Positions 1 through 64,000 of a stretch of DNA of 64,000 nt are shown in pieces. Below the pieces are notes generated by a model that had not been told where the DNA came from, did no database searches, and was given only the letters and a program-made list of their open reading frames with translations. Position numbers and translations under genes: made by a program. How positions within the stretch are numbered: position 1 is the stretch's first letter; each line of letters begins with the position of its first letter. Source of the stretch: Epilithonimonas xixisoli (GTDB lineage: Bacteria; Bacteroidota; Bacteroidia; Flavobacteriales; Weeksellaceae); NCBI RefSeq assembly GCF_004365655.1, contig NZ_SOEO01000003.1:744001-808000 (forward strand). The letters run 5' to 3'.

Positions 1-432
1 GACTTGTATGTGAGTTCGAGAGGTAATTATTATGATATTTCATCCAGCTTATTTTTAGTAGATCCGATTTCTGGAGCGGTGAAAAAAGACTTCAAAATTG
101 CCGTTAGCGAAATGACGATTGTGAACGACAAGCTTTATTATTTCGGCAACGACTTCAATTACAACACCAATACTTCCAACAAATCTTTCGGAATCATCGA
201 TGTGAAAACCGAGCAGATCATTTCCAATAAAATCATTGATCAGCAATATGCGGACGAAATCAAAACGCCTTATGGAATTGCCGTTAACCCAATCACAGAA
301 GATATTTACATCACCGATGCTCGGAATTATGTTTCCACGGGATTTGTCTATTGTTTCGATAAAAATGGAAAATTCAAATGGAAAACAGAAGCCGGAAATA
401 TCCCTGCGCACTTCACTTTTTTATACAAATAA
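1..432 (+). CDS. C-terminal part of a YncE/BtuG-like beta-propeller surface protein (cut by window edge)
   Basis: The frame is open to base 1, so only about the last 143 codons are present and the start lies to the left. The visible part has propeller-like strands: a 'SLFLVDPISG' blade, a 'SFGIIDVKT' blade and a closing 'GIAVNPITEDIYITDA' blade typical of YncE/NHL-type folds. Such propellers in Bacteroidota are surface ligand-binding proteins; the B12-binding BtuG is one example. The next gene follows after 12 bases and the third after another 28, so the three are probably one transcript. The ligand cannot be told from this fragment, and no T9SS tail is seen on this protein. The family call is fairly good; the function is inference. 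Confidence 0.6.
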   Translation, partial: DLYVSSRGNYYDISSSLFLVDPISGAVKKDFKIAVSEMTIVNDKLYYFGNDFNYNTNTSNKSFGIIDVKTEQIISNKIIDQQYADEIKTPYGIAVNPITEDIYITDARNYVSTGFVYCFDKNGKFKWKTEAGNIPAHFTFLYK

Positions 433-444
433 ATCATTATAAAT

Positions 445-1647
445 ATGAAAAATATTAATCCAAAATTAGCTATTTACGCCTTACTTTCCCTTGGAATTAT
501 CGCTTGTAAAAGTGAAAGAGATGAGGTTGACGGCGGAACTACACCTATCGCACTTCTGAAAGATTCTTACACGATAGACCGCTTCAAAGTTCTGAACATT
601 GCGCCTGAAATTTCTGCCAACTCAAAACTCATTTGGAGCGTGAATGATTCGGTGATTTCTAACAATTTGGATTTGGATTTTATCAGCCCTTACGCCAAAA
701 CTTATCCTTTGACTTTGAAGGTTGAAAGCAATGGAACCACAACAACTTACACTTCGAAAATCATTGTTAATAAAGAAAATACCGCTTACAGTAAATATAT
801 TTCTAAAGTCTTGGAATATCAGCCTGCAGTTGGGCAGTTCATCAACAAACTTCCAATTTTCGAAACGGGCGACAACTCAGAAAAAATGTTGACCAAAGCG
901 AGCGAATATCTCATCGGAGAAAACTCAAAAGCTTTGACACTTGGTGGTTTCGGAGGTTACGTGGTTTTTGGCTTTGATCACACGATTCCAAATATGAATG
1001 GTCGAGATTTCAAAGTTCTTGGAAATGCTTTTTGGGCAAATGGAACTGGACCGGAACGCACCGGAAACTGCGAACCTGGAATCATAATGGTGGCTTACGA
1101 CAAAAATAAAAACGGAAAACCCGATGCTGACGAATGGTACGAAATCGCAGGAAGCGAATATTTCAAAGATTCAACCATAAAGGATTATGCCATCACATAT
1201 CACAAACAGGCAGATAATCATATTCCTGTGAAAGGAAGCGCATCTTGGCAATTGGATATCGAGCACGTGAAGTGGGAAGATAATCAGGGAAATAGTGGAT
1301 TTAAAACCAAGAATTCATTCAACACACAGAGTTATTATCCGCTTTGGTTTTCTAATGTAAGTTATACATTATCAGGAACTAAGATTGCGGATAATTATAT
1401 TGACCAAAGTGGAACGGGAACTTTCTGGGTTGGAAAATCTTACGCTTTCGGCTATGCTGATAATGCACCAAATAACGACGAAGCTTCCAATATCGATATT
1501 TCTTGGGCGGTGGACAAAAACGGTAAATACGTCACACTTCCCGGAATTGATTTCGTGAAAGTTTACACTGCAACCAATCAGGAAGCTGGTTGGCTTGGTG
1601 AGATTTCTACCGAAGTGGCAGGCGCTTACAATCTCTTTTTAAAATAA
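445..1647 (+). CDS. PKD-like cell-surface lipoprotein
   Basis: This 400-residue protein has a lipoprotein signal ending in 'GIIAC', with Cys21 as the probable lipidated residue. Residues about 40-110 look like a PKD/Ig-like sandwich ('SKLIWSVNDSVIS'). The rest is a conserved surface domain containing 'GGFGGYVVFGFDH' and a calcium-loop-like 'DKNKNGKPDADEWYEI'. Proteins of this type are found in Bacteroidota next to YncE/DUF5074 propellers and TonB-dependent receptors, including cobalamin-uptake loci. Here the gene sits between two propeller genes, which fits an outer-leaflet partner of a ligand-capture complex. The receptor itself would lie outside the window. The precise substrate is not shown by the sequence. 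Confidence 0.65.
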   Translation: MKNINPKLAIYALLSLGIIACKSERDEVDGGTTPIALLKDSYTIDRFKVLNIAPEISANSKLIWSVNDSVISNNLDLDFISPYAKTYPLTLKVESNGTTTTYTSKIIVNKENTAYSKYISKVLEYQPAVGQFINKLPIFETGDNSEKMLTKASEYLIGENSKALTLGGFGGYVVFGFDHTIPNMNGRDFKVLGNAFWANGTGPERTGNCEPGIIMVAYDKNKNGKPDADEWYEIAGSEYFKDSTIKDYAITYHKQADNHIPVKGSASWQLDIEHVKWEDNQGNSGFKTKNSFNTQSYYPLWFSNVSYTLSGTKIADNYIDQSGTGTFWVGKSYAFGYADNAPNNDEASNIDISWAVDKNGKYVTLPGIDFVKVYTATNQEAGWLGEISTEVAGAYNLFLK

Positions 1648-1675
1648 ATAACAACAAATATTTTTAGTAAAACTT

Positions 1676-3286
1676 ATGAAAAAATTCTATTTATTCTCGG
1701 CAATTGCATTCGGGATTTGGGGCCAGGCACAGAATTATACCAACGGGTATTTTATGATTAATGAAGGTCAATTTGGTTCTGCGAATGGTTCTCTTAACTT
1801 TATTGATAATAATGATCAAATCGTTTATCGTCCTTACGCCACAGAAAATAGCAATGGTGCTTTTGGTGCGACGGCGCAATTTGGAACTGTGTATGGCGGA
1901 AAGCTCTTTGTGGTTTCCAAGCAGGCAAGTGACAATGACGCAACTTATTCTGCAGGCGGAAGATTGGTGGTTGCAGACGCTGTGACACTTAAAAAATTGA
2001 AAGGTTTCAATGAGATTGATGGAAAAGATGGTCGTTCTTTTCTTGGTGTGGATGAGAAAACCGGCTACATCGGAACATCCAACGGCATCTATCTTTTTGA
2101 TATAGAAAATTTGGCAATTGGCGCTTTGATTCCAGGAACTGATGTGGTTGTGGATGCAAGTCCGGATCCGTACAAAACTTTGAACCAAATTGGAAATATG
2201 ATTCGCACGTCGCAATACGTTTTTGCTATCAAGCAAGATCTGGGGATTTTTGTCATCAATCCTAAGACTCATCAGATTGTTCAGACTATTTCTGGCTCTT
2301 TTAATTCTATTGTGCAGGCGAAAGACGGAAGTGTTTGGGCTATCAAAAGCAATCAATTGGTGAACATCAATCCTACGACATTTGCACAAACCAACTATGC
2401 CATTCCGACGAAAAAGTATGATGGAAGCTGGGGTGCTTGGAATGCGGGGCCTTTCACGGCAAGTATTAAGGAGAATTCACTTTACTTTTTCCCAATCGAT
2501 GGTTGGTCAACGAGTAATACTTTGGTGAAGTTTGATGTGGATGCTAAAGTTTTTGATGAAAATTATTTGACAGTGCCAAGTTCAGCTGGCGATATCTATG
2601 GTGCTGGAATCCGTATTAATCCAAAGAATCAGGATTTTATTATTACGCCGAATGAATTTTATTACACAGATAGAATCATTAGATTTAATAAGGACAAAGT
2701 TCAGCAATCATTATTGACAATTGGCAATGGTTGGTATCAATCGATGCCGGTTTTCCCGGATGTGAGCGAGCCGATTTTGAATGCAAGTTTTCCAACAGAA
2801 ATTTCTTTGACAGGTGTTTCTATTATCGATTTGAAAAATGTGGTTTCTGATGATGATAATCTTGCTTTAGCAATTGTAAAATCTATCAAATCTAATAGCA
2901 ACACTTCGTCTATCAAAGCAGAAATCAATTCCAATGACGAGTTGGTTTTGACGCCAATCAATGCGGGAACTGCTTCTGTGGTTATCAGTTTTAATTCCAA
3001 TGGTAGAGTGGTGGAAAAAACCATTTCTGTGAGTTCATCATCATTGGCAACAGCCGAAATCAAGAAATTGCAACTTAGCATCTATCCAAATCCAACAGCC
3101 GATATTTTGAATATCAAGACACAGGACAAATTGGTTGAGATTTCTGTTTTTGATATTTCTGGAAGACAGTTTAATGTCAAAATCAATAACGGACAGGTTG
3201 ACGTGAATGCACTTCAAAAAGGAAATTACATTCTAAAAGTAGTGACAGAAAAAGCGGTTTATCAAGAGAAATTTATCAAGAAATAA
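1676..3286 (+). CDS. DUF5074-like beta-propeller protein with T9SS type A sorting domain
   Basis: The 536-residue protein has a signal peptide (residues 1-19, cleaved after 'GQAQ'), then a DUF5074/YncE-like propeller starting with 'GYFMINEGQFGSANGSLNF'. A short Ig-like linker follows at about 365-450. The tail at about 465-536 ('LSIYPNPTADILNI', ending 'KGNYILKV...KFIKK') is a T9SS type A sorting domain, so the protein is exported through the type IX system and attached to or released from the cell surface. With the two preceding genes it forms a surface-protein operon that ends in the hairpin at 3309. By family it is a candidate ligand-binding propeller of the BtuG type, but binding to cobalamin is only an inference. 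Confidence 0.75.
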   Translation: MKKFYLFSAIAFGIWGQAQNYTNGYFMINEGQFGSANGSLNFIDNNDQIVYRPYATENSNGAFGATAQFGTVYGGKLFVVSKQASDNDATYSAGGRLVVADAVTLKKLKGFNEIDGKDGRSFLGVDEKTGYIGTSNGIYLFDIENLAIGALIPGTDVVVDASPDPYKTLNQIGNMIRTSQYVFAIKQDLGIFVINPKTHQIVQTISGSFNSIVQAKDGSVWAIKSNQLVNINPTTFAQTNYAIPTKKYDGSWGAWNAGPFTASIKENSLYFFPIDGWSTSNTLVKFDVDAKVFDENYLTVPSSAGDIYGAGIRINPKNQDFIITPNEFYYTDRIIRFNKDKVQQSLLTIGNGWYQSMPVFPDVSEPILNASFPTEISLTGVSIIDLKNVVSDDDNLALAIVKSIKSNSNTSSIKAEINSNDELVLTPINAGTASVVISFNSNGRVVEKTISVSSSSLATAEIKKLQLSIYPNPTADILNIKTQDKLVEISVFDISGRQFNVKINNGQVDVNALQKGNYILKVVTEKAVYQEKFIKK

Positions 3287-3308
3287 TTTCATTAAATTTA
3301 AAATTATC

Positions 3309-3342
3309 AAAGCCTTCAAATTAAATTTTGGAGGCTTTTTTT
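3309..3342 (+). terminator. Rho-independent terminator
   Basis: The arms AAAGCCTTCAAA and TTTTGGAGGCTTT form a stem, followed by a run of T. It lies 22 bases after the stop of the DUF5074 gene. Confidence 0.8.
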
Positions 3343-3619
3343 ATGCTTTTGCGTTATGTTTTGGATTTGAAATTCGTAAAAATAACACATTAAAGTAGAA
3401 TTATTTTCAATTTTATATAAATGTCACACTAGCTGAATCGATGGAAATAGTAGCTGAAATTATCTTTTGTTAATTTTGATAGATTGTTTTAATGTATTGA
3501 TTATTAGTTTTTTAAATGATTAGGGTATCTGTTGGGACTCTGTTTTTTACTACTCTGAAATGTAATTTTGTTTCTTTGCCTCATTGAAAAAGTAAATTTA
3601 TATTTTTTCAAATATCGCA
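3343..3619 (+). promoter_or_regulatory. Spacer with TAnnTTTG box before the small unknown gene
   Basis: After the terminator this AT-rich spacer holds no gene that I can support. A TAATTTTG at 3563-3570 matches the Bacteroidota -7 consensus TAnnTTTG and would start RNA about 45 bases before the ATG at 3620. No clear -33 TTTG is present at the usual spacing, so the promoter call is tentative. Confidence 0.4.
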
Positions 3620-4243
3620 ATGATGGCAAGAACACAAATTTTGAAAGACATTAGACCAAACATTTTTCTCTATAAGAGAAAAGTGTTTGGGATTTTGTTT
3701 TTGTTTTTGATTCAAATTATTTCTGCGCACGTTGGTATTGGAACGATACCAAAATATGATTTTGAAGAAGAAACGATGGTCTCTGATTCTATTATTTCAG
3801 ATCATAAAGATAGTGTTCAATCCAAAGTGGAAATATACATCACTGCAGGAACAACTATCATTGATTTGGAGAATGCTGTTGAGGGAAAGATAGTCGTTGT
3901 AAAATCCCCAAATTCTAATGATAAGCATCAATCTATCGCAAAAAAGAATGTTCTTGAAAAGTCTGTAAAACCGATTGAGACTAAAAAATATGTTGCTAAA
4001 CACATTCAAGAACATATATATCCTTCTTCTCAGACAAATGTTTTTTACTCGATCAGTGAGTCAATTACAAAAGCTGTGGTTTCTTCAAAAGACTTTCATT
4101 CGAAATTTTTATTGAAGCCCATTATCATTTTTGGTTCTCCAATTTTCGAAAATTTAAAAAATAGTATTTATTCTGATATTCAAAATATTAGGATAGAATT
4201 TTGGATGCTTTTTTCTGGTAGAGCACCTCCTGCATTCATTTAA
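3620..4243 (+). CDS. Unknown membrane-anchored or secreted small protein
   Basis: I do not recognise this 207-residue protein. It has a basic N-terminus and a hydrophobic segment at about residues 22-36 ('FGILFLFLIQIISAHVGIGT'), which could be a signal peptide or anchor. The middle is polar ('ITAGTTIIDLENAVEGKIVVV') and the C-terminus is 'FSGRAPPAFI'. A second start two codons in is possible. It stands alone between a terminator and the large adhesin gene, 89 bases upstream of the latter and in the same direction, so it may be co-expressed with the adhesin. The coding sequence has normal codon use and no competing frame of similar quality. Confidence 0.6.
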   Translation: MMARTQILKDIRPNIFLYKRKVFGILFLFLIQIISAHVGIGTIPKYDFEEETMVSDSIISDHKDSVQSKVEIYITAGTTIIDLENAVEGKIVVVKSPNSNDKHQSIAKKNVLEKSVKPIETKKYVAKHIQEHIYPSSQTNVFYSISESITKAVVSSKDFHSKFLLKPIIIFGSPIFENLKNSIYSDIQNIRIEFWMLFSGRAPPAFI

Positions 4244-4332
4244 AATTCTCCAAAAATCTTAAAAATTATTCTTGACTTCTTCAGTTGAAAAACTGTTAGA
4301 ACTGATTTCTATTACACAAATTTTTAAAACAA

Positions 4333-7300
4333 ATGAAAAGACATTTTATTTTATATTCTAACATTAAGCTGTTGATGTTTTCTATAATATTTTTAGCTTT
4401 AAATGTTACCCAAGTTTTCGCTCAGACTACAGTCAGTAAAAGAATTTCGTTGGCTAATGATGATGTTGAACAAGCTTTATCAGGAAAGATGTATTTTGAT
4501 AGCACCGATCTTGAACTTGGGTATGACGATTTTGATAATCAAAGAAACCAGACCATTGGACTTCTTTTTAGGGACTTAAGTATTCCACAAGGAGCTACTA
4601 TCACGAATGCCTATGTTCGTTTTACTGCAGATGGTTCTTCCAGCGGATCAGTTTCTTTAAGAATATTTGGACATAATACCAATAGTGGTGCTGCTTTTTC
4701 TAATGCTAATTATCACCTGACAGATCTTCCAAAGACTGTTTCTGTAGATTGGTCTCCTGCTTCTTGGAGCAGTAGTAGTACTTATAATACACCTGATATA
4801 AAAACAATAATTCAGCAAATTGTAGATCGTGCAGGATGGGCAAGTGGAAACAATATAAGTGTAATAATTCAGGACACTAGCGGAAACTCTAACTATCGAA
4901 AAGCTTATGCGTATAATGGAAGTACCAGTAGAGCAGCAGAGTTAGTTGTTACATACACGATTTGTTCACCAGAGATTTCTGCTCCCGTGTTCGTTTTAGG
5001 TAATTCTAGCAACAGATGTCCGGGAACAATAGGTACTACATATACCGCCAATTCTGCTGGTGCAACAAGTATTATATATAGTATTTCCAATTCAGGAACT
5101 GGTACTCAACCCGCGATCAATGCTTCTACGGGAACCGTAACCTATGCCGCAAACTGGTCAGGTACAAGTGTCATAACCGCTACCGCACAAGGTTGCAAAG
5201 GACCGAAAACATCTACGCATACAGTAACCACAGGACCGCAAGTAGGTACTCCGGTATTTGCAAGCAATTCAAATAGACGATGCTCCAGTGCAGGTTCTGT
5301 AGACTACACAGCTACAGCTTCTGGAGCAACAAGTATAACGTACAGTATTAGCAATACGGGAACAGGAACTCAGCCTTCTATTATTGCTTCCACAGGAAGA
5401 GTAACCTATCCTGCCAATTGGATCGGAACTTCTACAATCACTGCTTTAGCGTCGGGATGCAGCACAACGGCTTCTGCTACATTTGTAGTTAGTTCAAAAG
5501 CTGTACATGCAATAGATGACGAAGCTGCTGGAGAAGTAGGTACACCTTTGAATTTTAATGTATTGACAAACGATCTTTGTAGTCCAAATGCTTCCACCTT
5601 AACACTTGTTACGCAACCTGCAAATGGTATTGTTCAAATTAGTACGGGCGGTCAGTTGACCTATCTTCCGAATGGTAACTTTGTTGGAATAGATACATTT
5701 GTCTACAGAGTTTGCAATGCTCCAGCGGGAGATTGTTCTGATGCAACTGTAACAGTAAGGATTATAGGTGACGGCGTTTCAGCTTGTTCCAATGTTGGAC
5801 TTCCACATACATATTATGTTCCTTTTCCAGAAAATACAACTCAATTAAGGAAAGCATTACGAAGCGCAAGTAGCAGTACATCTCATACAACACAAGCTCA
5901 AAATATCTTGAGTATAAAGACCATTTTTTCCGGTACCGTGATTTACTATGACCATTGGGAAGACGGATTTGAGGCTACTACGGGTGCAAAAACACAATCT
6001 ACAACGCAGGTTTGGGGTGATGGAAATCTAACCAATGGCGTTGCTCCAGGTTATTCTACAGATATATTGCCAGAAGGAGCAATTATAAACCTTGAGTCCA
6101 CATTCGCCTATCGAGCGGGTGGTGGAGACACAACGTCTAATTCCTCCATTCAGTATGATGGCCGTGACAAAATATATACATCCAATCCTATCACAATGGT
6201 AAAGGTGGTAGCAGATGCTGGTACCGTTGCTAATCCTCTGATGCCGGTGCAAAGCTTGAAGACCAATGTGGTGGATATGTCCAAATTTGGTAATCTGTAT
6301 GTTATCCCTTTCGGGGAAGATATTTATAATCTGCAAAACCCGACACAGTTCACAACAGTGTTTAATTATGTAGGCGTTTTTGTACGAGCGTCTAAAAATG
6401 GAACAGTTGTAACATTAGATTACAATGGTCCTAATGTATCTGGTGGTATTATTCAGTCTCCGGTATTAGCCGAAGGACAGGTTTGGTTTTATGATGGTAA
6501 TGAGACCGAGCCAGGAACTCCTCCTGCAAATGCCAACCAGACGGGAGCTGCTCTGCCTCCTAATAAAAATAACGCCAGCGACATAAAATCCGGGGCAATT
6601 ATTACGTCAAACCATCCTGTTGGGGTAGATCTTGTTTTTGGAGATTTATTTAATTTTGGTACTAGAAACATTCCATTATTACCAGCTAAATACTACGGTA
6701 ATACTTATTTTTCGCCAGTTCATACGGCACCACATACTATTGAGAATGCAGTGGATGGGGTACCTACTTATGCGATATTTGCCAATTCTCTTGGTACGCC
6801 AATCACAGTCAACTGGCAAAGTGGTTTAGGTAGCACAGGTAGCGTCGTGATTCCTGCCAATGGATATACCTCATTGAAACTTACAGATGCAGCGGCTTAC
6901 AGATTCAAAAGTGCAAGCGGACAAAGTTTTACAGCGGTAACCGTTATCGATGTAGCTGAGTCTAGTGTAAGCAATGGATCAGGGTCGCATGCAGGAGGAT
7001 TCGACTGGGCATTTAGTATGATACCGGAAGAACAACTCAGTAGTTTTGTATCTACCGCTTGGGCGCCGGGTCGCTATGGAACGACTCAAAGCCCTAGCCA
7101 GAACTATCATCCGGTATGGGTTACGACACCTACCGCTACTACAATTTATGTAAAATACAACGGGCAGGTTAAAGGAACAAGTGGTAGCACAAGCCCTTGT
7201 GGATTGAAATATGATATAGCATATCCAGTTAGCGCTTTGCAATCTTTACGAATCCTTGATCCCAATGATGGTGATCAAACAGGGATGTCTATTTATACTT

Positions 7301-9792
7301 GTGATGGAACCAAGATATCCGGTGTATGGGGACAGTATTCTGCTACTGCTCCTGGAGGTAATCCAGCTTTGGACGTGGGATATGTACTGACACCAGAATG
7401 TATGAATCACATCCTTGAGGCGTATGACGATAGAAGTGTCACTTTTCCAGACACACCAGTTACAATATCGGTTTTAAATAATGATGTCGGAGTTTTGGAT
7501 CCATCACAATTAACGGTGGTTGCAGATCCATTAAACGGAACCTATACAGTAAATCCAAATGGAACTATTGTTTATACACCAAATCCCGGATTCACAGGTA
7601 CAGATACTCTTACATACCAAATCTGTAATGCTGATAGATCATTGTGTGATACAGCTGTGGTTACAGTAGTGGTTGGATGTTATAATGTAGAATGGAAACA
7701 TAATATTTCTGGTAAAGTATTTACAGATGAGAATTATAATGCAGTTTTGGATTTAACCGAAGATGGTTATCAACATACCGTGAATCTATACAGAGATACG
7801 AACGGTAATGGTATTTTGGATGTATCTGAGACGACTCCAATCCAAACAAAAATGTCGGAATCAAACGGAAACTATTTGTTTCAAGTAGATACGCCAGCTC
7901 CCACAACACAAGCGATTCACGATTTTGCTACTGTAAGTTATACTGCAGGAACAGGTTGGGCTTCAGGTTGGGTAGAAGAAGGTGAAACCACTTCCCCAAG
8001 TGCAGGCAGTATCCAGATTGTATCTGGACAACTTCGTTTTACTGGAGATGCGACAAGATCAATAAAAAGAACTGTTACCGGAGCTACAAATAATGCCATC
8101 TTAACATTTGATTACAGAGGAGAAGGACTTGAGGGACTTGCCACGGAAAGACTAGTGATTCAAGCTGGGCCTACGGCTACAGGACCTTGGACGGAATTAG
8201 GATCGTTGCATAGTATTAACAATTTGAACTCATCTACAAAGAGTTATAATATTCCATCTACTTTAGTAGGAACAGGAATGACGATTCGTTTTACAACTAG
8301 CGGAATTCAAGATGATTTTATTTATGTAGATAATGTACGAGTCCAGTCCATACCAACAGTAAATTACATTGCACAATTAGCACAACCGATTCCGACCAAT
8401 AAATTCCAGACATTGCCTGTTGCTCCTGCAACCGCTTATCCTATCGCAATGCGAGGATTTGACAGCAGATGTAACCTCAATTTTGGTTTGGCAGACATTG
8501 TAGATCCTTGTGAAATATCTGTTACCAATCCGGATTCTGATGGAGACGGCATTTCAGATTACTGCGATATGGATGATGATAATGATGGGATTCTAGACAC
8601 CGCGGAATGTAGCAATACGATTAATGATATGTTTGCTGTTTACTCAGGAGGCGGTTTGACAAATATTACTCCATCAGATTTCGGGCTGGCATTAGGAGCA
8701 AAAAATCAAAATGTTACCAGAGATCTGAGTGCCAAATTCGGATATCCGGTAAACTCGGGAGCTGTTATTATTTCGCTTAGCAATGCTTCTGTGCATCCAG
8801 GATCAGATGCATGGTGGACTAAAGTTGGAGAAACACCATCAGTATGGAAAATTACCGGTACCATGAGTGCATTTGTGCTAATGAGCCAAAACCCTGAATA
8901 TTACGGTCAGGACAGCAAAACTATTCATATCTATGATAGTGCAACAGTGATTCCTGTAACAGTGCCGGATATGGCAAATCAGACGGCAGTACCAGGAACA
9001 TGGGATATCATAGAAACATCAAGCGCCAAGAGCTTGAGGAATCTACAGACGGCTTCGACATCAGTAGTCAACAATCCTGCTAGTACCGGATCCGGAAACT
9101 GGAGGTATGTCAATATGAACTTCGGTACCAAGCATTTCGGATTCTCTACCACTACACCACATGCCAATCCTACTTATGCTGTACTGTTATATCTGGAGTG
9201 CGATTCAGATGGAGACGGCATCCCAAACCGATTAGATCTGGATTCTGACGCAGACGGCTGTTCTGATGCCTTCGAAGGTGGAGCAAACATAAACCAAGCA
9301 AGTTTGTTAACTTCTGGAGGAACACTTTCCGGTGGAAGCACAACAGTAAATCAAAATATCTGTACAACTTGTGTAAGCACTTCAGGAACTAATATTGGCT
9401 TGCCTCAGTTTGCAACGCTTCCTAGCGGATATAGTAATACAACTGGACAAACTATTGGCGATTCTCAAAATGCCGCTGTGAAAAACTGCTATTGTACTCA
9501 ACCGCCTTCTGCCGGAACAGGTGAAATCACGAAAGTAGGAATCTCCGTTCAGCAGAAACAGGAAGGTTGGCCAGAGAATATTCCAAACGGACATATTGTT
9601 TTGGAATCCAAAGAAAAAGGATTGGTGATTACAAGAGTCAATCATGTGAGTTTTACGCCACAAGCTACAGATTCTATTACCGCACCATTTGCTGGAATGT
9701 TGGTCTATGACATTCAGGATTCTTGTGTGAAACTTTATAATGGCATCAATTGGAAATGTATCGAGAGAAGTTGTAATGATACTTCCAATTAA
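4333..9792 (+). CDS. Giant multi-domain adhesin-like secreted protein (1819 aa)
   Basis: The signal peptide ends near residue 31 ('VTQVFAQ'). Domains in order: a DNRLRE/CBM96-like beta domain (about 35-210); two near-repeat Ig-like modules (about 212-390) sharing 'S.SGTGTQP.I.ASTG.VTY.ANW.GTS'; a cadherin-like VCBS/Big_9 module (about 394-480, 'NVLTNDLC'); a long region resembling IgGFc-binding proteins (about 489-1010, 'VIPFGEDIY'); a second Big_9 module (about 1030-1115, 'SVLNNDVG'); an SdrD B-like repeat (about 1124-1180, 'ISGKVFTDENYN'); and two thrombospondin type 3-like calcium repeats ('DSDGDGISDYCDMDDDNDG' near 1401, 'DSDGDGIPNRLDLDSDADG' near 1624). There is no T9SS sorting tail. The last ~90 residues ('FAGMLVYDIQDSCVKLYNG') resemble the end of the next gene product. 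The role as a surface adhesin is inferred from architecture. Confidence 0.75.
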   Translation: MKRHFILYSNIKLLMFSIIFLALNVTQVFAQTTVSKRISLANDDVEQALSGKMYFDSTDLELGYDDFDNQRNQTIGLLFRDLSIPQGATITNAYVRFTADGSSSGSVSLRIFGHNTNSGAAFSNANYHLTDLPKTVSVDWSPASWSSSSTYNTPDIKTIIQQIVDRAGWASGNNISVIIQDTSGNSNYRKAYAYNGSTSRAAELVVTYTICSPEISAPVFVLGNSSNRCPGTIGTTYTANSAGATSIIYSISNSGTGTQPAINASTGTVTYAANWSGTSVITATAQGCKGPKTSTHTVTTGPQVGTPVFASNSNRRCSSAGSVDYTATASGATSITYSISNTGTGTQPSIIASTGRVTYPANWIGTSTITALASGCSTTASATFVVSSKAVHAIDDEAAGEVGTPLNFNVLTNDLCSPNASTLTLVTQPANGIVQISTGGQLTYLPNGNFVGIDTFVYRVCNAPAGDCSDATVTVRIIGDGVSACSNVGLPHTYYVPFPENTTQLRKALRSASSSTSHTTQAQNILSIKTIFSGTVIYYDHWEDGFEATTGAKTQSTTQVWGDGNLTNGVAPGYSTDILPEGAIINLESTFAYRAGGGDTTSNSSIQYDGRDKIYTSNPITMVKVVADAGTVANPLMPVQSLKTNVVDMSKFGNLYVIPFGEDIYNLQNPTQFTTVFNYVGVFVRASKNGTVVTLDYNGPNVSGGIIQSPVLAEGQVWFYDGNETEPGTPPANANQTGAALPPNKNNASDIKSGAIITSNHPVGVDLVFGDLFNFGTRNIPLLPAKYYGNTYFSPVHTAPHTIENAVDGVPTYAIFANSLGTPITVNWQSGLGSTGSVVIPANGYTSLKLTDAAAYRFKSASGQSFTAVTVIDVAESSVSNGSGSHAGGFDWAFSMIPEEQLSSFVSTAWAPGRYGTTQSPSQNYHPVWVTTPTATTIYVKYNGQVKGTSGSTSPCGLKYDIAYPVSALQSLRILDPNDGDQTGMSIYTCDGTKISGVWGQYSATAPGGNPALDVGYVLTPECMNHILEAYDDRSVTFPDTPVTISVLNNDVGVLDPSQLTVVADPLNGTYTVNPNGTIVYTPNPGFTGTDTLTYQICNADRSLCDTAVVTVVVGCYNVEWKHNISGKVFTDENYNAVLDLTEDGYQHTVNLYRDTNGNGILDVSETTPIQTKMSESNGNYLFQVDTPAPTTQAIHDFATVSYTAGTGWASGWVEEGETTSPSAGSIQIVSGQLRFTGDATRSIKRTVTGATNNAILTFDYRGEGLEGLATERLVIQAGPTATGPWTELGSLHSINNLNSSTKSYNIPSTLVGTGMTIRFTTSGIQDDFIYVDNVRVQSIPTVNYIAQLAQPIPTNKFQTLPVAPATAYPIAMRGFDSRCNLNFGLADIVDPCEISVTNPDSDGDGISDYCDMDDDNDGILDTAECSNTINDMFAVYSGGGLTNITPSDFGLALGAKNQNVTRDLSAKFGYPVNSGAVIISLSNASVHPGSDAWWTKVGETPSVWKITGTMSAFVLMSQNPEYYGQDSKTIHIYDSATVIPVTVPDMANQTAVPGTWDIIETSSAKSLRNLQTASTSVVNNPASTGSGNWRYVNMNFGTKHFGFSTTTPHANPTYAVLLYLECDSDGDGIPNRLDLDSDADGCSDAFEGGANINQASLLTSGGTLSGGSTTVNQNICTTCVSTSGTNIGLPQFATLPSGYSNTTGQTIGDSQNAAVKNCYCTQPPSAGTGEITKVGISVQQKQEGWPENIPNGHIVLESKEKGLVITRVNHVSFTPQATDSITAPFAGMLVYDIQDSCVKLYNGINWKCIERSCNDTSN

Positions 9793-9809
9793 TTAAAAAA
9801 AATACCAAA

Positions 9810-10340
9810 ATGAAAAAATTAATATTAATAATTTTTCTGAGCTTATCCGTCACCAATGTGAGAGCACAAGTGGCAATCGGGAAATCTACCATTACCAATG
9901 GTAGCGTACTTTTGGAGTTTGATAATGCAGTAACCAATAAAAAAGGCATTATACTTTCTTCCGTGGAGAATCTGACAAATGCTTTAGCAAGCACACCTTC
10001 TGCGAATAACGGAACCTTCCTTTTTGACAGAAGTGATGATACGGTAAAGATGTACGAAAACAACAGTTGGGTAAATCTTAGTAATTCTGGAAGTGAAGCT
10101 AAAATTACACCTAATACTTCTGGAGAAACGAGTCAGACTCAAGGCGCCATTATTGGAGCTGCAACCAGCAATGCAAAGGGTGTATTGGTTTTGGAAGCGA
10201 CAAACAAAGCGATGGTTTTGCCTTGGATTCAGAATCCGCATATCAATGTGAAAGATCCTTATCCTGGAATGATTTGCTACGACACAGCCAGTAGAAGTCT
10301 AGCGGTATTCGACGGCAGTGTTTGGAATTATTGGAAATAG
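9810..10340 (+). CDS. Small secreted protein sharing the adhesin C-terminal module
   Basis: This 176-residue protein has a clear signal peptide ending 'NVRAQ' (about residue 20). It carries the pattern 'GIILSSVENL...FDRSDDTVKMYENNSWVNL' and a closing 'YPGMICYDTASRSLAVFDGSVWNYWK'. The closing pattern (G-M-L/I-x-Y-D...L-x-x-F/Y-x-G-x-x-W) also ends the 1819-residue protein 17 bases upstream. The family is common downstream of large adhesins in Flavobacteriia, but I know of no established function. The tight spacing indicates co-transcription, and the terminator at 10372 closes the unit. A role as partner or secretion helper of the adhesin is inference. Confidence 0.7.
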   Translation: MKKLILIIFLSLSVTNVRAQVAIGKSTITNGSVLLEFDNAVTNKKGIILSSVENLTNALASTPSANNGTFLFDRSDDTVKMYENNSWVNLSNSGSEAKITPNTSGETSQTQGAIIGAATSNAKGVLVLEATNKAMVLPWIQNPHINVKDPYPGMICYDTASRSLAVFDGSVWNYWK

Positions 10341-10371
10341 AACGGAGAATTAAATATAGACCTTAATATTT

Positions 10372-10405
10372 GGGGCGACGTTAATATAATTGCGTTGCCC
10401 TTTTT
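10372..10405 (+). terminator. Rho-independent terminator
   Basis: GGGCGACG pairs with CGTTGCCC (one G-T pair) around an AT-rich loop, followed by TTTTT. It closes the adhesin unit. Confidence 0.75.
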
Positions 10406-10477
10406 CATCAAAATATCAATTGAGACAGGATTATTAGTGAAATTCAATTTCTTAAATCAACAAAAAATAAAAAAAGT

Positions 10478-10485
10478 TATTTTTG
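10478..10485 (+). promoter_or_regulatory. Candidate -7 box (TAnnTTTG) of the first TPR-HTH gene
   Basis: TATTTTTG matches the Bacteroidota -7 consensus and lies about 110 bases before the chosen ATG at 10596. No good -33 element was seen. Confidence 0.35.
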
Positions 10486-10595
10486 TATTTTATTTCTCAA
10501 TGTACAGAAATGATAAGTTGAGTTGCTGCTAATTTGTATGATTGAAAACTTAAAAATAAATGATTTTAAATTTCTTATTTAAAAAAAATAAATCA

Positions 10596-12053
10596 ATGAA
10601 ATCTCTTTTGCTGATTTTCATCTCTTTTTCCTTTGTTCAGGCTCAGACATCTCAGATTAAGAAAATAGATTCACTGATTTTTAAGGAGGCTAGCCGATTG
10701 CGTTCCAAAGCACAATACAAAGAGTTGATCCCATTGGGAAATCAGATTATTCAACTCTCAAAAGCGATTGATTATACCAAAGGTGAAGCTTGGGGCTATT
10801 CCAGATTAGGAAACGCTTACTGCACTTTAGGAAACTACTCAGAAAGTCTGAAGGCGCTTGATAAAGCCAAAACAATATCAAAGGATGTAGATGATTTTAG
10901 ATTAAAAGCATTCATTGCACTAGAACTCGGAAGAAATTACAATGAGTCCGATGTTTCTAAAGATCAAGCAATAGAACAGTTTAAGCTGGGTGAGGGTTTT
11001 GCAAAAAAAATAAAGGACCAATATGACCGCGAAACTTACTTGCTGTACTCGTACGAAAATTTGGCTGCTGTCTATTCTCAGATCAACAAGAATGAGCTGG
11101 CCATACCATATGCTTGGAAAGCAAAACACATAGAAGAGAACGCATACATACTATCTTTTCTCACTTTTTATCATATCAAAGAGAATAAGAATAATGATTC
11201 TATTGAGTTTTACTTGAACAAATCCACTTCTTTTCTGGATAAAAACCCAACGTTTACTTTTGAAAAAACGATACTTAACAATCAATGGGGAAAGTATCAC
11301 GAAGACAAAAAAAATTACAAAGAAGCGGTCAATTATTATTCAAAAGCAGAAAAACTCGGACTGGAAACTAAGGCGATGGATGAGGTTTTAAAAACTTATC
11401 TCGGCTTATCCAGATCTTATGAAAAACTAAACGATTACAAACTGACTGTGAAGTACGAACGCAAATTTTCCAGATTACAGGATAGTTTGACAAAAGCAAA
11501 AAGTAAAAGTATCAATAGTTCTGTTAATCAAATCGTTAAAGATAAAAATGAATTGCACGAAGGAGAAACGTCACTTCTTAAAAAAGTAGCAATTGGTGTT
11601 TTTATCATTGCACTAATTATCTTTTTAATTTTTATCAGGAATATCATCTTTGCTAAACAGCAGAGAAAAAAAACCACTGAATTGCTGACTGAGAAAGAAA
11701 CCATCATTAGCAAAAAAGAAGAAGAAACCCAAGAGTTGAAACTCAAAATCAATGAATCTATCGAGGAAATAGTGCAATTGGCTAAGGATAATTCTCCGGA
11801 ATTTTGGGGCAGATTTCAGGAAGTTTATCCAGATTTTAGAGGTAAATTGTTGGCTACAAATCCAGACCTCAAATATTCAGAACTTATTCTTTGTGCGTAC
11901 ATTTATCTTGGTTTCAATACAAAAGATATTGCGGAATATACATTTAAAGCGATCAAAACAATCAAGAATAATAAGTACAATCTTAGAAAACGTTTGGGGA
12001 TTGAAACCAAAGATGATTTTGTTATCTGGATCAGAAACAAAGTAGATAGTTAA
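10596..12053 (+). CDS. TPR / transmembrane / HTH signalling protein, paralogue 1
   Basis: The start at 10596 is chosen because it begins a good signal peptide ('MKSLLLIFISFSFVQAQ'); an in-frame upstream ATG adds only a basic 12-residue leader. The 485-residue product has periplasmic tetratricopeptide-like helices (about 20-310), one membrane span near 328-350 ('GVFIIALIIFLIFI'), a coiled coil (about 355-385) and a cytoplasmic C-terminus. That C-terminus contains 'AYIYLGFNTKDIAEYTFKA' and 'KTIKNNKYNLRKRLGI', a LuxR/GerE-like helix-turn-helix. It would therefore be a one-component membrane regulator that senses on the periplasmic side and binds DNA inside. It is a tandem paralogue of the protein at 12394-13821. 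The neighbouring adhesin operon is a plausible target, by inference. Confidence 0.75.
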   Translation: MKSLLLIFISFSFVQAQTSQIKKIDSLIFKEASRLRSKAQYKELIPLGNQIIQLSKAIDYTKGEAWGYSRLGNAYCTLGNYSESLKALDKAKTISKDVDDFRLKAFIALELGRNYNESDVSKDQAIEQFKLGEGFAKKIKDQYDRETYLLYSYENLAAVYSQINKNELAIPYAWKAKHIEENAYILSFLTFYHIKENKNNDSIEFYLNKSTSFLDKNPTFTFEKTILNNQWGKYHEDKKNYKEAVNYYSKAEKLGLETKAMDEVLKTYLGLSRSYEKLNDYKLTVKYERKFSRLQDSLTKAKSKSINSSVNQIVKDKNELHEGETSLLKKVAIGVFIIALIIFLIFIRNIIFAKQQRKKTTELLTEKETIISKKEEETQELKLKINESIEEIVQLAKDNSPEFWGRFQEVYPDFRGKLLATNPDLKYSELILCAYIYLGFNTKDIAEYTFKAIKTIKNNKYNLRKRLGIETKDDFVIWIRNKVDS

Positions 12054-12105
12054 TTCGTAAATAAACTGATTTTTTTACATTTTAATTGTTGATTTCAAAC
12101 AATCT
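12051..12105 (+). repeat. 3' flank duplicated with 13819-13865
   Basis: The bases after the first TPR-HTH stop share TTTTTTACATTTTAATTGTT with the bases after the second, and both begin TTAATTC or CTAATTC. The duplication therefore reached beyond the coding region. Confidence 0.7.
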
Positions 12106-12166
12106 ATTTTTTTTCGCCTTGTTTTGTAAAATACGATTATTAATACCTTTCCATCATTTTTTTTAA

Positions 12167-12203
12167 GAATCCTCAGGTTTTGATAGTTCTGGGGGATTTT
12201 TAT
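12167..12203 (+). terminator. Probable terminator
   Basis: AATCCTCAG pairs imperfectly (one bulge) with CTGGGGGATT across an AT loop, followed by TTTTTATTT. It lies about 110 bases after the first TPR-HTH gene. Confidence 0.5.
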
Positions 12204-12393
12204 TTAACATAATAAATCTTAATTTTGTAATTGATATAAAAGAAAAATATCAACTTGCTCATTATAAAAAAATAATGAATGTTTTTCGGAACTATTCTTT
12301 CATTAAAGTAATTATGGGAGTCGGTTGTATTGAAGGAAAATTTCCAAGAATGATTTTCTAGTCCAATAAGAAATTTCCTAATCTCAAACAGTT
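12204..12393 (+). promoter_or_regulatory. Leader of the second TPR-HTH gene
   Basis: The 12054-12393 gap starts with bases resembling the 3' flank of the paralogue (see repeat entries), then the terminator. TAATTTTG at 12220-12227 matches TAnnTTTG and could start a leader of about 165 bases. Nothing else is seen in the gap. Confidence 0.35.
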
Positions 12394-13821
12394 ATGCGTC
12401 AATATCTCTTAATCATTTTACTCTGTCTTCCACTATTTCTAGCTTCACAATATTCGAAGAAAGAAATAGACTCTTTGAACCTGAAGATTTTCGAACTTAG
12501 AAAAGAAGGAAATCTTGATGGAGCACTCGCTTTGTGCAAAAAATTACTTGCTGATAAAAAGAATTTTGGTGAAAAAAAAGAATTACTTAGAACTTACGTT
12601 CAAACCGGTAATATCCTTTCTAATCTTTCCAGAGTCAAAGAAAGTTTTGAATATCTGGAACTTGCGTTGGAAGGAAATAGGGATCTTCAGGATGCAGAAA
12701 TAGAAGCAAAGATCAACGGAGAATTTGGCAGAAATTATGTAGAACTAGGTTTTATCCAAAAATCTATTGAATCTTTTACAAAAGCAATTGATCTGTCAAA
12801 AAACGTCGCTGAACCAAAAATCAGAAAACCATTATTACAATACTTGTACAGTATCAGAGGAGTACAATATGAAGAAACAAATCAATTGGATGCTTTCTAC
12901 AAAGATCTTCATCATGCACATAGATTAAATCCTGATACTTATTCTGCATCGCGACTTGCAAAGTATTTTACGGTACATCGTGAGAATTTGGATTCTGCAA
13001 AATACTATCTGAAAAGGGGAGAGGAGATGTTCAGCACAGGCAAATTTCCTATTTTTCAAAAGTCTGTTTTGCTGAGAAGCTACGGCAGATATTATTATAA
13101 GAAGAAAGATTACAAAAAAGCAATTTCAAATTACGAGGAATCCCTGGCCATCTCCGAGGAATTAAATAAACCAAAAGATCTCAAAGACACACATAAGTTG
13201 CTTTTTGAAGCTTACAAAGCTGTGAATGACGAAAGCAATGCAAACAAAAATCTGGAACAATATTCGAAAATCAATGATAGTTTATCGTTTGAACATAAGA
13301 AGATTCAGGACACGCCGATCAAACATATCTTAAGGGAAAAGGAAGAGCAGGATCAAAAAAAAGAAAAGAATTATCTTTATCTGCTTATCATTCTATTTGC
13401 TATTATTCTTCTGGCTGTCTATCTTATATTAAAAAGAATTTCGAAATCCAATAGGATAGAAAAACTAGAGATTATTTTTGAAAATGAAGTGAAAACTCAA
13501 GAATTGAAACTAAAAGTTAATGAATCTTTTGATGAGGTCATCCATTTGGCAAAAACCAATAGCCCAGAGTTTTGGGCGAGATTTCAAGAAGTTTATCCTG
13601 AGTTCAGAGGTAGATTGTTGGCAATCAATCCGGATCTGAAACACTCCGAGCTTATACTAAGTGCATATATTTATCTAGGATTCAATACAAAAGATATTGC
13701 GGAATATACCTTCAAGGCTATCAAAACAATTAAGAATAATAAGTACAACCTGAGAAAACGTCTGGTGATAGAAACCAAAGATGATTTTGTCCTGTGGATC
13801 AGAAATCAAATTGATAGCTAA
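12394..13821 (+). CDS. TPR / transmembrane / HTH signalling protein, paralogue 2
   Basis: This 475-residue protein has the same plan as its upstream neighbour: a signal peptide ('LLIILLCLPLFLASQ'), periplasmic TPR-like helices (about 20-310), a membrane span near 324-345 ('YLYLLIILFAIILLAVYLIL'), a coiled coil and a C-terminal HTH. The last ~85 residues are nearly identical to paralogue 1 ('SPEFWARFQEVYPEFRG', 'FNTKDIAEYTFKAIKTIKNN'), while the sensor halves are much more divergent. This suggests that the two proteins sense different inputs but may recognise the same or similar DNA. It has its own leader and promoter-like box, so it need not be co-transcribed with the first. The ligand and targets are unknown. 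Confidence 0.75.
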   Translation: MRQYLLIILLCLPLFLASQYSKKEIDSLNLKIFELRKEGNLDGALALCKKLLADKKNFGEKKELLRTYVQTGNILSNLSRVKESFEYLELALEGNRDLQDAEIEAKINGEFGRNYVELGFIQKSIESFTKAIDLSKNVAEPKIRKPLLQYLYSIRGVQYEETNQLDAFYKDLHHAHRLNPDTYSASRLAKYFTVHRENLDSAKYYLKRGEEMFSTGKFPIFQKSVLLRSYGRYYYKKKDYKKAISNYEESLAISEELNKPKDLKDTHKLLFEAYKAVNDESNANKNLEQYSKINDSLSFEHKKIQDTPIKHILREKEEQDQKKEKNYLYLLIILFAIILLAVYLILKRISKSNRIEKLEIIFENEVKTQELKLKVNESFDEVIHLAKTNSPEFWARFQEVYPEFRGRLLAINPDLKHSELILSAYIYLGFNTKDIAEYTFKAIKTIKNNKYNLRKRLVIETKDDFVLWIRNQIDS

Positions 13822-13865
13822 TTCATAGATAGGCTTATTTTTTTACATTTTAATTGTTTGAATTA
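13819..13865 (+). repeat. 3' flank duplicated with 12051-12105
   Basis: This is the second copy of the flank described at 12051. The copies differ by a few bases before the shared TTTTTTACATTTTAATTGTT. Confidence 0.7.
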
Positions 13866-14122
13866 GTGAAATTTATTTTTTCATATATCAAGAATATTCG
13901 TTTCTCTAGTGTTTTTATGAATTTTTTTTGAAAATTAAAACATTTCATAAATATCAGAATATAAACCCAATATCTTGATTTTTCTTAAAAAAGGTGATGT
14001 TTTTCTCATTCGTCAGCAATTATCTTTAGTCAATTTGAAAAATGGGCATCATTTGGGTATGTGTTTTTTTCGTCAAACCAATCAGCATTCTTTTTTTTGT
14101 AGGACAAAATTAATTAACCATT
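13866..14122. other. AT-rich spacer with no gene
   Basis: Together with the duplicated flank this makes a gap of about 300 bases. It contains homopolymer runs, and one short frame at 13975-14163 overlaps the next gene and has no recognisable features. I see no gene, RNA or strong terminator here. Confidence 0.5.
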
Positions 14123-14575
14123 ATGTCCCTTTCCAGCACAGAAAAAGGAATCCCAAATTTTAAAAAAATCCATATCGGAAATACAATTAAACAATCTGTT
14201 CTTGAGAACAAGTTGGATGATTTCCGTATCTGCAATTTTATGCAGTGTACACAAGATGAAATCAATGAAATGTATGAGAAAGAAAGTCTGGATGCTGATG
14301 TTTTATTAAGATGGAGTAAACTTCTGAAGTACGATTTTTTCCGCATCTATTCCCAACATTTAATTTTATATTCTCCACCTTCCAAGGCTTCTTCGGAGCA
14401 GGAGCAGAAAAGTTCTGTTTTACCTGTATTTCGCAAAAATATCTACACCAAGGAAGTCATTGATTTTATTTTGGATCAGATAGATTCCGAGCAAATGTCA
14501 AAACTTGAGGTAATAGAGCACTACAATATTCCCAAGACAACCTTATACAAATGGATCCGAAAGTACAGAAGTTAA
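14123..14575 (+). CDS. Small two-part HTH protein (transposase-helper-like)
   Basis: The 150-residue protein has an N-terminal half with 'VLENKLDDFRICNFMQCT', like a non-canonical HTH, and a C-terminal HTH ('KLEVIEHYNIPKTTLYKWIRKY') resembling the DNA-binding part of IS3-type transposase orfA proteins. Similar short proteins occur widely in Chryseobacterium and are often labelled transposase. No catalytic DDE partner, terminal inverted repeat or target duplication is visible here, so it is more likely a stand-alone DNA-binding protein or a remnant. Its last 25 bases overlap the next gene in another frame, which suggests translational coupling. Confidence 0.6.
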   Translation: MSLSSTEKGIPNFKKIHIGNTIKQSVLENKLDDFRICNFMQCTQDEINEMYEKESLDADVLLRWSKLLKYDFFRIYSQHLILYSPPSKASSEQEQKSSVLPVFRKNIYTKEVIDFILDQIDSEQMSKLEVIEHYNIPKTTLYKWIRKYRS

Positions 14576-14838
14576 AGGTCTTAATTGATAAATATCTCAA
14601 CAAAAGCAGAGGAGAGATCTATATCATATTCGGGAGTCCGTCTGATGCATCAGATCAGGAAATCTGGTTTTATACCAAATATAGACTTGGCGTCTTCAGA
14701 GATGAAATAGCATTTGTCTTTCATCAAAATAAAATATGTGATATTGTGATTACTGAATATTTTCTGTGGAAAGAACGAAGAAATATTTTTTACTACGAAG
14801 GACAAAACCCTCAATACAGAATCATAGAAATCAATTGA
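14551..14838 (+). CDS. Small unknown protein with BamE/SmpA-like pattern
   Basis: The 95-residue product begins inside the preceding gene with a 25-base overlap. The pattern 'GEIYIIFGSPSD', then 'EIWFYTKYRLG' and 'AFVFHQNKICDIVI' resembles the small BamE/SmpA or BLIP-like fold (helix, G-x-P turn, W/Y strand, then a strand carrying F-x-x-x-x-x-C/V-x-x-I). There is no signal peptide, so an outer-membrane assembly role is unlikely. The likeness is by eye only. The pairing with an HTH protein by overlap suggests that it modulates that protein, but this is inference. Confidence 0.5.
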   Translation: MDPKVQKLKVLIDKYLNKSRGEIYIIFGSPSDASDQEIWFYTKYRLGVFRDEIAFVFHQNKICDIVITEYFLWKERRNIFYYEGQNPQYRIIEIN

Positions 14839-14881
14839 TTTAAAGTATTAATGATTTTTATATAAGTTATTTTATAAATTA

Positions 14882-15208
14882 ATGAAAAATAATAAACCCA
14901 ATTACTTCAGAATATATAATGATATTCTTAAAAAAAGATTCCCTCACAAAATAAAAGAATGTGAGGCTATACTAAGGAAAAGTGATTTGAGTGTGCTCGA
15001 TATTTTAGAAATCAACAAAATAATATTTGGGAAATCGAATGAAGATAATCAAGCTTTTGACCAAAAACACAGAAGTTATCAACGATCTGATATTTTGCAA
15101 ATTTTGGACTATCAGAAAAAAAATAGGCTTAATAATGTCCAATTAGCCTCTCATTTTAATCTGAGTAGAAATACTGTCACCAAATGGAAAAAACTTTATG
15201 TAGTTTGA
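14882..15208 (+). CDS. Small HTH protein
   Basis: The 108-residue protein has an N-terminal helical part ('LKKRFPHKIKECEAIL', 'LSVLDILEINKIIFG') and a C-terminal helix-turn-helix ('NNVQLASHFNLSRNTVTKWKKLY'). The HTH has the same arrangement as the C-terminus of the protein at 14123, ending just after a K-W-x-K motif. It lies 43 bases after the previous gene and points towards the shared terminator at 15231. It is recognisable as a recurrent flavobacterial HTH family, with no known function. With 14123 and 14551 it makes a compact three-gene set. Confidence 0.6.
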   Translation: MKNNKPNYFRIYNDILKKRFPHKIKECEAILRKSDLSVLDILEINKIIFGKSNEDNQAFDQKHRSYQRSDILQILDYQKKNRLNNVQLASHFNLSRNTVTKWKKLYVV

Positions 15209-15230
15209 AAATAAAGATGATTTTCAAAAA

Positions 15231-15262
15231 AAAGTGCACTCAAAAAAGAATGCACTTTAAAA
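15231..15262. terminator. Bidirectional terminator between converging units
   Basis: AAAGTGCA and TGCACTTT form a stem with A-runs on the left and right, so it can serve both the HTH set (plus strand) and the pectin operon ending with uxaA (minus strand). Confidence 0.75.
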
Positions 15263-15280
15263 CCTTAAAATTCAAAAAAA

Positions 15281-16891
15281 TTATAATGAAACCCCTCGTT
15301 TCCAAGGGATAAATACATCCTGTTTTAGTTGGTCTGCTTTCGTTTCCACGTTACCGCTTGCCAATTCGATAATATAATCTACAATCTCCTCACCAACTTC
15401 CTGAATGCTTTTTTCGCCCGTGATCACGGTTCCTGCATTCACATCGATGATATCAGACATTCTGTTAATCAACGCTGTATTGGAAGAAATTTTCACAACC
15501 GGAGCGATTGGATTTCCCATCGGATTTCCTAAACCTGTGGTAAACAAAACGACTGTTGCGCCAGATCCTACCAATCCTGTGGTACATTCTGCATCGTTTC
15601 CTGGTGTGTTCAATAGATTTAAACCTGGTTTTGAAATGTATTCGCCGTAATCCAAAACATCGACGATTGGCGCAGTTCCACCTTTTTTAGAAGCACCTGC
15701 AGATTTCATGGCGTCGGTAATTAGACCATCTTTGATGTTTCCTGGCGATGGATTCATATCAAACCCTGAACCTGCATCCACAACGGATTTTTCGAAAGCT
15801 TTCATCAATGATAAAAACTTATCTGCTTTTTCCTCGTCCACACATCTGTTCATTAATTCCTGCTCAACTCCACACAATTCTGGGAATTCTGCCAAGATTG
15901 TTTTTCCACCCAATGCTGCGAAAATATCCGAAACAATTCCCAAAGCTGGATTGGCAGAAATTCCTGAGAATCCATCAGATCCACCACATTCCAAACCAAT
16001 GCTGATTTTAGAAACCGGCGCAGGTTGACGCTCGATTTTGTTGGCTCTTTTGATGGCTTCGAAAGAATCTTTGATCACCATTTGGAACATTTGATCCGTC
16101 GTTCCGATTTTTTGTTGCTCGAAGATCAAGATCTCTTTGTCGCTATTCGGGCTCATTTCTTTCAAAGCATTTTGAAAAATATCAACCTGAAGATTCTGAC
16201 AGCCTAAACTCAAAACCGTTGCACCAGCCACATTCGGGTTGTTCACATAGCCTGCTAGCAATTTTGCCAACAATTCAGAATCTTGACGGATTCCGCCACA
16301 ACCACCTTGGTGATTGATGAATTTCACCTCGATATTGTCTAGAAGATTCTCATTTCGAGATTTATCTTCCACTTCTGCCACGCTTTTTTCTTCAATCAGA
16401 GAGCGTAGGAAATTTTTGTAGGAAACTTCTTTTTTTGGCAACAATTCGTTTTCGAAAATGTCTTTCAGTTTCTCAATATTCTTGTTTTCACAAAAAACCA
16501 ATGGGAAAAATAGCCACACGTTTTTGGTACCAACTTGTCCGTCAGAGCGGTGATAACCATTGAACGTTTTGTCTTTCCATTTATCAACATTGGGTGGCGT
16601 CCAACCAAGATCTCCAGTTTTTTTGAAAACCGGTTCACTTTGGTGTTTCACATTTTCAGTCGTGATCACTTCACCCTTTTGGATGGTTTGATTGGCTTTT
16701 CCAACCACAACACCATACATGATAATTTGGTCGCCAGCTTCAAAATGTTCTCCAGCAAATTTATGTTTAGCTTTTGTATCCGTTAAAACTTGGTAAGTGA
16801 TTCCGTCTAATTCAACGAATTCACCAGCGTAAAGATCCATCAGCGCTACAACAACGTTGTCTTTTGGATTTACTTTTAATACTTTTTTCAT
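15281..16891 (-). CDS. uxaA: Altronate dehydratase
   Basis: The enzyme dehydrates D-altronate to 2-keto-3-deoxygluconate (KDG), the last dedicated step of saturated galacturonate catabolism. The 536-residue protein has an N-terminal SAF-type domain (about 1-95) and the large UxaA/GarD C-terminal domain, with 'GYHRSDGQVGTKN', 'HQGGCGG', 'LGCQN', 'GLECGGSDGFSGI' and 'TTGLGNPMGNPIAPV'; the cysteines are likely metal ligands. The length is normal for flavobacterial fused UxaA. It is the last gene of the minus-strand operon. A 228-base gap holding a dispersed repeat separates it from uxaB. A perfect LacI-type operator at 17158 and a weaker one at 16995 lie upstream, so it may have its own regulated promoter. 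Confidence 0.93.
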   Translation of the reverse strand: MKKVLKVNPKDNVVVALMDLYAGEFVELDGITYQVLTDTKAKHKFAGEHFEAGDQIIMYGVVVGKANQTIQKGEVITTENVKHQSEPVFKKTGDLGWTPPNVDKWKDKTFNGYHRSDGQVGTKNVWLFFPLVFCENKNIEKLKDIFENELLPKKEVSYKNFLRSLIEEKSVAEVEDKSRNENLLDNIEVKFINHQGGCGGIRQDSELLAKLLAGYVNNPNVAGATVLSLGCQNLQVDIFQNALKEMSPNSDKEILIFEQQKIGTTDQMFQMVIKDSFEAIKRANKIERQPAPVSKISIGLECGGSDGFSGISANPALGIVSDIFAALGGKTILAEFPELCGVEQELMNRCVDEEKADKFLSLMKAFEKSVVDAGSGFDMNPSPGNIKDGLITDAMKSAGASKKGGTAPIVDVLDYGEYISKPGLNLLNTPGNDAECTTGLVGSGATVVLFTTGLGNPMGNPIAPVVKISSNTALINRMSDIIDVNAGTVITGEKSIQEVGEEIVDYIIELASGNVETKADQLKQDVFIPWKRGVSL

Positions 16892-16932
16892 AATTTTTAA
16901 GTGTTTTAAAAATTAATTGTTTGTCATTTAAT

Positions 16933-17043
16933 AATTTGGGCAGCTTTTCCGTCCTCCGTTCCCGCTATTTTTTGCAGACGATTTCCATTACGATAGAAAT
17001 TGATTGCACGCAAAAAATGAGCTCCACTCAGGCCGGGCTGCAA
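16933..17043. repeat. Dispersed palindromic intergenic repeat, copy A
   Basis: This copy starts AATTTGGGCAGCTTTTCCG and contains TCCCGCTATTTTTTGC and GCAAAAAATGAGCT, ending at CGGGCTGCA. It matches the element at 60923-61014 nearly base for base at both ends and differs in the middle, where this copy is longer. The outer parts are inverted (GCAGC...TTTTTTGC against GCAAAAAA...GGGCTGC). It fills the uxaB-uxaA gap. Confidence 0.8.
16995..17008. promoter_or_regulatory. Weak LacI-type operator-like site
   Basis: AGAAATTGATTGCA matches 8 of the 10 fixed bases of TGnAAnCGnTTnCA. It lies 163 bases from the perfect site inside uxaB and about 100 bases before uxaA, within the dispersed repeat. Confidence 0.3.
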
Positions 17044-17119
17044 CGATTGAACGTTTTTATAGTAATAAGAATTCTATTAATATTTAATCCAAACAGAACT
17101 CAGATTAATCATCAAAATA

Positions 17120-18577
17120 TTACTGAACGAAACTTTTATAACCTTCCTCAATACCACTGCAATCGATTGCACTAAGGGCTTTAGTCACAGATTCCAATAG
17201 TCTTGGAACTTCAGTAAGATCCTGATCCCAGAAACTGATTTCAGACAAAGCTGCTTTTGCCACTTCTCCAAGATCATTGTTTGCCCAGATTTCGTTGAAT
17301 CTTGCAATCACTGGCGCATCATCCATCACTGGAAGTTGCTTCCCGTTGAATTCACCTTGGTAGAATCTGATCAAAGCTGCAAGAGCGAAAGTCAAATTGG
17401 TAGGCAATTCGTTTTTAGTTTCAACATATTGTAACAAACTTGGCAACACTCTCACTTTGAATTTCGCAATTGAGTTCAATGCAATGCTAGAAAGCTGGTG
17501 TTTCAAGAATGGATTTCTGAATCTATCAAAAACTTCCTCAGCGAAAGCCGTCAATTCTTCTTTTGAAAGGTCAAGCGTTGGGATGATTTCGTTGTAAACT
17601 GTATCAGAAATGAATTTTCCAGCGAATTCCGCATCGATTGCTTCTTTTACAGTTTCTTTACCGTCAAGGATAGAGAATGCCAACATTGCTGTGTGAGCGC
17701 CGTTCAGGATTCTTACTTTTCTGGTTCTGTATGGTGTGATGTCATCAACGATCAAAACCTGATCATCAATTTTATCAAAAGGAATCTTAGCTTTCAATTT
17801 GTCATCACCTTCGATCACCCAAAGTAAGAATGCTTCGCAAACTACCATTAAGCTATCATCATAATCAAATTTAGCTTCGTATTCGTCTTTTTCTTCTCTT
17901 GGATATCCAGGCACGATTCTGTCCACCAAAGTGTTGTGGAAAGAATTGCTGTTCTCAACCCAAGCAGAGAAACCTTCTTCCAGATTCCAAAGTTGAGCAT
18001 ATTGAAGAATATATTTTTTTAATGTCAATCCATTATTCTCGATCAATTCGCAAGGAATGATGTGAAGACCTTTGTCCTCAGCACCATTGAAATGTTTGAA
18101 TCTTTCGTAAAGGAAAGCAGTCACTTTTGCAGGGAAATTCTTGTGCGGTCCAGCTTCAAGCGTTGTTTCAGATGGGTCAAAAGCAATTCCAGCTTCAGTG
18201 GTGTTTGATAAGATAAACTCAAGATCTTCGCCTTTCGCCAAATCAAGATATTCTTGATAATTTTCGTAAGGACTTAATGATCTTTGGATGGCGGAAATCA
18301 CGCTTTGATCGTCCACAATTTGACCTTTCTTCACACCTCTCACGAAAAGCGTGTAAAGATTATTTTGCTCTTCCAGCATATCAACAAGTCCACCTTGAGT
18401 TGGCTGAACAACCGCAACACCAGCATTGAAACCAGCTTCTTTGTTCATCTTGTCAATCAAATAATCAACAAAGGCACGCAAGAAGTTTCCTTCTCCAAAT
18501 TGTAAAAATTTTATCGGTAGTTTCTCCGTCAAAGCGGCGTTTTCACGGCTAAGTTTTTGTTTTGTCTGATATTCCAT
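17120..18577 (-). CDS. uxaB: Tagaturonate reductase
   Basis: The enzyme reduces D-tagaturonate to D-altronate with NADH. The 485-residue protein belongs to the mannitol dehydrogenase/UxaB family: an N-terminal nucleotide-binding part begins at about residue 24 ('LQFGEGNFLRAFVDYLID'), 'FILSNTTEAGI' is near 110, and the C-terminal domain carries 'RKVRILNGAHTAML', which holds the conserved catalytic Lys/Asn/His region of this family. It lies 5 bases after exuT in the same direction. The final codons contain a perfect 14-bp LacI-type palindrome at 17158, encoding Ala-Ile-Asp-Cys near the C-terminus. Confidence 0.92.
   Translation of the reverse strand: MEYQTKQKLSRENAALTEKLPIKFLQFGEGNFLRAFVDYLIDKMNKEAGFNAGVAVVQPTQGGLVDMLEEQNNLYTLFVRGVKKGQIVDDQSVISAIQRSLSPYENYQEYLDLAKGEDLEFILSNTTEAGIAFDPSETTLEAGPHKNFPAKVTAFLYERFKHFNGAEDKGLHIIPCELIENNGLTLKKYILQYAQLWNLEEGFSAWVENSNSFHNTLVDRIVPGYPREEKDEYEAKFDYDDSLMVVCEAFLLWVIEGDDKLKAKIPFDKIDDQVLIVDDITPYRTRKVRILNGAHTAMLAFSILDGKETVKEAIDAEFAGKFISDTVYNEIIPTLDLSKEELTAFAEEVFDRFRNPFLKHQLSSIALNSIAKFKVRVLPSLLQYVETKNELPTNLTFALAALIRFYQGEFNGKQLPVMDDAPVIARFNEIWANNDLGEVAKAALSEISFWDQDLTEVPRLLESVTKALSAIDCSGIEEGYKSFVQ
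17158..17171. promoter_or_regulatory. Perfect palindromic LacI-type operator inside uxaB
   Basis: TGCAATCGATTGCA is a perfect palindrome that fits TGnAAnCGnTTnCA and is identical to the site before susC. It lies in the 3' end of the uxaB frame, 266 bases before the uxaA start. It could control an internal promoter for uxaA or act as a roadblock to elongation. Confidence 0.6.
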
Positions 18578-18582
18578 TTTCT

Positions 18583-20112
18583 TTATTCTTTAATAATTTT
18601 ATAAGTCGGAACCAATGATTTCATTACAAACCACGCAATCAAATAAGCGACAGCACAGAATGAGAAAATAATCATATATCCTTTGTCGATACCGTCTATA
18701 ACCACGGCGCCGGATTTTTCTAATTGTTCAAAAAAACCTTCCGGCAAACGTTGTTCTGCATACTGAGGAAATTTTTCCAAAAGTGGAACGCCATCTACAG
18801 TTGTCCAAGCTTTGTGCGAATAATCGAACAATAGACCAGAACTTTTATTGATAATTGTAGAACCAATTCCGCCAGCTAATCCACCAATTCCTGTGATGGT
18901 TGCGATGGCTTTTTTTGGAAACATATCACCAACGGTGGAGAAGATGTTTGCTGACCAAGCCTGATGCGCCGCACCTGCAATACCAATAATCAATACAGGG
19001 AACCAGTAAGAGATTTTACCTGTAGATTGTGCTAATAATGCCAACAATGGGAAGAATGCGAAGATCAACATCGCTTTCATACGACCAGAATACGGGTTCA
19101 TTCCTTTCTTTTCTACAAAGTAGGTCGGAAGCCAACCACCAACGATGGATACCAAAGTAATCATATAAAGTACGAACAATGGAAATGCACTCTGCGTACT
19201 GTCCATTCCGTAAACTGAACTTAGGTAAGCCGGTGTCCAGAAAAGGTAGAACCACCAAACGCCGTCTGTCATAAATTTACCAAAGACAAAAGCCCAAGTC
19301 TGTCTGTATTTGAAACATTGCGCCAACGTAAAAGTTGTTTTTGGCTGAGACAAATCTTCTATTATCGTAGTATCGATATCTTGGTTGATGTAATCCAATT
19401 CACCTTGATTCACTTTTGGATGCTCGTGTGGTTTTTTGTAATAGAAAATCCAAATTCCCATCCACAAAAATCCTAAAGCACCAATGATGATAAACGCCAT
19501 TTCCCAACCCAATGCTTTCGCAATGAAAGGAATAGAAATCGGTGCCGCAAGCGCTCCAACAGTTGCCCCAGCGTTGAAAATACTGGTCGCCAAAGCTCTG
19601 TCTTTTTTAGGAAAATATTCTGCTGTAGTCTTGATGGCGGCAGGGAAGTTTCCAGCTTCACCAATTGCTAAAATCAATCTTGCAAAGATGAACAAGGCAA
19701 CACTCACATTGATAACTCTGGAAACGTCCTTAACTGTAGCAATGTTATGTTTTGCTCCCTCAAAACCTACAAACCAATCGCCCAATATGATTCCGGACGT
19801 TGCAATCCCACAAAATGCGTGTAAAACTGCACCTACAGACCAAACTCCAATTGCCCAAAGAAACCCTTTTTTAGTATCCATCCAATCCACAAATTTCCCT
19901 GCGAAAATCATACTTGCAGCGTAGAAAATCGAGAACAATGCGGTGATGTTACCATAATCATTATTGTCCCAATGGAATTCTGGTGCAATAAAATCTTTCC
20001 AAGTCAAAGATAGAACTTGCCTGTCCAGATAGTTGACCGTGGTTGCCAAGAAAAGCAAACCAACGATGGTCCATCTGAAAGTGGTCGGTTTTGTAGTTGT
20101 AGGTTGATTCAT
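18583..20112 (-). CDS. exuT: MFS hexuronate transporter
   Basis: The 509-residue inner-membrane protein of the major facilitator superfamily (anion:cation symporter family, like ExuT) would import galacturonate or related uronates by proton symport. About 12 spans are visible. The first is preceded by 'TTFRWTIVGLLFLATTVNYLDRQV', the classic start of the family, and the G-x-x-x-D-x-x motif appears as 'GKFVDWMDTKKG'. It is longer than E. coli ExuT (about 470) because of an insertion after the second span and another near the C-terminus ('VPLLEKFPQYAEQRLPEG'). It lies 30 bases after kdgA and 5 before uxaB. The exact substrate, monomer or unsaturated dimer, is not shown. Confidence 0.88.
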   Translation of the reverse strand: MNQPTTTKPTTFRWTIVGLLFLATTVNYLDRQVLSLTWKDFIAPEFHWDNNDYGNITALFSIFYAASMIFAGKFVDWMDTKKGFLWAIGVWSVGAVLHAFCGIATSGIILGDWFVGFEGAKHNIATVKDVSRVINVSVALFIFARLILAIGEAGNFPAAIKTTAEYFPKKDRALATSIFNAGATVGALAAPISIPFIAKALGWEMAFIIIGALGFLWMGIWIFYYKKPHEHPKVNQGELDYINQDIDTTIIEDLSQPKTTFTLAQCFKYRQTWAFVFGKFMTDGVWWFYLFWTPAYLSSVYGMDSTQSAFPLFVLYMITLVSIVGGWLPTYFVEKKGMNPYSGRMKAMLIFAFFPLLALLAQSTGKISYWFPVLIIGIAGAAHQAWSANIFSTVGDMFPKKAIATITGIGGLAGGIGSTIINKSSGLLFDYSHKAWTTVDGVPLLEKFPQYAEQRLPEGFFEQLEKSGAVVIDGIDKGYMIIFSFCAVAYLIAWFVMKSLVPTYKIIKE

Positions 20113-20142
20113 ATTAAAAATGATTTGGTTTGTGTTTTTATT

Positions 20143-20808
20143 TTAAGAAGCTTTTATTGATTTGATAATCTCTAAAACTTCTTTAGTTTCGTTTTCAATT
20201 GTTGCATAATCTTTTGATGCCATCAGTTCTTTACTTACCAATTTGCTTCCCATTCCAACAGCAGAAACGCCTGCGTTGAACCAGCTTTCGATGCTTTCTT
20301 TGGTTGTGTCAACACCACCAGTTGGCATAAATTTAAGGTTTGGGAACACGTCTTTTATCGCGCTCATAAATCCAGCTCCTAAAGCATTTCCTGGGAATAA
20401 TTTTACGAAAGTCACGCCTGCAGCTTCCGCCGTGATGATTTCCGTTGGTGTCATACAACCCGGGCTGTAAAGCAAATGTTTGGAGATCAAAAATTCTGCA
20501 ACTTCCGGTACAAATCCTGGACTGATAAAGAAATCTGCGCCAGCTTTTTCGTATTCTTCCGCTTGCTTCAGATTCTTTATGGTTCCAATTCCCAGAAGCA
20601 TTCCTGGCATTTCTGCATTTCTAAGTTCTACCATTTTGGTAAAGTTGCTCAATGCAAATTCGCCTCTGCTTGTATATTCTACAGCGCGGATTCCGGCTTT
20701 GTAAAGTGCTTTCAGTATGTCGAGAGTTACCGTTTCGTCTGCGTTGTAGTACAAAGGCAAAAGACCTTGGTTGATGATTGCATTGGTAACTAATTGAATC
20801 TTTGTCAT
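20143..20808 (-). CDS. kdgA: KDPG aldolase (2-keto-3-deoxy-6-phosphogluconate aldolase)
   Basis: The enzyme cleaves KDPG to pyruvate and glyceraldehyde-3-phosphate, joining the pectin pathway to glycolysis. The 221-residue class I aldolase shows the general Glu at residue 44 ('RAVEYTSRG'), 'FFISPGFVPEV' near 93-103, the Schiff-base lysine Lys136 in 'FVKLFPGN' and the phosphate-binding 'MPTGGVD'. It is the standard family length. It lies 6 bases after the yhcH-like gene, so kdgK, the yhcH-like gene and kdgA are closely packed and probably translated as a unit. Family members can also act on 2-keto-4-hydroxyglutarate. Confidence 0.92.
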   Translation of the reverse strand: MTKIQLVTNAIINQGLLPLYYNADETVTLDILKALYKAGIRAVEYTSRGEFALSNFTKMVELRNAEMPGMLLGIGTIKNLKQAEEYEKAGADFFISPGFVPEVAEFLISKHLLYSPGCMTPTEIITAEAAGVTFVKLFPGNALGAGFMSAIKDVFPNLKFMPTGGVDTTKESIESWFNAGVSAVGMGSKLVSKELMASKDYATIENETKEVLEIIKSIKAS

Positions 20809-20814
20809 TTTTTC

Positions 20815-21264
20815 TTAGATTTTTACTTTAAAAACTATTTTTCTAATGAAGCCATCTCCAATCATTGGTGCGTGGACATCATTTGGATAAAAAATAGCAA
20901 ACTGATTATCGTTTAATTGGAAAAACATATCCGGATTATCATTGTAAAAAAGAACATCTTTTTCTGCATTGTATTCTCCGATTGGGTTTGTGCATTTTTG
21001 CCTTGGTTTCCAACCTATATTTTCTATTCCCTTAAGACAAATTTGGATATCAATATTTTGATTATGACATTCGAATTTTGAAAGACTTTCTTCTTTTGTC
21101 TTGGCCATTTCATCAAAAACAATCATTCTAAGACCTTCTTGAATCTCTGTAACGCCAATTTCCAAAGAATCTAAATTCTTGTTTTTTAAATATTCGAAAG
21201 CTTTTTCAAATAATGGATTTAGCAAAAAATATTGAGAAGCGTTTTCTAATGTATCTATAATCAT
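20815..21264 (-). CDS. YhcH/YjgK/YiaL-family cupin, candidate uronate anomerase
   Basis: The 149-residue protein belongs to the DUF386 beta-sandwich family, shown by 'FECHNQNIDIQICLKGIENIGW', split here around the conserved H-x-x-x-D-I-Q, and 'FAIFYPNDVHAP' with a conserved His. E. coli YhcH (NanQ) is known to be an N-acetylneuraminate anomerase, and relatives sit in other sugar-acid loci. It lies between kdgK (11 bases) and kdgA (6 bases) in a pectin operon, so an anomerase or mutarotase role on galacturonate, on an unsaturated uronate or on KDG is a reasonable inference. The actual substrate is not established. The family call is strong. Confidence 0.85.
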   Translation of the reverse strand: MIIDTLENASQYFLLNPLFEKAFEYLKNKNLDSLEIGVTEIQEGLRMIVFDEMAKTKEESLSKFECHNQNIDIQICLKGIENIGWKPRQKCTNPIGEYNAEKDVLFYNDNPDMFFQLNDNQFAIFYPNDVHAPMIGDGFIRKIVFKVKI

Positions 21265-21275
21265 TTTTTTCTGAA

Positions 21276-22280
21276 TTATCTCTTTATCCTTCCGCCTTTA
21301 TCGCCATTCATCACATCCAAAATATCGGAAGCACTGCAATGGTTGATATCGCCTGGAACTGTATGTTTGATGGCGCAAGCGGCGTTTCCAAACTTAAGAG
21401 CGGTTTCATCATCGAAGTTTAATAAACCATAGATCAAACCTGCTGCGAAAGCATCTCCGGTTCCGATTCTGTCTACAACTTGTAGGATTTCGATTGGTTC
21501 AGATTCGAAGTAAGTTTCATTTGACCAAGCTCTTCCTTGCGTTTCCTGCGTACTTGCGCTGGCACCAACTCTTACTTTGTCAAATATCTTTTTGATGGAA
21601 GGCATTTGTTTCTGAAATTCTTTACAAGCTTCGATGAAACTTTCTTTGTCAGAAGAGAAATTTGTTCCGATAATTTCGTTGATTTCATTCACGCCACCGA
21701 TGAAAATAGTGGAGTAGGACACCAATTCTTTCAAAACTTCGAAACCTTCTTTTCCGTATTTCCAAAGGTTTGAACGGTAAGCTGGATCTGCTGTGATCTC
21801 GATTCCTTTTTCGTTGGCAGTTTGCAAACCTTTCTTCAGAGCGATGTAAGCACTTTCTGATATTCCTGGAGAGATGCCTGTCCAGTGAAAATAATCTGCG
21901 CCTTCCAGAGCTTTTTCCCAATCGATTTGATTTGGGTTGATGTTAGCAAAAGAACCATTGAGACGGTTGTAAGCAATTCTGGAAGCACGAACAGATGAAC
22001 CAACTTCCAAGAAATATAATCCCAAAGGATGTTCATTTTTTGAAATATGAGTCGTATCAATTCCGTAACTTTTGATGGATGAAACGGCTGATTCTCCAAC
22101 GAAATCGTCAGAAACAACGCTTACGTGTTTTACGTCACAGCCCATTGTCGCAAGCGATGCTGCAACATTCAGTTCTGTACCTCCGAAAAAGAATTCCATC
22201 TCGTTGCTTTGCTTCATCATCCTGTTGTTGGCAGGTGACAATCGCATAATTACTTCTCCAAAGCTTACTACTTTGCCCAT
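21276..22280 (-). CDS. kdgK: 2-keto-3-deoxygluconate kinase
   Basis: The PfkB-family kinase phosphorylates KDG to KDPG with ATP. The 334-residue protein shows 'GKVVSFGEVIMRLSP' at the N-terminus, 'FFGGTELNVAASLATMG' (PfkB signature 1, about 31-47), and the anion-hole and catalytic-base motif 'RIGTGDAFAAG' with Asp276. The length fits the family. It collects KDG made by both uxaA and kduD. A perfect double palindrome (22301-22333) lies just upstream, in the gap to kdgF. Confidence 0.9.
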   Translation of the reverse strand: MGKVVSFGEVIMRLSPANNRMMKQSNEMEFFFGGTELNVAASLATMGCDVKHVSVVSDDFVGESAVSSIKSYGIDTTHISKNEHPLGLYFLEVGSSVRASRIAYNRLNGSFANINPNQIDWEKALEGADYFHWTGISPGISESAYIALKKGLQTANEKGIEITADPAYRSNLWKYGKEGFEVLKELVSYSTIFIGGVNEINEIIGTNFSSDKESFIEACKEFQKQMPSIKKIFDKVRVGASASTQETQGRAWSNETYFESEPIEILQVVDRIGTGDAFAAGLIYGLLNFDDETALKFGNAACAIKHTVPGDINHCSASDILDVMNGDKGGRIKR

Positions 22281-22300
22281 TTAATTTATTATTTTTTGCT

Positions 22301-22333
22301 AAACCTTCAAGGTTTTTAAAACCTTGAAGGTTT
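22301..22333. repeat. Perfect inverted repeat between kdgF and kdgK
   Basis: The 15-base arms AAACCTTCAAGGTTT and AAACCTTGAAGGTTT are perfect reverse complements with a 3-base loop. Each arm is itself nearly palindromic. It belongs to the AAACCTTGAC/AAACTTTGAC-like family found elsewhere in the window. Confidence 0.85.
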
Positions 22334-22339
22334 GAATTT

Positions 22340-22687
22340 CTATTTTATAAAATCTTCTCTGTGTGGGCTGAAAACATCAACCAAAATTCCGTCCTCGAGA
22401 CAGACAACACCGTGAATAATATTTGAAGGTACGAAAAATGAATCACCTTTTTTCAAGGTTGCCTTTTCTTCGCCAATGGTAACTTCAAAACTTCCTTCAG
22501 AAACGTAAGTTACCTGAATGTGTGGATGTTGATGCGCGTAACCAATGCCTCCTTTTTTGAAACGAACATTCACCATCATTACAGAATTGTCGTAGCCAAC
22601 AATTTGTCTGTCGATATATTCGTCTATTTTTTCCCATTCTGTGGAATCGGATTTGTAGAATGTTTGTGGTGTTTGTTTTGTTTTCAT
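22340..22687 (-). CDS. kdgF: KdgF-type cupin, unsaturated-galacturonate linearisation
   Basis: KdgF converts 4,5-unsaturated galacturonate to the linear 5-keto-4-deoxyuronate (DKI), the substrate of KduI. The 115-residue single-domain cupin has the metal motif 'GGIGYAHQHPHIQVTYVSEG' (His-x-His-x-x-x-x-Gln type) and 'GDSFFVPSNIIHGVVC' with the third His, plus 'MMVNVRFKKG', all as in Yersinia KdgF. The start at 22687 ('MKTKQTPQ') is preferred; an upstream in-frame ATG would add only five residues. It lies between uxaC and kdgK, exactly where the unsaturated branch needs it. Other small cupins share the fold, but the motif match plus context is good. Confidence 0.82.
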   Translation of the reverse strand: MKTKQTPQTFYKSDSTEWEKIDEYIDRQIVGYDNSVMMVNVRFKKGGIGYAHQHPHIQVTYVSEGSFEVTIGEEKATLKKGDSFFVPSNIIHGVVCLEDGILVDVFSPHREDFIK

Positions 22688-22701
22688 AATTTTCAATAAC
22701 A

Positions 22702-22750
22702 CGCTCCATAGGTTTCACCTACGGCTACTGATGTTTAACCCTTCGGGTTT
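22702..22750. repeat. Flavobacterial intergenic element in the uxaC-kdgF gap
   Basis: The sequence contains GGTTTCACCTACGGCTAC and the hairpin AACCC-TTC-GGGTT (22737-22749). Wording of this kind recurs between genes in Chryseobacterium genomes, from general familiarity; only one copy is in this window. Confidence 0.45.
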
Positions 22751-22752
22751 TG

Positions 22753-24156
22753 CTAAAAAGTGAAATAATCTTTTGCATTCTGATAACAAATGTCCGAAAC
22801 GACTTTTCCTACCAAATCCAAGTCTTCTGGCAATTCTCCTGTTGCAATTTCTTTTCCTAACAAGTTACACAAAACTCTTCTGAAATATTCGTGTCTTGGG
22901 AAAGAGAGGAAACTTCTGGAATCCGTCAGCATTCCAACGAAAGTGCTAATCAATCCCATATTGGAAAGTGCATTCATTTGTTTTTCCATTCCGTCTTTTT
23001 GGTCCAGAAACCACCATCCGGAACCAAATTGTACTTTTCCTTTTACAGACCCATCATTGAAATTTCCAATCATTGTTGCCATAATTTCGTTGTCGGCAGG
23101 ATTCAGATTATAAAGGATTGTTTTTGTTAATTTATCTTTAGAATCCAATGTGTTAAGGAACTTTGAAAGTTTTTCTGCTTGAGAAAAATCTCCGATAGAA
23201 TCCCAACCTGTGTCTGGTCCAAGAACTTTCAACATTCTTGCATTGTTGTTTCTCAACGCTCCCAAATGGTACTGCTGAACCCAACCTAAAGAATGATAAG
23301 TTTCTCCCAAGAACAACAAAATCGCTGTTTTGAATTGCTCAATCTGATGAGGCGTTAAAGTTTCGCCTTTTCTTTTAGTTTCAAAAATTGTATTGATTTC
23401 TGAATCTGTGAACGTTTCAAAAGAAATGTTATTCAATCCGTGGTCACACAATCTGCATCCGTTGGCGTGAAAGTATTCAATCCTTTTAAGGAGCGCATCC
23501 TGTACATCCTTGTAAGAATTAATTTCGATTCCTGCAGATTCACCTAATTTATCGATGTAAGAATTATAATCTTCATTGTCAATCAAAATCGCTTTGTCCG
23601 GACGGAAAGCCGTGCTAACTGTGATTCCGATATTATTTTGTTTGATTGTCTGATGATATTCCAAAGTATCAATTGGATCTTCTGTCGTACAAACCGTTTC
23701 CACATTTCTCATTTTCAATAAGCCGTGAACAGATTTTTCTGGTGTTTGAAGTTGAGCTGATACATTTTCGTAAACTTCGTCAGCATTTTTTTCGCTTAAT
23801 AAATCGTAAACGTCAAAATATCTTGCTAATTCCAAATGTGTCCAGTGGAACAAAGGATTTCTCAAAGTATTCGGAACTGTTTTTGCCCAAGCTGAGAATT
23901 TTTCTTTGTCAGAAGCATCTCCGGTGATGAATTTTTCGTTCACGCCCATCGTTCTCATCGCTCTCCATTTGTAATGGTCGCCACCAATCCACACTTGAGA
24001 AATATTCTCAAACTGACGGTTTTCGGCAATCTCTTTTGGAGGCAAATGGTTGTGATAATCGATGATTGGTTGTTTCTCAGCAAATTTGAAATACAATTCT
24101 TCAGCGAATTTATTTTGTAATAAAAATGTATCTGTGATAAATGGTTTTGTGCTCAT
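22753..24156 (-). CDS. uxaC: Uronate isomerase
   Basis: The enzyme isomerises D-galacturonate to D-tagaturonate (and glucuronate to fructuronate), the first step for saturated uronates. The 467-residue amidohydrolase-fold protein shows 'IDYHNHLPPKEIAENRQF' (metal-binding His-x-His, about 33-50), 'HWTHLELARYFDVYDLL', 'CTTEDPIDTLEYH' and 'GMLTDSRSFLSFPRHEYFRR' near the end. The length fits UxaC. It lies between kduD and kdgF. The 74-base gap to kduD holds a GA-rich near-repeat ('GTTGGAGGTCAGAAGTCAGA'). Confidence 0.93.
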   Translation of the reverse strand: MSTKPFITDTFLLQNKFAEELYFKFAEKQPIIDYHNHLPPKEIAENRQFENISQVWIGGDHYKWRAMRTMGVNEKFITGDASDKEKFSAWAKTVPNTLRNPLFHWTHLELARYFDVYDLLSEKNADEVYENVSAQLQTPEKSVHGLLKMRNVETVCTTEDPIDTLEYHQTIKQNNIGITVSTAFRPDKAILIDNEDYNSYIDKLGESAGIEINSYKDVQDALLKRIEYFHANGCRLCDHGLNNISFETFTDSEINTIFETKRKGETLTPHQIEQFKTAILLFLGETYHSLGWVQQYHLGALRNNNARMLKVLGPDTGWDSIGDFSQAEKLSKFLNTLDSKDKLTKTILYNLNPADNEIMATMIGNFNDGSVKGKVQFGSGWWFLDQKDGMEKQMNALSNMGLISTFVGMLTDSRSFLSFPRHEYFRRVLCNLLGKEIATGELPEDLDLVGKVVSDICYQNAKDYFTF

Positions 24157-24230
24157 AATATTAAAGTTAGAAGTTGGAGGTCAGAAGTCAGAAGACCAAC
24201 TTTATATATTAGATTTTAAATAAATTTTTC

Positions 24231-25016
24231 TTATTCGTTGGATGGTTTTCCGATGGTTGCTAAGATTCCGCCATCTACGTAAATGATTTGTCCGTTGATG
24301 AATTGACTTGCTTCAGAAGCTAAGAAAATTGCGGTTCCAGCAAGATCTTCAGGATTTCCCCAACGGCCTTCCGGTGTTCTGCTGATGATGAATTCGTTGA
24401 AAGGATGTCCGTCAACTCGGATTGGTTCAGTTTGAGAGGTTGCAAAATATCCAGGACCGATTCCGTTTACCTGGATGTTATGTTTTGCCCATTCTGTCGC
24501 TAGATTTTTGGTCAGCATTTTCAATCCGCCTTTTGCAGAAGCGTAAGCCACAACGTTGTCACGACCCAACTCGCTCATCATAGAACAGATGTTGATGATT
24601 TTACCAGATCTTCTTTTGATCATATTTCTCGCCACCAATTGTGACATAATGAAAGGTCCCGTTAAATCAACATCAATTACTTTTCGGAAATCGGAAATTT
24701 CCATTTCCAGAGCTGGAATTCTTTTGATGATTCCGGCATTATTAATAAGGATGTCGATTTGTTTGTGATTTGCTTCAATTTCTGCTACTTTTTCGGCAGC
24801 GATTTTCTCGTCGGTTACATCAAAAATATAACCTGTGGCTTTGAAACCTTTTGATTGATAATATTTGATAGCTTCCTCAAGTTTCGATGGAGTAGTGCTG
24901 GTAACAACAAGTTCTGCACCTGCTGATCCCAAACCTTCTGCCATTGCCAAACCAAGACCGTGTGTTCCACCGGTGATTAAAGCTACTTTTCCTGTTAAGT
25001 CAAATAAATTTGTCAT
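24231..25016 (-). CDS. kduD: 2-keto-3-deoxygluconate oxidoreductase (KduD)
   Basis: The NAD-dependent SDR reduces 2,5-diketo-3-deoxygluconate (DKII) to KDG. The start is set at 25016 ('MTNLFDLTGKVALITGG'): the frame is open further upstream, but that part overlaps kduI and has no homology-like features. The 261-residue product has the coenzyme motif TGGTHGLG (16-23), 'NNAG' (92-95), Ser in 'INICSMMS' (about 145-148) and catalytic Tyr158 and Lys162 ('YASAK'). Only 2 bases separate the kduI stop from this start, so the two are coupled. The length matches KduD/gluconate-5-dehydrogenase enzymes. Confidence 0.92.
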   Translation of the reverse strand: MTNLFDLTGKVALITGGTHGLGLAMAEGLGSAGAELVVTSTTPSKLEEAIKYYQSKGFKATGYIFDVTDEKIAAEKVAEIEANHKQIDILINNAGIIKRIPALEMEISDFRKVIDVDLTGPFIMSQLVARNMIKRRSGKIINICSMMSELGRDNVVAYASAKGGLKMLTKNLATEWAKHNIQVNGIGPGYFATSQTEPIRVDGHPFNEFIISRTPEGRWGNPEDLAGTAIFLASEASQFINGQIIYVDGGILATIGKPSNE

Positions 25017-25018
25017 AA

Positions 25019-25855
25019 TTATTTTAATTCGTCGGTTTTTACAGCATCCATATCGCCGTAATCCATATTTTCTCCTGCCATTCCCCAAATAAAGCTGTAG
25101 TTGGAAGTCCCAACGCCAGAGTGGATAGACCATTCTGGAGAGATCACTGCATCTCTGTTTTTCAAGAAAATGTGACGTGTTTCTGTTGGTTGTCCCATAA
25201 AATGTGAAATAGTTTGCCCTTCTTCCAGATCGAAGTAGAAGTAAGCTTCCATTCTTCTGGTATGTGTGTGAGAAGGCATTGTGTTCCAAACGCTTCCTTC
25301 GTGCAATTCCGTCATTCCCATTTGAAGTTGGCAAGTTTCCAGAACGCTGTTCACAATTAATTTGTTGATAGTTCTTCTATTTGCATATTTTATGTCACCT
25401 AATTCTACAATTTCAGCTTCGTTTTTTGTAATCTTTTTAGTTGGAAAAGATTGATGAGCTGGCGCAGAATTGATATAAAAATAGGCATTTTCTTCGGATA
25501 TACTTTCAAAAGTGATTTCTTTGTTTCCTTTTCCTATGTATAATGCTTCTTTGTTGTCAAGTTCGTAAACGGTTCCGTCCACTGTTACTTTTCCTTTTCC
25601 ACCCACATTGATGATTCCTAATTCCCTTCTGTCTAAGAAGTTTTCGGCTTTTAATTCATCGATAGTTTCTAGTTTCAGAGCTTTGTCGATGGGTAAAATT
25701 CCTCCAACAATCAATCTGTCATACATTGTGTAAACCAGTTTGATTTGATTTGGCTGAAACAAGTTGTTGATTAGAAATTCTTCTCTAAGTTTTTCTGTTG
25801 TATAATTTTTGGCATCGTTTGGATGATGCGCGTATCGGAATTCTGATTGAGTCAT
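25019..25855 (-). CDS. kduI: 5-keto-4-deoxyuronate isomerase
   Basis: KduI isomerises DKI to DKII in the unsaturated-uronate branch. The 278-residue double-cupin protein has the typical N-terminus ('MTQSEFRYAHHPNDAKNYTT') and the zinc-site motif 'PSHTHTRRMEAYFYFDL' (about 196-212), followed by 'MGQPTETRHIFLKN' and 'SPEWSIHSGVG' with the later ligands. The length equals that of E. coli KduI. It is the first gene of the minus-strand operon. A LacI-type operator (25891-25904) lies 35 bases before its start. Confidence 0.94.
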   Translation of the reverse strand: MTQSEFRYAHHPNDAKNYTTEKLREEFLINNLFQPNQIKLVYTMYDRLIVGGILPIDKALKLETIDELKAENFLDRRELGIINVGGKGKVTVDGTVYELDNKEALYIGKGNKEITFESISEENAYFYINSAPAHQSFPTKKITKNEAEIVELGDIKYANRRTINKLIVNSVLETCQLQMGMTELHEGSVWNTMPSHTHTRRMEAYFYFDLEEGQTISHFMGQPTETRHIFLKNRDAVISPEWSIHSGVGTSNYSFIWGMAGENMDYGDMDAVKTDELK

Positions 25856-25890
25856 TTGGTATTATATATATGAACAAATAATTAATTCTG

Positions 25891-25904
25891 TGTAATCGAT
25901 TGCA
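25891..25904. promoter_or_regulatory. LacI-type operator before kduI
   Basis: TGTAATCGATTGCA fits TGnAAnCGnTTnCA and is one base off a perfect palindrome. The surrounding 16-mer (25890-25905) is identical at 45213 and 46416. Confidence 0.8.
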
Positions 25905-26095
25905 TTACTAAACGCAATTTATGGAACAATAATTAATTTTTGTAAATATAAATATAAATTTCATCTGAGAAACAAAAATTTGATTTAATTTTTAAATATC
26001 TGATAATTAAATATTTATGTTAAAATATTGAGCTTCAAACATCATTATAGGGACTGTAGAAAATAACTTAATTCACTTCTAAACCCATAATTTGT

Positions 26096-26116
26096 GCAAT
26101 ATTGCACAAATTGTTG
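26096..26116. repeat. Perfect palindrome TTTGTGCAATATTGCACAAA
   Basis: This 20-base perfect palindrome lies in the middle of the divergent control region (approximate limits). It lacks the central CG of the LacI-type sites, so it would be a site for a different dimeric regulator or a transcript hairpin. Confidence 0.6.
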
Positions 26117-26491
26117 CTTTGTGACATTCCAAAATTTCAAAGATTGCAATTTGATTTTAATTAATTGAAAATCAAATAGTTGAATAATTTTTGTTTTATT
26201 GATTAGTCTCAGTTTTTATTAGAACTAAAAAGTCATTTTTCAAACAAAAAAATGTTAATTTTTCCAAAATTGAGGATGTTAAGTTAAATTTTGGTTAAAT
26301 AGTTTGACATTCAAATTAGCATTTAATGGTTGAAATCTATGGTTGAATTTGTTAAAATATGTTAATTAAAAAATTAGATTGAAAAATTAATATTTAGTTT
26401 AAATTATTGATTTATAATTGTTTATGTAATTATTTCTTTCTTTTTATTTTGTGATATTAAGGTAATGTTAATAGAAAATGTATTTTTTTTA

Positions 26492-26521
26492 TTTGTCAAT
26501 TAAAAAATAATCTTAGTTTAG
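26492..26521 (+). promoter_or_regulatory. Candidate Bacteroidota promoter of susC
   Basis: TTTG at 26492-26495 and TAGTTTAG at 26514-26521 are 18 bases apart and resemble the -33 TTTG and -7 TAnnTTTG elements, with one mismatch in the latter. The operator begins 37 bases after the start of the -7 box. Confidence 0.55.
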
Positions 26522-26550
26522 TCGAGTTGAGAATCTTTAAAAAAATTAAG

Positions 26551-26564
26551 TGCAATCGATTGCA
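26551..26564. promoter_or_regulatory. Perfect palindromic LacI-type operator before susC
   Basis: TGCAATCGATTGCA is a perfect palindrome, identical to the copy inside uxaB. It lies 72 bases before the susC start and just downstream of the inferred transcription start. Confidence 0.82.
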
Positions 26565-26636
26565 TTTTTGAACTAAAATTTTCGACACTATAAATAAGTA
26601 AAAAAATTATTACTAATTATAAAACTAAAAATATCT

Positions 26637-29600
26637 ATGAGTGGTTTAAGACTAGGTATCCAAAGCGCTTTTATAAAAACAACGATTGCATCTGTGTTTT
26701 TACTTCCTGCGTTTGGATTGGCTCAAGAGTTAATCAAGGTTTCCGGAAAAATTACTTCCGATCAAAGTAAGCCATTGCAAAATGTAGAAGTCACTGTGAA
26801 AAATTCTAAGTTTTCTACAATGACGGACAAAGCTGGAAGATATGAATTAAACGTTCCTAAAAATGCTGTTCTTGTTTTCCGTTCCAAAGGATTTGAGGAA
26901 GATGAAGTAGCAGTGAATGGAAAAACGGTTCACAATATAGTTCTGGCAAAAACTGGTTCTAATAAAGAAAATGCCATCGACGAAGTTGTATTGGTGGGAT
27001 ACACAACGGTTTCTAAAAAAGATGTTACCAATTCTATCGCTTCTGTGAAAGGTGAGCAGTTGGCAGATATGCCTGTAAACAGTGCTGCAGAAGCTATCCA
27101 AGGTAGAATGGCCGGAGTACAGGTGACTTTCGGAGAAGGATCTCCTGGTTCTGATCCGGAAATCAAAGTAAGAGGTGGAACATCCATCACGCAGGACAAC
27201 GCGCCATTGTACATCGTAGATGGAATCCAAATGGACAACGCATTGACTTTGATCTCTCCTAAAGAAATCGAATCTATCGAGGTTTTGAAAGATGCTTCTT
27301 CCACTTCAATCTATGGAGCTAGAGGTGCCAATGGTGTTGTTCTAATCACAACAAAAAGTGGTAGAAAAAATACCAAAACATCTGTAAATTACAACGGTTA
27401 TACTGGTGTACGTACCATAACAAAAAAGTTGGACGTGATGAGCCCGTACGATTTTGTTCAATATCAATACGAATTGTACAACAAAGATGGTTATCAGGAT
27501 CAGATTGACAAATTCGTTACTCTTTACGGTTCTTATCAGCCTACATACAACGAGGATGGATTCCTTACAGATGCAGGAATTGAAAAGTATAGAACGATAC
27601 AAACTAGAGATTGGCAAGAGGAAGTTTTCGGAAAAGAAGCGTTCAACTTCACACACAACTTGAACATTTCTGGTGGAACTGCCACTTCTGCATTCACATT
27701 GTCTTTGAACCACGTGGAAGAGGATGGAATTATGATCAATTCCGGATTCAAAAGAAATATGGCCAATTTCAAGTATGATTTTGACATTAGCAAAAAATTA
27801 AAAGTTGGATTGACGGCAAGATACAGTCAAACCTTCATCAATGGGGCAGGAACAGCTTCTACAGGATCTCAAAGTACAAACAGACTTAGAAATGTCATCC
27901 GATACAGACCTTTCGAAAATGGATTGAATGCTGGTGCAGGCTCAGACGAGTTTGATACAGATGATTTCGCAGCAACCAACTTGGTAAATCCGGTTTTGCT
28001 TTCTAATAACGAAATCAGATACAACAATACAGACAACTTATTCTTGAATGGTGTTATTACTTATAACATTGTTAAGGATTTGACTTTCAAAAGTGTGATT
28101 GGTTATGTGCAAAATGATCAGGAACTACAGCAGTTTTCGGGTCCAAAAACATATTTGTCAAGAACCAATGCAGATATGTCTGTGGTACAATTGACTAACA
28201 CGCAAACGAGAAGAATTACGAATACCAATACCTTGGCTTACAAAAAGAAAATTGGTAATCACAAAATGGACTTCTTGCTAGGTCAGGAGATTGTACAGAC
28301 AGATGGTAACAGATTGAACCTAAACGTAAAATGGTTGCCAACATCTTTGACTCCAGCTCAGGCTTTCGCCAACATCCAGTTAGCAATGCCACCTGCAGGG
28401 ATGATCCAAGATGCACCTTCCACTACAACTACAGTTGGTAGATTGGCATCTTTCTTCGCAAGAGCAAATTATATCTATAATAATAAGTACATCGCAACAG
28501 TCTCTGTAAGAAGAGATGGATCCAATTCTTTTGGACCAAACAACAGATGGGCAAACTTCCCGTCAGCGTCCTTAGCTTGGAAAATTGCAGAAGAAGATTT
28601 CTTGAAAGATTCCAGAATCGTAAATGATTTGAAACTACGTTTGGGCTACGGACAGTCTGGAAATGATAGAATTACACCATTCCTTTATGATACTTTCTAC
28701 AGTCCATCCACAGATTTTGGTTACACAGGAGGAACAGGAATTATCACTGGATCAGCGCCTGGAAACATTATGGCAAATCCTAATATCAAATGGGAGGCAA
28801 CCGTTTCTAGCAATGCAGGTATTGATTTTTCATTGTTTAATAACAAAGTTTATGGATCGATTGATGGATATGTTACAGATACAAAAGACTTATTATTGTT
28901 AGCAAAAATTCCTCAGACTTCAGGTTACGAATTCCAGTATCAAAACTCTGGGAAAACTCAGAACAAAGGTTTGGAGTTAGCTTTAGGAGCTATCATTGTT
29001 AGTAATGAAAATTTCTCTTGGAAAACAGACTTCAACATTGCACATAACAAGAATGTAATCAAAAGTTTAGGCTCTTTGACAGAGTCTGGAACAGATTATT
29101 ACCTAGTTCCTTCAGGATGGGTTAATAACTTATTCGATTTCAAAGTGCAAGTGGGTCAGCCAGTTGGGATGTTCTATGGGTATGTAACAGAGGGTAGATA
29201 TGAGATCAGCGATTTTGATTTTAATGCTGCTAACAATACTTACAAGCTGAAAGATGGTATTCCTTCTACAACCAACGTTGCTTTAGGAAACAGAGCGGCA
29301 CAACCAGGAGATTTGAAATTGAGAGATGTGAATGGAGACGGAATCATCGATACAAAAGATCAAACCGTTCTTGGAAATGCGCAACCTAAGTTTTATGGAG
29401 GTTTCAACCAGACTTTCAAGTACAAAAACTTTGATATGAGTTTGTTCTTCAACTTCTCTGTTGGGAACAAAGTTTACAATGCCAACAAAATGGAGTTTAC
29501 AACCAAATTCCAGTACACAGATCAGAATATGTTTGCAGAAATGGCAGACAGATGGAGATGGTTTGGTGATGATGGCGTAAAAGTGACAGACCCAACCGCA

Positions 29601-29924
29601 CTTGCCGCACTGAACGCCAACACCACAATGTGGACACCATCGGGAGGAAACTATTTCTTGCATTCTTATGCAATCGAAGATGGATCTTTCTTGAGGCTAA
29701 ACAACGTGACTCTTGGTTACACATTGCCAAAAGATGCTTTGAAAATGTTGGGAATTTCCAACTTCAGACTTTATGCAACAGCAAATAATGTATTTACAAT
29801 TACCGGTTATTCTGGATATGACCCAGAGGTAAGCACAAGAAAAAGTACGCTTACTCCAAACGTAGATTATGCAGCATTCCCGCGTAGCAGATTTTTCCTA
29901 ACAGGTGTTGATATAACTTTTTAA
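26637..29924 (+). CDS. SusC-family TonB-dependent outer-membrane receptor (pectin oligosaccharide importer)
   Basis: The 1095-residue protein imports oligosaccharides across the outer membrane using TonB energy. It has a signal segment (about 1-30, ending 'FGLAQE'), a carboxypeptidase-regulatory-like domain (about 32-110), a TonB-box-like 'EVVLVGYTTV' (about 118-127), a plug with 'IQGRMAGVQV' and 'IKVRGGTSI', the SusC signature 'YGARGANGVVLITTKSG' (about 226-242) and a beta-barrel ending in an aromatic ('FFLTGVDITF'). susD follows after 11 bases. Expression is probably controlled by the operator at 26551. Pectic substrates are inferred from the neighbours. Confidence 0.93.
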   Translation: MSGLRLGIQSAFIKTTIASVFLLPAFGLAQELIKVSGKITSDQSKPLQNVEVTVKNSKFSTMTDKAGRYELNVPKNAVLVFRSKGFEEDEVAVNGKTVHNIVLAKTGSNKENAIDEVVLVGYTTVSKKDVTNSIASVKGEQLADMPVNSAAEAIQGRMAGVQVTFGEGSPGSDPEIKVRGGTSITQDNAPLYIVDGIQMDNALTLISPKEIESIEVLKDASSTSIYGARGANGVVLITTKSGRKNTKTSVNYNGYTGVRTITKKLDVMSPYDFVQYQYELYNKDGYQDQIDKFVTLYGSYQPTYNEDGFLTDAGIEKYRTIQTRDWQEEVFGKEAFNFTHNLNISGGTATSAFTLSLNHVEEDGIMINSGFKRNMANFKYDFDISKKLKVGLTARYSQTFINGAGTASTGSQSTNRLRNVIRYRPFENGLNAGAGSDEFDTDDFAATNLVNPVLLSNNEIRYNNTDNLFLNGVITYNIVKDLTFKSVIGYVQNDQELQQFSGPKTYLSRTNADMSVVQLTNTQTRRITNTNTLAYKKKIGNHKMDFLLGQEIVQTDGNRLNLNVKWLPTSLTPAQAFANIQLAMPPAGMIQDAPSTTTTVGRLASFFARANYIYNNKYIATVSVRRDGSNSFGPNNRWANFPSASLAWKIAEEDFLKDSRIVNDLKLRLGYGQSGNDRITPFLYDTFYSPSTDFGYTGGTGIITGSAPGNIMANPNIKWEATVSSNAGIDFSLFNNKVYGSIDGYVTDTKDLLLLAKIPQTSGYEFQYQNSGKTQNKGLELALGAIIVSNENFSWKTDFNIAHNKNVIKSLGSLTESGTDYYLVPSGWVNNLFDFKVQVGQPVGMFYGYVTEGRYEISDFDFNAANNTYKLKDGIPSTTNVALGNRAAQPGDLKLRDVNGDGIIDTKDQTVLGNAQPKFYGGFNQTFKYKNFDMSLFFNFSVGNKVYNANKMEFTTKFQYTDQNMFAEMADRWRWFGDDGVKVTDPTALAALNANTTMWTPSGGNYFLHSYAIEDGSFLRLNNVTLGYTLPKDALKMLGISNFRLYATANNVFTITGYSGYDPEVSTRKSTLTPNVDYAAFPRSRFFLTGVDITF

Positions 29925-29935
29925 TTCAAAAAAAA

Positions 29936-31759
29936 ATGAAAAAACATAGACTTTTAATTGCAGTATTAAGTTGTACTCTTACTTTTTCTACAGTTACTTC
30001 TTGTAATGACTTTTTAGATGCAGAAAATATTTCCAATTCAAACGAAACACAACAATTTGATAGCACAGCCGATACCTTCACAGCATTAATTGGTGTTTAC
30101 AATCAAGTAATGGGTGATGATGGTTACGGACAAAGACTGAATCTGTATTTTCCGCAGTCCGCAGATGATTTCAAAACTTCAGGAGATTTCAACTGTAATG
30201 ACAGAAGAGGACTAAGTACTTATGGTGCTTGTACATCTAATCCAGATCTTAACAGACCTTTCCTTAAGTTATATTCAGGAATAGAAAGAGCCAATCTTGC
30301 TATCAAAAATATTCCATTGTCTCAAGTTTATCAAACGGGTTCTGCAGCAGATAAAAAATTGATGGATAGATATCTAGGAGAAGCCTACACTTTAAGAGCG
30401 CAATTCTATTATGATTTGATCAAAAACTGGGGCGATGTTCCAATGCAAATGGTACCATCTTCTGATTTAGAAACAGTTTATCTTCCGAAAACAGATAGAG
30501 ATATTATTTATGATAAAGTGTTGGAGGATCTTTCAGTTGCGTCCGCACTAGTTCCTTGGAGATCAGAGGCTGGTGGAAGTAACACTAGAATTACAAAAGC
30601 AGCTGTGAAAGGATTAAGAGCCAGAATTGCTTTGGCAAGAGCTGGATATTCTCTTAGAAGAGAACCAAGATTGATGACTCAAGGTTCCAATCCACAGGTT
30701 TATTACAAAATCGCTTATGATGAGTGTAAAGACATCATCCAATCTGGGCAACACGGTCTCAATGCAAATTTCGAAGCAGTTTTCAGAGCATTGCACGACA
30801 ATACACAGGATGCAGCCAATGAGGTAATCTATGCAGCGGGTGCATTCGGAGGTAACTCCAGAACAGATAGTAAAATCGGTTACTACAACGGAATGAGACA
30901 CGACAATGCTTCGTCTTGGCAAAGTAGTGGTGGGATCAATGCCATTGCAACTTACTTCTACGAGTTCGGGAAGTTTGATGGAAGAAGAGATATCACTGTC
31001 GCTTCAATTCAAATCAATGCAAGTAATCAGGCCATTCCAACAACTGGTGTTTTATCTACAGATGGAAAATTCAGAAAATCTTGGACTAGTATCACCGGAT
31101 CATCTCAAAATCTTGCGATTGACTGGCCAATGATCAGATATTCTGATATCCTTCTAATGTTTGCAGAAGCAGACAACGAGTTGAATGGCTCACCTTCTGC
31201 GGAAGCAGTCAATGCAGTTCAACAAGTTAGAAACCGTGCTTATGCAGGAAATATTGGGCAAGCGGGAACTATACCAACAGACAAAACAGGATTCTTTAAT
31301 TACATCGTTCAAGAAAGATTACTAGAATTTGGTGGTGAAGGTCTTAGAAAATATGACTTAATTCGTTGGAACCTTTTGGCTACCAAAATTGCTGAAACAA
31401 AACAAAAGCTTGCAGAATTACAGAATGGAACTGGTAGATATGCGAATGTTCCTTCCATTATCTATTATAAAATAACGCCTTACGACAGAACAAGATCTGC
31501 GGCAGCGCAAATTTCTGCAATGGATTATTATGTTCCGGCAGGAGTGAGCAAAGCAGATGTTTTCTACACACCTGCGCCATCCACAGATCCAGCTGGTTAT
31601 CTGAAAGCAAACTGGAGAGTCGCTATTACGGCAGATTACATCAGCAGTCCAGCGAAAGGTTATGCTCAATATTTTGAAGCAAACAGAAAAGAGTTGTTCC
31701 CAATCTATGACGATATCATATTGTCAAACTATAATCTAAAACAAGATTACGGCTACTAG
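29936..31759 (+). CDS. SusD/RagB-family surface glycan-binding lipoprotein
   Basis: The 607-residue lipoprotein (lipobox 'TVTSC', Cys23) forms the lid of the SusC barrel and binds oligosaccharides. It shows SusD_N and RagB features: 'YNQVMGDDGYGQ' near the N-terminus, 'RYLGEAYTLRAQFYYDLIKNWGDV', 'KAAVKGLRARIALA' (TPR-like helices) and the C-terminal 'RYSDILLMFAEADNEL', 'RLLEFGGEGLRKYDLIRW'. It pairs with the SusC gene 11 bases upstream. The following gap carries a strong stem-loop (31824-31852) before the lyase genes. Confidence 0.93.
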   Translation: MKKHRLLIAVLSCTLTFSTVTSCNDFLDAENISNSNETQQFDSTADTFTALIGVYNQVMGDDGYGQRLNLYFPQSADDFKTSGDFNCNDRRGLSTYGACTSNPDLNRPFLKLYSGIERANLAIKNIPLSQVYQTGSAADKKLMDRYLGEAYTLRAQFYYDLIKNWGDVPMQMVPSSDLETVYLPKTDRDIIYDKVLEDLSVASALVPWRSEAGGSNTRITKAAVKGLRARIALARAGYSLRREPRLMTQGSNPQVYYKIAYDECKDIIQSGQHGLNANFEAVFRALHDNTQDAANEVIYAAGAFGGNSRTDSKIGYYNGMRHDNASSWQSSGGINAIATYFYEFGKFDGRRDITVASIQINASNQAIPTTGVLSTDGKFRKSWTSITGSSQNLAIDWPMIRYSDILLMFAEADNELNGSPSAEAVNAVQQVRNRAYAGNIGQAGTIPTDKTGFFNYIVQERLLEFGGEGLRKYDLIRWNLLATKIAETKQKLAELQNGTGRYANVPSIIYYKITPYDRTRSAAAQISAMDYYVPAGVSKADVFYTPAPSTDPAGYLKANWRVAITADYISSPAKGYAQYFEANRKELFPIYDDIILSNYNLKQDYGY

Positions 31760-31823
31760 GAAGCCCATTCCTATTCTATAGAATTTTTAAGTTTTTATAT
31801 TTTTAATTTTTTTTGAAGATTCA

Positions 31824-31852
31824 CTCTATCAGAGTTTTATACTCTGGTAGAG
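31824..31852 (+). other. Stem-loop in the susD-lyase gap
   Basis: The 12-base arms CTCTATCAGAGT and ACTCTGGTAGAG pair with one G-T pair around TTTAT. No T-run follows, so it looks like an RNA-stabilising or processing structure rather than a simple terminator. Confidence 0.65.
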
Positions 31853-32003
31853 CTGATTCTAAGGACTTTGTTGTCTTTAATCAAAAAAATATTCGAGCTA
31901 TTATTTAAAATTAGTTAATGAAAAAGGTCTGAAGAAGAAAACACTAATTACAATAATTAAAACATTTTTTACCTGAAACAATTAACTCATTAAATATAAT
32001 TAG

Positions 32004-34571
32004 ATGAATAAAATTAAATTACTTTATGTTTTCCTATTGCTTGCTTTCACGCAGGTAACGGGACAATCTGTGACACTCGGCGAGTCGGGTGGATGGCTAG
32101 AAACTGCCTACGTAAAATGGCAACCTGTAGAAGGTGCTGGCAGATACAATGTTTACTACTCCGGTGAAGGTGTTGTGAACAAAAAGGTTGATGACTATTT
32201 GATCCGTAGTTACGGTTCGTATTTCAGAGCAGATGTTCTGGGACTTAAAGCTGGTTCTTACACAATCTCTGTAAGTCCAGTAATTGGTGGTGTAGAAGCG
32301 CCAGGAGCAACTACAAGTACACTAACAGTTTTGCCTCACGACAGAAACGGTTTTGCTTTTGCAAACGGAAGAGTTCCTGGAGGTTACAAAGCAGACGGAA
32401 CGCCTAAAGATAATGCGGTTATTATTTACATCACTCAAAATAGCAAGAATAATGTGACTTTTGATGTGGTGACAAATAACAAAGGAAACACAACAAATTA
32501 TGTTGGATTTCAAAACATTATTTCTGGAATCAAAAAAGGGTACGAAAACAGACCTTTTATTTTCAGATTGGTAGGGAATATCACAGATTTCGCTACTATG
32601 GAAGGTGGAGACATTGTGTTGGAAAACAAAAACAATACAAACAGCCACATCACTGTAGAAGGTGTTGGAAACGATGCTACTGCAAACGGATGGGGAATTC
32701 GTGTTAAAAATGCGACCAATATCCAGATCAACAATCTTGGTTTCCTAAACTGCGACAGTAGTGAAGGTGACAATATCGGGATGCAACAAAACAACACGCA
32801 CATCTGGGCTCACAACAACGACTTGTTCTACGGAAACGCTGGTAGCGACGCAGATCAAATCAAAGGTGATGGTGCCTTGGACAACAAAGGAACTACTTTC
32901 GCAACTTATGCTTACAACCACTTCTGGGATTCTGGAAAAGGAAGTTTGCTAGGATTGAGCGAGGGTTCTAATGCAGGATTGTATGTAACTTATCACCACA
33001 ACTGGTTCGATCATTCAGATTCTAGACATCCAAGAGTACGTTATTATTCAGCTCACATTTACAACAATTATTTTGATGGCGTTTCTAAATACGGTTCAGG
33101 TTCTACTTTGGGTTCTTCTCTTTTTGTAGAAAACAACTATTTCAGAAATTCTAAAAATCCAATGATGATCTCTATGCAGGGAACAGACGTTTGGAGTCCA
33201 TCAAAACAAATGAACGATCCAGGCAACCAAGGAACTTTCTCTGGTGAAAATGGTGGAATGATCAAAGCATTCAACAATGTAATTGATACAGATATCGCGA
33301 CAAATTCTATGCGTTTTGTGGCGTATGGAGATCCTAATCCAGAATTCAATATTCCTGGAAAAATCAGTTCAACAGTAGATTTTGATGCTTATTTGGCGAC
33401 AACTCGTGGTGAGGAAGTTCCAAACACGGTTAAGTCTTTCAGAGGTGCTAACACTTACAACAACTTTGATACAGATGCAGATCTTTATGTAAAAAATCTT
33501 GTAGTAGAAGACCCAACGGTTGCTAGAGATAAAGTTAAAGTTTATGCTGGTAGAGTACAAGGTGGCGACATCAAATGGGCTTTTGATAATCTTATAGATG
33601 ACAAATCTTATGCAGTAATCCCAGCGCTTAAAGCTTTATTGACTGGTTACGGAACTTCTTTGGTTTACATCCAAGCAGAAGCGCCAAGTAGCCAAACATT
33701 GGTAAATACTTCTGGAAACAAAGATCAAACAGTTGCAGAAAATGTTGCAATTGCACCAATCGTGTTTACTTGGGGTGGAGATGCGACTGACGTTGCCATC
33801 ACAGGATTACCTGCAAATGGACTTACTGTAACGAAAAATGCATCGGCTAAAACAGCGACTATCACTGGAACGCCAACTGCAAGTACGGCTTACTCAGTAA
33901 CTACAACTGGTGGATCTGGAGCGTCAATCTCAATAAGTGGATCTGTGACGGTTGGAACTACGCCTCCTCCTGCAAGTGGTGGTGAGATTCATAACTTCAC
34001 AACTTCAGAAAAAGTGAGTACTTTCTACTCAATTACTGGAAATATGAATTCTACAAATGGTTCTCAAACTTACGACGGAAACACTTTGACAAGACGTATC
34101 AAAATAGAATCTTCTACCAACATCAGTTATACAACTACGGAAGAATCTACTTTAACTTTAGTTTTTGATGCAGATTTTAGCAAAAAAATTAAGTTTAATG
34201 GTGAGAATTATACGGCTACAAACGGTGTTCTTGTAATTCCAAATGTTCCAGCTGGTACTCACGCTATCACAAAAGGTGATACGACGAATTTGTTCTACAT
34301 CAAAACGGTTTATGCAAATATGGCGACAAGTGATATCAACAAAGCTCAAGTGTCTGTATATCCAAATCCAGTTTCTGATGTATTAAGAATCAACACAGCT
34401 GGACAGAAAATTCTTAATGTGAAAGTTTACAGTTTTGCTGGAAATGTAGTTAAGAATATCACAGAAGTAAAAGGTGATTCAGTTGATTTAAGAAATCTGA
34501 ATACAGGAAACTATATCGTGACTATCACAACAGATAAAGGTACAGTGACCAAAAAAATTATCAAAAAATAA
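32004..34571 (+). CDS. Multi-domain PL1 pectate lyase with T9SS type A sorting domain
   Basis: The enzyme would cleave de-esterified homogalacturonan by beta-elimination, giving unsaturated ends. The 855-residue protein has a signal peptide (to about residue 20, 'TQVTGQ'), a fibronectin III-like domain (about 25-105), a PL1 parallel beta-helix (about 115-500; 'GWGIRVKNATNIQINNLGF', 'DQIKGDGALD', 'YVTYHHNWFDHSDSRHPRVR'), a putative Ig domain (about 561-650), a CBM-like beta-sandwich (about 658-770; 'LTLVFDADFSKKIKFNG', 'LFYIKTVYA') and a T9SS tail (about 778-855, 'VSVYPNPVSDVLRI'). The His-Pro-Arg-Val-Arg segment holds the catalytic Arg of PL1. It acts at the surface or outside the cell, feeding SusCD. 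Confidence 0.9.
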   Translation: MNKIKLLYVFLLLAFTQVTGQSVTLGESGGWLETAYVKWQPVEGAGRYNVYYSGEGVVNKKVDDYLIRSYGSYFRADVLGLKAGSYTISVSPVIGGVEAPGATTSTLTVLPHDRNGFAFANGRVPGGYKADGTPKDNAVIIYITQNSKNNVTFDVVTNNKGNTTNYVGFQNIISGIKKGYENRPFIFRLVGNITDFATMEGGDIVLENKNNTNSHITVEGVGNDATANGWGIRVKNATNIQINNLGFLNCDSSEGDNIGMQQNNTHIWAHNNDLFYGNAGSDADQIKGDGALDNKGTTFATYAYNHFWDSGKGSLLGLSEGSNAGLYVTYHHNWFDHSDSRHPRVRYYSAHIYNNYFDGVSKYGSGSTLGSSLFVENNYFRNSKNPMMISMQGTDVWSPSKQMNDPGNQGTFSGENGGMIKAFNNVIDTDIATNSMRFVAYGDPNPEFNIPGKISSTVDFDAYLATTRGEEVPNTVKSFRGANTYNNFDTDADLYVKNLVVEDPTVARDKVKVYAGRVQGGDIKWAFDNLIDDKSYAVIPALKALLTGYGTSLVYIQAEAPSSQTLVNTSGNKDQTVAENVAIAPIVFTWGGDATDVAITGLPANGLTVTKNASAKTATITGTPTASTAYSVTTTGGSGASISISGSVTVGTTPPPASGGEIHNFTTSEKVSTFYSITGNMNSTNGSQTYDGNTLTRRIKIESSTNISYTTTEESTLTLVFDADFSKKIKFNGENYTATNGVLVIPNVPAGTHAITKGDTTNLFYIKTVYANMATSDINKAQVSVYPNPVSDVLRINTAGQKILNVKVYSFAGNVVKNITEVKGDSVDLRNLNTGNYIVTITTDKGTVTKKIIKK

Positions 34572-34632
34572 CCCTACATAATTTAATGTCAGTCTGTAGA
34601 TTTCAGATCACATTATTTAAATGTTAAATATT

Positions 34633-34666
34633 ACAGGTTTTCATCCCGCACGGGGTGAAAACTTGT
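34633..34666 (+). repeat. Palindromic element after the PL1 gene
   Basis: ACAGGTTTTCATCCCG pairs with CGGGGTGAAAACTTGT (two G-T pairs) around CA, with no T-run after it. It lies in the gap before the first pectin methylesterase. Confidence 0.7.
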
Positions 34667-34731
34667 ATATTTAAAAAAGATGAAGTTTTTTAGGAAACTT
34701 TCAAATGAAAAATAAAAATTAGAAATTAAAA

Positions 34732-35757
34732 ATGAAGCAGTCCAAAATCAAAAACTTTTTATTGTTTTTTTCTTTCGTTTTCGTTTTGATTAGTATCAAT
34801 TCTTTCAGCGTTATCAATCGTGATTCTGAAAAAATTTATACAGTCGCAAAAGACGGTTCTGGAGATTTCCAAACAGTACAAGAAGCAATTGATGCAATTG
34901 GAAACGGACTTCAAACTACCACAAAAATTTTTATTAAAAAAGGAACTTACAAAGAGAAAATCACAGTTCCGGCAACCAAAGGTCCAATCACTTTTGAAGG
35001 TGAAAGTCTTAAAGAAACAATTATTGTTAATGACGATTTCGCTTCAAAGAAAAATGCCGATGGAAAAGAATTCGGTACCACAGGTTCTTCTACAATTTTT
35101 ATTTTTTCTGATAATTTCTCTGCGAAGAATCTCACATTCCAAAATGACGCGGGCAAAGTCGGACAAGCTGTTGCTGTTTTAATTACAGGCGACAGAGCTA
35201 TTTTTGAGAACTGTAGATTTCTTGGATTTCAGGACACATTATATTTGAAAGGTCAGCAAGACGATCCTTCAAAAACGAAAGACATTCGCCATTATTTCAA
35301 AAATTGTTACATCGAGGGAACCACGGATTTTATCTTCGGAGCGGCAACGGCAGTTTTCCAAAATTGTGAGATTTATGCGAAAGAATCGGCAACTTATCTC
35401 ACAGCCGCTTCAACACCGGAAGGCAAAAAATATGGTTTTGTTTTTATCGATTGTAAAATCACGGGCGAGGCAAAATCTCAATCCGTTTATCTCGGCAGAC
35501 CTTGGCGACCGTTTGCGAAAACAGTTTTCATTAATACAGAAATCAGCAACGTCATAAAGCCAGAAGGTTGGCACAATTGGAACAAACCCGATGCGGAGAA
35601 AACCACTTTCTACGGAGAATATAACTCCAAAGGAATCGGATCCAACTCTGAAAAAAGAGTTTCCTGGTCTCATCAATTATCAAAAAAAGAAGCCAAAGAA
35701 TATTCCATCAAAAAAATCCTTGCAGGAAAAGACAACTGGAATTTCAAAATAAAATAA
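34732..35757 (+). CDS. Pectin methylesterase (CE8), copy 1
   Basis: The enzyme removes methyl groups from homogalacturonan so that lyases and polygalacturonase can act. The 341-residue protein has an N-terminal hydrophobic export segment (about 8-26) and a complete CE8 beta-helix: 'DGSGDFQTVQEAIDAI', 'GQAVAV' (Gln of the oxyanion hole), 'LGFQDTLY' (Asp acid), 'GTTDFIFGAA' (Asp nucleophile) and 'LGRPWRPFAKTVF' (substrate Arg). All key residues are present. No T9SS tail is seen, so it is probably periplasmic or membrane-anchored. The downstream CE8 at 43935 shares the ending 'RVSWSHQLSKKEAKEY'. Confidence 0.93.
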   Translation: MKQSKIKNFLLFFSFVFVLISINSFSVINRDSEKIYTVAKDGSGDFQTVQEAIDAIGNGLQTTTKIFIKKGTYKEKITVPATKGPITFEGESLKETIIVNDDFASKKNADGKEFGTTGSSTIFIFSDNFSAKNLTFQNDAGKVGQAVAVLITGDRAIFENCRFLGFQDTLYLKGQQDDPSKTKDIRHYFKNCYIEGTTDFIFGAATAVFQNCEIYAKESATYLTAASTPEGKKYGFVFIDCKITGEAKSQSVYLGRPWRPFAKTVFINTEISNVIKPEGWHNWNKPDAEKTTFYGEYNSKGIGSNSEKRVSWSHQLSKKEAKEYSIKKILAGKDNWNFKIK

Positions 35758-35778
35758 TTAATAGTCGCCCAAAAAACT

Positions 35779-35797
35779 CCCTCTCCTTTGGAGAGGG
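35779..35797. repeat. Perfect hairpin CCCTCTCC-TTT-GGAGAGGG
   Basis: The 8-base GC-rich arms have a 3-base loop and are followed by TTGGGGTGAGG. This is a familiar bacterial intergenic repeat wording. It lies in the 69-base gap before the DUF4861 gene. Confidence 0.75.
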
Positions 35798-35826
35798 TTG
35801 GGGTGAGGAAAATAAAAATATTAAAA

Positions 35827-36825
35827 ATGAAAAACATCATTCTAAAATCCATCTACTCAGGAATCCTGATCAGTTTCATCAACTGCTCAGCCCAAACCGA
35901 TGTGATTCAGAAAATCAAAAAAAACGGAAGCAAACCTTTCACTTACGCTGAATTATCCGTGAAGGAAGGTGGAAAATGGGAAGGCAATAAATACGTTGGT
36001 GGCACTTTCAAAAACATCACAGAACTTTCTATTCCAGCTGAACATACAGACCATTCTTCTTACATCAGATACGAAGGAATCGGTTTGGAAAACAACCAAG
36101 TTGGCTACAGATTGTACCTCGATTGGAGAAATGCCACCGATATTTTCGGTAAAAAAATGACCACTTTGGTTTTACCAGAAGTAGGACAAGATGGCTTCGA
36201 ATCTTACCACCACGATGCACCTTGGGGACAGGATATTTTGAAATCCGGTCGTACAATTGGTGTTGGTTCGTACGGAAGATATGACGAGCAAAATGACTTC
36301 GTAGAAACTTTCAAAATTGTAAAAAATACAGATGTAAAAGTGACGAACGAAGCCGATAAATCCTTCGCAACAATCAATTATAAAGGTTGGAAAACTTGGG
36401 GCGACGCGGTAGATTTGCAATCCAAACTCACGATTTTCAACAAAGACCGTTTCGTAAAAGTCGATTTGGAATTGAGCAATACGATTTCTGGTTTGTGCAC
36501 TGGGATTGTTGCTATTAAAGATATTCCGTTCAAACAAGTCGTTAGCAAAAACGGAAAATGGGCGTACATCGCGACTTACGGACAACAAACTTTAGCCAAA
36601 AAAGAAGACAATCTTGGGATGGCAGTTATTTATCCAATCGATAATTTTGATAAGTATGTGAAAACAAAATCCACGCACGTTGTGGTTTTCAAAAAGAATA
36701 AAAATGCGTCCTATTACTTTCTGGGCGCGTGGTCTCAGGAACCAAACGGTATCAAAACAGAAGCAGATTTTTACAAAGATTTGGACAGCAAGTTAGAATT
36801 GTTGGACAAAGAAGGGAAGTTGTAA
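35827..36825 (+). CDS. DUF4861-family exported protein
   Basis: The start at 35827 ('MKNIILKSIYSGILISF') is chosen because it begins a signal sequence; the earlier in-frame start lies inside the hairpin at 35779. The 332-residue protein has a possible lipobox ending at Cys20 ('SFINC') and a single beta-rich domain with 'GIGLENNQVGYRLYLDWRN', 'HHDAPWGQDILKSGRTIGVG' and 'YYFLGAWSQEPNGI', as in DUF4861 proteins. This family recurs in pectin and other uronate-glycan loci but I know of no settled activity. It lies between a methylesterase and a GH105 enzyme, so a role on short uronic-acid oligomers in the periplasm is an inference. Confidence 0.75.
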   Translation: MKNIILKSIYSGILISFINCSAQTDVIQKIKKNGSKPFTYAELSVKEGGKWEGNKYVGGTFKNITELSIPAEHTDHSSYIRYEGIGLENNQVGYRLYLDWRNATDIFGKKMTTLVLPEVGQDGFESYHHDAPWGQDILKSGRTIGVGSYGRYDEQNDFVETFKIVKNTDVKVTNEADKSFATINYKGWKTWGDAVDLQSKLTIFNKDRFVKVDLELSNTISGLCTGIVAIKDIPFKQVVSKNGKWAYIATYGQQTLAKKEDNLGMAVIYPIDNFDKYVKTKSTHVVVFKKNKNASYYFLGAWSQEPNGIKTEADFYKDLDSKLELLDKEGKL

Positions 36826-36891
36826 ATTGATGATTAGGCAAATTATCTGCTAAATCAGTAAAATCTGCGAGAAAATAAATATTCTTAGAAA

Positions 36892-36914
36892 AACCTTGAC
36901 TAGGCTAATTAAAA
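36892..36914 (+). repeat. Leader repeat shared by GH105 and GH28 genes, copy 1
   Basis: AAACCTTGACTAGGCTAATT is followed by AAA and ends 16 bases before the GH105 ATG. It matches 40851-40874 with one mismatch and at the same distance from the ATG. Confidence 0.7.
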
Positions 36915-36930
36915 TAAAAAAATTAGAGTT

Positions 36931-38181
36931 ATGAAATTCCAAACACTTAAAATATTATCAATCACGGCTTTGGCTTCAGGAATGTTTCTTTCTTGCGCAC
37001 AAACCAAAACTGCAACCACATCAAAAGCTACAACCGAAACTTCAACTGGAAAAGCGATTCCCACAAACCTAAAATGGTCCGAAAGAATGTTGCTTTCCGA
37101 AATGAAACGTTTCCCGGAAGCTTGGATGCTGGACTTTTTCAAAGCACCAAAATGGAGTTATCCAAACGGTTTGGTTTTGAAAGGCGCAGAAGAAGTGTAC
37201 AAAAAAACGGGTAAAAAAGAATATTTTGATTATATCAAAGGTTACGCAGACGAGATGGTAAATGCCGACGGAAGCATCAAAACATACGACATCAAAAAGT
37301 ACAATATCGATATGCTGAACTCTGGCAATATGTTGCTGTATCTATATTCTGTTGACAAACAAGACAAATATCTGAAAGCTTTACAATTATTGAGATCTCA
37401 GTTGAACGATCATCCAAGAACTTCCGAAGGCGGTTTCTGGCACAAGAAAATTTATCCAAGTCAAATGTGGTTAGACGGATTGTATATGGGGCAACCTTTT
37501 TACGCCAACTATACGCAATTGTTTGAAAAAGGAGATTCTGCAAACAAAGCCTACGACGATATTGTCAACCAATTTGATTTGATTCAAAAACATTTGAAAG
37601 ATCCAAAAACAGGATTGTTGTACCACGGTTGGGACGAGAGCAAAGAGCAAGCTTGGGCAGACAAGCAAACCGGACTTTCTCCTAATTTCTGGGGTAGAGC
37701 AATGGGTTGGTACGGAATGGCCATCGTAGATGTTTTGGATTTCCTTCCGCAAAATCATCCCGAAAGAGCAAGATTGATTTCTTACCTTAATTCCTATTCC
37801 GAAGCTTTGGTAAAAGTTCAGGATTCGAAAACGGGTCTTTGGTATCAAGTATTAGACAAAGGTGGCGAAAAAGGAAATTACCTTGAAGCTTCAGCATCGT
37901 CTATGTTCGTTTACACATTTGCGAAAGGTGCAAGAAAAGGCTACTTGCCAACTTCTTACAAAACCATTGCAAAGAAAGGTTATGACGGAATCATCAAAAA
38001 TCTAATCTCTGTAGAAAAAGATGGAACAGTTAATTTAAATCAAAACTGTGCAGTTGCAGGTTTAGGCGGAACGCCTTACAGAAGCGGAACTTACGAATAT
38101 TACGTCAACGAAGAAATCCGTTCCAACGATCCAAAAGGAACTGGACCATTCATCCTTGCGAGTTTGGAATTAGAGAAATAA
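36931..38181 (+). CDS. GH105 unsaturated galacturonyl hydrolase lipoprotein
   Basis: The enzyme releases 4,5-unsaturated galacturonate from the non-reducing ends of lyase products, giving the substrate of KdgF. The 416-residue lipoprotein (Cys22 in 'MFLSC') has an (alpha/alpha)6 barrel with 'YPSQMWLDGLYMGQPFYANY' (Asp of the active site), 'GLLYHGWDES', 'LSPNFWGRAMGWYGMAIVDVLDFLP' and 'GGTPYRSGTYEYYV'. The family acts on unsaturated homogalacturonan or rhamnogalacturonan pieces, and the sequence alone does not decide which. It has a long Thr/Ala-rich linker after the lipid anchor. Neighbours are DUF4861 and GH43. Confidence 0.9.
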   Translation: MKFQTLKILSITALASGMFLSCAQTKTATTSKATTETSTGKAIPTNLKWSERMLLSEMKRFPEAWMLDFFKAPKWSYPNGLVLKGAEEVYKKTGKKEYFDYIKGYADEMVNADGSIKTYDIKKYNIDMLNSGNMLLYLYSVDKQDKYLKALQLLRSQLNDHPRTSEGGFWHKKIYPSQMWLDGLYMGQPFYANYTQLFEKGDSANKAYDDIVNQFDLIQKHLKDPKTGLLYHGWDESKEQAWADKQTGLSPNFWGRAMGWYGMAIVDVLDFLPQNHPERARLISYLNSYSEALVKVQDSKTGLWYQVLDKGGEKGNYLEASASSMFVYTFAKGARKGYLPTSYKTIAKKGYDGIIKNLISVEKDGTVNLNQNCAVAGLGGTPYRSGTYEYYVNEEIRSNDPKGTGPFILASLELEK

Positions 38182-38321
38182 TTAAGAAAAATATTTTTAA
38201 TTCTTAGAAATCTTAATTGTTTTTCTTTGATGAGTTTTACGTCTTTGCGAACCTTAAAAATATTTTCAATAAGTTCAAAAAAAACTTAGCGGACTTTGCG
38301 TTCAAAAAAATATATTAAATT
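38182..38321. other. Spacer with repeated CTTTGCG words
   Basis: The gap contains GTCTTTGCGAACCTT and GGACTTTGCGTT, the same word seen in the inverted repeat at 43743-43904. It may be a worn copy of one intergenic repeat family. No gene is seen. Confidence 0.4.
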
Positions 38322-39965
38322 TTGAAAATCAACAAAAAACATATCATCCTTTCATTGTTTGCCTTGTCAATCAATCAATTGGATGCACAAAAAACAAAAC
38401 CTTACGTTTCGGAGGTTTGGGTTTCAGATTTAGGAAACGGAACTTATAAGAATCCCGTTTTATATTCAGATTATTCTGACCCAGACGCAATTCGTGTTGG
38501 CGACGATTATTTTATGACGGCTTCCAGCTTCAATGAAATTCCGGGTTTACCGATTCTTCATTCCAAAGATATGGTGAATTGGAAATTGGTAAATTATGCC
38601 ATCACAGATTTGATTCCCAAAGAAACTTACAAGGTTCCACAAAGAGGAAATGGCGTTTGGGCACCAAGCATTCGTTTTCACAAAGGCGAATATTTCATCT
38701 ATTGGGGCGACCCAGATTTTGGGGTTTTTATGGTGAAAACCAAAGACCCTTTTGGGAAATGGGAAGAACCAGTTTTGGTAATGGAAGGCAAAGGTTTGAT
38801 AGACACTTGTCCACTTTGGGATGACGACGGAAACGTTTACCTAGTCCACGGTTGGGCAGGAAGCAGAGCAGGAGTTAAAAGTATTTTGACCATCAACAAA
38901 ATGAATCCGGAAGGAACAAAAGTTCTGGACAAAGGCGTTCATATCTTCGATGGCCACGATGCGCATCCAACAGTTGAAGGTCCAAAATTTTATAAAAGAA
39001 ACGGCTATTATTACATTTTTGCTCCAGCTGGTGGCGTTGCAACTGGTTGGCAATTGGTTTTAAGGTCGAAGAATATTTATGGTCCTTACGAGGAAAAAAT
39101 CGTTTTGGAACAAGGAAAATCAACAATCAACGGTCCACACCAAGGCGCTTGGGTAGATACGCCGAACGGGCAAGATTGGTTTTACCATTTTCAGGATGTG
39201 GATGCGGGCGGAAGAATCGTTCATCTGCAACCAATGAAGTGGGAAAAAGATTGGCCGGTAATGGGAATTGATACAGACAAAAACGGAATTGGCGAACCAG
39301 TTTTGACTTATAGAAAACCAGAAGTTGGCAAAACGTTTCCAATTGAAACACCTGCAGAATCAGATGAATTCAATGATGATAAAATTGGATTGCAATGGCA
39401 ATGGAGCGCTAATGAAAATGTAGTTTGGTCAGCGAAAATTCCGGGAAAAGATTATTTGAGATTATTCTCGATTAAAACGCCTGAGGATGCAAAAAATCTT
39501 TGGAACGTTCCAAACTTATTGACTCAGAAATTTCCTGCTCCAAACTTCGTGGCGACAACCAAAGTGAAATTGTTTCCTGAAGATGCCAAACAAGGCAAAG
39601 TTGCTGGACTTTTGGTAATGGGAACTGACCACGCTTCTCTTGTAATCACAAATAAGCCTGATGGTTATTATCTTCAATTAAGAAAAGCACCTAAAGCCGA
39701 AAAAGGTGGCGAGGAGAAAATCCTTAACGAAATCAAATTAAAATCAAACGAAGCCTATCTGAAAGTAGATGTCAAAGAGCCAAATGGAATTTGCACTTTC
39801 AGCTACAGCGAGAATGGGAAAAAATTTGAAAATATCGGCGAAACTTTCCAAGCAAAACCAGGAAAATGGATTGGCGCAAAAGTCGGAATCTATTCTGTGA
39901 GCGACCCAAAAGTTTCAAGAGGCGGTTACGCAGATTTTGACTTTTTCAGAATTACCAAAAAATAA
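38322..39965 (+). CDS. GH43-family glycoside hydrolase (TTG start)
   Basis: The 547-residue protein likely removes arabinose, xylose or galactose side chains from pectin. The frame starts with TTG at 38322, directly giving 'MKINKKHIILSLFALSINQLDAQ', a good signal peptide; no in-frame ATG precedes it. The N-terminal five-bladed propeller (about 35-330) has 'YSDYSDPDAIRVGDDYFM' (Asp base), 'DTCPLWDDDGNVYLVHGWAG' (pKa-modulating Asp) and 'HPTVEGPKFYKRNGYYYIF' (Glu acid). A C-terminal beta-sandwich (about 350-545, 'FFRITKK' end) is typical of the larger GH43 subfamilies. The exact subfamily was not determined. Confidence 0.88.
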   Translation: MKINKKHIILSLFALSINQLDAQKTKPYVSEVWVSDLGNGTYKNPVLYSDYSDPDAIRVGDDYFMTASSFNEIPGLPILHSKDMVNWKLVNYAITDLIPKETYKVPQRGNGVWAPSIRFHKGEYFIYWGDPDFGVFMVKTKDPFGKWEEPVLVMEGKGLIDTCPLWDDDGNVYLVHGWAGSRAGVKSILTINKMNPEGTKVLDKGVHIFDGHDAHPTVEGPKFYKRNGYYYIFAPAGGVATGWQLVLRSKNIYGPYEEKIVLEQGKSTINGPHQGAWVDTPNGQDWFYHFQDVDAGGRIVHLQPMKWEKDWPVMGIDTDKNGIGEPVLTYRKPEVGKTFPIETPAESDEFNDDKIGLQWQWSANENVVWSAKIPGKDYLRLFSIKTPEDAKNLWNVPNLLTQKFPAPNFVATTKVKLFPEDAKQGKVAGLLVMGTDHASLVITNKPDGYYLQLRKAPKAEKGGEEKILNEIKLKSNEAYLKVDVKEPNGICTFSYSENGKKFENIGETFQAKPGKWIGAKVGIYSVSDPKVSRGGYADFDFFRITKK

Positions 39966-39991
39966 AGTAAAATCAATTATTAATATTAAAA

Positions 39992-40828
39992 ATGAAATTA
40001 TCTTTTAAAAATATATCCACCGCATTTTTCATCTCAGCATCGTTGATGATTTCTGCGCAGACGGAACAAGATAATCAGAAAGAAAAAATCGTTCAACCTT
40101 CCAAAGACAAGAGCACAACCAACATTTTCTTGGCTGGCGATTCTACTTTGACAGATTACAGTTTGGAGAGCAATTATCAGGAAAAGCGTTATCCACAGCA
40201 AGGTTGGGGAGGCGTTTTTCAAGAATTTTTTGTTGCGGACAGTCTCAAAACTTTTAAATCTCCATTGGCGAAAAACGTTTTGGTGATTGACAAAGCCAAA
40301 GGTGGAAGAAGCACACGAACTTTTTTCCAAGAGGGGAGATGGCGTTATATTTTTGAAAATCTAAAACAGAAAGATTGGGTTCTAATCCAGTTTGGTCACA
40401 ACGACGAATCTGAGAAAAAAGTCGATAGATACGTGGATATTCCGGGTTATAAAGAGTATTTGAGATTGTACATTCATCAAGTTCGCGAGAAAGGTGCAAC
40501 ACCAATTTTGGTAACGCCGGTTTCCCGAAATTATCCTTGGAAAGACGGCGTTTTGGGCGACAGTCACGTAGAATATGCCAAGGCGATGATAGAAGTGGCT
40601 CAGGAGCAAAAGGTAGATTTCATCGACCTTAACAAACTTTCTCGTGAGTTTTTCAACGCAAAAGGAAAAGATTTTGTGACCACGACGTATTTTATGAATC
40701 TTCCCGAAGGCAAATATCCAGCTTATCCAAACGGACAAAAAGACGATACGCATTTCCAGCCAGAAGGCGCGAAAGCTGTGGCACAAATCGTTTATGACGG
40801 ATTTAAAAAAATTGTAAGTAAGAAGTAG
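39992..40828 (+). CDS. CE12-like rhamnogalacturonan acetylesterase
   Basis: The SGNH-type esterase would remove acetyl groups from rhamnogalacturonan or galacturonan. The 278-residue protein has a signal peptide (to about residue 25, 'SLMISAQ'), block I 'IFLAGDSTLTDYS' with the nucleophile Ser, 'KGGRSTRTFFQEGRW', block III 'VLIQFGHNDE' (Asn) and block V 'DDTHFQPEGAKAVA' with Asp and His. These match CE12 in order and spacing. It lies 26 bases after the GH43 gene. A 10-base inverted repeat separates it from the GH28 gene. Confidence 0.9.
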   Translation: MKLSFKNISTAFFISASLMISAQTEQDNQKEKIVQPSKDKSTTNIFLAGDSTLTDYSLESNYQEKRYPQQGWGGVFQEFFVADSLKTFKSPLAKNVLVIDKAKGGRSTRTFFQEGRWRYIFENLKQKDWVLIQFGHNDESEKKVDRYVDIPGYKEYLRLYIHQVREKGATPILVTPVSRNYPWKDGVLGDSHVEYAKAMIEVAQEQKVDFIDLNKLSREFFNAKGKDFVTTTYFMNLPEGKYPAYPNGQKDDTHFQPEGAKAVAQIVYDGFKKIVSKK

Positions 40829-40834
40829 AACAAG

Positions 40835-40865
40835 GCCTTGTCAAAATTTCAAACCTTGACAAGGC
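40835..40865. repeat. Inverted repeat before GH28
   Basis: The 10-base arms GCCTTGTCAA and TTGACAAGGC are perfect. The same plan (ACTTTGTCAA with TTGACAAAGT) recurs at 42701-42753. Confidence 0.8.
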
Positions 40866-40874
40866 TAATTAAAA
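40851..40874 (+). repeat. Leader repeat shared by GH105 and GH28 genes, copy 2
   Basis: AAACCTTGACAAGGCTAATT plus AAAA ends 16 bases before the GH28 ATG. See 36892-36914. Confidence 0.7.
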
Positions 40875-40890
40875 ATATAAAATAAGTATA

Positions 40891-42564
40891 ATGAAGAAAA
40901 CGATTAAATTATTAGCGTTAAGTTTAGCGACATTATTTTCCGCAAACAGTTTTGCGCAATTGCAGACAGCTGACCTTTACAAAAATCTGGAATTCAAAAT
41001 GCCAACTGTTGCGGAGACTTCTTTCCCAGCGACTTCGGTTAGCATCAAAGATTTTGGCGCAGTTGCTGGCGGAACTGTGAAAAATACAGAAGCATTCAAA
41101 AAAGCAATCACAAGCATCAACCAAAAAGGTGGTGGAAAAGTGATTGTACCAAGAGGAATCTGGATGACAGGTCCCATTGTTCTTCAAAGCAATGTGAATC
41201 TGCATTTGGAAGACGGCGCAATGATTATTTTCAGTAGAGATTTCAACGATTATCCTTTGGTTGACGTTAGTTTCGAAGGTCTTAATACAACTCGTACCCA
41301 ATCTCCGATTTCTGCAAAACGTGCAGCCAACATTGCCATCACAGGAAACGGCGTTATCGACGGAAGTGGTGATGCTTGGAGATATGTAAAAAAAGGAAAA
41401 ATGACCGACGGACAATGGAAAGAATTGCTATCAAAAGGTGGCGTTTTGTCAGACGATAAGAAAATTTGGTTCCCAAGTGAAAGTTCCAAAAAAGGATTTA
41501 CAAGCACTGGAAACTTCAACGTTCCTGAGAAATTGACAAGCAGAGCAGATTTGGAAAAAGTAAAAGATTTCCTTCGTCCAGTGATGGTTAGCATCGTGGA
41601 GTGCGACAAAGTTTTGCTTGATGGGCCAACGTTCCAAAACTCTCCAGCGTGGAATCTTCACCCATTGATGTCCACCAACTTGATTCTTAGAAATCTGAAT
41701 GTCAGAAACCCTTGGTATTCTCAAAACGGCGACGGATTGGATTTGGAATCTTGCAAAAATGTCTTGATTTACAACAATACTTTCGACGTTGGCGATGATG
41801 CGATCTGTATCAAATCCGGAAAAGACAAAGACGGTAGAGACAGAGGTGTTCCGACAGAAAACGTTGTCATCAAAAACAATACAGTTTATCACGCACACGG
41901 CGGAATCGTGATTGGAAGCGAGATGTCTGGCGGTGTTAAGAATCTTCACGCGTCAGATTGTACCTTTATTGGGACAGATATTGGACTTCGTTTCAAAACC
42001 ACGAGAGGTAGAGGTGGCGTTGTAGAAAACATCTGGATGAGCAATATTGATATGATTAATATTCCGGCGCAGGTGATTGGTTTCAATATGTTCTACGAAG
42101 GTAATTCCCCAATCATCGAGGAAGACCAGAGTGCGGACGACGAAAAAAGAGTGGAAAAACAAATTCCTGTGACGGATGAAACGCCAGTTTTCAGAAATGT
42201 TTTCTTCAAAAATATCAATGCAACAAACTCTTACGAAGCGTTGACATTGTACGGATTGTCTGAGATGAATCTTAAAAACATCGTGATAGAAGATTCTAAC
42301 TTTGAAACGAAGAAAGCTTTATCCATAGTAGATGCGGACGGAATCACATTGAAAAATGTAAAATTAAAATACAGCGAAGGAACGGGTGCAACCATCTACA
42401 ACAGCAAGAATGTTGACATCTCAGGTTTGACGTTGGAATCTGCTAATAACAAACCAACAATCAAAGTTTTAGGGAATAAAAGCGCAAACGTAAAACTTCC
42501 TAAAACAGTTGCCAAAGAGCAAATCACTGTTTCCAAAGAAGTGGCGAAAAACGCTGTGAAATAA
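40891..42564 (+). CDS. GH28 polygalacturonase
   Basis: The enzyme hydrolyses alpha-1,4-galacturonan. The 557-residue protein has a signal peptide (to about residue 22, 'ANSFAQ') and a parallel beta-helix with the GH28 motifs 'SQNGDGLDLESC' (Asp), 'VGDDAICIKSG' (Asp-Asp), 'AHGGIVIGSEMSGG' (His) and 'LRFKTTRGRGG' (Arg-x-Lys). All four catalytic motifs are present. The longer than usual N-terminal part ('GAVAGGTVKNTEAFKKAI') and C-terminal extension fit exo-acting or rhamnogalacturonan-type Bacteroidota GH28 enzymes. It yields free galacturonate for ExuT and UxaC. Confidence 0.92.
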   Translation: MKKTIKLLALSLATLFSANSFAQLQTADLYKNLEFKMPTVAETSFPATSVSIKDFGAVAGGTVKNTEAFKKAITSINQKGGGKVIVPRGIWMTGPIVLQSNVNLHLEDGAMIIFSRDFNDYPLVDVSFEGLNTTRTQSPISAKRAANIAITGNGVIDGSGDAWRYVKKGKMTDGQWKELLSKGGVLSDDKKIWFPSESSKKGFTSTGNFNVPEKLTSRADLEKVKDFLRPVMVSIVECDKVLLDGPTFQNSPAWNLHPLMSTNLILRNLNVRNPWYSQNGDGLDLESCKNVLIYNNTFDVGDDAICIKSGKDKDGRDRGVPTENVVIKNNTVYHAHGGIVIGSEMSGGVKNLHASDCTFIGTDIGLRFKTTRGRGGVVENIWMSNIDMINIPAQVIGFNMFYEGNSPIIEEDQSADDEKRVEKQIPVTDETPVFRNVFFKNINATNSYEALTLYGLSEMNLKNIVIEDSNFETKKALSIVDADGITLKNVKLKYSEGTGATIYNSKNVDISGLTLESANNKPTIKVLGNKSANVKLPKTVAKEQITVSKEVAKNAVK

Positions 42565-42569
42565 AATTT

Positions 42570-42680
42570 TTAGGAGCTTAATCCCGCTTTCCGTTGCAAT
42601 CTTTTTTGCGTCACCTTTTGTTCATAATTTAGAACGAGAAGTCTACGCAAAAAAGGATTTCCACTGCAATCGGGGCTATG
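42570..42680. repeat. Long imperfect inverted repeat, possible member of the dispersed family
   Basis: The left part has GGAGCTTAATCCCGCTTTCC and CTTTTTTGCGT; the right part has ACGCAAAAAAGGATTTCC and GCAATCGGGGCTA. The plan (GAGC-CCCGC-TTTTTTGC facing GCAAAAAA-GGGCT) is the same as at 16933 and 60923. It lies between GH28 and the alpha/beta hydrolase. Confidence 0.65.
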
Positions 42681-42700
42681 GGATTTGTTATCAAAACATT

Positions 42701-42753
42701 ACTTTGTCAAATCGTAGATTCGGCGTAGCCAAAGTTCAAAACTTTGACAAAGT
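42701..42753. repeat. Inverted repeat before the alpha/beta hydrolase
   Basis: ACTTTGTCAA and TTGACAAAGT are perfect 10-base arms. The right arm sits in AAACTTTGACAAAGTTT, nearly palindromic itself, 20 bases before the ATG at 42774. Confidence 0.7.
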
Positions 42754-42773
42754 TTATAATACAATTTAAACGG

Positions 42774-43724
42774 ATGAAAACAAGAAAAGTGAATTTTAAA
42801 ACAACAGAAAATGAAACTTTTAAAAGTGTTTTCATCCGTTTTTTTGTGCTTTGGATTTCGGTTTCAAATATCCATTCACAAACCATCGAAAGACCAAAAG
42901 CGCAACCTTATAATATAGAATCAACTTTCGAAAAACTCAAGAAAAAACATCCATTCATCCAACCTTTGAATCTTGATTTTCCAAAAAACATCAAAGTTTC
43001 AAAAGATATAGAATACAAAAATTCGGACGGAAGGTCTTTGAAAGCAGACATTTATTATCCCGAAAATTCGTCTCAAAAATATCCCGGAATTATCTTGGTT
43101 CACGGCGGTGGCTGGATTTCCGGAAGTAAGGAAAATGAGAGATTTCTCGCTCAGGAATTGGCTTCCAAAGGTTACGTGGCGATGACGATCAATTACAGTT
43201 TGAGCGACGATGCCAAATATCCGACAGCAGTTGAAGACATCCAAGATGCTTTGAAATTCCTCAAAAAACACCGCAAAGAATTTTCATTAAATAAAACCAA
43301 AATCGCAATCGGCGGAAATTCGGCAGGCGCACAATTGGCCACTTTGGTTGGTGTAAAAAATAAAGTTCAAGCCATCGTAAACATAGATGGAATTGTATCT
43401 TTTATCCATCCCGAATCTGAGGAAGGAACTTATGCGTCGTACTGGTTTGGCGCTTCAAAATCCCAAAATTTCGAACTTTGGAAAGAAGCTTCACCTTTGG
43501 AATATGTCGGGAAAAATACGGCTCCAACTATTTTCATCAACAGTTCTCAACCCAGATTTCACGGCGGAAGAGATGATATGATTAAAATTCTTAAAACAAA
43601 TAAAATCTATTACGAAGTCCACGAAATCAAAGATTCACCACATTCCTTTTGGCTTGTTCAGCCTTGGTTTAATGAAACTCTGGATTACACTGTGAAGTTT
43701 TTGGATAAAGTTTTGAAAAAATAA
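42774..43724 (+). CDS. Alpha/beta hydrolase, candidate pectin-associated esterase
   Basis: The start at 42774 is preferred; an upstream start would add ten residues overlapping the palindrome. The 316-residue protein has an N-terminal export segment (about 20-36, 'FFVLWISVSNIHSQ') and an acetylesterase/lipase-like alpha/beta-hydrolase fold with 'ILVHGGGWISGS' (oxyanion hole), nucleophile motif 'IGGNSAGAQLA', 'TIFINSSQPRFHGGRDDM' (acid region) and 'SPHSFW' with the likely catalytic His. Such proteins include acetyl and feruloyl esterases. Its place between GH28 and CE8 suggests removal of acetyl or aromatic esters from pectin, by inference. Confidence 0.78.
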   Translation: MKTRKVNFKTTENETFKSVFIRFFVLWISVSNIHSQTIERPKAQPYNIESTFEKLKKKHPFIQPLNLDFPKNIKVSKDIEYKNSDGRSLKADIYYPENSSQKYPGIILVHGGGWISGSKENERFLAQELASKGYVAMTINYSLSDDAKYPTAVEDIQDALKFLKKHRKEFSLNKTKIAIGGNSAGAQLATLVGVKNKVQAIVNIDGIVSFIHPESEEGTYASYWFGASKSQNFELWKEASPLEYVGKNTAPTIFINSSQPRFHGGRDDMIKILKTNKIYYEVHEIKDSPHSFWLVQPWFNETLDYTVKFLDKVLKK

Positions 43725-43742
43725 AATTAAATAGAGAAATTC

Positions 43743-43904
43743 AAACGCAAAGATTAAATTGCTTTGAAAATAATTTTAGAAAGCAAAGATTGCAAACAAG
43801 TTGCTGATGAAGCATACTGTAAATTCAAACTTATCAAAATCAATTTATTGATTCCATCTTTGCTCACTTAAAAGTACGCATTAGAAAAATAAATCTTTGC
43901 GTTT
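43743..43904. repeat. Nested inverted repeat (MITE-like) between the esterase genes
   Basis: The outer arms AAACGCAAAGATT and AATCTTTGCGTTT (43743-43755 and 43892-43904) are perfect 13-base complements. The inner arms AGCAAAGAT and ATCTTTGCT (43782-43790, 43856-43864) nest inside. The element nearly fills the 210-base gap and encodes nothing. Confidence 0.7.
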
Positions 43905-43934
43905 AAAATACTCACCATTAAAGTCAATTTTCCA

Positions 43935-44912
43935 ATGAAAAAAATCACTTTCATTTTCGTCTTTCTCTTTTCGATTTTGGCAATGTCGCAAAATCCTTAC
44001 ATCACAATTATGGTTGCACAAGACGGAAGCGGACAATTTAATTCCATCCAAAAAGCAATAAACTCTTTGAGAGATTTGGGCCCGGGCGAAGCTTTAATTA
44101 AAATAAAATCAGGGATTTACAAAGAGAAAGTCGTGATTCCATCTTCCAAACATCAAATCACTTTGGAAGGCGAAAACAAAGAAACAACAATCATCACCAA
44201 CGATGATTACTCAGGAAAACTGAATCCAGCAACCAGCGAAAAACTTACAACTTTTGATTCTTACACAGTTTTGATTGTCGGCGATGACATCAAAATTTCC
44301 AATTTGACCATTCAAAATACTTGGTGCAATAAAGGACAGGCTGTTTCGCTTCACGTGGAAGGTGATCGATTTGTGATGAGAGATTCCAAACTTTTAGGAT
44401 GTCAGGATACGCTTTATTCGGCCAAAGACAACAGTCGACAATATTATGAAAATTGCTACATAGAAGGAACGACGGATTTTATTTTTGGTCAGGCGACTGC
44501 GGTTTTTAAGAATTGTGAAATTAGAAGTTTATCAGATTCTTACATTACGGCTTCGGCAACGAGCAAGGAAAATGAGTTTGGATTTGTGTTTTTCGATTGT
44601 CATTTAACGGCGAAAGAAGGTGTTTCTAAAGTTTTTCTTGGCCGACCTTGGCGACCTTTTGCCAAAACAGTTTTCATTAATACCACGATGGGAAATCACA
44701 TTATACCAGAAGGCTGGAACCCTTGGAAAGGCGACAAAATGTTTCCTGAAAAAGAAAAAACTACTTTCTATGCAGAGTTTGGAAGCAAAGGAGAAGGTGA
44801 AAATCCACACAAAAGAGTAGAATGGTCTCATCAGCTTTCCAAAAAGGAAATGAAAAAATACACGATCGAAAATATCTTCAAGAAAACAACCCGTTGGAAT
44901 CCTTCAAAATAG
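43935..44912 (+). CDS. Pectin methylesterase (CE8), copy 2
   Basis: The 325-residue protein has a clear signal peptide (to about residue 19, 'SILAMSQ') and all CE8 motifs: 'DGSGQFNSIQKAINSL', 'GQAVSLHV' (Gln), 'LGCQDTLYS' (Asp), 'GTTDFIFGQA' (Asp nucleophile) and 'LGRPWRPFAKTVF' (Arg). It is a paralogue of copy 1 at 34732, differing mostly at the N-terminus and in the loops. The two may differ in position in the envelope: copy 1 looks membrane-anchored, this one freely periplasmic. It closes the long plus-strand run. Confidence 0.93.
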   Translation: MKKITFIFVFLFSILAMSQNPYITIMVAQDGSGQFNSIQKAINSLRDLGPGEALIKIKSGIYKEKVVIPSSKHQITLEGENKETTIITNDDYSGKLNPATSEKLTTFDSYTVLIVGDDIKISNLTIQNTWCNKGQAVSLHVEGDRFVMRDSKLLGCQDTLYSAKDNSRQYYENCYIEGTTDFIFGQATAVFKNCEIRSLSDSYITASATSKENEFGFVFFDCHLTAKEGVSKVFLGRPWRPFAKTVFINTTMGNHIIPEGWNPWKGDKMFPEKEKTTFYAEFGSKGEGENPHKRVEWSHQLSKKEMKKYTIENIFKKTTRWNPSK

Positions 44913-44984
44913 ATTTGTTGCACAAATAAAAAATGATGAGAATTTCCCAAAATTCATTTTTGAACACTTTTTTGGTTGTTTTTA

Positions 44985-44998
44985 TGCAATCGATTAAC
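44985..44998. promoter_or_regulatory. Weak distal LacI-type operator
   Basis: TGCAATCGATTAAC has a perfect left half and matches 8 of 10 fixed bases. It lies 229 bases upstream of the strong site. Confidence 0.45.
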
Positions 44999-45172
44999 CA
45001 TAATATTATCTCAAAAGTCAAAAAAATTGGCAACTAAATATTATGGATTTAATTATTAATTAAACAATCATTTAACGAGTTTGTTCTTTATTTAAAGCAG
45101 TTTTTAATTTTATATTAATGAATATTAACGTTGAATTAAAAAATAAATTAAAAATTTGTAAGATGATTTGAA

Positions 45173-45191
45173 AATAATTTTATATTAGAAC
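45173..45191 (+). promoter_or_regulatory. Shared promoter-like box, copy 1
   Basis: The 19-mer AATAATTTTATATTAGAAC is identical at 46375-46393. Its TATATTAG (45181-45188) resembles the -7 box and the susC TAGTTTAG. The operator starts 33 bases after it. Confidence 0.55.
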
Positions 45192-45213
45192 CAGCGATTT
45201 ACACATAAAATTG

Positions 45214-45227
45214 TGTAATCGATTGCA
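45214..45227. promoter_or_regulatory. LacI-type operator before the first small T9SS protein
   Basis: TGTAATCGATTGCA lies in the 16-mer GTGTAATCGATTGCAT, identical to the kduI site. It ends 37 bases before the ATG. Confidence 0.8.
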
Positions 45228-45264
45228 TTGAATATTTTTAAATCAACACATAAATTAATTTATC

Positions 45265-46050
45265 ATGAAAAAACTATTATTTTCTTTAATGATTGCAGGG
45301 GTTTCTGCAGTAACTTTTAATGCGCAAAATAAATCTTGGGATTTTAAAAATTTTACAGCTGGTGTAATTACAGCTGATTATACAACTGCTGATGGTTTGT
45401 CGTTTGTGAGAGGTGGTAGTGATCTTACTATTGCAACTAATAATTTGGGATCGTTTGTAGATGGTTTTGTGCCGGTACAACGTTTGGCGTTTGGAGGCAA
45501 TAGTTATTCTGGATCAACTAATCCTGCTGAAGGTACAACGGCGATGCCTACAAGACGTTATGTTAAGTTTGATGTTCCTGGGCCAGGTGTTGTAAAATTA
45601 TGGGGGAGAGGTGGAAATAGCGGTAGATCTTTGATTATTTCTGAAGCTGATGGTAAGGTTCTGAAGTCGCATACATATGCAACCAATGGTAGTACTGATT
45701 TGCCTACAATAGAATATTCCTATGCGGGTGGTGCTGGAACCTTATTGGTGTCAACTGGTTCTGGTGATAATAGTCTTTACAAAATTGAGTACATTGATGC
45801 GGCAACGATGGCGGTTGGTGATGTGAAATCTAGCGTAAAAGCTAATGCATTCTCCAGTGGTAATAGAATTTATGTTTCTAATTTGGAGTCTAAAAATACA
45901 AATATCAGCGTTTACAATGCTAATGGATCTCTAGTGAAGTCTTTAAAATCTTCTTCTGATACAAACTTCGAAATCAATACAAAAGGACTTTATATTGTGA
46001 ATCTTAAGTCGGAAGCTGGTGAAAAATCTGTGAAGGTTTTGATCAAATAA
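45265..46050 (+). CDS. Small secreted CBM-like protein with T9SS tail, paralogue 1
   Basis: The 261-residue protein has a signal peptide (to about 21, 'VTFNAQ'), one beta-sandwich-like domain (about 22-175) and a T9SS type A sorting tail (about 185-261). The domain starts with 'SWDFKNF' and has 'RYVKFDVPGPGVVKLWGRGG' and 'SLYKIEYI', a pattern seen in carbohydrate-binding-like modules attached to Bacteroidota pectinases, and it resembles part of the PL1 protein at 32004. No catalytic motif is visible. Its own LacI-type operator and promoter box suggest strong pectin-controlled expression. I infer a surface pectin-binding protein; the family is not one with a known function. Confidence 0.72.
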   Translation: MKKLLFSLMIAGVSAVTFNAQNKSWDFKNFTAGVITADYTTADGLSFVRGGSDLTIATNNLGSFVDGFVPVQRLAFGGNSYSGSTNPAEGTTAMPTRRYVKFDVPGPGVVKLWGRGGNSGRSLIISEADGKVLKSHTYATNGSTDLPTIEYSYAGGAGTLLVSTGSGDNSLYKIEYIDAATMAVGDVKSSVKANAFSSGNRIYVSNLESKNTNISVYNANGSLVKSLKSSSDTNFEINTKGLYIVNLKSEAGEKSVKVLIK

Positions 46051-46091
46051 TTAAAATTTCAGTAGTAATATTTTCATAATTTTTTTCAAAG

Positions 46092-46129
46092 AAAATCCCT
46101 GTAATTTATTTTGCAGGGATTTTTATTTT
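46092..46129 (+). terminator. Rho-independent terminator
   Basis: AAAATCCCTG pairs with CAGGGATTTTT around an AT loop, followed by a long T-rich run. It ends the first small T9SS gene as a single-gene transcript. Confidence 0.85.
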
Positions 46130-46209
46130 TTTTTTATCGGTTTAATTATTCTAAAATTTTTTTTAAATGCCGTTTTTTGGAAAATAGCTACTGATTTTAG
46201 TTAAATTAA

Positions 46210-46223
46210 GACAACCGATTGCA
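46210..46223. promoter_or_regulatory. Weak distal LacI-type operator
   Basis: GACAACCGATTGCA keeps the right half and the central CG and matches 8 of 10 fixed bases. It lies 207 bases upstream of the strong site. Confidence 0.4.
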
Positions 46224-46374
46224 CTGATTTTTGTCATGAAATTTAACTAGAAATATCGCTGTGCAATAATTTATGAAATATTTTATTAGCTGAAAACTAT
46301 TATGAATAAAAGGTTTTTAAAGTTTATTAAATTAATTTAACATTAAATTAAAAAAAAATATCGTGATATTGAAT

Positions 46375-46393
46375 AATAATTTTATATTAGAAC
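46375..46393 (+). promoter_or_regulatory. Shared promoter-like box, copy 2
   Basis: It is identical to 45173-45191. The operator starts 34 bases after the TATATTAG. Confidence 0.55.
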
Positions 46394-46416
46394 TGTCGAA
46401 AAGTTACACAAATGAG

Positions 46417-46430
46417 TGTAATCGATTGCA
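46417..46430. promoter_or_regulatory. LacI-type operator before the second small T9SS protein
   Basis: TGTAATCGATTGCA lies in the same 16-mer as the kduI and first-paralogue sites. It ends 35 bases before the ATG. Confidence 0.8.
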
Positions 46431-46465
46431 TAGAAAATTATAACAATTAAATAAATTATTTTATC

Positions 46466-47248
46466 ATGAAAAAATCATTACTTCTTTTAGCATTTGCAGT
46501 TGTTGCTACTGTAGGAAACGTAAAAGCTCAAACTACTTGGGATTTCTCTAGTGCGGCTTGGCCAGTGATTGCTGGTGAGACTACGGCAACTGTGAAAAAT
46601 AATCTTGGTCTTGTACCGGGGCCAATAACATCTGCGAACTTTGCACAGGTAGAGGCTAACACCGCAAATTTCTCCGATGGTTATTCTGCAACAAAACGTT
46701 TCAAATTGAATGGAGGTGGTTTTACTTCTACGGGGGTTAATACTACGCCAACACAACGTTATGTTGTATTCAAGGTTAATGGAAACTCAGCAGTTAAAGT
46801 TTGGTACAAAAACGGAGGCGGCGGAGATCGTATATTGTACATCGGAACTGGGAGCTCTATTCTTGCTTCAAACACGTACTCTAACTCATCAGACGGGATT
46901 ATCTACACTTACGATTACGTAGGTCCTGCAAGAGATCTTTATATCTACGGAGATACTTCTCTTAACATCTACAAAATCACTGCTACCAATGTTGGAACAA
47001 CTGTTCTTGGTGTAAACGACTTGAAGAAAGATATGAAAGCTACGGCTTACACATCTGGTAACAAAGTTTTCTTGTCGAATCTAGAATCCAAAAATACTCA
47101 GGTTAATGTTTTCAACGCAAACGGATCTTTGGTAAAATCTTTGAAAGCTTCTGCAGACACAAACTTCGAAATCAGCACGAAAGGTTTCTATATTGTAAAT
47201 CTTAAATCTGAAGCAGGTGAAAAATCTGTGAAAGTAATCATCAGATAA
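46466..47248 (+). CDS. Small secreted CBM-like protein with T9SS tail, paralogue 2
   Basis: The 260-residue protein has the same plan as 45265: a signal peptide (to about 21, 'GNVKAQ'), a beta-sandwich-like domain starting 'TTWDFSSAAWPVI' with 'RYVVFKVNGNSAVKVWYKNGG' and 'SLNIYKITA', and a T9SS tail. The last ~70 residues are almost identical to paralogue 1 ('SNLESKNT', 'NGSLVKSLK', 'YIVNLKSEAGEKSVKV'), while the binding-like domain has diverged. The duplication includes the promoter box and the operator. No enzyme motif is visible. The function is unknown; a surface pectin-binding role is inferred from regulation and fold resemblance. Confidence 0.72.
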   Translation: MKKSLLLLAFAVVATVGNVKAQTTWDFSSAAWPVIAGETTATVKNNLGLVPGPITSANFAQVEANTANFSDGYSATKRFKLNGGGFTSTGVNTTPTQRYVVFKVNGNSAVKVWYKNGGGGDRILYIGTGSSILASNTYSNSSDGIIYTYDYVGPARDLYIYGDTSLNIYKITATNVGTTVLGVNDLKKDMKATAYTSGNKVFLSNLESKNTQVNVFNANGSLVKSLKASADTNFEISTKGFYIVNLKSEAGEKSVKVIIR

Positions 47249-47310
47249 GATTTCTGTGACCGGCAGATTTAACAATTAAAAATTTAAATGAATTAAATTT
47301 TTCATTAATT

Positions 47311-47348
47311 AAAGTTTGATGAAACCCGCTTTCATCAAACTTTTTTTA
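47311..47348 (+). terminator. Rho-independent terminator
   Basis: AAAGTTTGATGAAA pairs with TTTCATCAAACTTT around CCCGC, followed by T. It separates the second small T9SS gene from the PL1 gene. Confidence 0.85.
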
Positions 47349-47401
47349 TTATTAAATGTAAGATTGAAACCAAATTAATGTATCAAAACATTCTTTACAC
47401 A

Positions 47402-48706
47402 ATGAAGAAATTTTTTCTAATCATCGCCCTAATGATCGTGTCTGTTTTTCAAGCGCAATGTCCTTCTTACGGTTGGGCATCGGAAAATGGCGGCGTCACT
47501 GGCGGTGGCAATGCAACACCTACAGTTGTTACAACGCACGCACAGTTGCGAGCTGCAATCAATAATGCAAATGTGAAAGTGATTCATGTTTCCGGAGCAA
47601 TTACTTTTCCAGCTGCGGGAAGATTGACGCTTAATAATCAAAACGGAAAATCCATCTTAGGTTTAGCCGGAGCAAGATTTATATCAACAGATCTTACCTC
47701 AGGCGGATCTGGAATTCTGACTTTGAGAAGCAGTTCTAATATCCTTATCAAAAATATTACTTTCGAAGGTCCTGGAGCATACGATGTCGATGGGAATGAT
47801 AACCTTACCATAGATGCCTGCACCAGAGTTTGGGTCGATCATTGTACTTTTGAAGACGGGATGGATGGAAATCTGGACATCAAAAATGCTTCTGATTTGA
47901 TTTCTATAACGTGGACAAAATTCCAATATCTGAAACCTGCAATTCCCGGTGGCTCTGGCGGTAGTGCAGATCACAGATTCTCCAATCTTTTTGGATCGAG
48001 TGACAGCGATACGCAGGATGATGGAAAACTAAGAATCACGATGCAATATTGCTGGTGGGGAAGTGGCGCGCGTGAGAGAATGCCAAGGGTGAGATTCGGG
48101 CAAGTGCATTTGCTGAATAATTACTTCAGCAGTGCAAACAATAATTATTGCATCTATGCGGGTTACAAAGCCAATCTTTTGATAGAGAGTAATTATTTTG
48201 AAAATGTGCGAAACCCAATCCGTTTGGAAACCGGAAGATTCACCGCAGCAGAATCTGTGGATAATGTTTTTGCTAATACTACGGGAACTGCAGTCGGTTC
48301 TGGAGTTGCTTTTACGCCGCCTTATATCATTAATAAAATTGCGGTTCAAGACGTGAAGCAAACTGTAATGGCTGGCGCTGGCGCTGTGCTTCTTCAACCA
48401 ACGGATTGTCTTTTTTTATCAACAGGAGAAGTGGATTATAGAGTGAAGTCTGAACCAAAATTCTATCCAAATCCAGCGAAAGATTATATTTCGCTCAATG
48501 TTTTTTCTCCTCAGAATAACAATACAGTTCAGATCTCTGTGACGGATCTTTCTGGGAAAAGAGAAGGGGTTGTATATAAAGGAACTTTGAAAAAAGGCGA
48601 TAACACAATCAATGGAATTTCGATCAAAAATTTGAGCAAAGGCGTAAAACTATTCGAAATCAAAACCAATGAAAATTCCTACATTCAAAAAGTTATTTTA
48701 AAATAA
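47402..48706 (+). CDS. PL1 pectate lyase with T9SS tail, second copy
   Basis: The start at 47402 ('MKKFFLIIALMIVSVFQAQ') gives a clean signal peptide; an earlier in-frame start adds eight residues. The 434-residue protein has a PL1 beta-helix (about 25-340) with 'NGGVTGGGNATPTVV', 'GANAY'-less but family-typical 'ARFISTDL', 'ACTRVWVDHCTFEDGMDGNL' (Ca-binding region), 'WWGSGARERMPRVRFGQVH' (catalytic Arg) and a T9SS tail from about 350 ('FYPNPAKDYISLNV'). It is smaller than the lyase at 32004 and lacks its extra modules. It probably attacks the polymer outside the cell. No operator is seen directly upstream. Confidence 0.9.
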   Translation: MKKFFLIIALMIVSVFQAQCPSYGWASENGGVTGGGNATPTVVTTHAQLRAAINNANVKVIHVSGAITFPAAGRLTLNNQNGKSILGLAGARFISTDLTSGGSGILTLRSSSNILIKNITFEGPGAYDVDGNDNLTIDACTRVWVDHCTFEDGMDGNLDIKNASDLISITWTKFQYLKPAIPGGSGGSADHRFSNLFGSSDSDTQDDGKLRITMQYCWWGSGARERMPRVRFGQVHLLNNYFSSANNNYCIYAGYKANLLIESNYFENVRNPIRLETGRFTAAESVDNVFANTTGTAVGSGVAFTPPYIINKIAVQDVKQTVMAGAGAVLLQPTDCLFLSTGEVDYRVKSEPKFYPNPAKDYISLNVFSPQNNNTVQISVTDLSGKREGVVYKGTLKKGDNTINGISIKNLSKGVKLFEIKTNENSYIQKVILK

Positions 48707-48911
48707 ACGAATGGCGATTGCTGTCGTTATGGTGTTATTAATTGTTTAAAAATTGAAACTTTATAGGATATTATTTTTAATCGTAATTGCATTATTGCAA
48801 GATTATGATAAGCTACGGAATTTAATACTTGTTTTTTAAAAAAATTAAGGTAAAAAATCCGTAGTGACAGGGATTTATTTATATATTTACAACCATTCAG
48901 ATAAAGAATAC

Positions 48912-49940
48912 ATGACTAAAAAAAATACGACGATATATGACATTTCTAAAAAACTGAATGTAAGTGTAGCGACTGTTTCCAGAGCGCTAAACAACCATCC
49001 CAGAATCAGCCAGGCAACCAAGGAATTGGTAGCTGCAACGGCGAAAGAAATGAACTATAAGCAAAACAATCTTGCAAAAGCGCTTCAAAGTGGAGAAACC
49101 AAAACGGTGGGCGTGATTGTTCCGTATATCAATACCAATTTTTTCTCATCAGTTATTCGGGGAATCGAAGAAGAGCTTTCTCCGCACGGCTACCGTGTGA
49201 TTATCTGCCAAAGTCACGATGACACCAATATTGAGAAAAAACAACTCAATACTTTGCTGAATACACAAGTGGACTGTATTTTTATTTCGATATCCAGAAA
49301 CACGACGGATTTGGAATATGTGAGTAAAATCCTGAATACTACCAACACACCGATTATATTTTTCGATAGAAAGAAAGATGTCCCAGGAATCAGCACGATT
49401 ACTATTGATGACCACAAAGGCGCCTATCTGGCAACTGAACATTTGATCAATCAAGGGTATAAAAATATCTATCACTTTTCTGGAGATCAGAATCTGGAGA
49501 TTTACCAGCACAGGTTGAGTGGCTACATCAGTGCTTTGAACGATTACAAAATTCCGGTTGTGGAGGATAACATTATCAATACAGGAAGCTCCATTGAGGA
49601 AGGGATTTTGGCGATGAAAAATGTCTGGAAAAGAAAGATAAAACCAGATGCTATTTTTTCGGCTTCAGATTTTACGGCGTTGGGCGTTTGTAAAGAAATC
49701 AAAAACTTAAAACTGAAAATGCCTCAGGATATTGGCGTGATTGGTTTTAGTAATGAGCCTTTCACACAATTTATGGAGTTGTCTATCAGTTCGGTAGATC
49801 AAACGCCGGTTTTGATGGGTAAGATTTCTGCCAATGTATTTTTAGAAAGCATCAAAGATAATTTCTCAGGTATCACGATAGAAAAAAAGCTGGTTTTGAA
49901 ACCAATTCTCTGCGTTCGGGAATCATCAAAAAGAAAATAA
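48912..49940 (+). CDS. LacI-family transcriptional regulator of the pectin locus
   Basis: The start at 48912 ('MTKKNTTIYDISKKLNVSV') fits the family; an in-frame upstream start would add 16 residues without homology. The 342-residue protein has a LacI HTH (about 5-28, recognition helix 'SVATVSRALNNHPRIS'), the hinge helix 'NNLAKALQSGETKTVGV' and a periplasmic-binding-like effector domain ('IFSASDFTALGVC', 'GVIGFSNEPFTQFMELSISSV'). Its position at the end of the pectin genes and the family-type operators before four units make it the likely regulator. The inducer is unknown; KDG or an unsaturated uronate is plausible by analogy with other pectin regulators. Confidence 0.9.
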   Translation: MTKKNTTIYDISKKLNVSVATVSRALNNHPRISQATKELVAATAKEMNYKQNNLAKALQSGETKTVGVIVPYINTNFFSSVIRGIEEELSPHGYRVIICQSHDDTNIEKKQLNTLLNTQVDCIFISISRNTTDLEYVSKILNTTNTPIIFFDRKKDVPGISTITIDDHKGAYLATEHLINQGYKNIYHFSGDQNLEIYQHRLSGYISALNDYKIPVVEDNIINTGSSIEEGILAMKNVWKRKIKPDAIFSASDFTALGVCKEIKNLKLKMPQDIGVIGFSNEPFTQFMELSISSVDQTPVLMGKISANVFLESIKDNFSGITIEKKLVLKPILCVRESSKRK

Positions 49941-49944
49941 TAAA

Positions 49945-49976
49945 AAAGGCTGTTTCAAAAAAATGAACAGCCTTTT
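49945..49976. terminator. Bidirectional terminator
   Basis: AAAGGCTGTT and AACAGCCTTTT form the stem between the converging lacI-type gene and the DUF3575-like gene. Confidence 0.85.
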
Positions 49977-49994
49977 ATTATTAATCAATTTTAA

Positions 49995-50726
49995 TTAAAA
50001 TCTATATCCAAAAGATAATCCGGATCTGAGTCCTGCCCAAGGTCCATCTACTTTTACTTTTGCACCATTGGAGTTGACTTCTGCCTTGTAATCAATGATA
50101 GGAATATCCAAATCGTTCAATTCCTCATTGATGGCAGCTTGGTCTTCCGCGTCCAGAGGATTTTTAGAAATTCCTATTATATTTCCTTTGGAAACGCCAT
50201 AATGTCCGCCAACAATCCACCAGTCAATCACCCAGTTTTTGTTTTTTCCAAAGTACCATTGCGATCCAATCATCAATCCAACGCTGTTTGCGGAAATGTC
50301 GCCGGACATATCCAAAGTCATATCTCGTTCAGAATTGTCATCTTTCGTGTAAGAAAATTCATATTGAATTTGATCCGCCTTGATTTTGGTATAGCGGTAA
50401 TAAGGTGCGAAATAAAATCCGCTGTTGTACTTTTTTCCCAGATAGATTCTAGGTTCTATGGTAAAACTGGTGCTGGAAACTTTCAAATCCTGGATTTCGT
50501 TGTCTGCATCTTCTCCAATAAAGTTTTTGACCATTGGAACGTTGCCTTTTGGCATCATTCCAAATCCAACATTGATGGCGAAAGTCTTGTTGATAGATCT
50601 CTCGTAAGACAAATTGACGTTTCGGAAAATGTATCCGGTCACGTTGGTTTTGATGATGTTTTTGGCTTGTTGTCCGTGTAGCGTAGCAAAGCCAAAAAGA
50701 GCAACTGCTAATAGTTTTGTTTTCAT
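49995..50726 (-). CDS. DUF3575-like outer-membrane beta-barrel protein
   Basis: The 243-residue protein has a signal peptide (to about 19, 'FATLHGQ') and alternating beta-strands: 'NIIKTNVTGYIFRNVNLSYE' at the N-terminus, 'FTIEPRIYLGKKYNSGFYF' and a terminal 'GLRSGLSFGYRF' with a C-terminal Phe. This fits small outer-membrane barrel proteins of the DUF3575 type. The function is unknown. It stands alone on the minus strand, outside the pectin regulon, with no operator seen. Confidence 0.7.
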   Translation of the reverse strand: MKTKLLAVALFGFATLHGQQAKNIIKTNVTGYIFRNVNLSYERSINKTFAINVGFGMMPKGNVPMVKNFIGEDADNEIQDLKVSSTSFTIEPRIYLGKKYNSGFYFAPYYRYTKIKADQIQYEFSYTKDDNSERDMTLDMSGDISANSVGLMIGSQWYFGKNKNWVIDWWIVGGHYGVSKGNIIGISKNPLDAEDQAAINEELNDLDIPIIDYKAEVNSNGAKVKVDGPWAGLRSGLSFGYRF

Positions 50727-50752
50727 GATAATTGATTTTTACTTAAAATTTT

Positions 50753-50785
50753 TACAAAAAAACCCACAAAATACAATGTGGGTTG
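50753..50785 (-). terminator. Terminator of the GIN-domain gene
   Basis: AACCCACA and TGTGGGTT form a stem. On the minus strand it is followed by a T-run, so it ends the gene at 50907-51572. Confidence 0.75.
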
Positions 50786-50906
50786 GATAGTTTTTGAGAA
50801 TTTAAAATAATAATATGAGTTTTATTGGTTATATGCTACAAATGTAACCATAGATTCCGAATTCTCAAATACCTATTTTGGGGTATTTTTGTTTTAAGTA
50901 AATCTC

Positions 50907-51572
50907 CTAATGGTGAATGATTCTCCCACCGGCAATTTTTTTATCATTTTTCGATTTTGGTTTCCCATAGATGTCAATGGTTCCACCGGCTCTTGTGGTT
51001 GCGGTTGCAGATTCTGTAGCATTTACAGAGGCTATTCCTCCAGCATTAGTTGTGATGCTTGTGATTTCAGTTAATAGGCTTTTTCCTTCATATTTTCCGC
51101 CGGTATTTACAACTACGGTTTGGGAATTGGCGTTTCCTGATAATTTCAAAACCGCGCCAGTATTCACTTTTGCATCGACGACTTTTGTGTTTAGATTAAG
51201 GTCAATCAATGCGCCTTCGTTGGAACTTAATCCAAGGTTGGATGATTGGATCACATCGTTGGAAGTGATTTTGGCACCTTGGCTTGCCTGGATGTGATTG
51301 ATGTCTTTGTAGTATAAAATGATTTTCACATCGTCGCCCTGCAGAAGTTTGGCAGGTTTCATGCGGACTCTCAGTTCATCGCCAGAGTTTACCAATTCTA
51401 CTTCATCTGCCATCGTTCCGCTTATTTCCGCTTTGTAAATGTCTGATGAGACCAATTCTACGGGGATTTTATCGTAAACTTTAAGGTTTGTAAAAGCGGT
51501 TATTTCTTTGGCTTGTCCCAAGGAAAATTGTGATAAAAACACTGCGCTGACTGCAAAAATTATATTTTTCAT
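50907..51572 (-). CDS. Head GIN domain (DUF2807) exported protein
   Basis: The start at 51572 ('MKNIIFAVSAVFLSQFSLGQ') is chosen for its signal peptide; upstream in-frame starts add non-signal residues. The 221-residue product has the right-handed beta-helix DUF2807 pattern: 'AFTNLKVYDKIPVELVSS', 'RVRMKPAKLLQGDDVKIILY' and repeated turns rich in Asn, Gly and Ala ('VVVNTGGKYEGKSL', 'SITTNAGGIASVNATES'). The family is common in Bacteroidota and is thought to be an envelope protein; a precise role is not known to me. It is a single-gene unit, divergent from the S41 peptidase. Confidence 0.82.
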   Translation of the reverse strand: MKNIIFAVSAVFLSQFSLGQAKEITAFTNLKVYDKIPVELVSSDIYKAEISGTMADEVELVNSGDELRVRMKPAKLLQGDDVKIILYYKDINHIQASQGAKITSNDVIQSSNLGLSSNEGALIDLNLNTKVVDAKVNTGAVLKLSGNANSQTVVVNTGGKYEGKSLLTEITSITTNAGGIASVNATESATATTRAGGTIDIYGKPKSKNDKKIAGGRIIHH

Positions 51573-51700
51573 AATGGATGATTGTAAATTCATAATAGCT
51601 CTCATTAGCAAAATCAAAACCAATATTTGTTATAAAATGTTAAATTCGAGAAGAGTAGATTTTCAATTGGTTTAAAAACCTTAATTTTAATGCCACATTT

Positions 51701-53239
51701 ATGAAAAAACTATTTACTGTCTTAATATTAATAATCATTTATTCTTGCCAATCTGTCAAGAAGAATAATCTTTTTTTAGAAAAGAGAATTCCTGTTGCAG
51801 AACTCAAAAAGGATGTTGATTTCACATACCAAAAATTACAACGTTTCCATCCCAATCTATATTGGTACATCTCAAAAGATAATCTGGATCACAAATTTGA
51901 TAGCCTGAAAATCACCATCCAGAAGCCATTGACACCCAATGAGTTTTTCTTCAAACTTGCACCTGTGGTGGCAAGCGTGAACGAAGGTCATCTCCGTTTG
52001 AGATCCTTATCCAGACGATATTCCAAAGCAGAGCAAAAAGAATTCAAGACTAAAAAACCTTTGTTTGCTTTGATGGATTACAAAATCATCGGCGATAAAC
52101 TCTTTGTGAAAGAGAATCGGGAAAATGTTGGAAAAATAAAAGCGGGGACAGAAATCCTCAAAATCAATGAAGAGAATGTAGCAGATCTTATCAAAAAGTA
52201 CAGAAAACTGTACAGTTCCGATGGTGAAAATCGAACTTTCCAAAAATATTTTATCAATCTTACTTTTTTCAATTACTACACCTTGGAAAATGGGTATCTG
52301 GATAGTGTGAAGCTCAAAACGCTCTGCGATAATGTGATAGATGAGGTGCAGCTAAAAAGACAAAAGAAAAAAGCTAAAGAAGCGAGCGAAGAAAAAACAC
52401 TTCCAAAAGTGACGGCAGATCAGAAAATTCAGGATTATGATGTGGCGTCAAAAAGCTACAATAGAAGTTTCAAATTCTTGAAATCTGATAGCAGTGTGGC
52501 TTACATCAAAGTCAAATCTTTTTCTGCGACTTATGCCAAAAAGTTTTACGATCAATCTTTCAGAAAAATCAAAAATGCAAAATCCGATTATTTGATTTTG
52601 GATGTTCGGGACAATTTGGGTGGCTCGCTTTCCGAGATCAACACGCTGTATTCTTATCTCACCAACGAGAAGTTTACGCTCATAAAAGTTCCTGAAATGA
52701 CTTCCAAAACCTCCGGAATGTATCAAAATTATTTCCGCGGACAGTCTGTGTTTTCCTCTGTTCTCAGTGCGCCAGCTTATCCTTTTTTTCTTGCAGGAAA
52801 TTATTTTTTCTCATCCAAAAAAAATAAAAAATACTACTTTCGAGAGTTTGCTTCCCGCCCTACAAAACCGAAAGAAAATGCATTTACAGGGAAAATCTAT
52901 GTCTTGGTAAATGGCGCCAGTTTTTCTGCATCGTCCATCATTTCTGCTAAATTGAAGTTTGAAAACCGCGCCGTCATCGTAGGCGAAGAAACCGGTGGCG
53001 CCAACGACGGAACGGTGGCTGGAGTCAACAATACGGTGATTCTTCCCAATTCGCATTTGGTGCTTCCGATTGGTTTATTCCTCATCCGTCCCAATATCGA
53101 GTTTGAAAACAAAAGCAGAGGTGTTTTCCCAGATTATGCTGTAGATCCCAACTTCGAAGACATCTTTGGAACCGATGACAAAATCCTGAACTGGACTTTG
53201 GAAGATATCGATTTTCGAAAAACGGTGACTGGAAAATAG
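51701..53239 (+). CDS. S41-family (tail-specific/tricorn-like) peptidase lipoprotein
   Basis: The 512-residue lipoprotein ('IIIYSC', Cys16) has an N-terminal helical region with 'VASVNEGHLRLRSLS' (His near residue 96), a PDZ-like segment ('AGTEILKINEENV', about 147-160) and the S41 core (about 265-490): 'DYLILDVRDNLGGS', 'YVLVNGASFSASSIISA' with the nucleophile Ser near 409, and 'VIVGEETGGANDGTVAG'. The usual Lys of CtpA-type enzymes is not seen there, which fits a Ser-His tricorn-like arrangement. It probably processes envelope proteins; substrates are unknown. Confidence 0.85.
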   Translation: MKKLFTVLILIIIYSCQSVKKNNLFLEKRIPVAELKKDVDFTYQKLQRFHPNLYWYISKDNLDHKFDSLKITIQKPLTPNEFFFKLAPVVASVNEGHLRLRSLSRRYSKAEQKEFKTKKPLFALMDYKIIGDKLFVKENRENVGKIKAGTEILKINEENVADLIKKYRKLYSSDGENRTFQKYFINLTFFNYYTLENGYLDSVKLKTLCDNVIDEVQLKRQKKKAKEASEEKTLPKVTADQKIQDYDVASKSYNRSFKFLKSDSSVAYIKVKSFSATYAKKFYDQSFRKIKNAKSDYLILDVRDNLGGSLSEINTLYSYLTNEKFTLIKVPEMTSKTSGMYQNYFRGQSVFSSVLSAPAYPFFLAGNYFFSSKKNKKYYFREFASRPTKPKENAFTGKIYVLVNGASFSASSIISAKLKFENRAVIVGEETGGANDGTVAGVNNTVILPNSHLVLPIGLFLIRPNIEFENKSRGVFPDYAVDPNFEDIFGTDDKILNWTLEDIDFRKTVTGK

Positions 53240-53292
53240 TTTCTATTTTTTAATTGCACATTTTTTGTTTGGATGATATTCAAATGATAAAA

Positions 53293-53943
53293 ATGAAAAA
53301 TCTGATTTTGATATTTTGTGTATTCATCATCTCGTCTTGCAAGAAAGAAAATGATAAATCCACAATTAATTCTACAACTTCTCAAGATAGTTTAAGTGTG
53401 AAAACCGATCGTGATTCTTCTAGTTTGGATCAAGATTTAAACACCATTGATAACATAAAATCAGCTTATCAATTGACCAATTCACAATTGCTCGGCAAGA
53501 AATTGGATTCCGTAAGTTTTGAATATGATTGCGATGAGAGTTCTGGAACTGTCGTTTTCTATTCGGATCAGAATGATTTGAAAGCAATTAAGCATTCTTA
53601 CGCTGAACACAGTCATTTTTCTTCTGTAGATCAATATTTCATTAATGATAATCAGCCTTATTTTATCTTTCAAACCGAAACAGTTTGGAGTTTTGATGGC
53701 GGAACAACTGAAAAACCAGAGACAAAGGATGATGTCACGGAAAAGCGTTTTTACATCATTAATGAAAAAGCGACTCAATGTCTTGAGAAAAAATACATTT
53801 TGAAATCAAATTCTTCCAACAATCCAAAATCAGAAAATGTTCCTAATAAAGAATTGAAAAATTGTTCTGTTGCAGATTTGCAGAAAACTTTTGATTTGCT
53901 AATGAAGCATAAAAATAGAAAAGGTAATGGGAAATGTCTTTGA
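53293..53943 (+). CDS. Unknown lipoprotein
   Basis: The start at 53293 ('MKNLILIFCVFIISSC') gives a lipoprotein signal with Cys16; earlier in-frame starts overlap the spacer. The 216-residue protein has a Ser/Thr/Asp-rich linker and then a mixed domain with 'SVSFEYDCDESSGTVVFYSD', 'YFIFQTETVWSFDGG' and 'KRFYIINEKATQCLEKKYIL'. I do not recognise the family. It lies 53 bases after the S41 gene in the same direction and ends at a strong terminator, so the two may form an operon. Confidence 0.65.
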   Translation: MKNLILIFCVFIISSCKKENDKSTINSTTSQDSLSVKTDRDSSSLDQDLNTIDNIKSAYQLTNSQLLGKKLDSVSFEYDCDESSGTVVFYSDQNDLKAIKHSYAEHSHFSSVDQYFINDNQPYFIFQTETVWSFDGGTTEKPETKDDVTEKRFYIINEKATQCLEKKYILKSNSSNNPKSENVPNKELKNCSVADLQKTFDLLMKHKNRKGNGKCL

Positions 53944-53958
53944 AATTATAAGCCAAAA

Positions 53959-53980
53959 AAGCCCGAAAAAATCGGGCTTT
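53959..53980. terminator. Bidirectional terminator
   Basis: AAAGCCCGA and TCGGGCTTT are perfect arms between converging genes. Confidence 0.88.
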
Positions 53981-54001
53981 AAATATATTTAGAAAAGAAT
54001 C

Positions 54002-54586
54002 TTAATCTTCATCGTCTTCTTCGAAAACGTCGTTGTAGCCGTCTTCTTCCTCATCATCGTTGTAGTCGTCATCCTCGTCATCAAAACTGGAAGCTTTGAA
54101 CTCAGATTCGAAATCTCCAAAATCATCATCCATCAAAGGCATTGTAGAATTTTTGTTTTTCCCTGTTGATGCTCCGGTTTTGCTAGGCGCTTTCAAAGGA
54201 ACATTTCCAAATCTGTAAACCGTGATAGGATAGTTAACCGCTGGCTTCTCATCTATGATTTCCAAAAGCTCGCAGAAGAAATCCCAAAGCTCGATAAAAC
54301 CATATTGGAATCTCATCTTTTCCCCCACTGCAGGGAAACCTTCCGGCAAATAGATATCCGACATAATCTCGCCATCGCCATCATCACTCATATCCTCCAA
54401 AGGAACTGGTCGGCCTTCATTCCATTCGTCATCAGAAAAATAAAAAGAAGACAACTCCTCACCTGGTAAACTGAACGCACTTTTGATGCCCAGATGCAGA
54501 TTCCAAAGGGTCTGTTTATCTTTGATTTCGATGTCTCGGAAAATCGTGTCTTTGGCGTCTAATATTACTCTTATCTTATAAACCAT
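54002..54586 (-). CDS. pRiA4b ORF3-like protein with acidic tail
   Basis: The 194-residue protein has an N-terminal PRiA4 ORF3-type fold (about 1-130): 'YKIRVILDAKDTIFRDIEI', 'TLWNLHLGIKSAF', 'SSFYFSDDEWNEG' and 'GFIELWDFFCELLEI'. The C-terminus (about 150-194) is a long Asp/Glu-rich tail with few other residues. The fold appears in passenger proteins of some transposons and plasmids and, in Bacteroidota, as a stable chromosomal gene. No transposase or terminal repeats accompany it. The function is not established; the acidic tail may bind basic proteins or metals. Confidence 0.78.
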   Translation of the reverse strand: MVYKIRVILDAKDTIFRDIEIKDKQTLWNLHLGIKSAFSLPGEELSSFYFSDDEWNEGRPVPLEDMSDDGDGEIMSDIYLPEGFPAVGEKMRFQYGFIELWDFFCELLEIIDEKPAVNYPITVYRFGNVPLKAPSKTGASTGKNKNSTMPLMDDDFGDFESEFKASSFDDEDDDYNDDEEEDGYNDVFEEDDED

Positions 54587-54727
54587 TGTTGTTTTACTTT
54601 AACTTTTATTAGCTTGATTGATGTTGCAAATATAAAACAAATGAATTTTCAGGAAAGTTTCTGAGAAATTTTTTTTCAAAAAAGATTTTTATAAATTCAG
54701 CGATTTTGGAAGCCATTTACTATTGGT

Positions 54728-55807
54728 TTATGGCAATTTTGGTTTCTTGATTTTTTCCTGTGGCGATTTATCTAATTTGAATTTGAATTTAGTTCCTGAG
54801 AGATAGACACTTTCCACATTGATGGGTTGCTTGTGCGCTTCCAAAATGTGTTTCACGATGGCAAGACCAAGTCCCGAGCCTCCATCTTTTCTGTTTCGGC
54901 TAGATTCTACACGGTAGAATCTTTCGAAGATTCTTGGTAAGTTTTCCGGTTTTATGCCCATCCCGTTGTCCTCTATGGAAATATGAATGTTTTTCATCCC
55001 TTCTCTTGTCGCCACAATGATTTGCGCTTCCTCTCGGTTGGCGTATTTTACAGCATTGGAGATTAGATTGATGAGAACCTGAGAGATTTTCTGCTTGTCT
55101 GCAAAAACGAAAAGCTGAGATTGCGTCGTTTGCAGTTGCATGGTCATAGATTCCCGTTCTGCTTCCAGATCCAAAAGATCAAAAATCTCCTGAATCAAAT
55201 GATTGATGTCAAAGCTGCTGAATTTCAAATCAATCTGTCCGGATTCGAAACGGTTGATCATATCCAAATCTTTCACAATATTCAGCAGACGTTCTACAGA
55301 TTTGTCAATTCTCTCCAGATATTTGTCTCGCACGTTGAGATCTTCTACGCCACCGTCCCGCAGGGTTTCTATGTAGCCTTGGATAGAAAAAAGCGGTGTT
55401 TTCAGTTCGTGGGAAACGTTACCAATGTATTCTTTCCTGTAGTTTTCCATTTCCATCATCATGTCCATTTCGGCATTTTTCTGATTCATCTCGTGCATTT
55501 TTTCGCCGAGTTCTTTGAAACTGAAATCTGTGTCGTAATCGTGTATGATGTCTTCCGGAAGGATATTGGTGATTCTCCGGATCTGATTTTTACTGTAGAA
55601 ACTGAAAAGGAATTCTAGAACAAAATAATTGAGAACAAACAAAAAACACAGTGTAAACAGTAAAAAAAAGTTGAAGTTTCTGGTTTTGAAGTAAACATCG
55701 TTGGTGTAAAATTGAAATAATAAAACAGCAAAGCCCACCACAATTACCAATAGTAATGATGCGGCGGCAGACAGCCAATTGATTTTTACAGCATTTTTTA
55801 TTCTCAT
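54728..55807 (-). CDS. PhoR-like sensor histidine kinase
   Basis: The 359-residue kinase has two membrane spans (about 12-33 and 46-70), a short HAMP-like linker, the H-box 'NVSHELKTPLFSIQGY' with phospho-accepting His133, an N-box region 'LINLISNAVKYA', 'IEDNGMGIKPENLPRIFERFYR' and the G-box 'GGSGLGLAIVKHIL'. There is essentially no periplasmic domain, so it probably senses within the membrane or through partners. It lies 31 bases after the response regulator gene in the same direction, forming a two-component pair. The target genes are unknown. Confidence 0.9.
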   Translation of the reverse strand: MRIKNAVKINWLSAAASLLLVIVVGFAVLLFQFYTNDVYFKTRNFNFFLLFTLCFLFVLNYFVLEFLFSFYSKNQIRRITNILPEDIIHDYDTDFSFKELGEKMHEMNQKNAEMDMMMEMENYRKEYIGNVSHELKTPLFSIQGYIETLRDGGVEDLNVRDKYLERIDKSVERLLNIVKDLDMINRFESGQIDLKFSSFDINHLIQEIFDLLDLEAERESMTMQLQTTQSQLFVFADKQKISQVLINLISNAVKYANREEAQIIVATREGMKNIHISIEDNGMGIKPENLPRIFERFYRVESSRNRKDGGSGLGLAIVKHILEAHKQPINVESVYLSGTKFKFKLDKSPQEKIKKPKLP

Positions 55808-55838
55808 TTCAAAAAAAAGATTTTCTTTTCAGAAAACC

Positions 55839-56516
55839 TTAAACTACTAATTTATAACCTATTCCTTTTAGAGTCTGTATCGTGTGGATGCCCAGTTTCT
55901 CTCTTAATCTTCTAATGTGAACATCAATTGTTCTTTCGCCTACGATGACATCATTGCCCCAAACTTTTTCCAAAATCTCTTCTCTTTTGAAAACCTTTTC
56001 TGTGTTGGAAGCCAAAAGATACAACAGATCAAATTCTTTCTTCGGAAGGAGAAATTCCTCTTTTCCTTTTGAAACCTTGAAATTATCTTTATCAATGATG
56101 AGATCTCCAAGTTCAATATAATTAGCATTTTCCTGAGATTGCGCACCCAATTGTAATAGAGCCGCAACTTTGGAGATTAGAACTTTCGGTTTGATTAATT
56201 TTACAATATAATCATTTGCACCAGCTTGATAACCTGCTAATTGTGAGAATTCTTCGCTTCTTGCGGATAAAAATACAATCAAAGTTTTTTGTAATTCTTT
56301 CAGTTTACGAAGGTCTTGGCATGTTTCGATTCCGTCTTTTTCCGGCATCATTACATCCAAAAGGATAAGGTCTGGAAGGATTTCCTTAGCTTTTACAATT
56401 CCTTCATTACCATTGCTGGCGGTAAAAACCTGATAGCCTTCTTTTTCCAAATTATAAGAGATGATTTCCAGAATATCCTGCTCATCATCAATTAAAAGGA
56501 TTTTTTTACGATTCAT
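55839..56516 (-). CDS. PhoB/OmpR-like response regulator
   Basis: The 225-residue regulator has a receiver domain (about 5-120; acidic pair Asp10/Asp11, phospho-Asp54 in 'LILLDVMMPEKDG', Thr/Ser position in 'VFLSARS', Lys106) and a winged-helix effector domain (about 130-225) ending 'RLREKLGIHTIQTLKGIGYKL'. The residue after Lys106 is Leu107 where nearly all receivers have Pro ('VKLIKP'). The kinase gene follows directly. The box TAAATTTG (minus strand, 56593-56586) lies about 70 bases upstream. Confidence 0.9.
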   Translation of the reverse strand: MNRKKILLIDDEQDILEIISYNLEKEGYQVFTASNGNEGIVKAKEILPDLILLDVMMPEKDGIETCQDLRKLKELQKTLIVFLSARSEEFSQLAGYQAGANDYIVKLIKPKVLISKVAALLQLGAQSQENANYIELGDLIIDKDNFKVSKGKEEFLLPKKEFDLLYLLASNTEKVFKREEILEKVWGNDVIVGERTIDVHIRRLREKLGIHTIQTLKGIGYKLVV

Positions 56517-56585
56517 TTCGATTTATTAATTATCCCAAAATTAAAAAAAAATGAACGGTATATCACTAATTGTTTAAAGTTCACA

Positions 56586-56593
56586 CAAATTTA
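56586..56593 (-). promoter_or_regulatory. Candidate -7 box of the response-regulator gene
   Basis: On the minus strand this reads TAAATTTG, a full match to TAnnTTTG. No -33 element was found at the normal distance. Confidence 0.45.
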
Positions 56594-56695
56594 ACATTTA
56601 CAAAACAATTAATTTCCGTTTTGATGTCATTTTCAATATCCATATTCCTCTATTTTTATGAGTAATATTCGTTTTATTTTTTGAGGAAATTAAGT

Positions 56696-56703
56696 TAAAT
56701 TTG
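56696..56703 (+). promoter_or_regulatory. Candidate -7 box of glnS
   Basis: TAAATTTG matches TAnnTTTG and lies 17 bases before the glnS ATG, which would leave a very short leader. Confidence 0.5.
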
Positions 56704-56720
56704 CACTTCAGTTTCAGATT

Positions 56721-58391
56721 ATGGAAGAAGAAAAAAAATCACTCAATTTTATTGAGCAAATTATAGAAGACGATTTGGAAAACGGCTTGGACGCGTCTCA
56801 ACTGCGTTTTAGATTTCCACCGGAACCAAACGGTTATCTTCACATTGGTCATACAAAAGCAATCTGCATCAACTTCGGTTTGGGTCAGAAATATGGTGCG
56901 CCCGTTAACCTTCGTTTTGATGATACCAATCCAGCCAAAGAAGAGCAGGAATTCGTAGATTCCATCAAAGCAGACATCGATTGGTTGGGTTTCAAATACG
57001 ACCAGGAATTGTACACTTCAGATTATTTTGAGCAATTGTACAATTGGGCTGTTGAAATGATCAAAGAAGGGAAAGCTTATGTAGATGAGCAATCTTCTGA
57101 AGACATTACTGCTCAGCGAAAAAATCCTTTTGAAGTTGGAGTTGATTCGCCTTTCCGCAATCGTCCAACAGAAGAAAGTTTGGCGCTTTTCGAAAAAATG
57201 AAAAACGGAGAATTCGAAGAAGGCGCAATGAGTTTGCGTGCAAAAATCGATATGACTTCCCCGAATATGAATATGCGTGACCCTGTGATGTACAGAATTC
57301 TAAAAAAACCACACCACAGAACCGGCGAAAAATGGAAAATCTATCCGATGTACGATTGGGCGCACGGAGAATCTGATTATATCGAGCAAATTTCACATTC
57401 TTTATGTTCATTGGAATTTGAGAATCACCGTCCTTTATACGAATGGTATTTGGATCAAGTTTATGATAACGAAAGCGTTGCGCCAAAACAAAGAGAATTT
57501 GCAAGGATGAACGTTTCTTATATGGTGACTTCTAAAAGAAAACTTCAAAGATTGGTTCAGGAAAATATCACTACAGGTTGGGACGACCCAAGAATGCCGA
57601 CGATTTCTGGATTGAGAAGAAAAGGTTACACGCCAACTGCGATTAAAAATTTCATTGAAAGAGTAGGTGTTGCTAAAAGAGAAAATCTGATTGATATTCA
57701 ATTACTTGAATTTTGTGTGAGAGAAGACCTTAACAAAGTGGCAACACGTGTAATGGCGGTTGTAAATCCAGTTAAACTCATCATCGAAAATTATCCAGAA
57801 GATAAAGAAGAATGGTTGGAAACGGAAAACAATCCTGAAGACGAAAATGCAGGTTCTAGAAAAGTGCCTTTCTCAAGAGAAATTTATATCGAAAGAGAAG
57901 ATTTCAAAGAAGAAGCAGACAAAAAATTCTTCCGTCTAAAATTGGATGGTGAGGTTCGTTTGAAAGCTGGTTACATCATCAAAGCTGAACGTGTTGAGAA
58001 AGATACAAATGGCGAAATCACAACCATCTACGCAACTTATGATGAAGATTCAAAATCGGGTAGTGGAACGGAGGCAAGTCTTAGAAAAGTGAAAGGAACG
58101 CTACATTGGGTTTCTGCAAAACACGCTTTACCAATCGAAATCAGAACTTACGAAAGATTGTTCACGACAGAACAACCGGATTCGGAGAAAGATGTTGATT
58201 TCATTCAATTCATCAATCCACAATCGTTGAATGTAACGCATGGATTTGCTGAACCAAGCTTGAAAGACGCCACTTTGGACGACCATTTCCAGTTCCAAAG
58301 AATTGGTTATTATATTAAGGACAGAGATTCTTCCGACGAGACGTTGGTGTTCAACAGAACGGTAACGCTTAAGGATGGTTACAAGCCTTAA
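56721..58391 (+). CDS. glnS: Glutaminyl-tRNA synthetase
   Basis: The class Ic enzyme charges tRNA-Gln with glutamine. The 556-residue protein has 'FPPEPNGYLHIGHTKAI' with HIGH at 41-44, 'NLRFDDTNPAKEEQEFV', the GlnRS segment 'YDWAHGESDYIEQISHSLC' and the KMSKS-equivalent 'MVTSKRKLQ' near 267, followed by the C-terminal anticodon-binding beta-barrels. The length and motifs match bacterial GlnRS rather than GluRS. It is a single-gene unit with a strong terminator at 58420, divergent from the two-component pair. Confidence 0.95.
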   Translation: MEEEKKSLNFIEQIIEDDLENGLDASQLRFRFPPEPNGYLHIGHTKAICINFGLGQKYGAPVNLRFDDTNPAKEEQEFVDSIKADIDWLGFKYDQELYTSDYFEQLYNWAVEMIKEGKAYVDEQSSEDITAQRKNPFEVGVDSPFRNRPTEESLALFEKMKNGEFEEGAMSLRAKIDMTSPNMNMRDPVMYRILKKPHHRTGEKWKIYPMYDWAHGESDYIEQISHSLCSLEFENHRPLYEWYLDQVYDNESVAPKQREFARMNVSYMVTSKRKLQRLVQENITTGWDDPRMPTISGLRRKGYTPTAIKNFIERVGVAKRENLIDIQLLEFCVREDLNKVATRVMAVVNPVKLIIENYPEDKEEWLETENNPEDENAGSRKVPFSREIYIEREDFKEEADKKFFRLKLDGEVRLKAGYIIKAERVEKDTNGEITTIYATYDEDSKSGSGTEASLRKVKGTLHWVSAKHALPIEIRTYERLFTTEQPDSEKDVDFIQFINPQSLNVTHGFAEPSLKDATLDDHFQFQRIGYYIKDRDSSDETLVFNRTVTLKDGYKP

Positions 58392-58419
58392 TTAGGAAAG
58401 AAAATAAATTATTATATTG

Positions 58420-58448
58420 AAAATCAGTCATTTGGCTGATTTTTTTTG
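58420..58448 (+). terminator. Rho-independent terminator of glnS
   Basis: AAAATCAG pairs with CTGATTTT, followed by a T-run. Confidence 0.85.
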
Positions 58449-58459
58449 TTTTGATGTAA

Positions 58460-58467
58460 TAGATTTG
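58460..58467 (+). promoter_or_regulatory. Candidate -7 box
   Basis: TAGATTTG matches TAnnTTTG and lies 37 bases before the ATG at 58505. Confidence 0.5.
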
Positions 58468-58504
58468 TTGTGTGCTTTGTCTAATCTCAAGAATAAGCTC
58501 TACT

Positions 58505-60922
58505 ATGAAAACTAAATTTGGCATTCTCGCATTGATTCTTTTTTTTGGACAGATTTCTGCTCAGAAAGTGATTGCTTCAGACAGCATTGTCAGACGACAA
58601 ATGAATGCCGTACGAACCGATAAATCCATAAAAATTGATGGAATCATAGACGAAGAAGTTTGGTCAATGGCTAGCATTGCAGACAAATTCATAGAGTTTC
58701 AGCCAGCGAACGGAAAGCTGGAATCTGAAAATCAAAAAAGCGTAGTGAGAGTTTTGTATGATGATACTGGAATCTACATCGGTGCAACGCTTTATGACAA
58801 TGAACCAGATAAAATTGCCAAGCAGTTGACAGAAAGAGATGTCATCAACAATGATGATTTTTTCGGCGTTTTCATCAATGGATATAATGACAAGCAGCAG
58901 AGTTACGAATTTATCGTCACCGCTGCCGGCGTTCAGTTCGATGCAAAAGCGACCAACGATAATGGTGAAGACGACACTTGGAACGGAATCTGGTACAGCG
59001 ACGTTAAAATCACAGATAAAGGATGGAATGTTGAAATGAAAATCCCTTATTTTGAATTGAGATTCCCAAAAGATAATATTCAACAATGGGGCGTGAATTT
59101 CTTTCGAAATATCCAACGCCAACGCAAAAAACTCTCTTGGAATCACATTGATAATACAAAAGGAAATATCACATTGTATGACGGAATCCTTAATGGAATC
59201 GAAAATGTGAAAACCCCAATCAGACTTTCTTTTACTCCATATTTCTCCACTTATGTCAACAGTTATGACGGAAAAACCGAAATGAATGTGAATGGCGGAA
59301 TGGATTTGAAATACGGAATCAATGACGCTTTCACCTTCGATATGACATTGATTCCTGATTTTGGACAAGCCAATTTTGATAATTCAATTTTAAATTTAAC
59401 ACCATTTGAACAACAGTTTGCAGAACAGCGTTCATTTTTTATGGAAGGCACGGAACTTTTTAGCAAAGGCGATATGTTTTACTCGCGAAGAGTTGGTGGT
59501 GAACCGTCAATTTATCCAAATATTAATGATAATGAAACCGTGACAGAATATCCCGGAAAAGTGAAATTATTCAATGCTTTCAAAATTTCGGGAAGAACTA
59601 AGAAAGGTTTGGGAATCGGAATTTTCAATGGTGTAACTGAAAAAATGGAAGCAACGATTCAAGATAATCTGACGGGACAAACCAGAAAAGAAACTGTTGA
59701 ACCTTGGACCAATTATAATGTCTTGGTTTTCGACCAGCGATTTGGCGGGAATTCTTCCATCACTTTGGTCAACACAAGCACGATGAGAATGGGCAATTTC
59801 CGAGATGCCAATGCGACAGGTTTGCTTTGGAATATCGCCAACAAAAAGAATACCTACAATTATTACGGAAACCTTAAAGGCAGTTGGGTCAAAGAAGATG
59901 GGACAACTTTTGGAGCACGAGGAAGTGTTGGTTTGGGTAAATTTTCCGGGAATCACCGTTTCGAAGTGAATGCGAATGCAGTAGATAAAAATTGGGACAT
60001 CAATGATTTGGGATTCTCAACGTTGACGAATTACGGAAATCACAACGCTTGGTACGGCTACAGAATCCTTCAGCCAAAAGGAAAACTCAATAATATGTAT
60101 CTTAATTTCAATCTAAATTATTACCACAGATTGGAACCTTTTCTGAATCAAAAATTAGTTTTTAACAACAATAACTCATTCACCAACAAGAAGTTTCAAA
60201 CTTTTGGAGGCGGTGTAGAGTTCACGCCTTACGGAGAAAAAGATATTTATGAACCAAGAACTTTCGGACGACATCTCAACGTTCCAGGTTATTTTGACAG
60301 TTGGTTATTTTTCGAAAGTGACAGCCGGAAAAAGCTTCTGTACAACGTATCGCTCGATTATTATGCGTACGACCAAAAGGGCAGAAATCAGGTGATTCCA
60401 TCATTGTATCTGCGTTACAGAGTGTCCGACAAACTGAATCTCATTTGGAAATTCAATCCGGTTTTCAGTAATAACGAAGTTGGTTTTGCAGGACGAAACG
60501 CTGACGAAATTTATATGGGAAGACGTCAGCGAAATACCTACGAAAACTCGGTGACGGGACAATACACTTTCAATAACAAAATGGCGCTGTCATTGGCTTT
60601 CCGTCATTATTTTTCAGATGTTACTTACAAGCAATTTTACAGTTTGGAGAACGATGGAAGCCTGAACGAGAACACGACTTACAATCCAAATCTCGCCGGA
60701 ACTTACAATTCTTGGAACGTGGATTTGCGCTATTCGTGGTGGTTTGCGCCGGGAAGTCAGCTCACTTTGTTGTACAGAAATGCAACCAGCAATTATTTGG
60801 AAGTTTCTAGAATGCGATTCAAAAATAACTTCAACGAACTTTTTGATGCGCCGATGATCAACAATGTTTCGCTTCGAGTGACATATTTCTTGGATTATAA
60901 CAGAATCAAGAATTGGTTTTAA
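58505..60922 (+). CDS. DUF5916-like outer-membrane protein with N-terminal CBM9-like domain
   Basis: The start at 58505 ('MKTKFGILALILFFGQISAQ') gives the signal peptide; an earlier start adds 11 non-signal residues. The 805-residue product has an N-terminal CBM9-like beta-sandwich (about 35-215; 'KIDGIIDEEVWSMASIADKF', 'VRVLYDDTGIYIGATLYD', 'WNVEMKIPYFELRF') and a long beta-barrel (about 230-805) of the DUF5916 type ending 'VTYFLDYNRIKNWF'. The family is widespread in Bacteroidota outer membranes with no clear function. The CBM9-like part need not bind sugars. Confidence 0.82.
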   Translation: MKTKFGILALILFFGQISAQKVIASDSIVRRQMNAVRTDKSIKIDGIIDEEVWSMASIADKFIEFQPANGKLESENQKSVVRVLYDDTGIYIGATLYDNEPDKIAKQLTERDVINNDDFFGVFINGYNDKQQSYEFIVTAAGVQFDAKATNDNGEDDTWNGIWYSDVKITDKGWNVEMKIPYFELRFPKDNIQQWGVNFFRNIQRQRKKLSWNHIDNTKGNITLYDGILNGIENVKTPIRLSFTPYFSTYVNSYDGKTEMNVNGGMDLKYGINDAFTFDMTLIPDFGQANFDNSILNLTPFEQQFAEQRSFFMEGTELFSKGDMFYSRRVGGEPSIYPNINDNETVTEYPGKVKLFNAFKISGRTKKGLGIGIFNGVTEKMEATIQDNLTGQTRKETVEPWTNYNVLVFDQRFGGNSSITLVNTSTMRMGNFRDANATGLLWNIANKKNTYNYYGNLKGSWVKEDGTTFGARGSVGLGKFSGNHRFEVNANAVDKNWDINDLGFSTLTNYGNHNAWYGYRILQPKGKLNNMYLNFNLNYYHRLEPFLNQKLVFNNNNSFTNKKFQTFGGGVEFTPYGEKDIYEPRTFGRHLNVPGYFDSWLFFESDSRKKLLYNVSLDYYAYDQKGRNQVIPSLYLRYRVSDKLNLIWKFNPVFSNNEVGFAGRNADEIYMGRRQRNTYENSVTGQYTFNNKMALSLAFRHYFSDVTYKQFYSLENDGSLNENTTYNPNLAGTYNSWNVDLRYSWWFAPGSQLTLLYRNATSNYLEVSRMRFKNNFNELFDAPMINNVSLRVTYFLDYNRIKNWF

Positions 60923-61014
60923 AATTTGGGCAGCTTTTCCGCCTTCCACTCCCGCTATTTTTTGCCAACGCAATTCCAACAGCAAAAAATGAGCTTCGTT
61001 CAAGTCGGGCTGCA
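60923..61014. repeat. Dispersed palindromic intergenic repeat, copy B
   Basis: It starts AATTTGGGCAGCTTTTCCG, contains TCCCGCTATTTTTTGC and AGCAAAAAATGAGCT, and ends CGGGCTGCA. It is the partner of 16933-17043 and begins directly at the stop codon of the upstream gene. Confidence 0.8.
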
Positions 61015-61167
61015 GATTCAAAATGTTTTGAAATTTTGTTATATAAATAGATGATTTCGGATATTATTGTTAACCCAATTTAAACAATAGTTTAATTTAA
61101 TAACACCATTCGATATTATGAATCCATAAAACTTGGCTTTCCATTTTAAAATAAAGACTTTTGCAAA

Positions 61168-62319
61168 ATGGATAAGAGAATACTTCCGCTGACACTTGGC
61201 GGATTGGCAATTGGGACTACAGAATTCGTAATTATGGCACTTTTGCCCGACGTAGCAAAATCATTAAACATCTCGATTCCCCAAGCTGGACATTTTATTT
61301 CTTCTTATGCAGCAGGCGTAGTTGTTGGCGCGCCAATCTTGGTAGCTTATGCTGCAAAGTTTCCTCCCAAAAGAATTTTGATTTTCCTGATGATTGCCTT
61401 CACCATCTTCAACGGATTGTCGGCTTTGTCCAATGATTATTACACGATGATGATTCTGAGGTTTATGTCCGGATTGCCTCACGGTGCATTTTTCGGTGTT
61501 GGGATTGTGGTTTCATCCCGATTGGCAAAACCTGGAAAGCAGGCGCAAAGTATTGCGATGATGTTCGCTGGACTTACGCTTGCTAATCTCGCGATGGTTC
61601 CATTTGTCACTTGGCTCGGACATCAGCTCTCGTGGCGATATGCTTTTGGCGTCGTTTCATTGATCGGATTAGTCACGATTCTTGCGCTTAAATTTTTGCT
61701 TCCTTATATGAACAGTCTGCGAACTGTCGGTTTGAAAGATGAATTGGAGTTTTTCAAAACCATCAAAGCCTGGCACATCATTTCGATTTCAGCGATTGGA
61801 TTTGGAGGTTTGTTCGCGTGGTTTAGTTACATCACCCCTTTGATGACCAACGTTTCAAAATTTCCAACAGATTCTATCGCTTACATTATGGTTTTGGCAG
61901 GTTCTGGTATGGTCGTAGGTAATTTCTTAGGTGGAATAATGTCAGACAAAATGCGTCCGGCTTTGGCAGCTTCTATTCTTTTTACCGCAATGATTTTAGC
62001 TTTGATCTGTGTCTTTTTCTTTTCAGAAAACAAAATTATTTCTTTGGTTCTTACCTTTATTTGTGGGGTTTTATCGATGTCTGTCGGAACGCCAATCAAC
62101 ATCATTATGTTGCGAACTGCCAAAAATTCTGAAATGATGGCTGCTGCAATTATGCAAGCCGCTTTCAATATTGCGAATTCTCTTGGTGCATTTTTCGGAG
62201 GATTGCCTTTGGAATTTGGCTTGACATACAATTATCCGTCCTTGGTTGGCGCCGGATTATCTATCCTTGGACTTTTGCTTTGTCTTGGATTTATGAGAAA
62301 ATATAAAGCGGTAATTTAA
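61168..62319 (+). CDS. MFS transporter of the AraJ/DHA1 type
   Basis: The 383-residue protein has about 12 membrane spans and the DHA1 start 'LPLTLGGLAIGTTEFVIMALLPDVA'. It also has 'SSYAAGVVVGAPILVAY', the motif region 'RFMSGLPHGAFFGVG' and 'GNFLGGIMSDKMRP', the second-half copy of motif A. It is closest to arabinose-efflux-permease-like exporters (AraJ/YdhP), which export sugars or drugs. It stands alone, away from the pectin locus and with no operator, so the substrate is not known. Confidence 0.85.
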   Translation: MDKRILPLTLGGLAIGTTEFVIMALLPDVAKSLNISIPQAGHFISSYAAGVVVGAPILVAYAAKFPPKRILIFLMIAFTIFNGLSALSNDYYTMMILRFMSGLPHGAFFGVGIVVSSRLAKPGKQAQSIAMMFAGLTLANLAMVPFVTWLGHQLSWRYAFGVVSLIGLVTILALKFLLPYMNSLRTVGLKDELEFFKTIKAWHIISISAIGFGGLFAWFSYITPLMTNVSKFPTDSIAYIMVLAGSGMVVGNFLGGIMSDKMRPALAASILFTAMILALICVFFFSENKIISLVLTFICGVLSMSVGTPINIIMLRTAKNSEMMAAAIMQAAFNIANSLGAFFGGLPLEFGLTYNYPSLVGAGLSILGLLLCLGFMRKYKAVI

Positions 62320-62335
62320 GTGTTCATATATTCAA

Positions 62336-62349
62336 GCTCCAATAGGAGC
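62336..62349. repeat. GCTCC-AATA-GGAGC hairpin repeat
   Basis: Perfect 5-base arms are followed by GAACTGTTAGTAG, a wording typical of REP-like elements in flavobacteria. It stands next to the terminator. Confidence 0.55.
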
Positions 62350-62379
62350 GAACTGTTAGTAGAAAATGTAATTAAAAGA

Positions 62380-62409
62380 AAAGCGTGCCGTAGGTACGCT
62401 ACTTTTTTT
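62380..62409 (+). terminator. Terminator of the MFS gene
   Basis: AGCGTGCC pairs with GGTACGCT (one G-T pair) with a short loop, followed after AC by seven T. It may derive from a repeat element. Confidence 0.65.
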
Positions 62410-62493
62410 ATATATTAGAATTAATAATAAAATAAGAATTTTGTCAAATCGAAAATCTTCTAGGTTTCAAATAATTTATAAAACAATAGTAAA

Positions 62494-62973
62494 ATGAGGA
62501 TTAATTTTACAAATCAAAACCATAAAGAAATTATTGAATTGTATGCTATAAAAGATGAAGAAGAAGAGAGAGCCTCACAAACATTTACAATGAATTTGAC
62601 GTACGGAATTATTCCTCGTTACTTATATTTAATGAAGATACAAAATGAAAATATTTATAAAATTGGAATTACAAATAATCTGAATAAAAGACAAAGTGAG
62701 CTTCAAACAGGGAATCCATATTTTATAAATATTGTTTTTGCTGTAGAAGCTGATTTAACTGATTATTTTGGTAGAGAAATTATTTACTTGGAGAAATTTT
62801 TACATAAAAATTATTACGAACGAAAAATTCATAGGGAATGGTATAGTCTAACAAAAATGGATGTTTGTAAAATTTTTCTATTCTTAACAACAAGTATTTA
62901 TGCAAGAGAACTACCTGATATAATTCCAGGAACAGGACTATTAGAGGATGTATTAGAAAATTGTAGGAAATAA
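62494..62973 (+). CDS. T5orf172/Mug113 (GIY-YIG-related) domain protein
   Basis: The 159-residue protein has a core at about 40-125 with 'YLYLMKIQNENIYKIGITNN' and 'NKRQSELQTGNPYFINIVFA', then an 'EKFLHKNY...REWYSLT' segment, typical of the T5orf172/Mug113 branch of GIY-YIG-like domains. The nuclease residues are not all evident by eye. Such proteins occur in phages and as accessory chromosomal genes. The codon use is more AT-rich than that of its neighbours (many AAA, ATT and TTA), which hints at recent acquisition. It converges on the AlkB-like gene with a 12-base gap. Confidence 0.75.
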   Translation: MRINFTNQNHKEIIELYAIKDEEEERASQTFTMNLTYGIIPRYLYLMKIQNENIYKIGITNNLNKRQSELQTGNPYFINIVFAVEADLTDYFGREIIYLEKFLHKNYYERKIHREWYSLTKMDVCKIFLFLTTSIYARELPDIIPGTGLLEDVLENCRK

Positions 62974-62985
62974 AAGTGAAACAAA

Positions 62986-63600
62986 CTATTTCTTTTTGTC
63001 TATTGTCCTAAAAGTAAGGCTGATTCTCGGTTTAATGATTCTCGTGGTCGTAGGCAATCTGTGAAGCCAGAATTTCTGCGTTGTATCTTTCATCATCAAA
63101 AGACTTCCGTTTTCCAAGATTAATGAAACTAATTCTTTTGAAGTTTTATGTTTGAAATTGAATTTTCTTTCTGCCCCAAAACTTACAGAGCTGATGGCAC
63201 CATTCTCCTTCAAATCCTTTTCGCCATCACTGTGATAGGCCATTCCTTCTGATCCGTCGTGATATAGATTTAAAAGACAAGAATTAAAACTTTCGCCACT
63301 TACAGATTCAATTTTTTCTTTGATTTCCAATAATGTTTTATTCCACGTAAGAGCCGTTTTTGTCCGTCCGGAATAGGTGTAACTGAAAGGCTCATTTCCA
63401 TACCAAGCGACTTTTCGTTTTGTCTCGATGAGTTTTCCGAAGATGACGGCTTCATCACTTTTCCAATCGATCTCAGTCATTAATCTGTTGAAATAATCGT
63501 TCGCTTGTTCCTCAGAAAACACTTTTCCATAGTAAGAAGTCACGCCATCGTAGGGCAGGATATTTTCTATTAATTCAAATTGGTCGTCAAAAAGGCTCAT
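62986..63600 (-). CDS. AlkB-like 2-oxoglutarate/Fe(II) dioxygenase
   Basis: The 204-residue protein probably repairs alkylated bases in DNA or RNA. The iron ligands are His123, Asp125 ('YHSDGE') and His180 ('FWLHRLP'), and 'PRISLTFR' (Arg192 and Arg198) supplies the 2-oxoglutarate contacts. 'NLYHDGSEGMAYHSDGEKDL' and 'SVSFGAERKFNFKH' are typical of the ALKBH2/3-like bacterial group. Its start overlaps the stop of the upstream NTF2-like gene by one base, so the two are coupled. Confidence 0.9.
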   Translation of the reverse strand: MSLFDDQFELIENILPYDGVTSYYGKVFSEEQANDYFNRLMTEIDWKSDEAVIFGKLIETKRKVAWYGNEPFSYTYSGRTKTALTWNKTLLEIKEKIESVSGESFNSCLLNLYHDGSEGMAYHSDGEKDLKENGAISSVSFGAERKFNFKHKTSKELVSLILENGSLLMMKDTTQKFWLHRLPTTTRIIKPRISLTFRTIDKKK

Positions 63601-64000
63601 TATTTTGCTTCTTCAAAATTGTCGTAATAAGTATAATCTTTAGTGATTTTTCCATTTTCGATGGTGAAAATAGTAGAAATTGGAAGTTCAAATTTTGATT
63701 GGTCCGGCGCAGTTCCTGTTGAAACAAATTCAACAATGATATTTTTGTCTCCAGAAGGATAAACCTGAATCACTTTGTCCTTCAAATCCGGAAAAACCTG
63801 ATTGAGCTCCGTATATTTTTTCACAAATTCAGCTTTGGATTGTTTCACGATTCCATTTCCGAAAGATGGGTCTTTGAATTCTGCATTTTCAACATAAAGT
63901 TCAGAAAGTTCTTTCCATTTGTGCTCATTAAAAAGTTTGAAATAATTCTCGATCAATTTTTCATTCTCAGCTTGAATATTCTCATTGGAATTATTACAAG
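63600..64000 (-). CDS. NTF2/SnoaL-like protein, probable lipoprotein (cut by window edge)
   Basis: The frame is open to the window end, so the true start lies to the right; a TTG at 63956 is probably not the start. The visible 133 or so residues contain an NTF2-like fold ('YFKLFNEHKWKELSELYVENAEFKDPS', split here, 'AEFVKKYTELNQVFPDLKDKV' and 'IFTIENGKITKDYTYYD'). In the extended frame the first whole codon encodes Cys followed by Asn-Asn-Ser-Asn, which looks like the residue after a lipoprotein signal. Ligand and role are unknown. It is translationally coupled to the AlkB-like gene. Confidence 0.7.
   Translation of the reverse strand, partial: CNNSNENIQAENEKLIENYFKLFNEHKWKELSELYVENAEFKDPSFGNGIVKQSKAEFVKKYTELNQVFPDLKDKVIQVYPSGDKNIIVEFVSTGTAPDQSKFELPISTIFTIENGKITKDYTYYDNFEEAK

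Follow-up and report, generated by a model that had tools for sequence, protein, structure and literature searches.

Our principal finding is that two neighbouring genes in a pectin PUL of Epilithonimonas xixisoli, here called A and B, probably encode stand-alone pectin-binding proteins. These are predicted to be controlled by a LacI-family regulator, delivered by the type IX system (T9SS), and used in a role like that of SusE and SusF. Both genes lie in a 64-kb stretch of DNA (64,000 nucleotides, hereafter the window), and the coordinates of all relevant features are collected in Table 1. Since A and B are built for T9SS export, have the fold of the pectin-binding arm of a pectate lyase, and share their operator with pectin genes, their probable function is to retain pectin on the outside of the cell.

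Table 1. Positions, in the window, of the pectin PUL, genes A and B, and their control elements
Feature	Position	Strand	Details
PUL	26637-49940		genes identified by family searches
PL1 pectate lyase	32004-34571	+	PF00544; CBM77 (PF18283, E 2.3e-31; CBM77 homologue 5fu5); PF18962
Protein A	45265-46050	+	261 aa; intact Epilithonimonas gene in pectin PUL; signal peptide ~1-20, beta-sandwich binding-type domain ~22-178, T9SS type A tail ~190-261
Protein B	46466-47248	+	260 aa; intact Epilithonimonas gene in pectin PUL; architecture as A, with conserved binding domain ~23-175, then T9SS type A tail
Promoter box A	45175-45191	+	TAATTTTATATTAGAAC
Promoter box B	46377-46393	+	TAATTTTATATTAGAAC
Primary operator A	45214-45227		TGTAATCGATTGCA, 37 nt before ATG; at most two mismatches in 12/12 species
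Primary operator B	46417-46430		TGTAATCGATTGCA, 35 nt before ATG; exact in 12/12 species
Auxiliary operator A	44985-44998		TGCAATCGATTAAC, 229 bp upstream of primary site
Auxiliary operator B	46210-46223		GACAACCGATTGCA, 207 bp upstream of primary site; weaker, degenerate
Operator before susC	26551-26564		TGCAATCGATTGCA
Operator before probable kduI	25891-25904		gene name from translation alone
Terminator A	46091-46124	+	hairpin and T-run
Terminator B	47311-47343	+	hairpin and T-run
LacI-family regulator	48864-49940	+	PF00532/PF00356

The original prediction was of two small paralogous T9SS proteins, each with a signal peptide, one domain and a sorting tail, and lacking an enzyme motif. Every one of these elements was found. 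A and B are 41% identical across their full length (BLASTP) and each contains one domain of ~155 residues. Both N-termini follow the pattern MKK-hydrophobic-AQ and the signal peptides are of the non-lipoprotein kind; there is no cysteine anywhere in A or B, and hence no lipobox cysteine. Neither protein matched an enzyme family in Pfam or NCBIfam. The tails score 35.0 (A) and 30.9 bits (B) with TIGR04183, where the curated cut-off is 23, and 29.3 and 27.3 with PF18962, where it is 27. A T9SS is available, as the genome encodes SprA (TIGR04189, 2041 bits). Type A tails serve to attach proteins to the cell surface, where A and B are expected to be located. In the genome (3.39 Mb, 11 contigs), A and B are the sole members of their family, the remaining matches being to the tail only. 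A search for plasmid carriage gave no match.

The tails were also predicted to be nearly identical, and the domains to differ. The latter holds: the two domains share 31% identity in the E. xixisoli genome, far below the similarity of the tails. The former overstates the case. Over the last 64 residues, 50 are identical (74% at the nucleotide level), so the tails are better described as similar. Gene conversion of tails within a genome was considered but is not supported: pairing A and B tails from the same genome gives 60.4% identity, and from different genomes 60.1% (permutation p 0.40).

No Pfam, NCBIfam or PHROG family covers the domain of A and B. A match to phrog_34573 was discarded because it spans residues 2-40 alone, corresponding to the signal peptide and domain start. 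Models were built with AlphaFold2 from family alignments, with mean pLDDT of 85 (A) and 82 (B), and are confident over the domain. A CBM-like beta-domain had been proposed, and comparison with the PDB bears this out, the best matches of both models being carbohydrate-binding domains of putative pectate lyases. For A, these are 8x8h (E 7e-10, TM 0.85 by target) and then 8wc1 (E 2e-9, 0.81); for B, the order is 8wc1 (E 3e-8, TM 0.79 by target) and then 8x8h (E 1e-7, 0.78). These two entries lead the next match by about three orders of magnitude in E-value for A, and by one to two for B. Note that both are titled ‘A carbohydrate binding domain of a putative pectate lyase’, which are the words of the depositors. 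The relationship is also detectable in sequence. A profile built from 27 relatives and run with hmmsearch picks out 8wc1 (‘Pectate lyase family 9’) with an E-value of 4.8e-5 across the full domain; for 8x8h, the E-value is 0.0035. In the literature searched, we found no publication on either structure, and no Pfam family lies over the matched fragment of either. Membership of CBM77 was rejected, since neither A nor B matches PF18283, and hhalign against the CBM77 alignment of the PUL gave a probability of 6.9%.

Three arginines stand out in the family (R78, R98 and R122 in B; R73, R98 and R121 in A). These positions are basic in 96-100% of the 27 relatives. For the B residues, arginine itself occurs in at least 25 of the 27, and also aligns in 8wc1 and 8x8h. 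Conceivably, these arginines could be structural rather than ligand-binding. With a pI of 5.8, the A domain is a little on the acidic side, and across the family the domain pI varies between 4.1 and 8.8, so a general basic patch is not guaranteed.

A more distant relative may occur in methylesterases. Sister PULs encode T9SS-tailed CE8 pectin methylesterases of ~1070, and up to 1500, residues (L120:4926-8153, L136:12183-15401, L137, L138, L139, and others). Aligned by hhalign, the A/B domain and the N-terminal WDFG domain of these enzymes give a probability of 81% (E 1.3e-5); for the same relation, hmmsearch against a set of locus ORFs gives an E-value of 5.7e-5. This points to a distant relationship with the CE8 N-terminal region, which is weaker than the link to 8wc1, but significant. 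The CE8 proteins in the E. xixisoli window have no N-terminal domain related to that of A and B.

The surrounding PUL contains SusC, SusD, a PL1 lyase with CBM77 and a T9SS tail, two CE8 pectinesterases, and a DUF4861 protein. These are accompanied by GH105 (PF07470), GH43, a CE12-like GDSL esterase, GH28, a BD-FAE-type esterase, A, B, a second PL1 with a T9SS tail, and the LacI regulator. Genes divergent from the PUL, named from their translations alone, look like those for galacturonate and ketodeoxygluconate catabolism. Among the proteins of this PUL, we found no lipoprotein SGBP of the SusE/SusF type. The DUF4861 protein (window 35788-36825) recurs in pectin PULs across genera.

Genes A and B probably share their control with this locus. 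The 14-mer operator class TGYAATCGATTRCA conforms perfectly to the LacI/GalR operator type TGNAANCGNTTNCA, and the genome contains five copies. All are inside the window, and the reversed control sequence occurs nowhere. Four of these sites precede genes (susC, the divergent probable kduI, A, and B) and the fifth is inside gene 17120-18577. Palindromic operators near promoters, together with a LacI-family gene in the PUL, are as expected of a LacI/GalR-type regulon. Across 12 species, the distance from operator to start codon is 34-38 nt for B and 31-38 nt for A, and the operator core is the main invariant block when leaders are aligned. Similarly, in other genera, all 23 relatives have an operator within three mismatches, and 22 of the 23 within two. 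Of 3000 shuffles, none gave an exact site, and only one came as close as a single mismatch. A promoter box, operator and terminator had been predicted for each gene separately, and all could be placed before or after A and B. The box, TAATTTTATATTAGAAC, is found as an exact sequence only before A and B genome-wide, and is nearly invariant over the 12 species. Terminator-like sites in the region number 4, compared with 0.9 ± 0.8 in shuffled sequence. With a conserved promoter and a single-gene layout, A and B may be abundant products, and we expect their expression to be induced by pectin. No Rfam element was detected in either leader. A TTACAC..GTGTAA palindrome is seen just upstream of the operator in some species; as it is not conserved, we make no claim for an RNA hairpin.

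The fifth operator palindrome (17158-17171) is exact and falls within coding sequence, near the 3' end of gene 17120-18577 (encoding AIDC). The gene is probably tagaturonate reductase, and the palindrome precedes the start of the following gene in the group (15281-16891, minus strand) by ~270 nt. Where exact operator sites were sampled elsewhere in the genus, they were near susC and GH28, or other PUL genes, and not in the tagaturonate reductase coding region. Some other species of the genus (L154, L155, and L157-L160) have the operator before a different SusC, ~30% identical to that of the window, which hints that the regulon includes a further locus for uronate or pectin.

Each gene also has a candidate second operator further upstream. 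For A, this auxiliary site is present in 11 of 12 species, 229-232 bp from the primary operator. For B, the distance is 206-207 bp where the site could be scored; 10 of 12 species have it within three mismatches, and all 12 by a looser core pattern. The B spacing is near-constant even though the A-B intergenic length differs among species (395-492 nt) and the intervening DNA shows little conservation. Note that the chance of an auxiliary operator match is ~8% per gene. The arrangement is consistent with DNA looping between two operators, which probably occurs at both A and B. The LacI-family protein encoded at 48864-49940 is the best candidate for operator binding, as judged by co-occurrence. 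An orthologue is present in all genomes of the genus that have the operator and are at least 95% complete. Against this, three genomes of the genus have the orthologue without an exact operator.

The A/B pair is found in 12 of 23 genomes of the genus, always as two copies. The PL1-CBM77 lyase has the same distribution, with the addition of one fragmentary, 73%-complete MAG that is without the pair. In a family-wide sample, all 13 genomes bearing CBM77 also carry an A/B-type domain. Relatives of A and B occur in two families of Flavobacteriales and all are small, single-domain proteins. In other genera, 19 of 20 neighbourhoods place the gene among pectin genes, with gene order rearranged. The exception, which counts against a strict association, is a lone family member away from recognised pectin genes (L134:9844-10692). 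Even this gene retains an exact operator, 79 nt upstream of the start and adjoining a TATATTTG-type box. A pectin role for A and B is supported by operator conservation, synteny, and co-occurrence with the CBM77 lyase.

The same observations bear on whether A and B are instead plant cell-wall adhesins, which would bind pectin or another wall polymer for attachment and not to feed the importer. Surface anchoring by type A tails, the lack of an enzyme, and an operator shared with the PUL would all suit such proteins, and the A domain varies from one species to another in the manner often seen in surface adhesins. However, the PUL and its lyase co-occur strictly and are syntenic with A and B, which fits feeding at least as well, and A and B are small, single-domain proteins without the repeats usual in large adhesins. 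We consider attachment an unlikely function.

Changes in the A domain are extensive. Between species, mean pairwise domain identity is 75% for B and 49% for A. Comparing A with its counterpart in the sister genome G011, where PL1 is 96% identical, the signal peptide is 100% identical, the tail 73%, and the domain 36%. For G016, the equivalent values are 86%, 88% and 33%. Ten of the A domains form a clade in a phylogenetic tree (support 100/99) that excludes those of G014 and G016, which lie near B or types from other genera; because several of these branches are long, the exact placement of these variants is unsure. The agreement of tails, with domains that differ, extends to exchange of domains between fixed ends. 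Hence, the binding domain of A has been replaced in several species, with signal peptide and tail conserved, and this observation is new here. Such turnover might mean that the ligand has been lost or altered. The target would then be an oligosaccharide or a different pectin-complex polymer (RG-I side chains, arabinan, mucilage), and A would be under diversifying selection as a surface antigen or phage receptor. The acidic A domain and its exchange between kept ends agree with this, but the conserved arginine set persists in the A types, and regulon and fold still indicate pectin. We regard a changed ligand as quite unlikely. That A and B are secreted accessory modules, docking on or targeting the T9SS pectate lyases or methylesterase as a scaffold or helper, and not cell-anchored glycan catchers, is improbable. 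In its favour, PL9 lyases (8wc1) and, in sister PULs, CE8 esterases carry a homologous domain as a fusion, and the A and B genes are always near PL1 and CE8 genes. However, their own type A tails should anchor the proteins independently, and no cohesin- or dockerin-like partner domain was seen in the PUL proteins scanned.

Our preferred explanation remains that A and B are pectin-binding proteins serving the PUL. We propose that a LacI/GalR-type regulator, probably that encoded at 48864, represses both genes through the primary operator, just downstream of the promoter. The second operator, 206-232 bp upstream, would assist repression, probably via a DNA loop. In the presence of a pectin breakdown product, the regulator would be released. 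The signal peptide would then take each ~25 kDa product across the inner membrane and the type IX system would take it across the outer one, after which the type A tail would anchor it at the surface. Here, the beta-sandwich domain, of the kind associated with pectate lyases, would hold pectin, probably by its galacturonate backbone, through the conserved arginines. A and B would work beside the SusCD importer and two T9SS-exported pectate lyases, and fill the job of the SusE/SusF surface glycan-binding proteins absent from this PUL.

If this is correct, flavobacterial pectin loci catch their substrate with single binding domains exported by T9SS, and not with SusE/F lipoproteins. In addition, a clear ligand candidate would emerge for a carbohydrate-binding domain that is uncatalogued in Pfam, along with a system amenable to study. 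The host is a soil-type bacterium in which one of the two proteins swaps its binding domain between species, and the variable A slot would amount to a set of naturally exchanged domains sharing a single scaffold. Control of Bacteroidota PULs is usually ascribed to SusR-like, hybrid two-component, or ECF-sigma systems. The operator pair, with its strongly conserved spacing, offers a testable LacI-type switch in this phylum. A tentative extension, which we think possible but would not yet rely upon, is that a widespread class of T9SS-delivered, single-domain glycan binders replaces SusE/F in flavobacterial pectin loci. The B slot would be conserved, and the A slot would be a variable cassette between fixed ends, tuning each species to its pectin or allowing escape from phage or host recognition.

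Several known systems invite comparison. The beta-sandwich CBM BT0996-C, from Bacteroides thetaiotaomicron, binds the polygalacturonate backbone through basic residues (PMC9843283). It differs in being CBM35/6-like, part of a multi-domain RG-II enzyme, and equipped with a lysine-rich patch; no sequence relation to A or B was detected. The homogalacturonan-binding module CBM77 (PF18283, 5fu5) is likewise pectate-lyase-associated, and is carried by the PL1 enzyme of the same PUL, but A and B do not match its family. Closer are 8wc1 and 8x8h, with which A and B have in common the beta-sandwich fold (TM by target 0.78-0.85), detectable sequence homology, and arginine positions. These domains were deposited as parts of pectate lyases, whereas A and B stand alone with a T9SS tail, and identity is 17-19%. 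In the literature searched, we found no paper on stand-alone SGBPs exported by T9SS. The SusE/SusF SGBPs are lipoproteins, in contrast to the cysteine-free A and B with their T9SS type A tails. Like those proteins, A and B are non-enzymatic, PUL-encoded, under the same operator as susC, and candidates for binding glycan at the cell surface.
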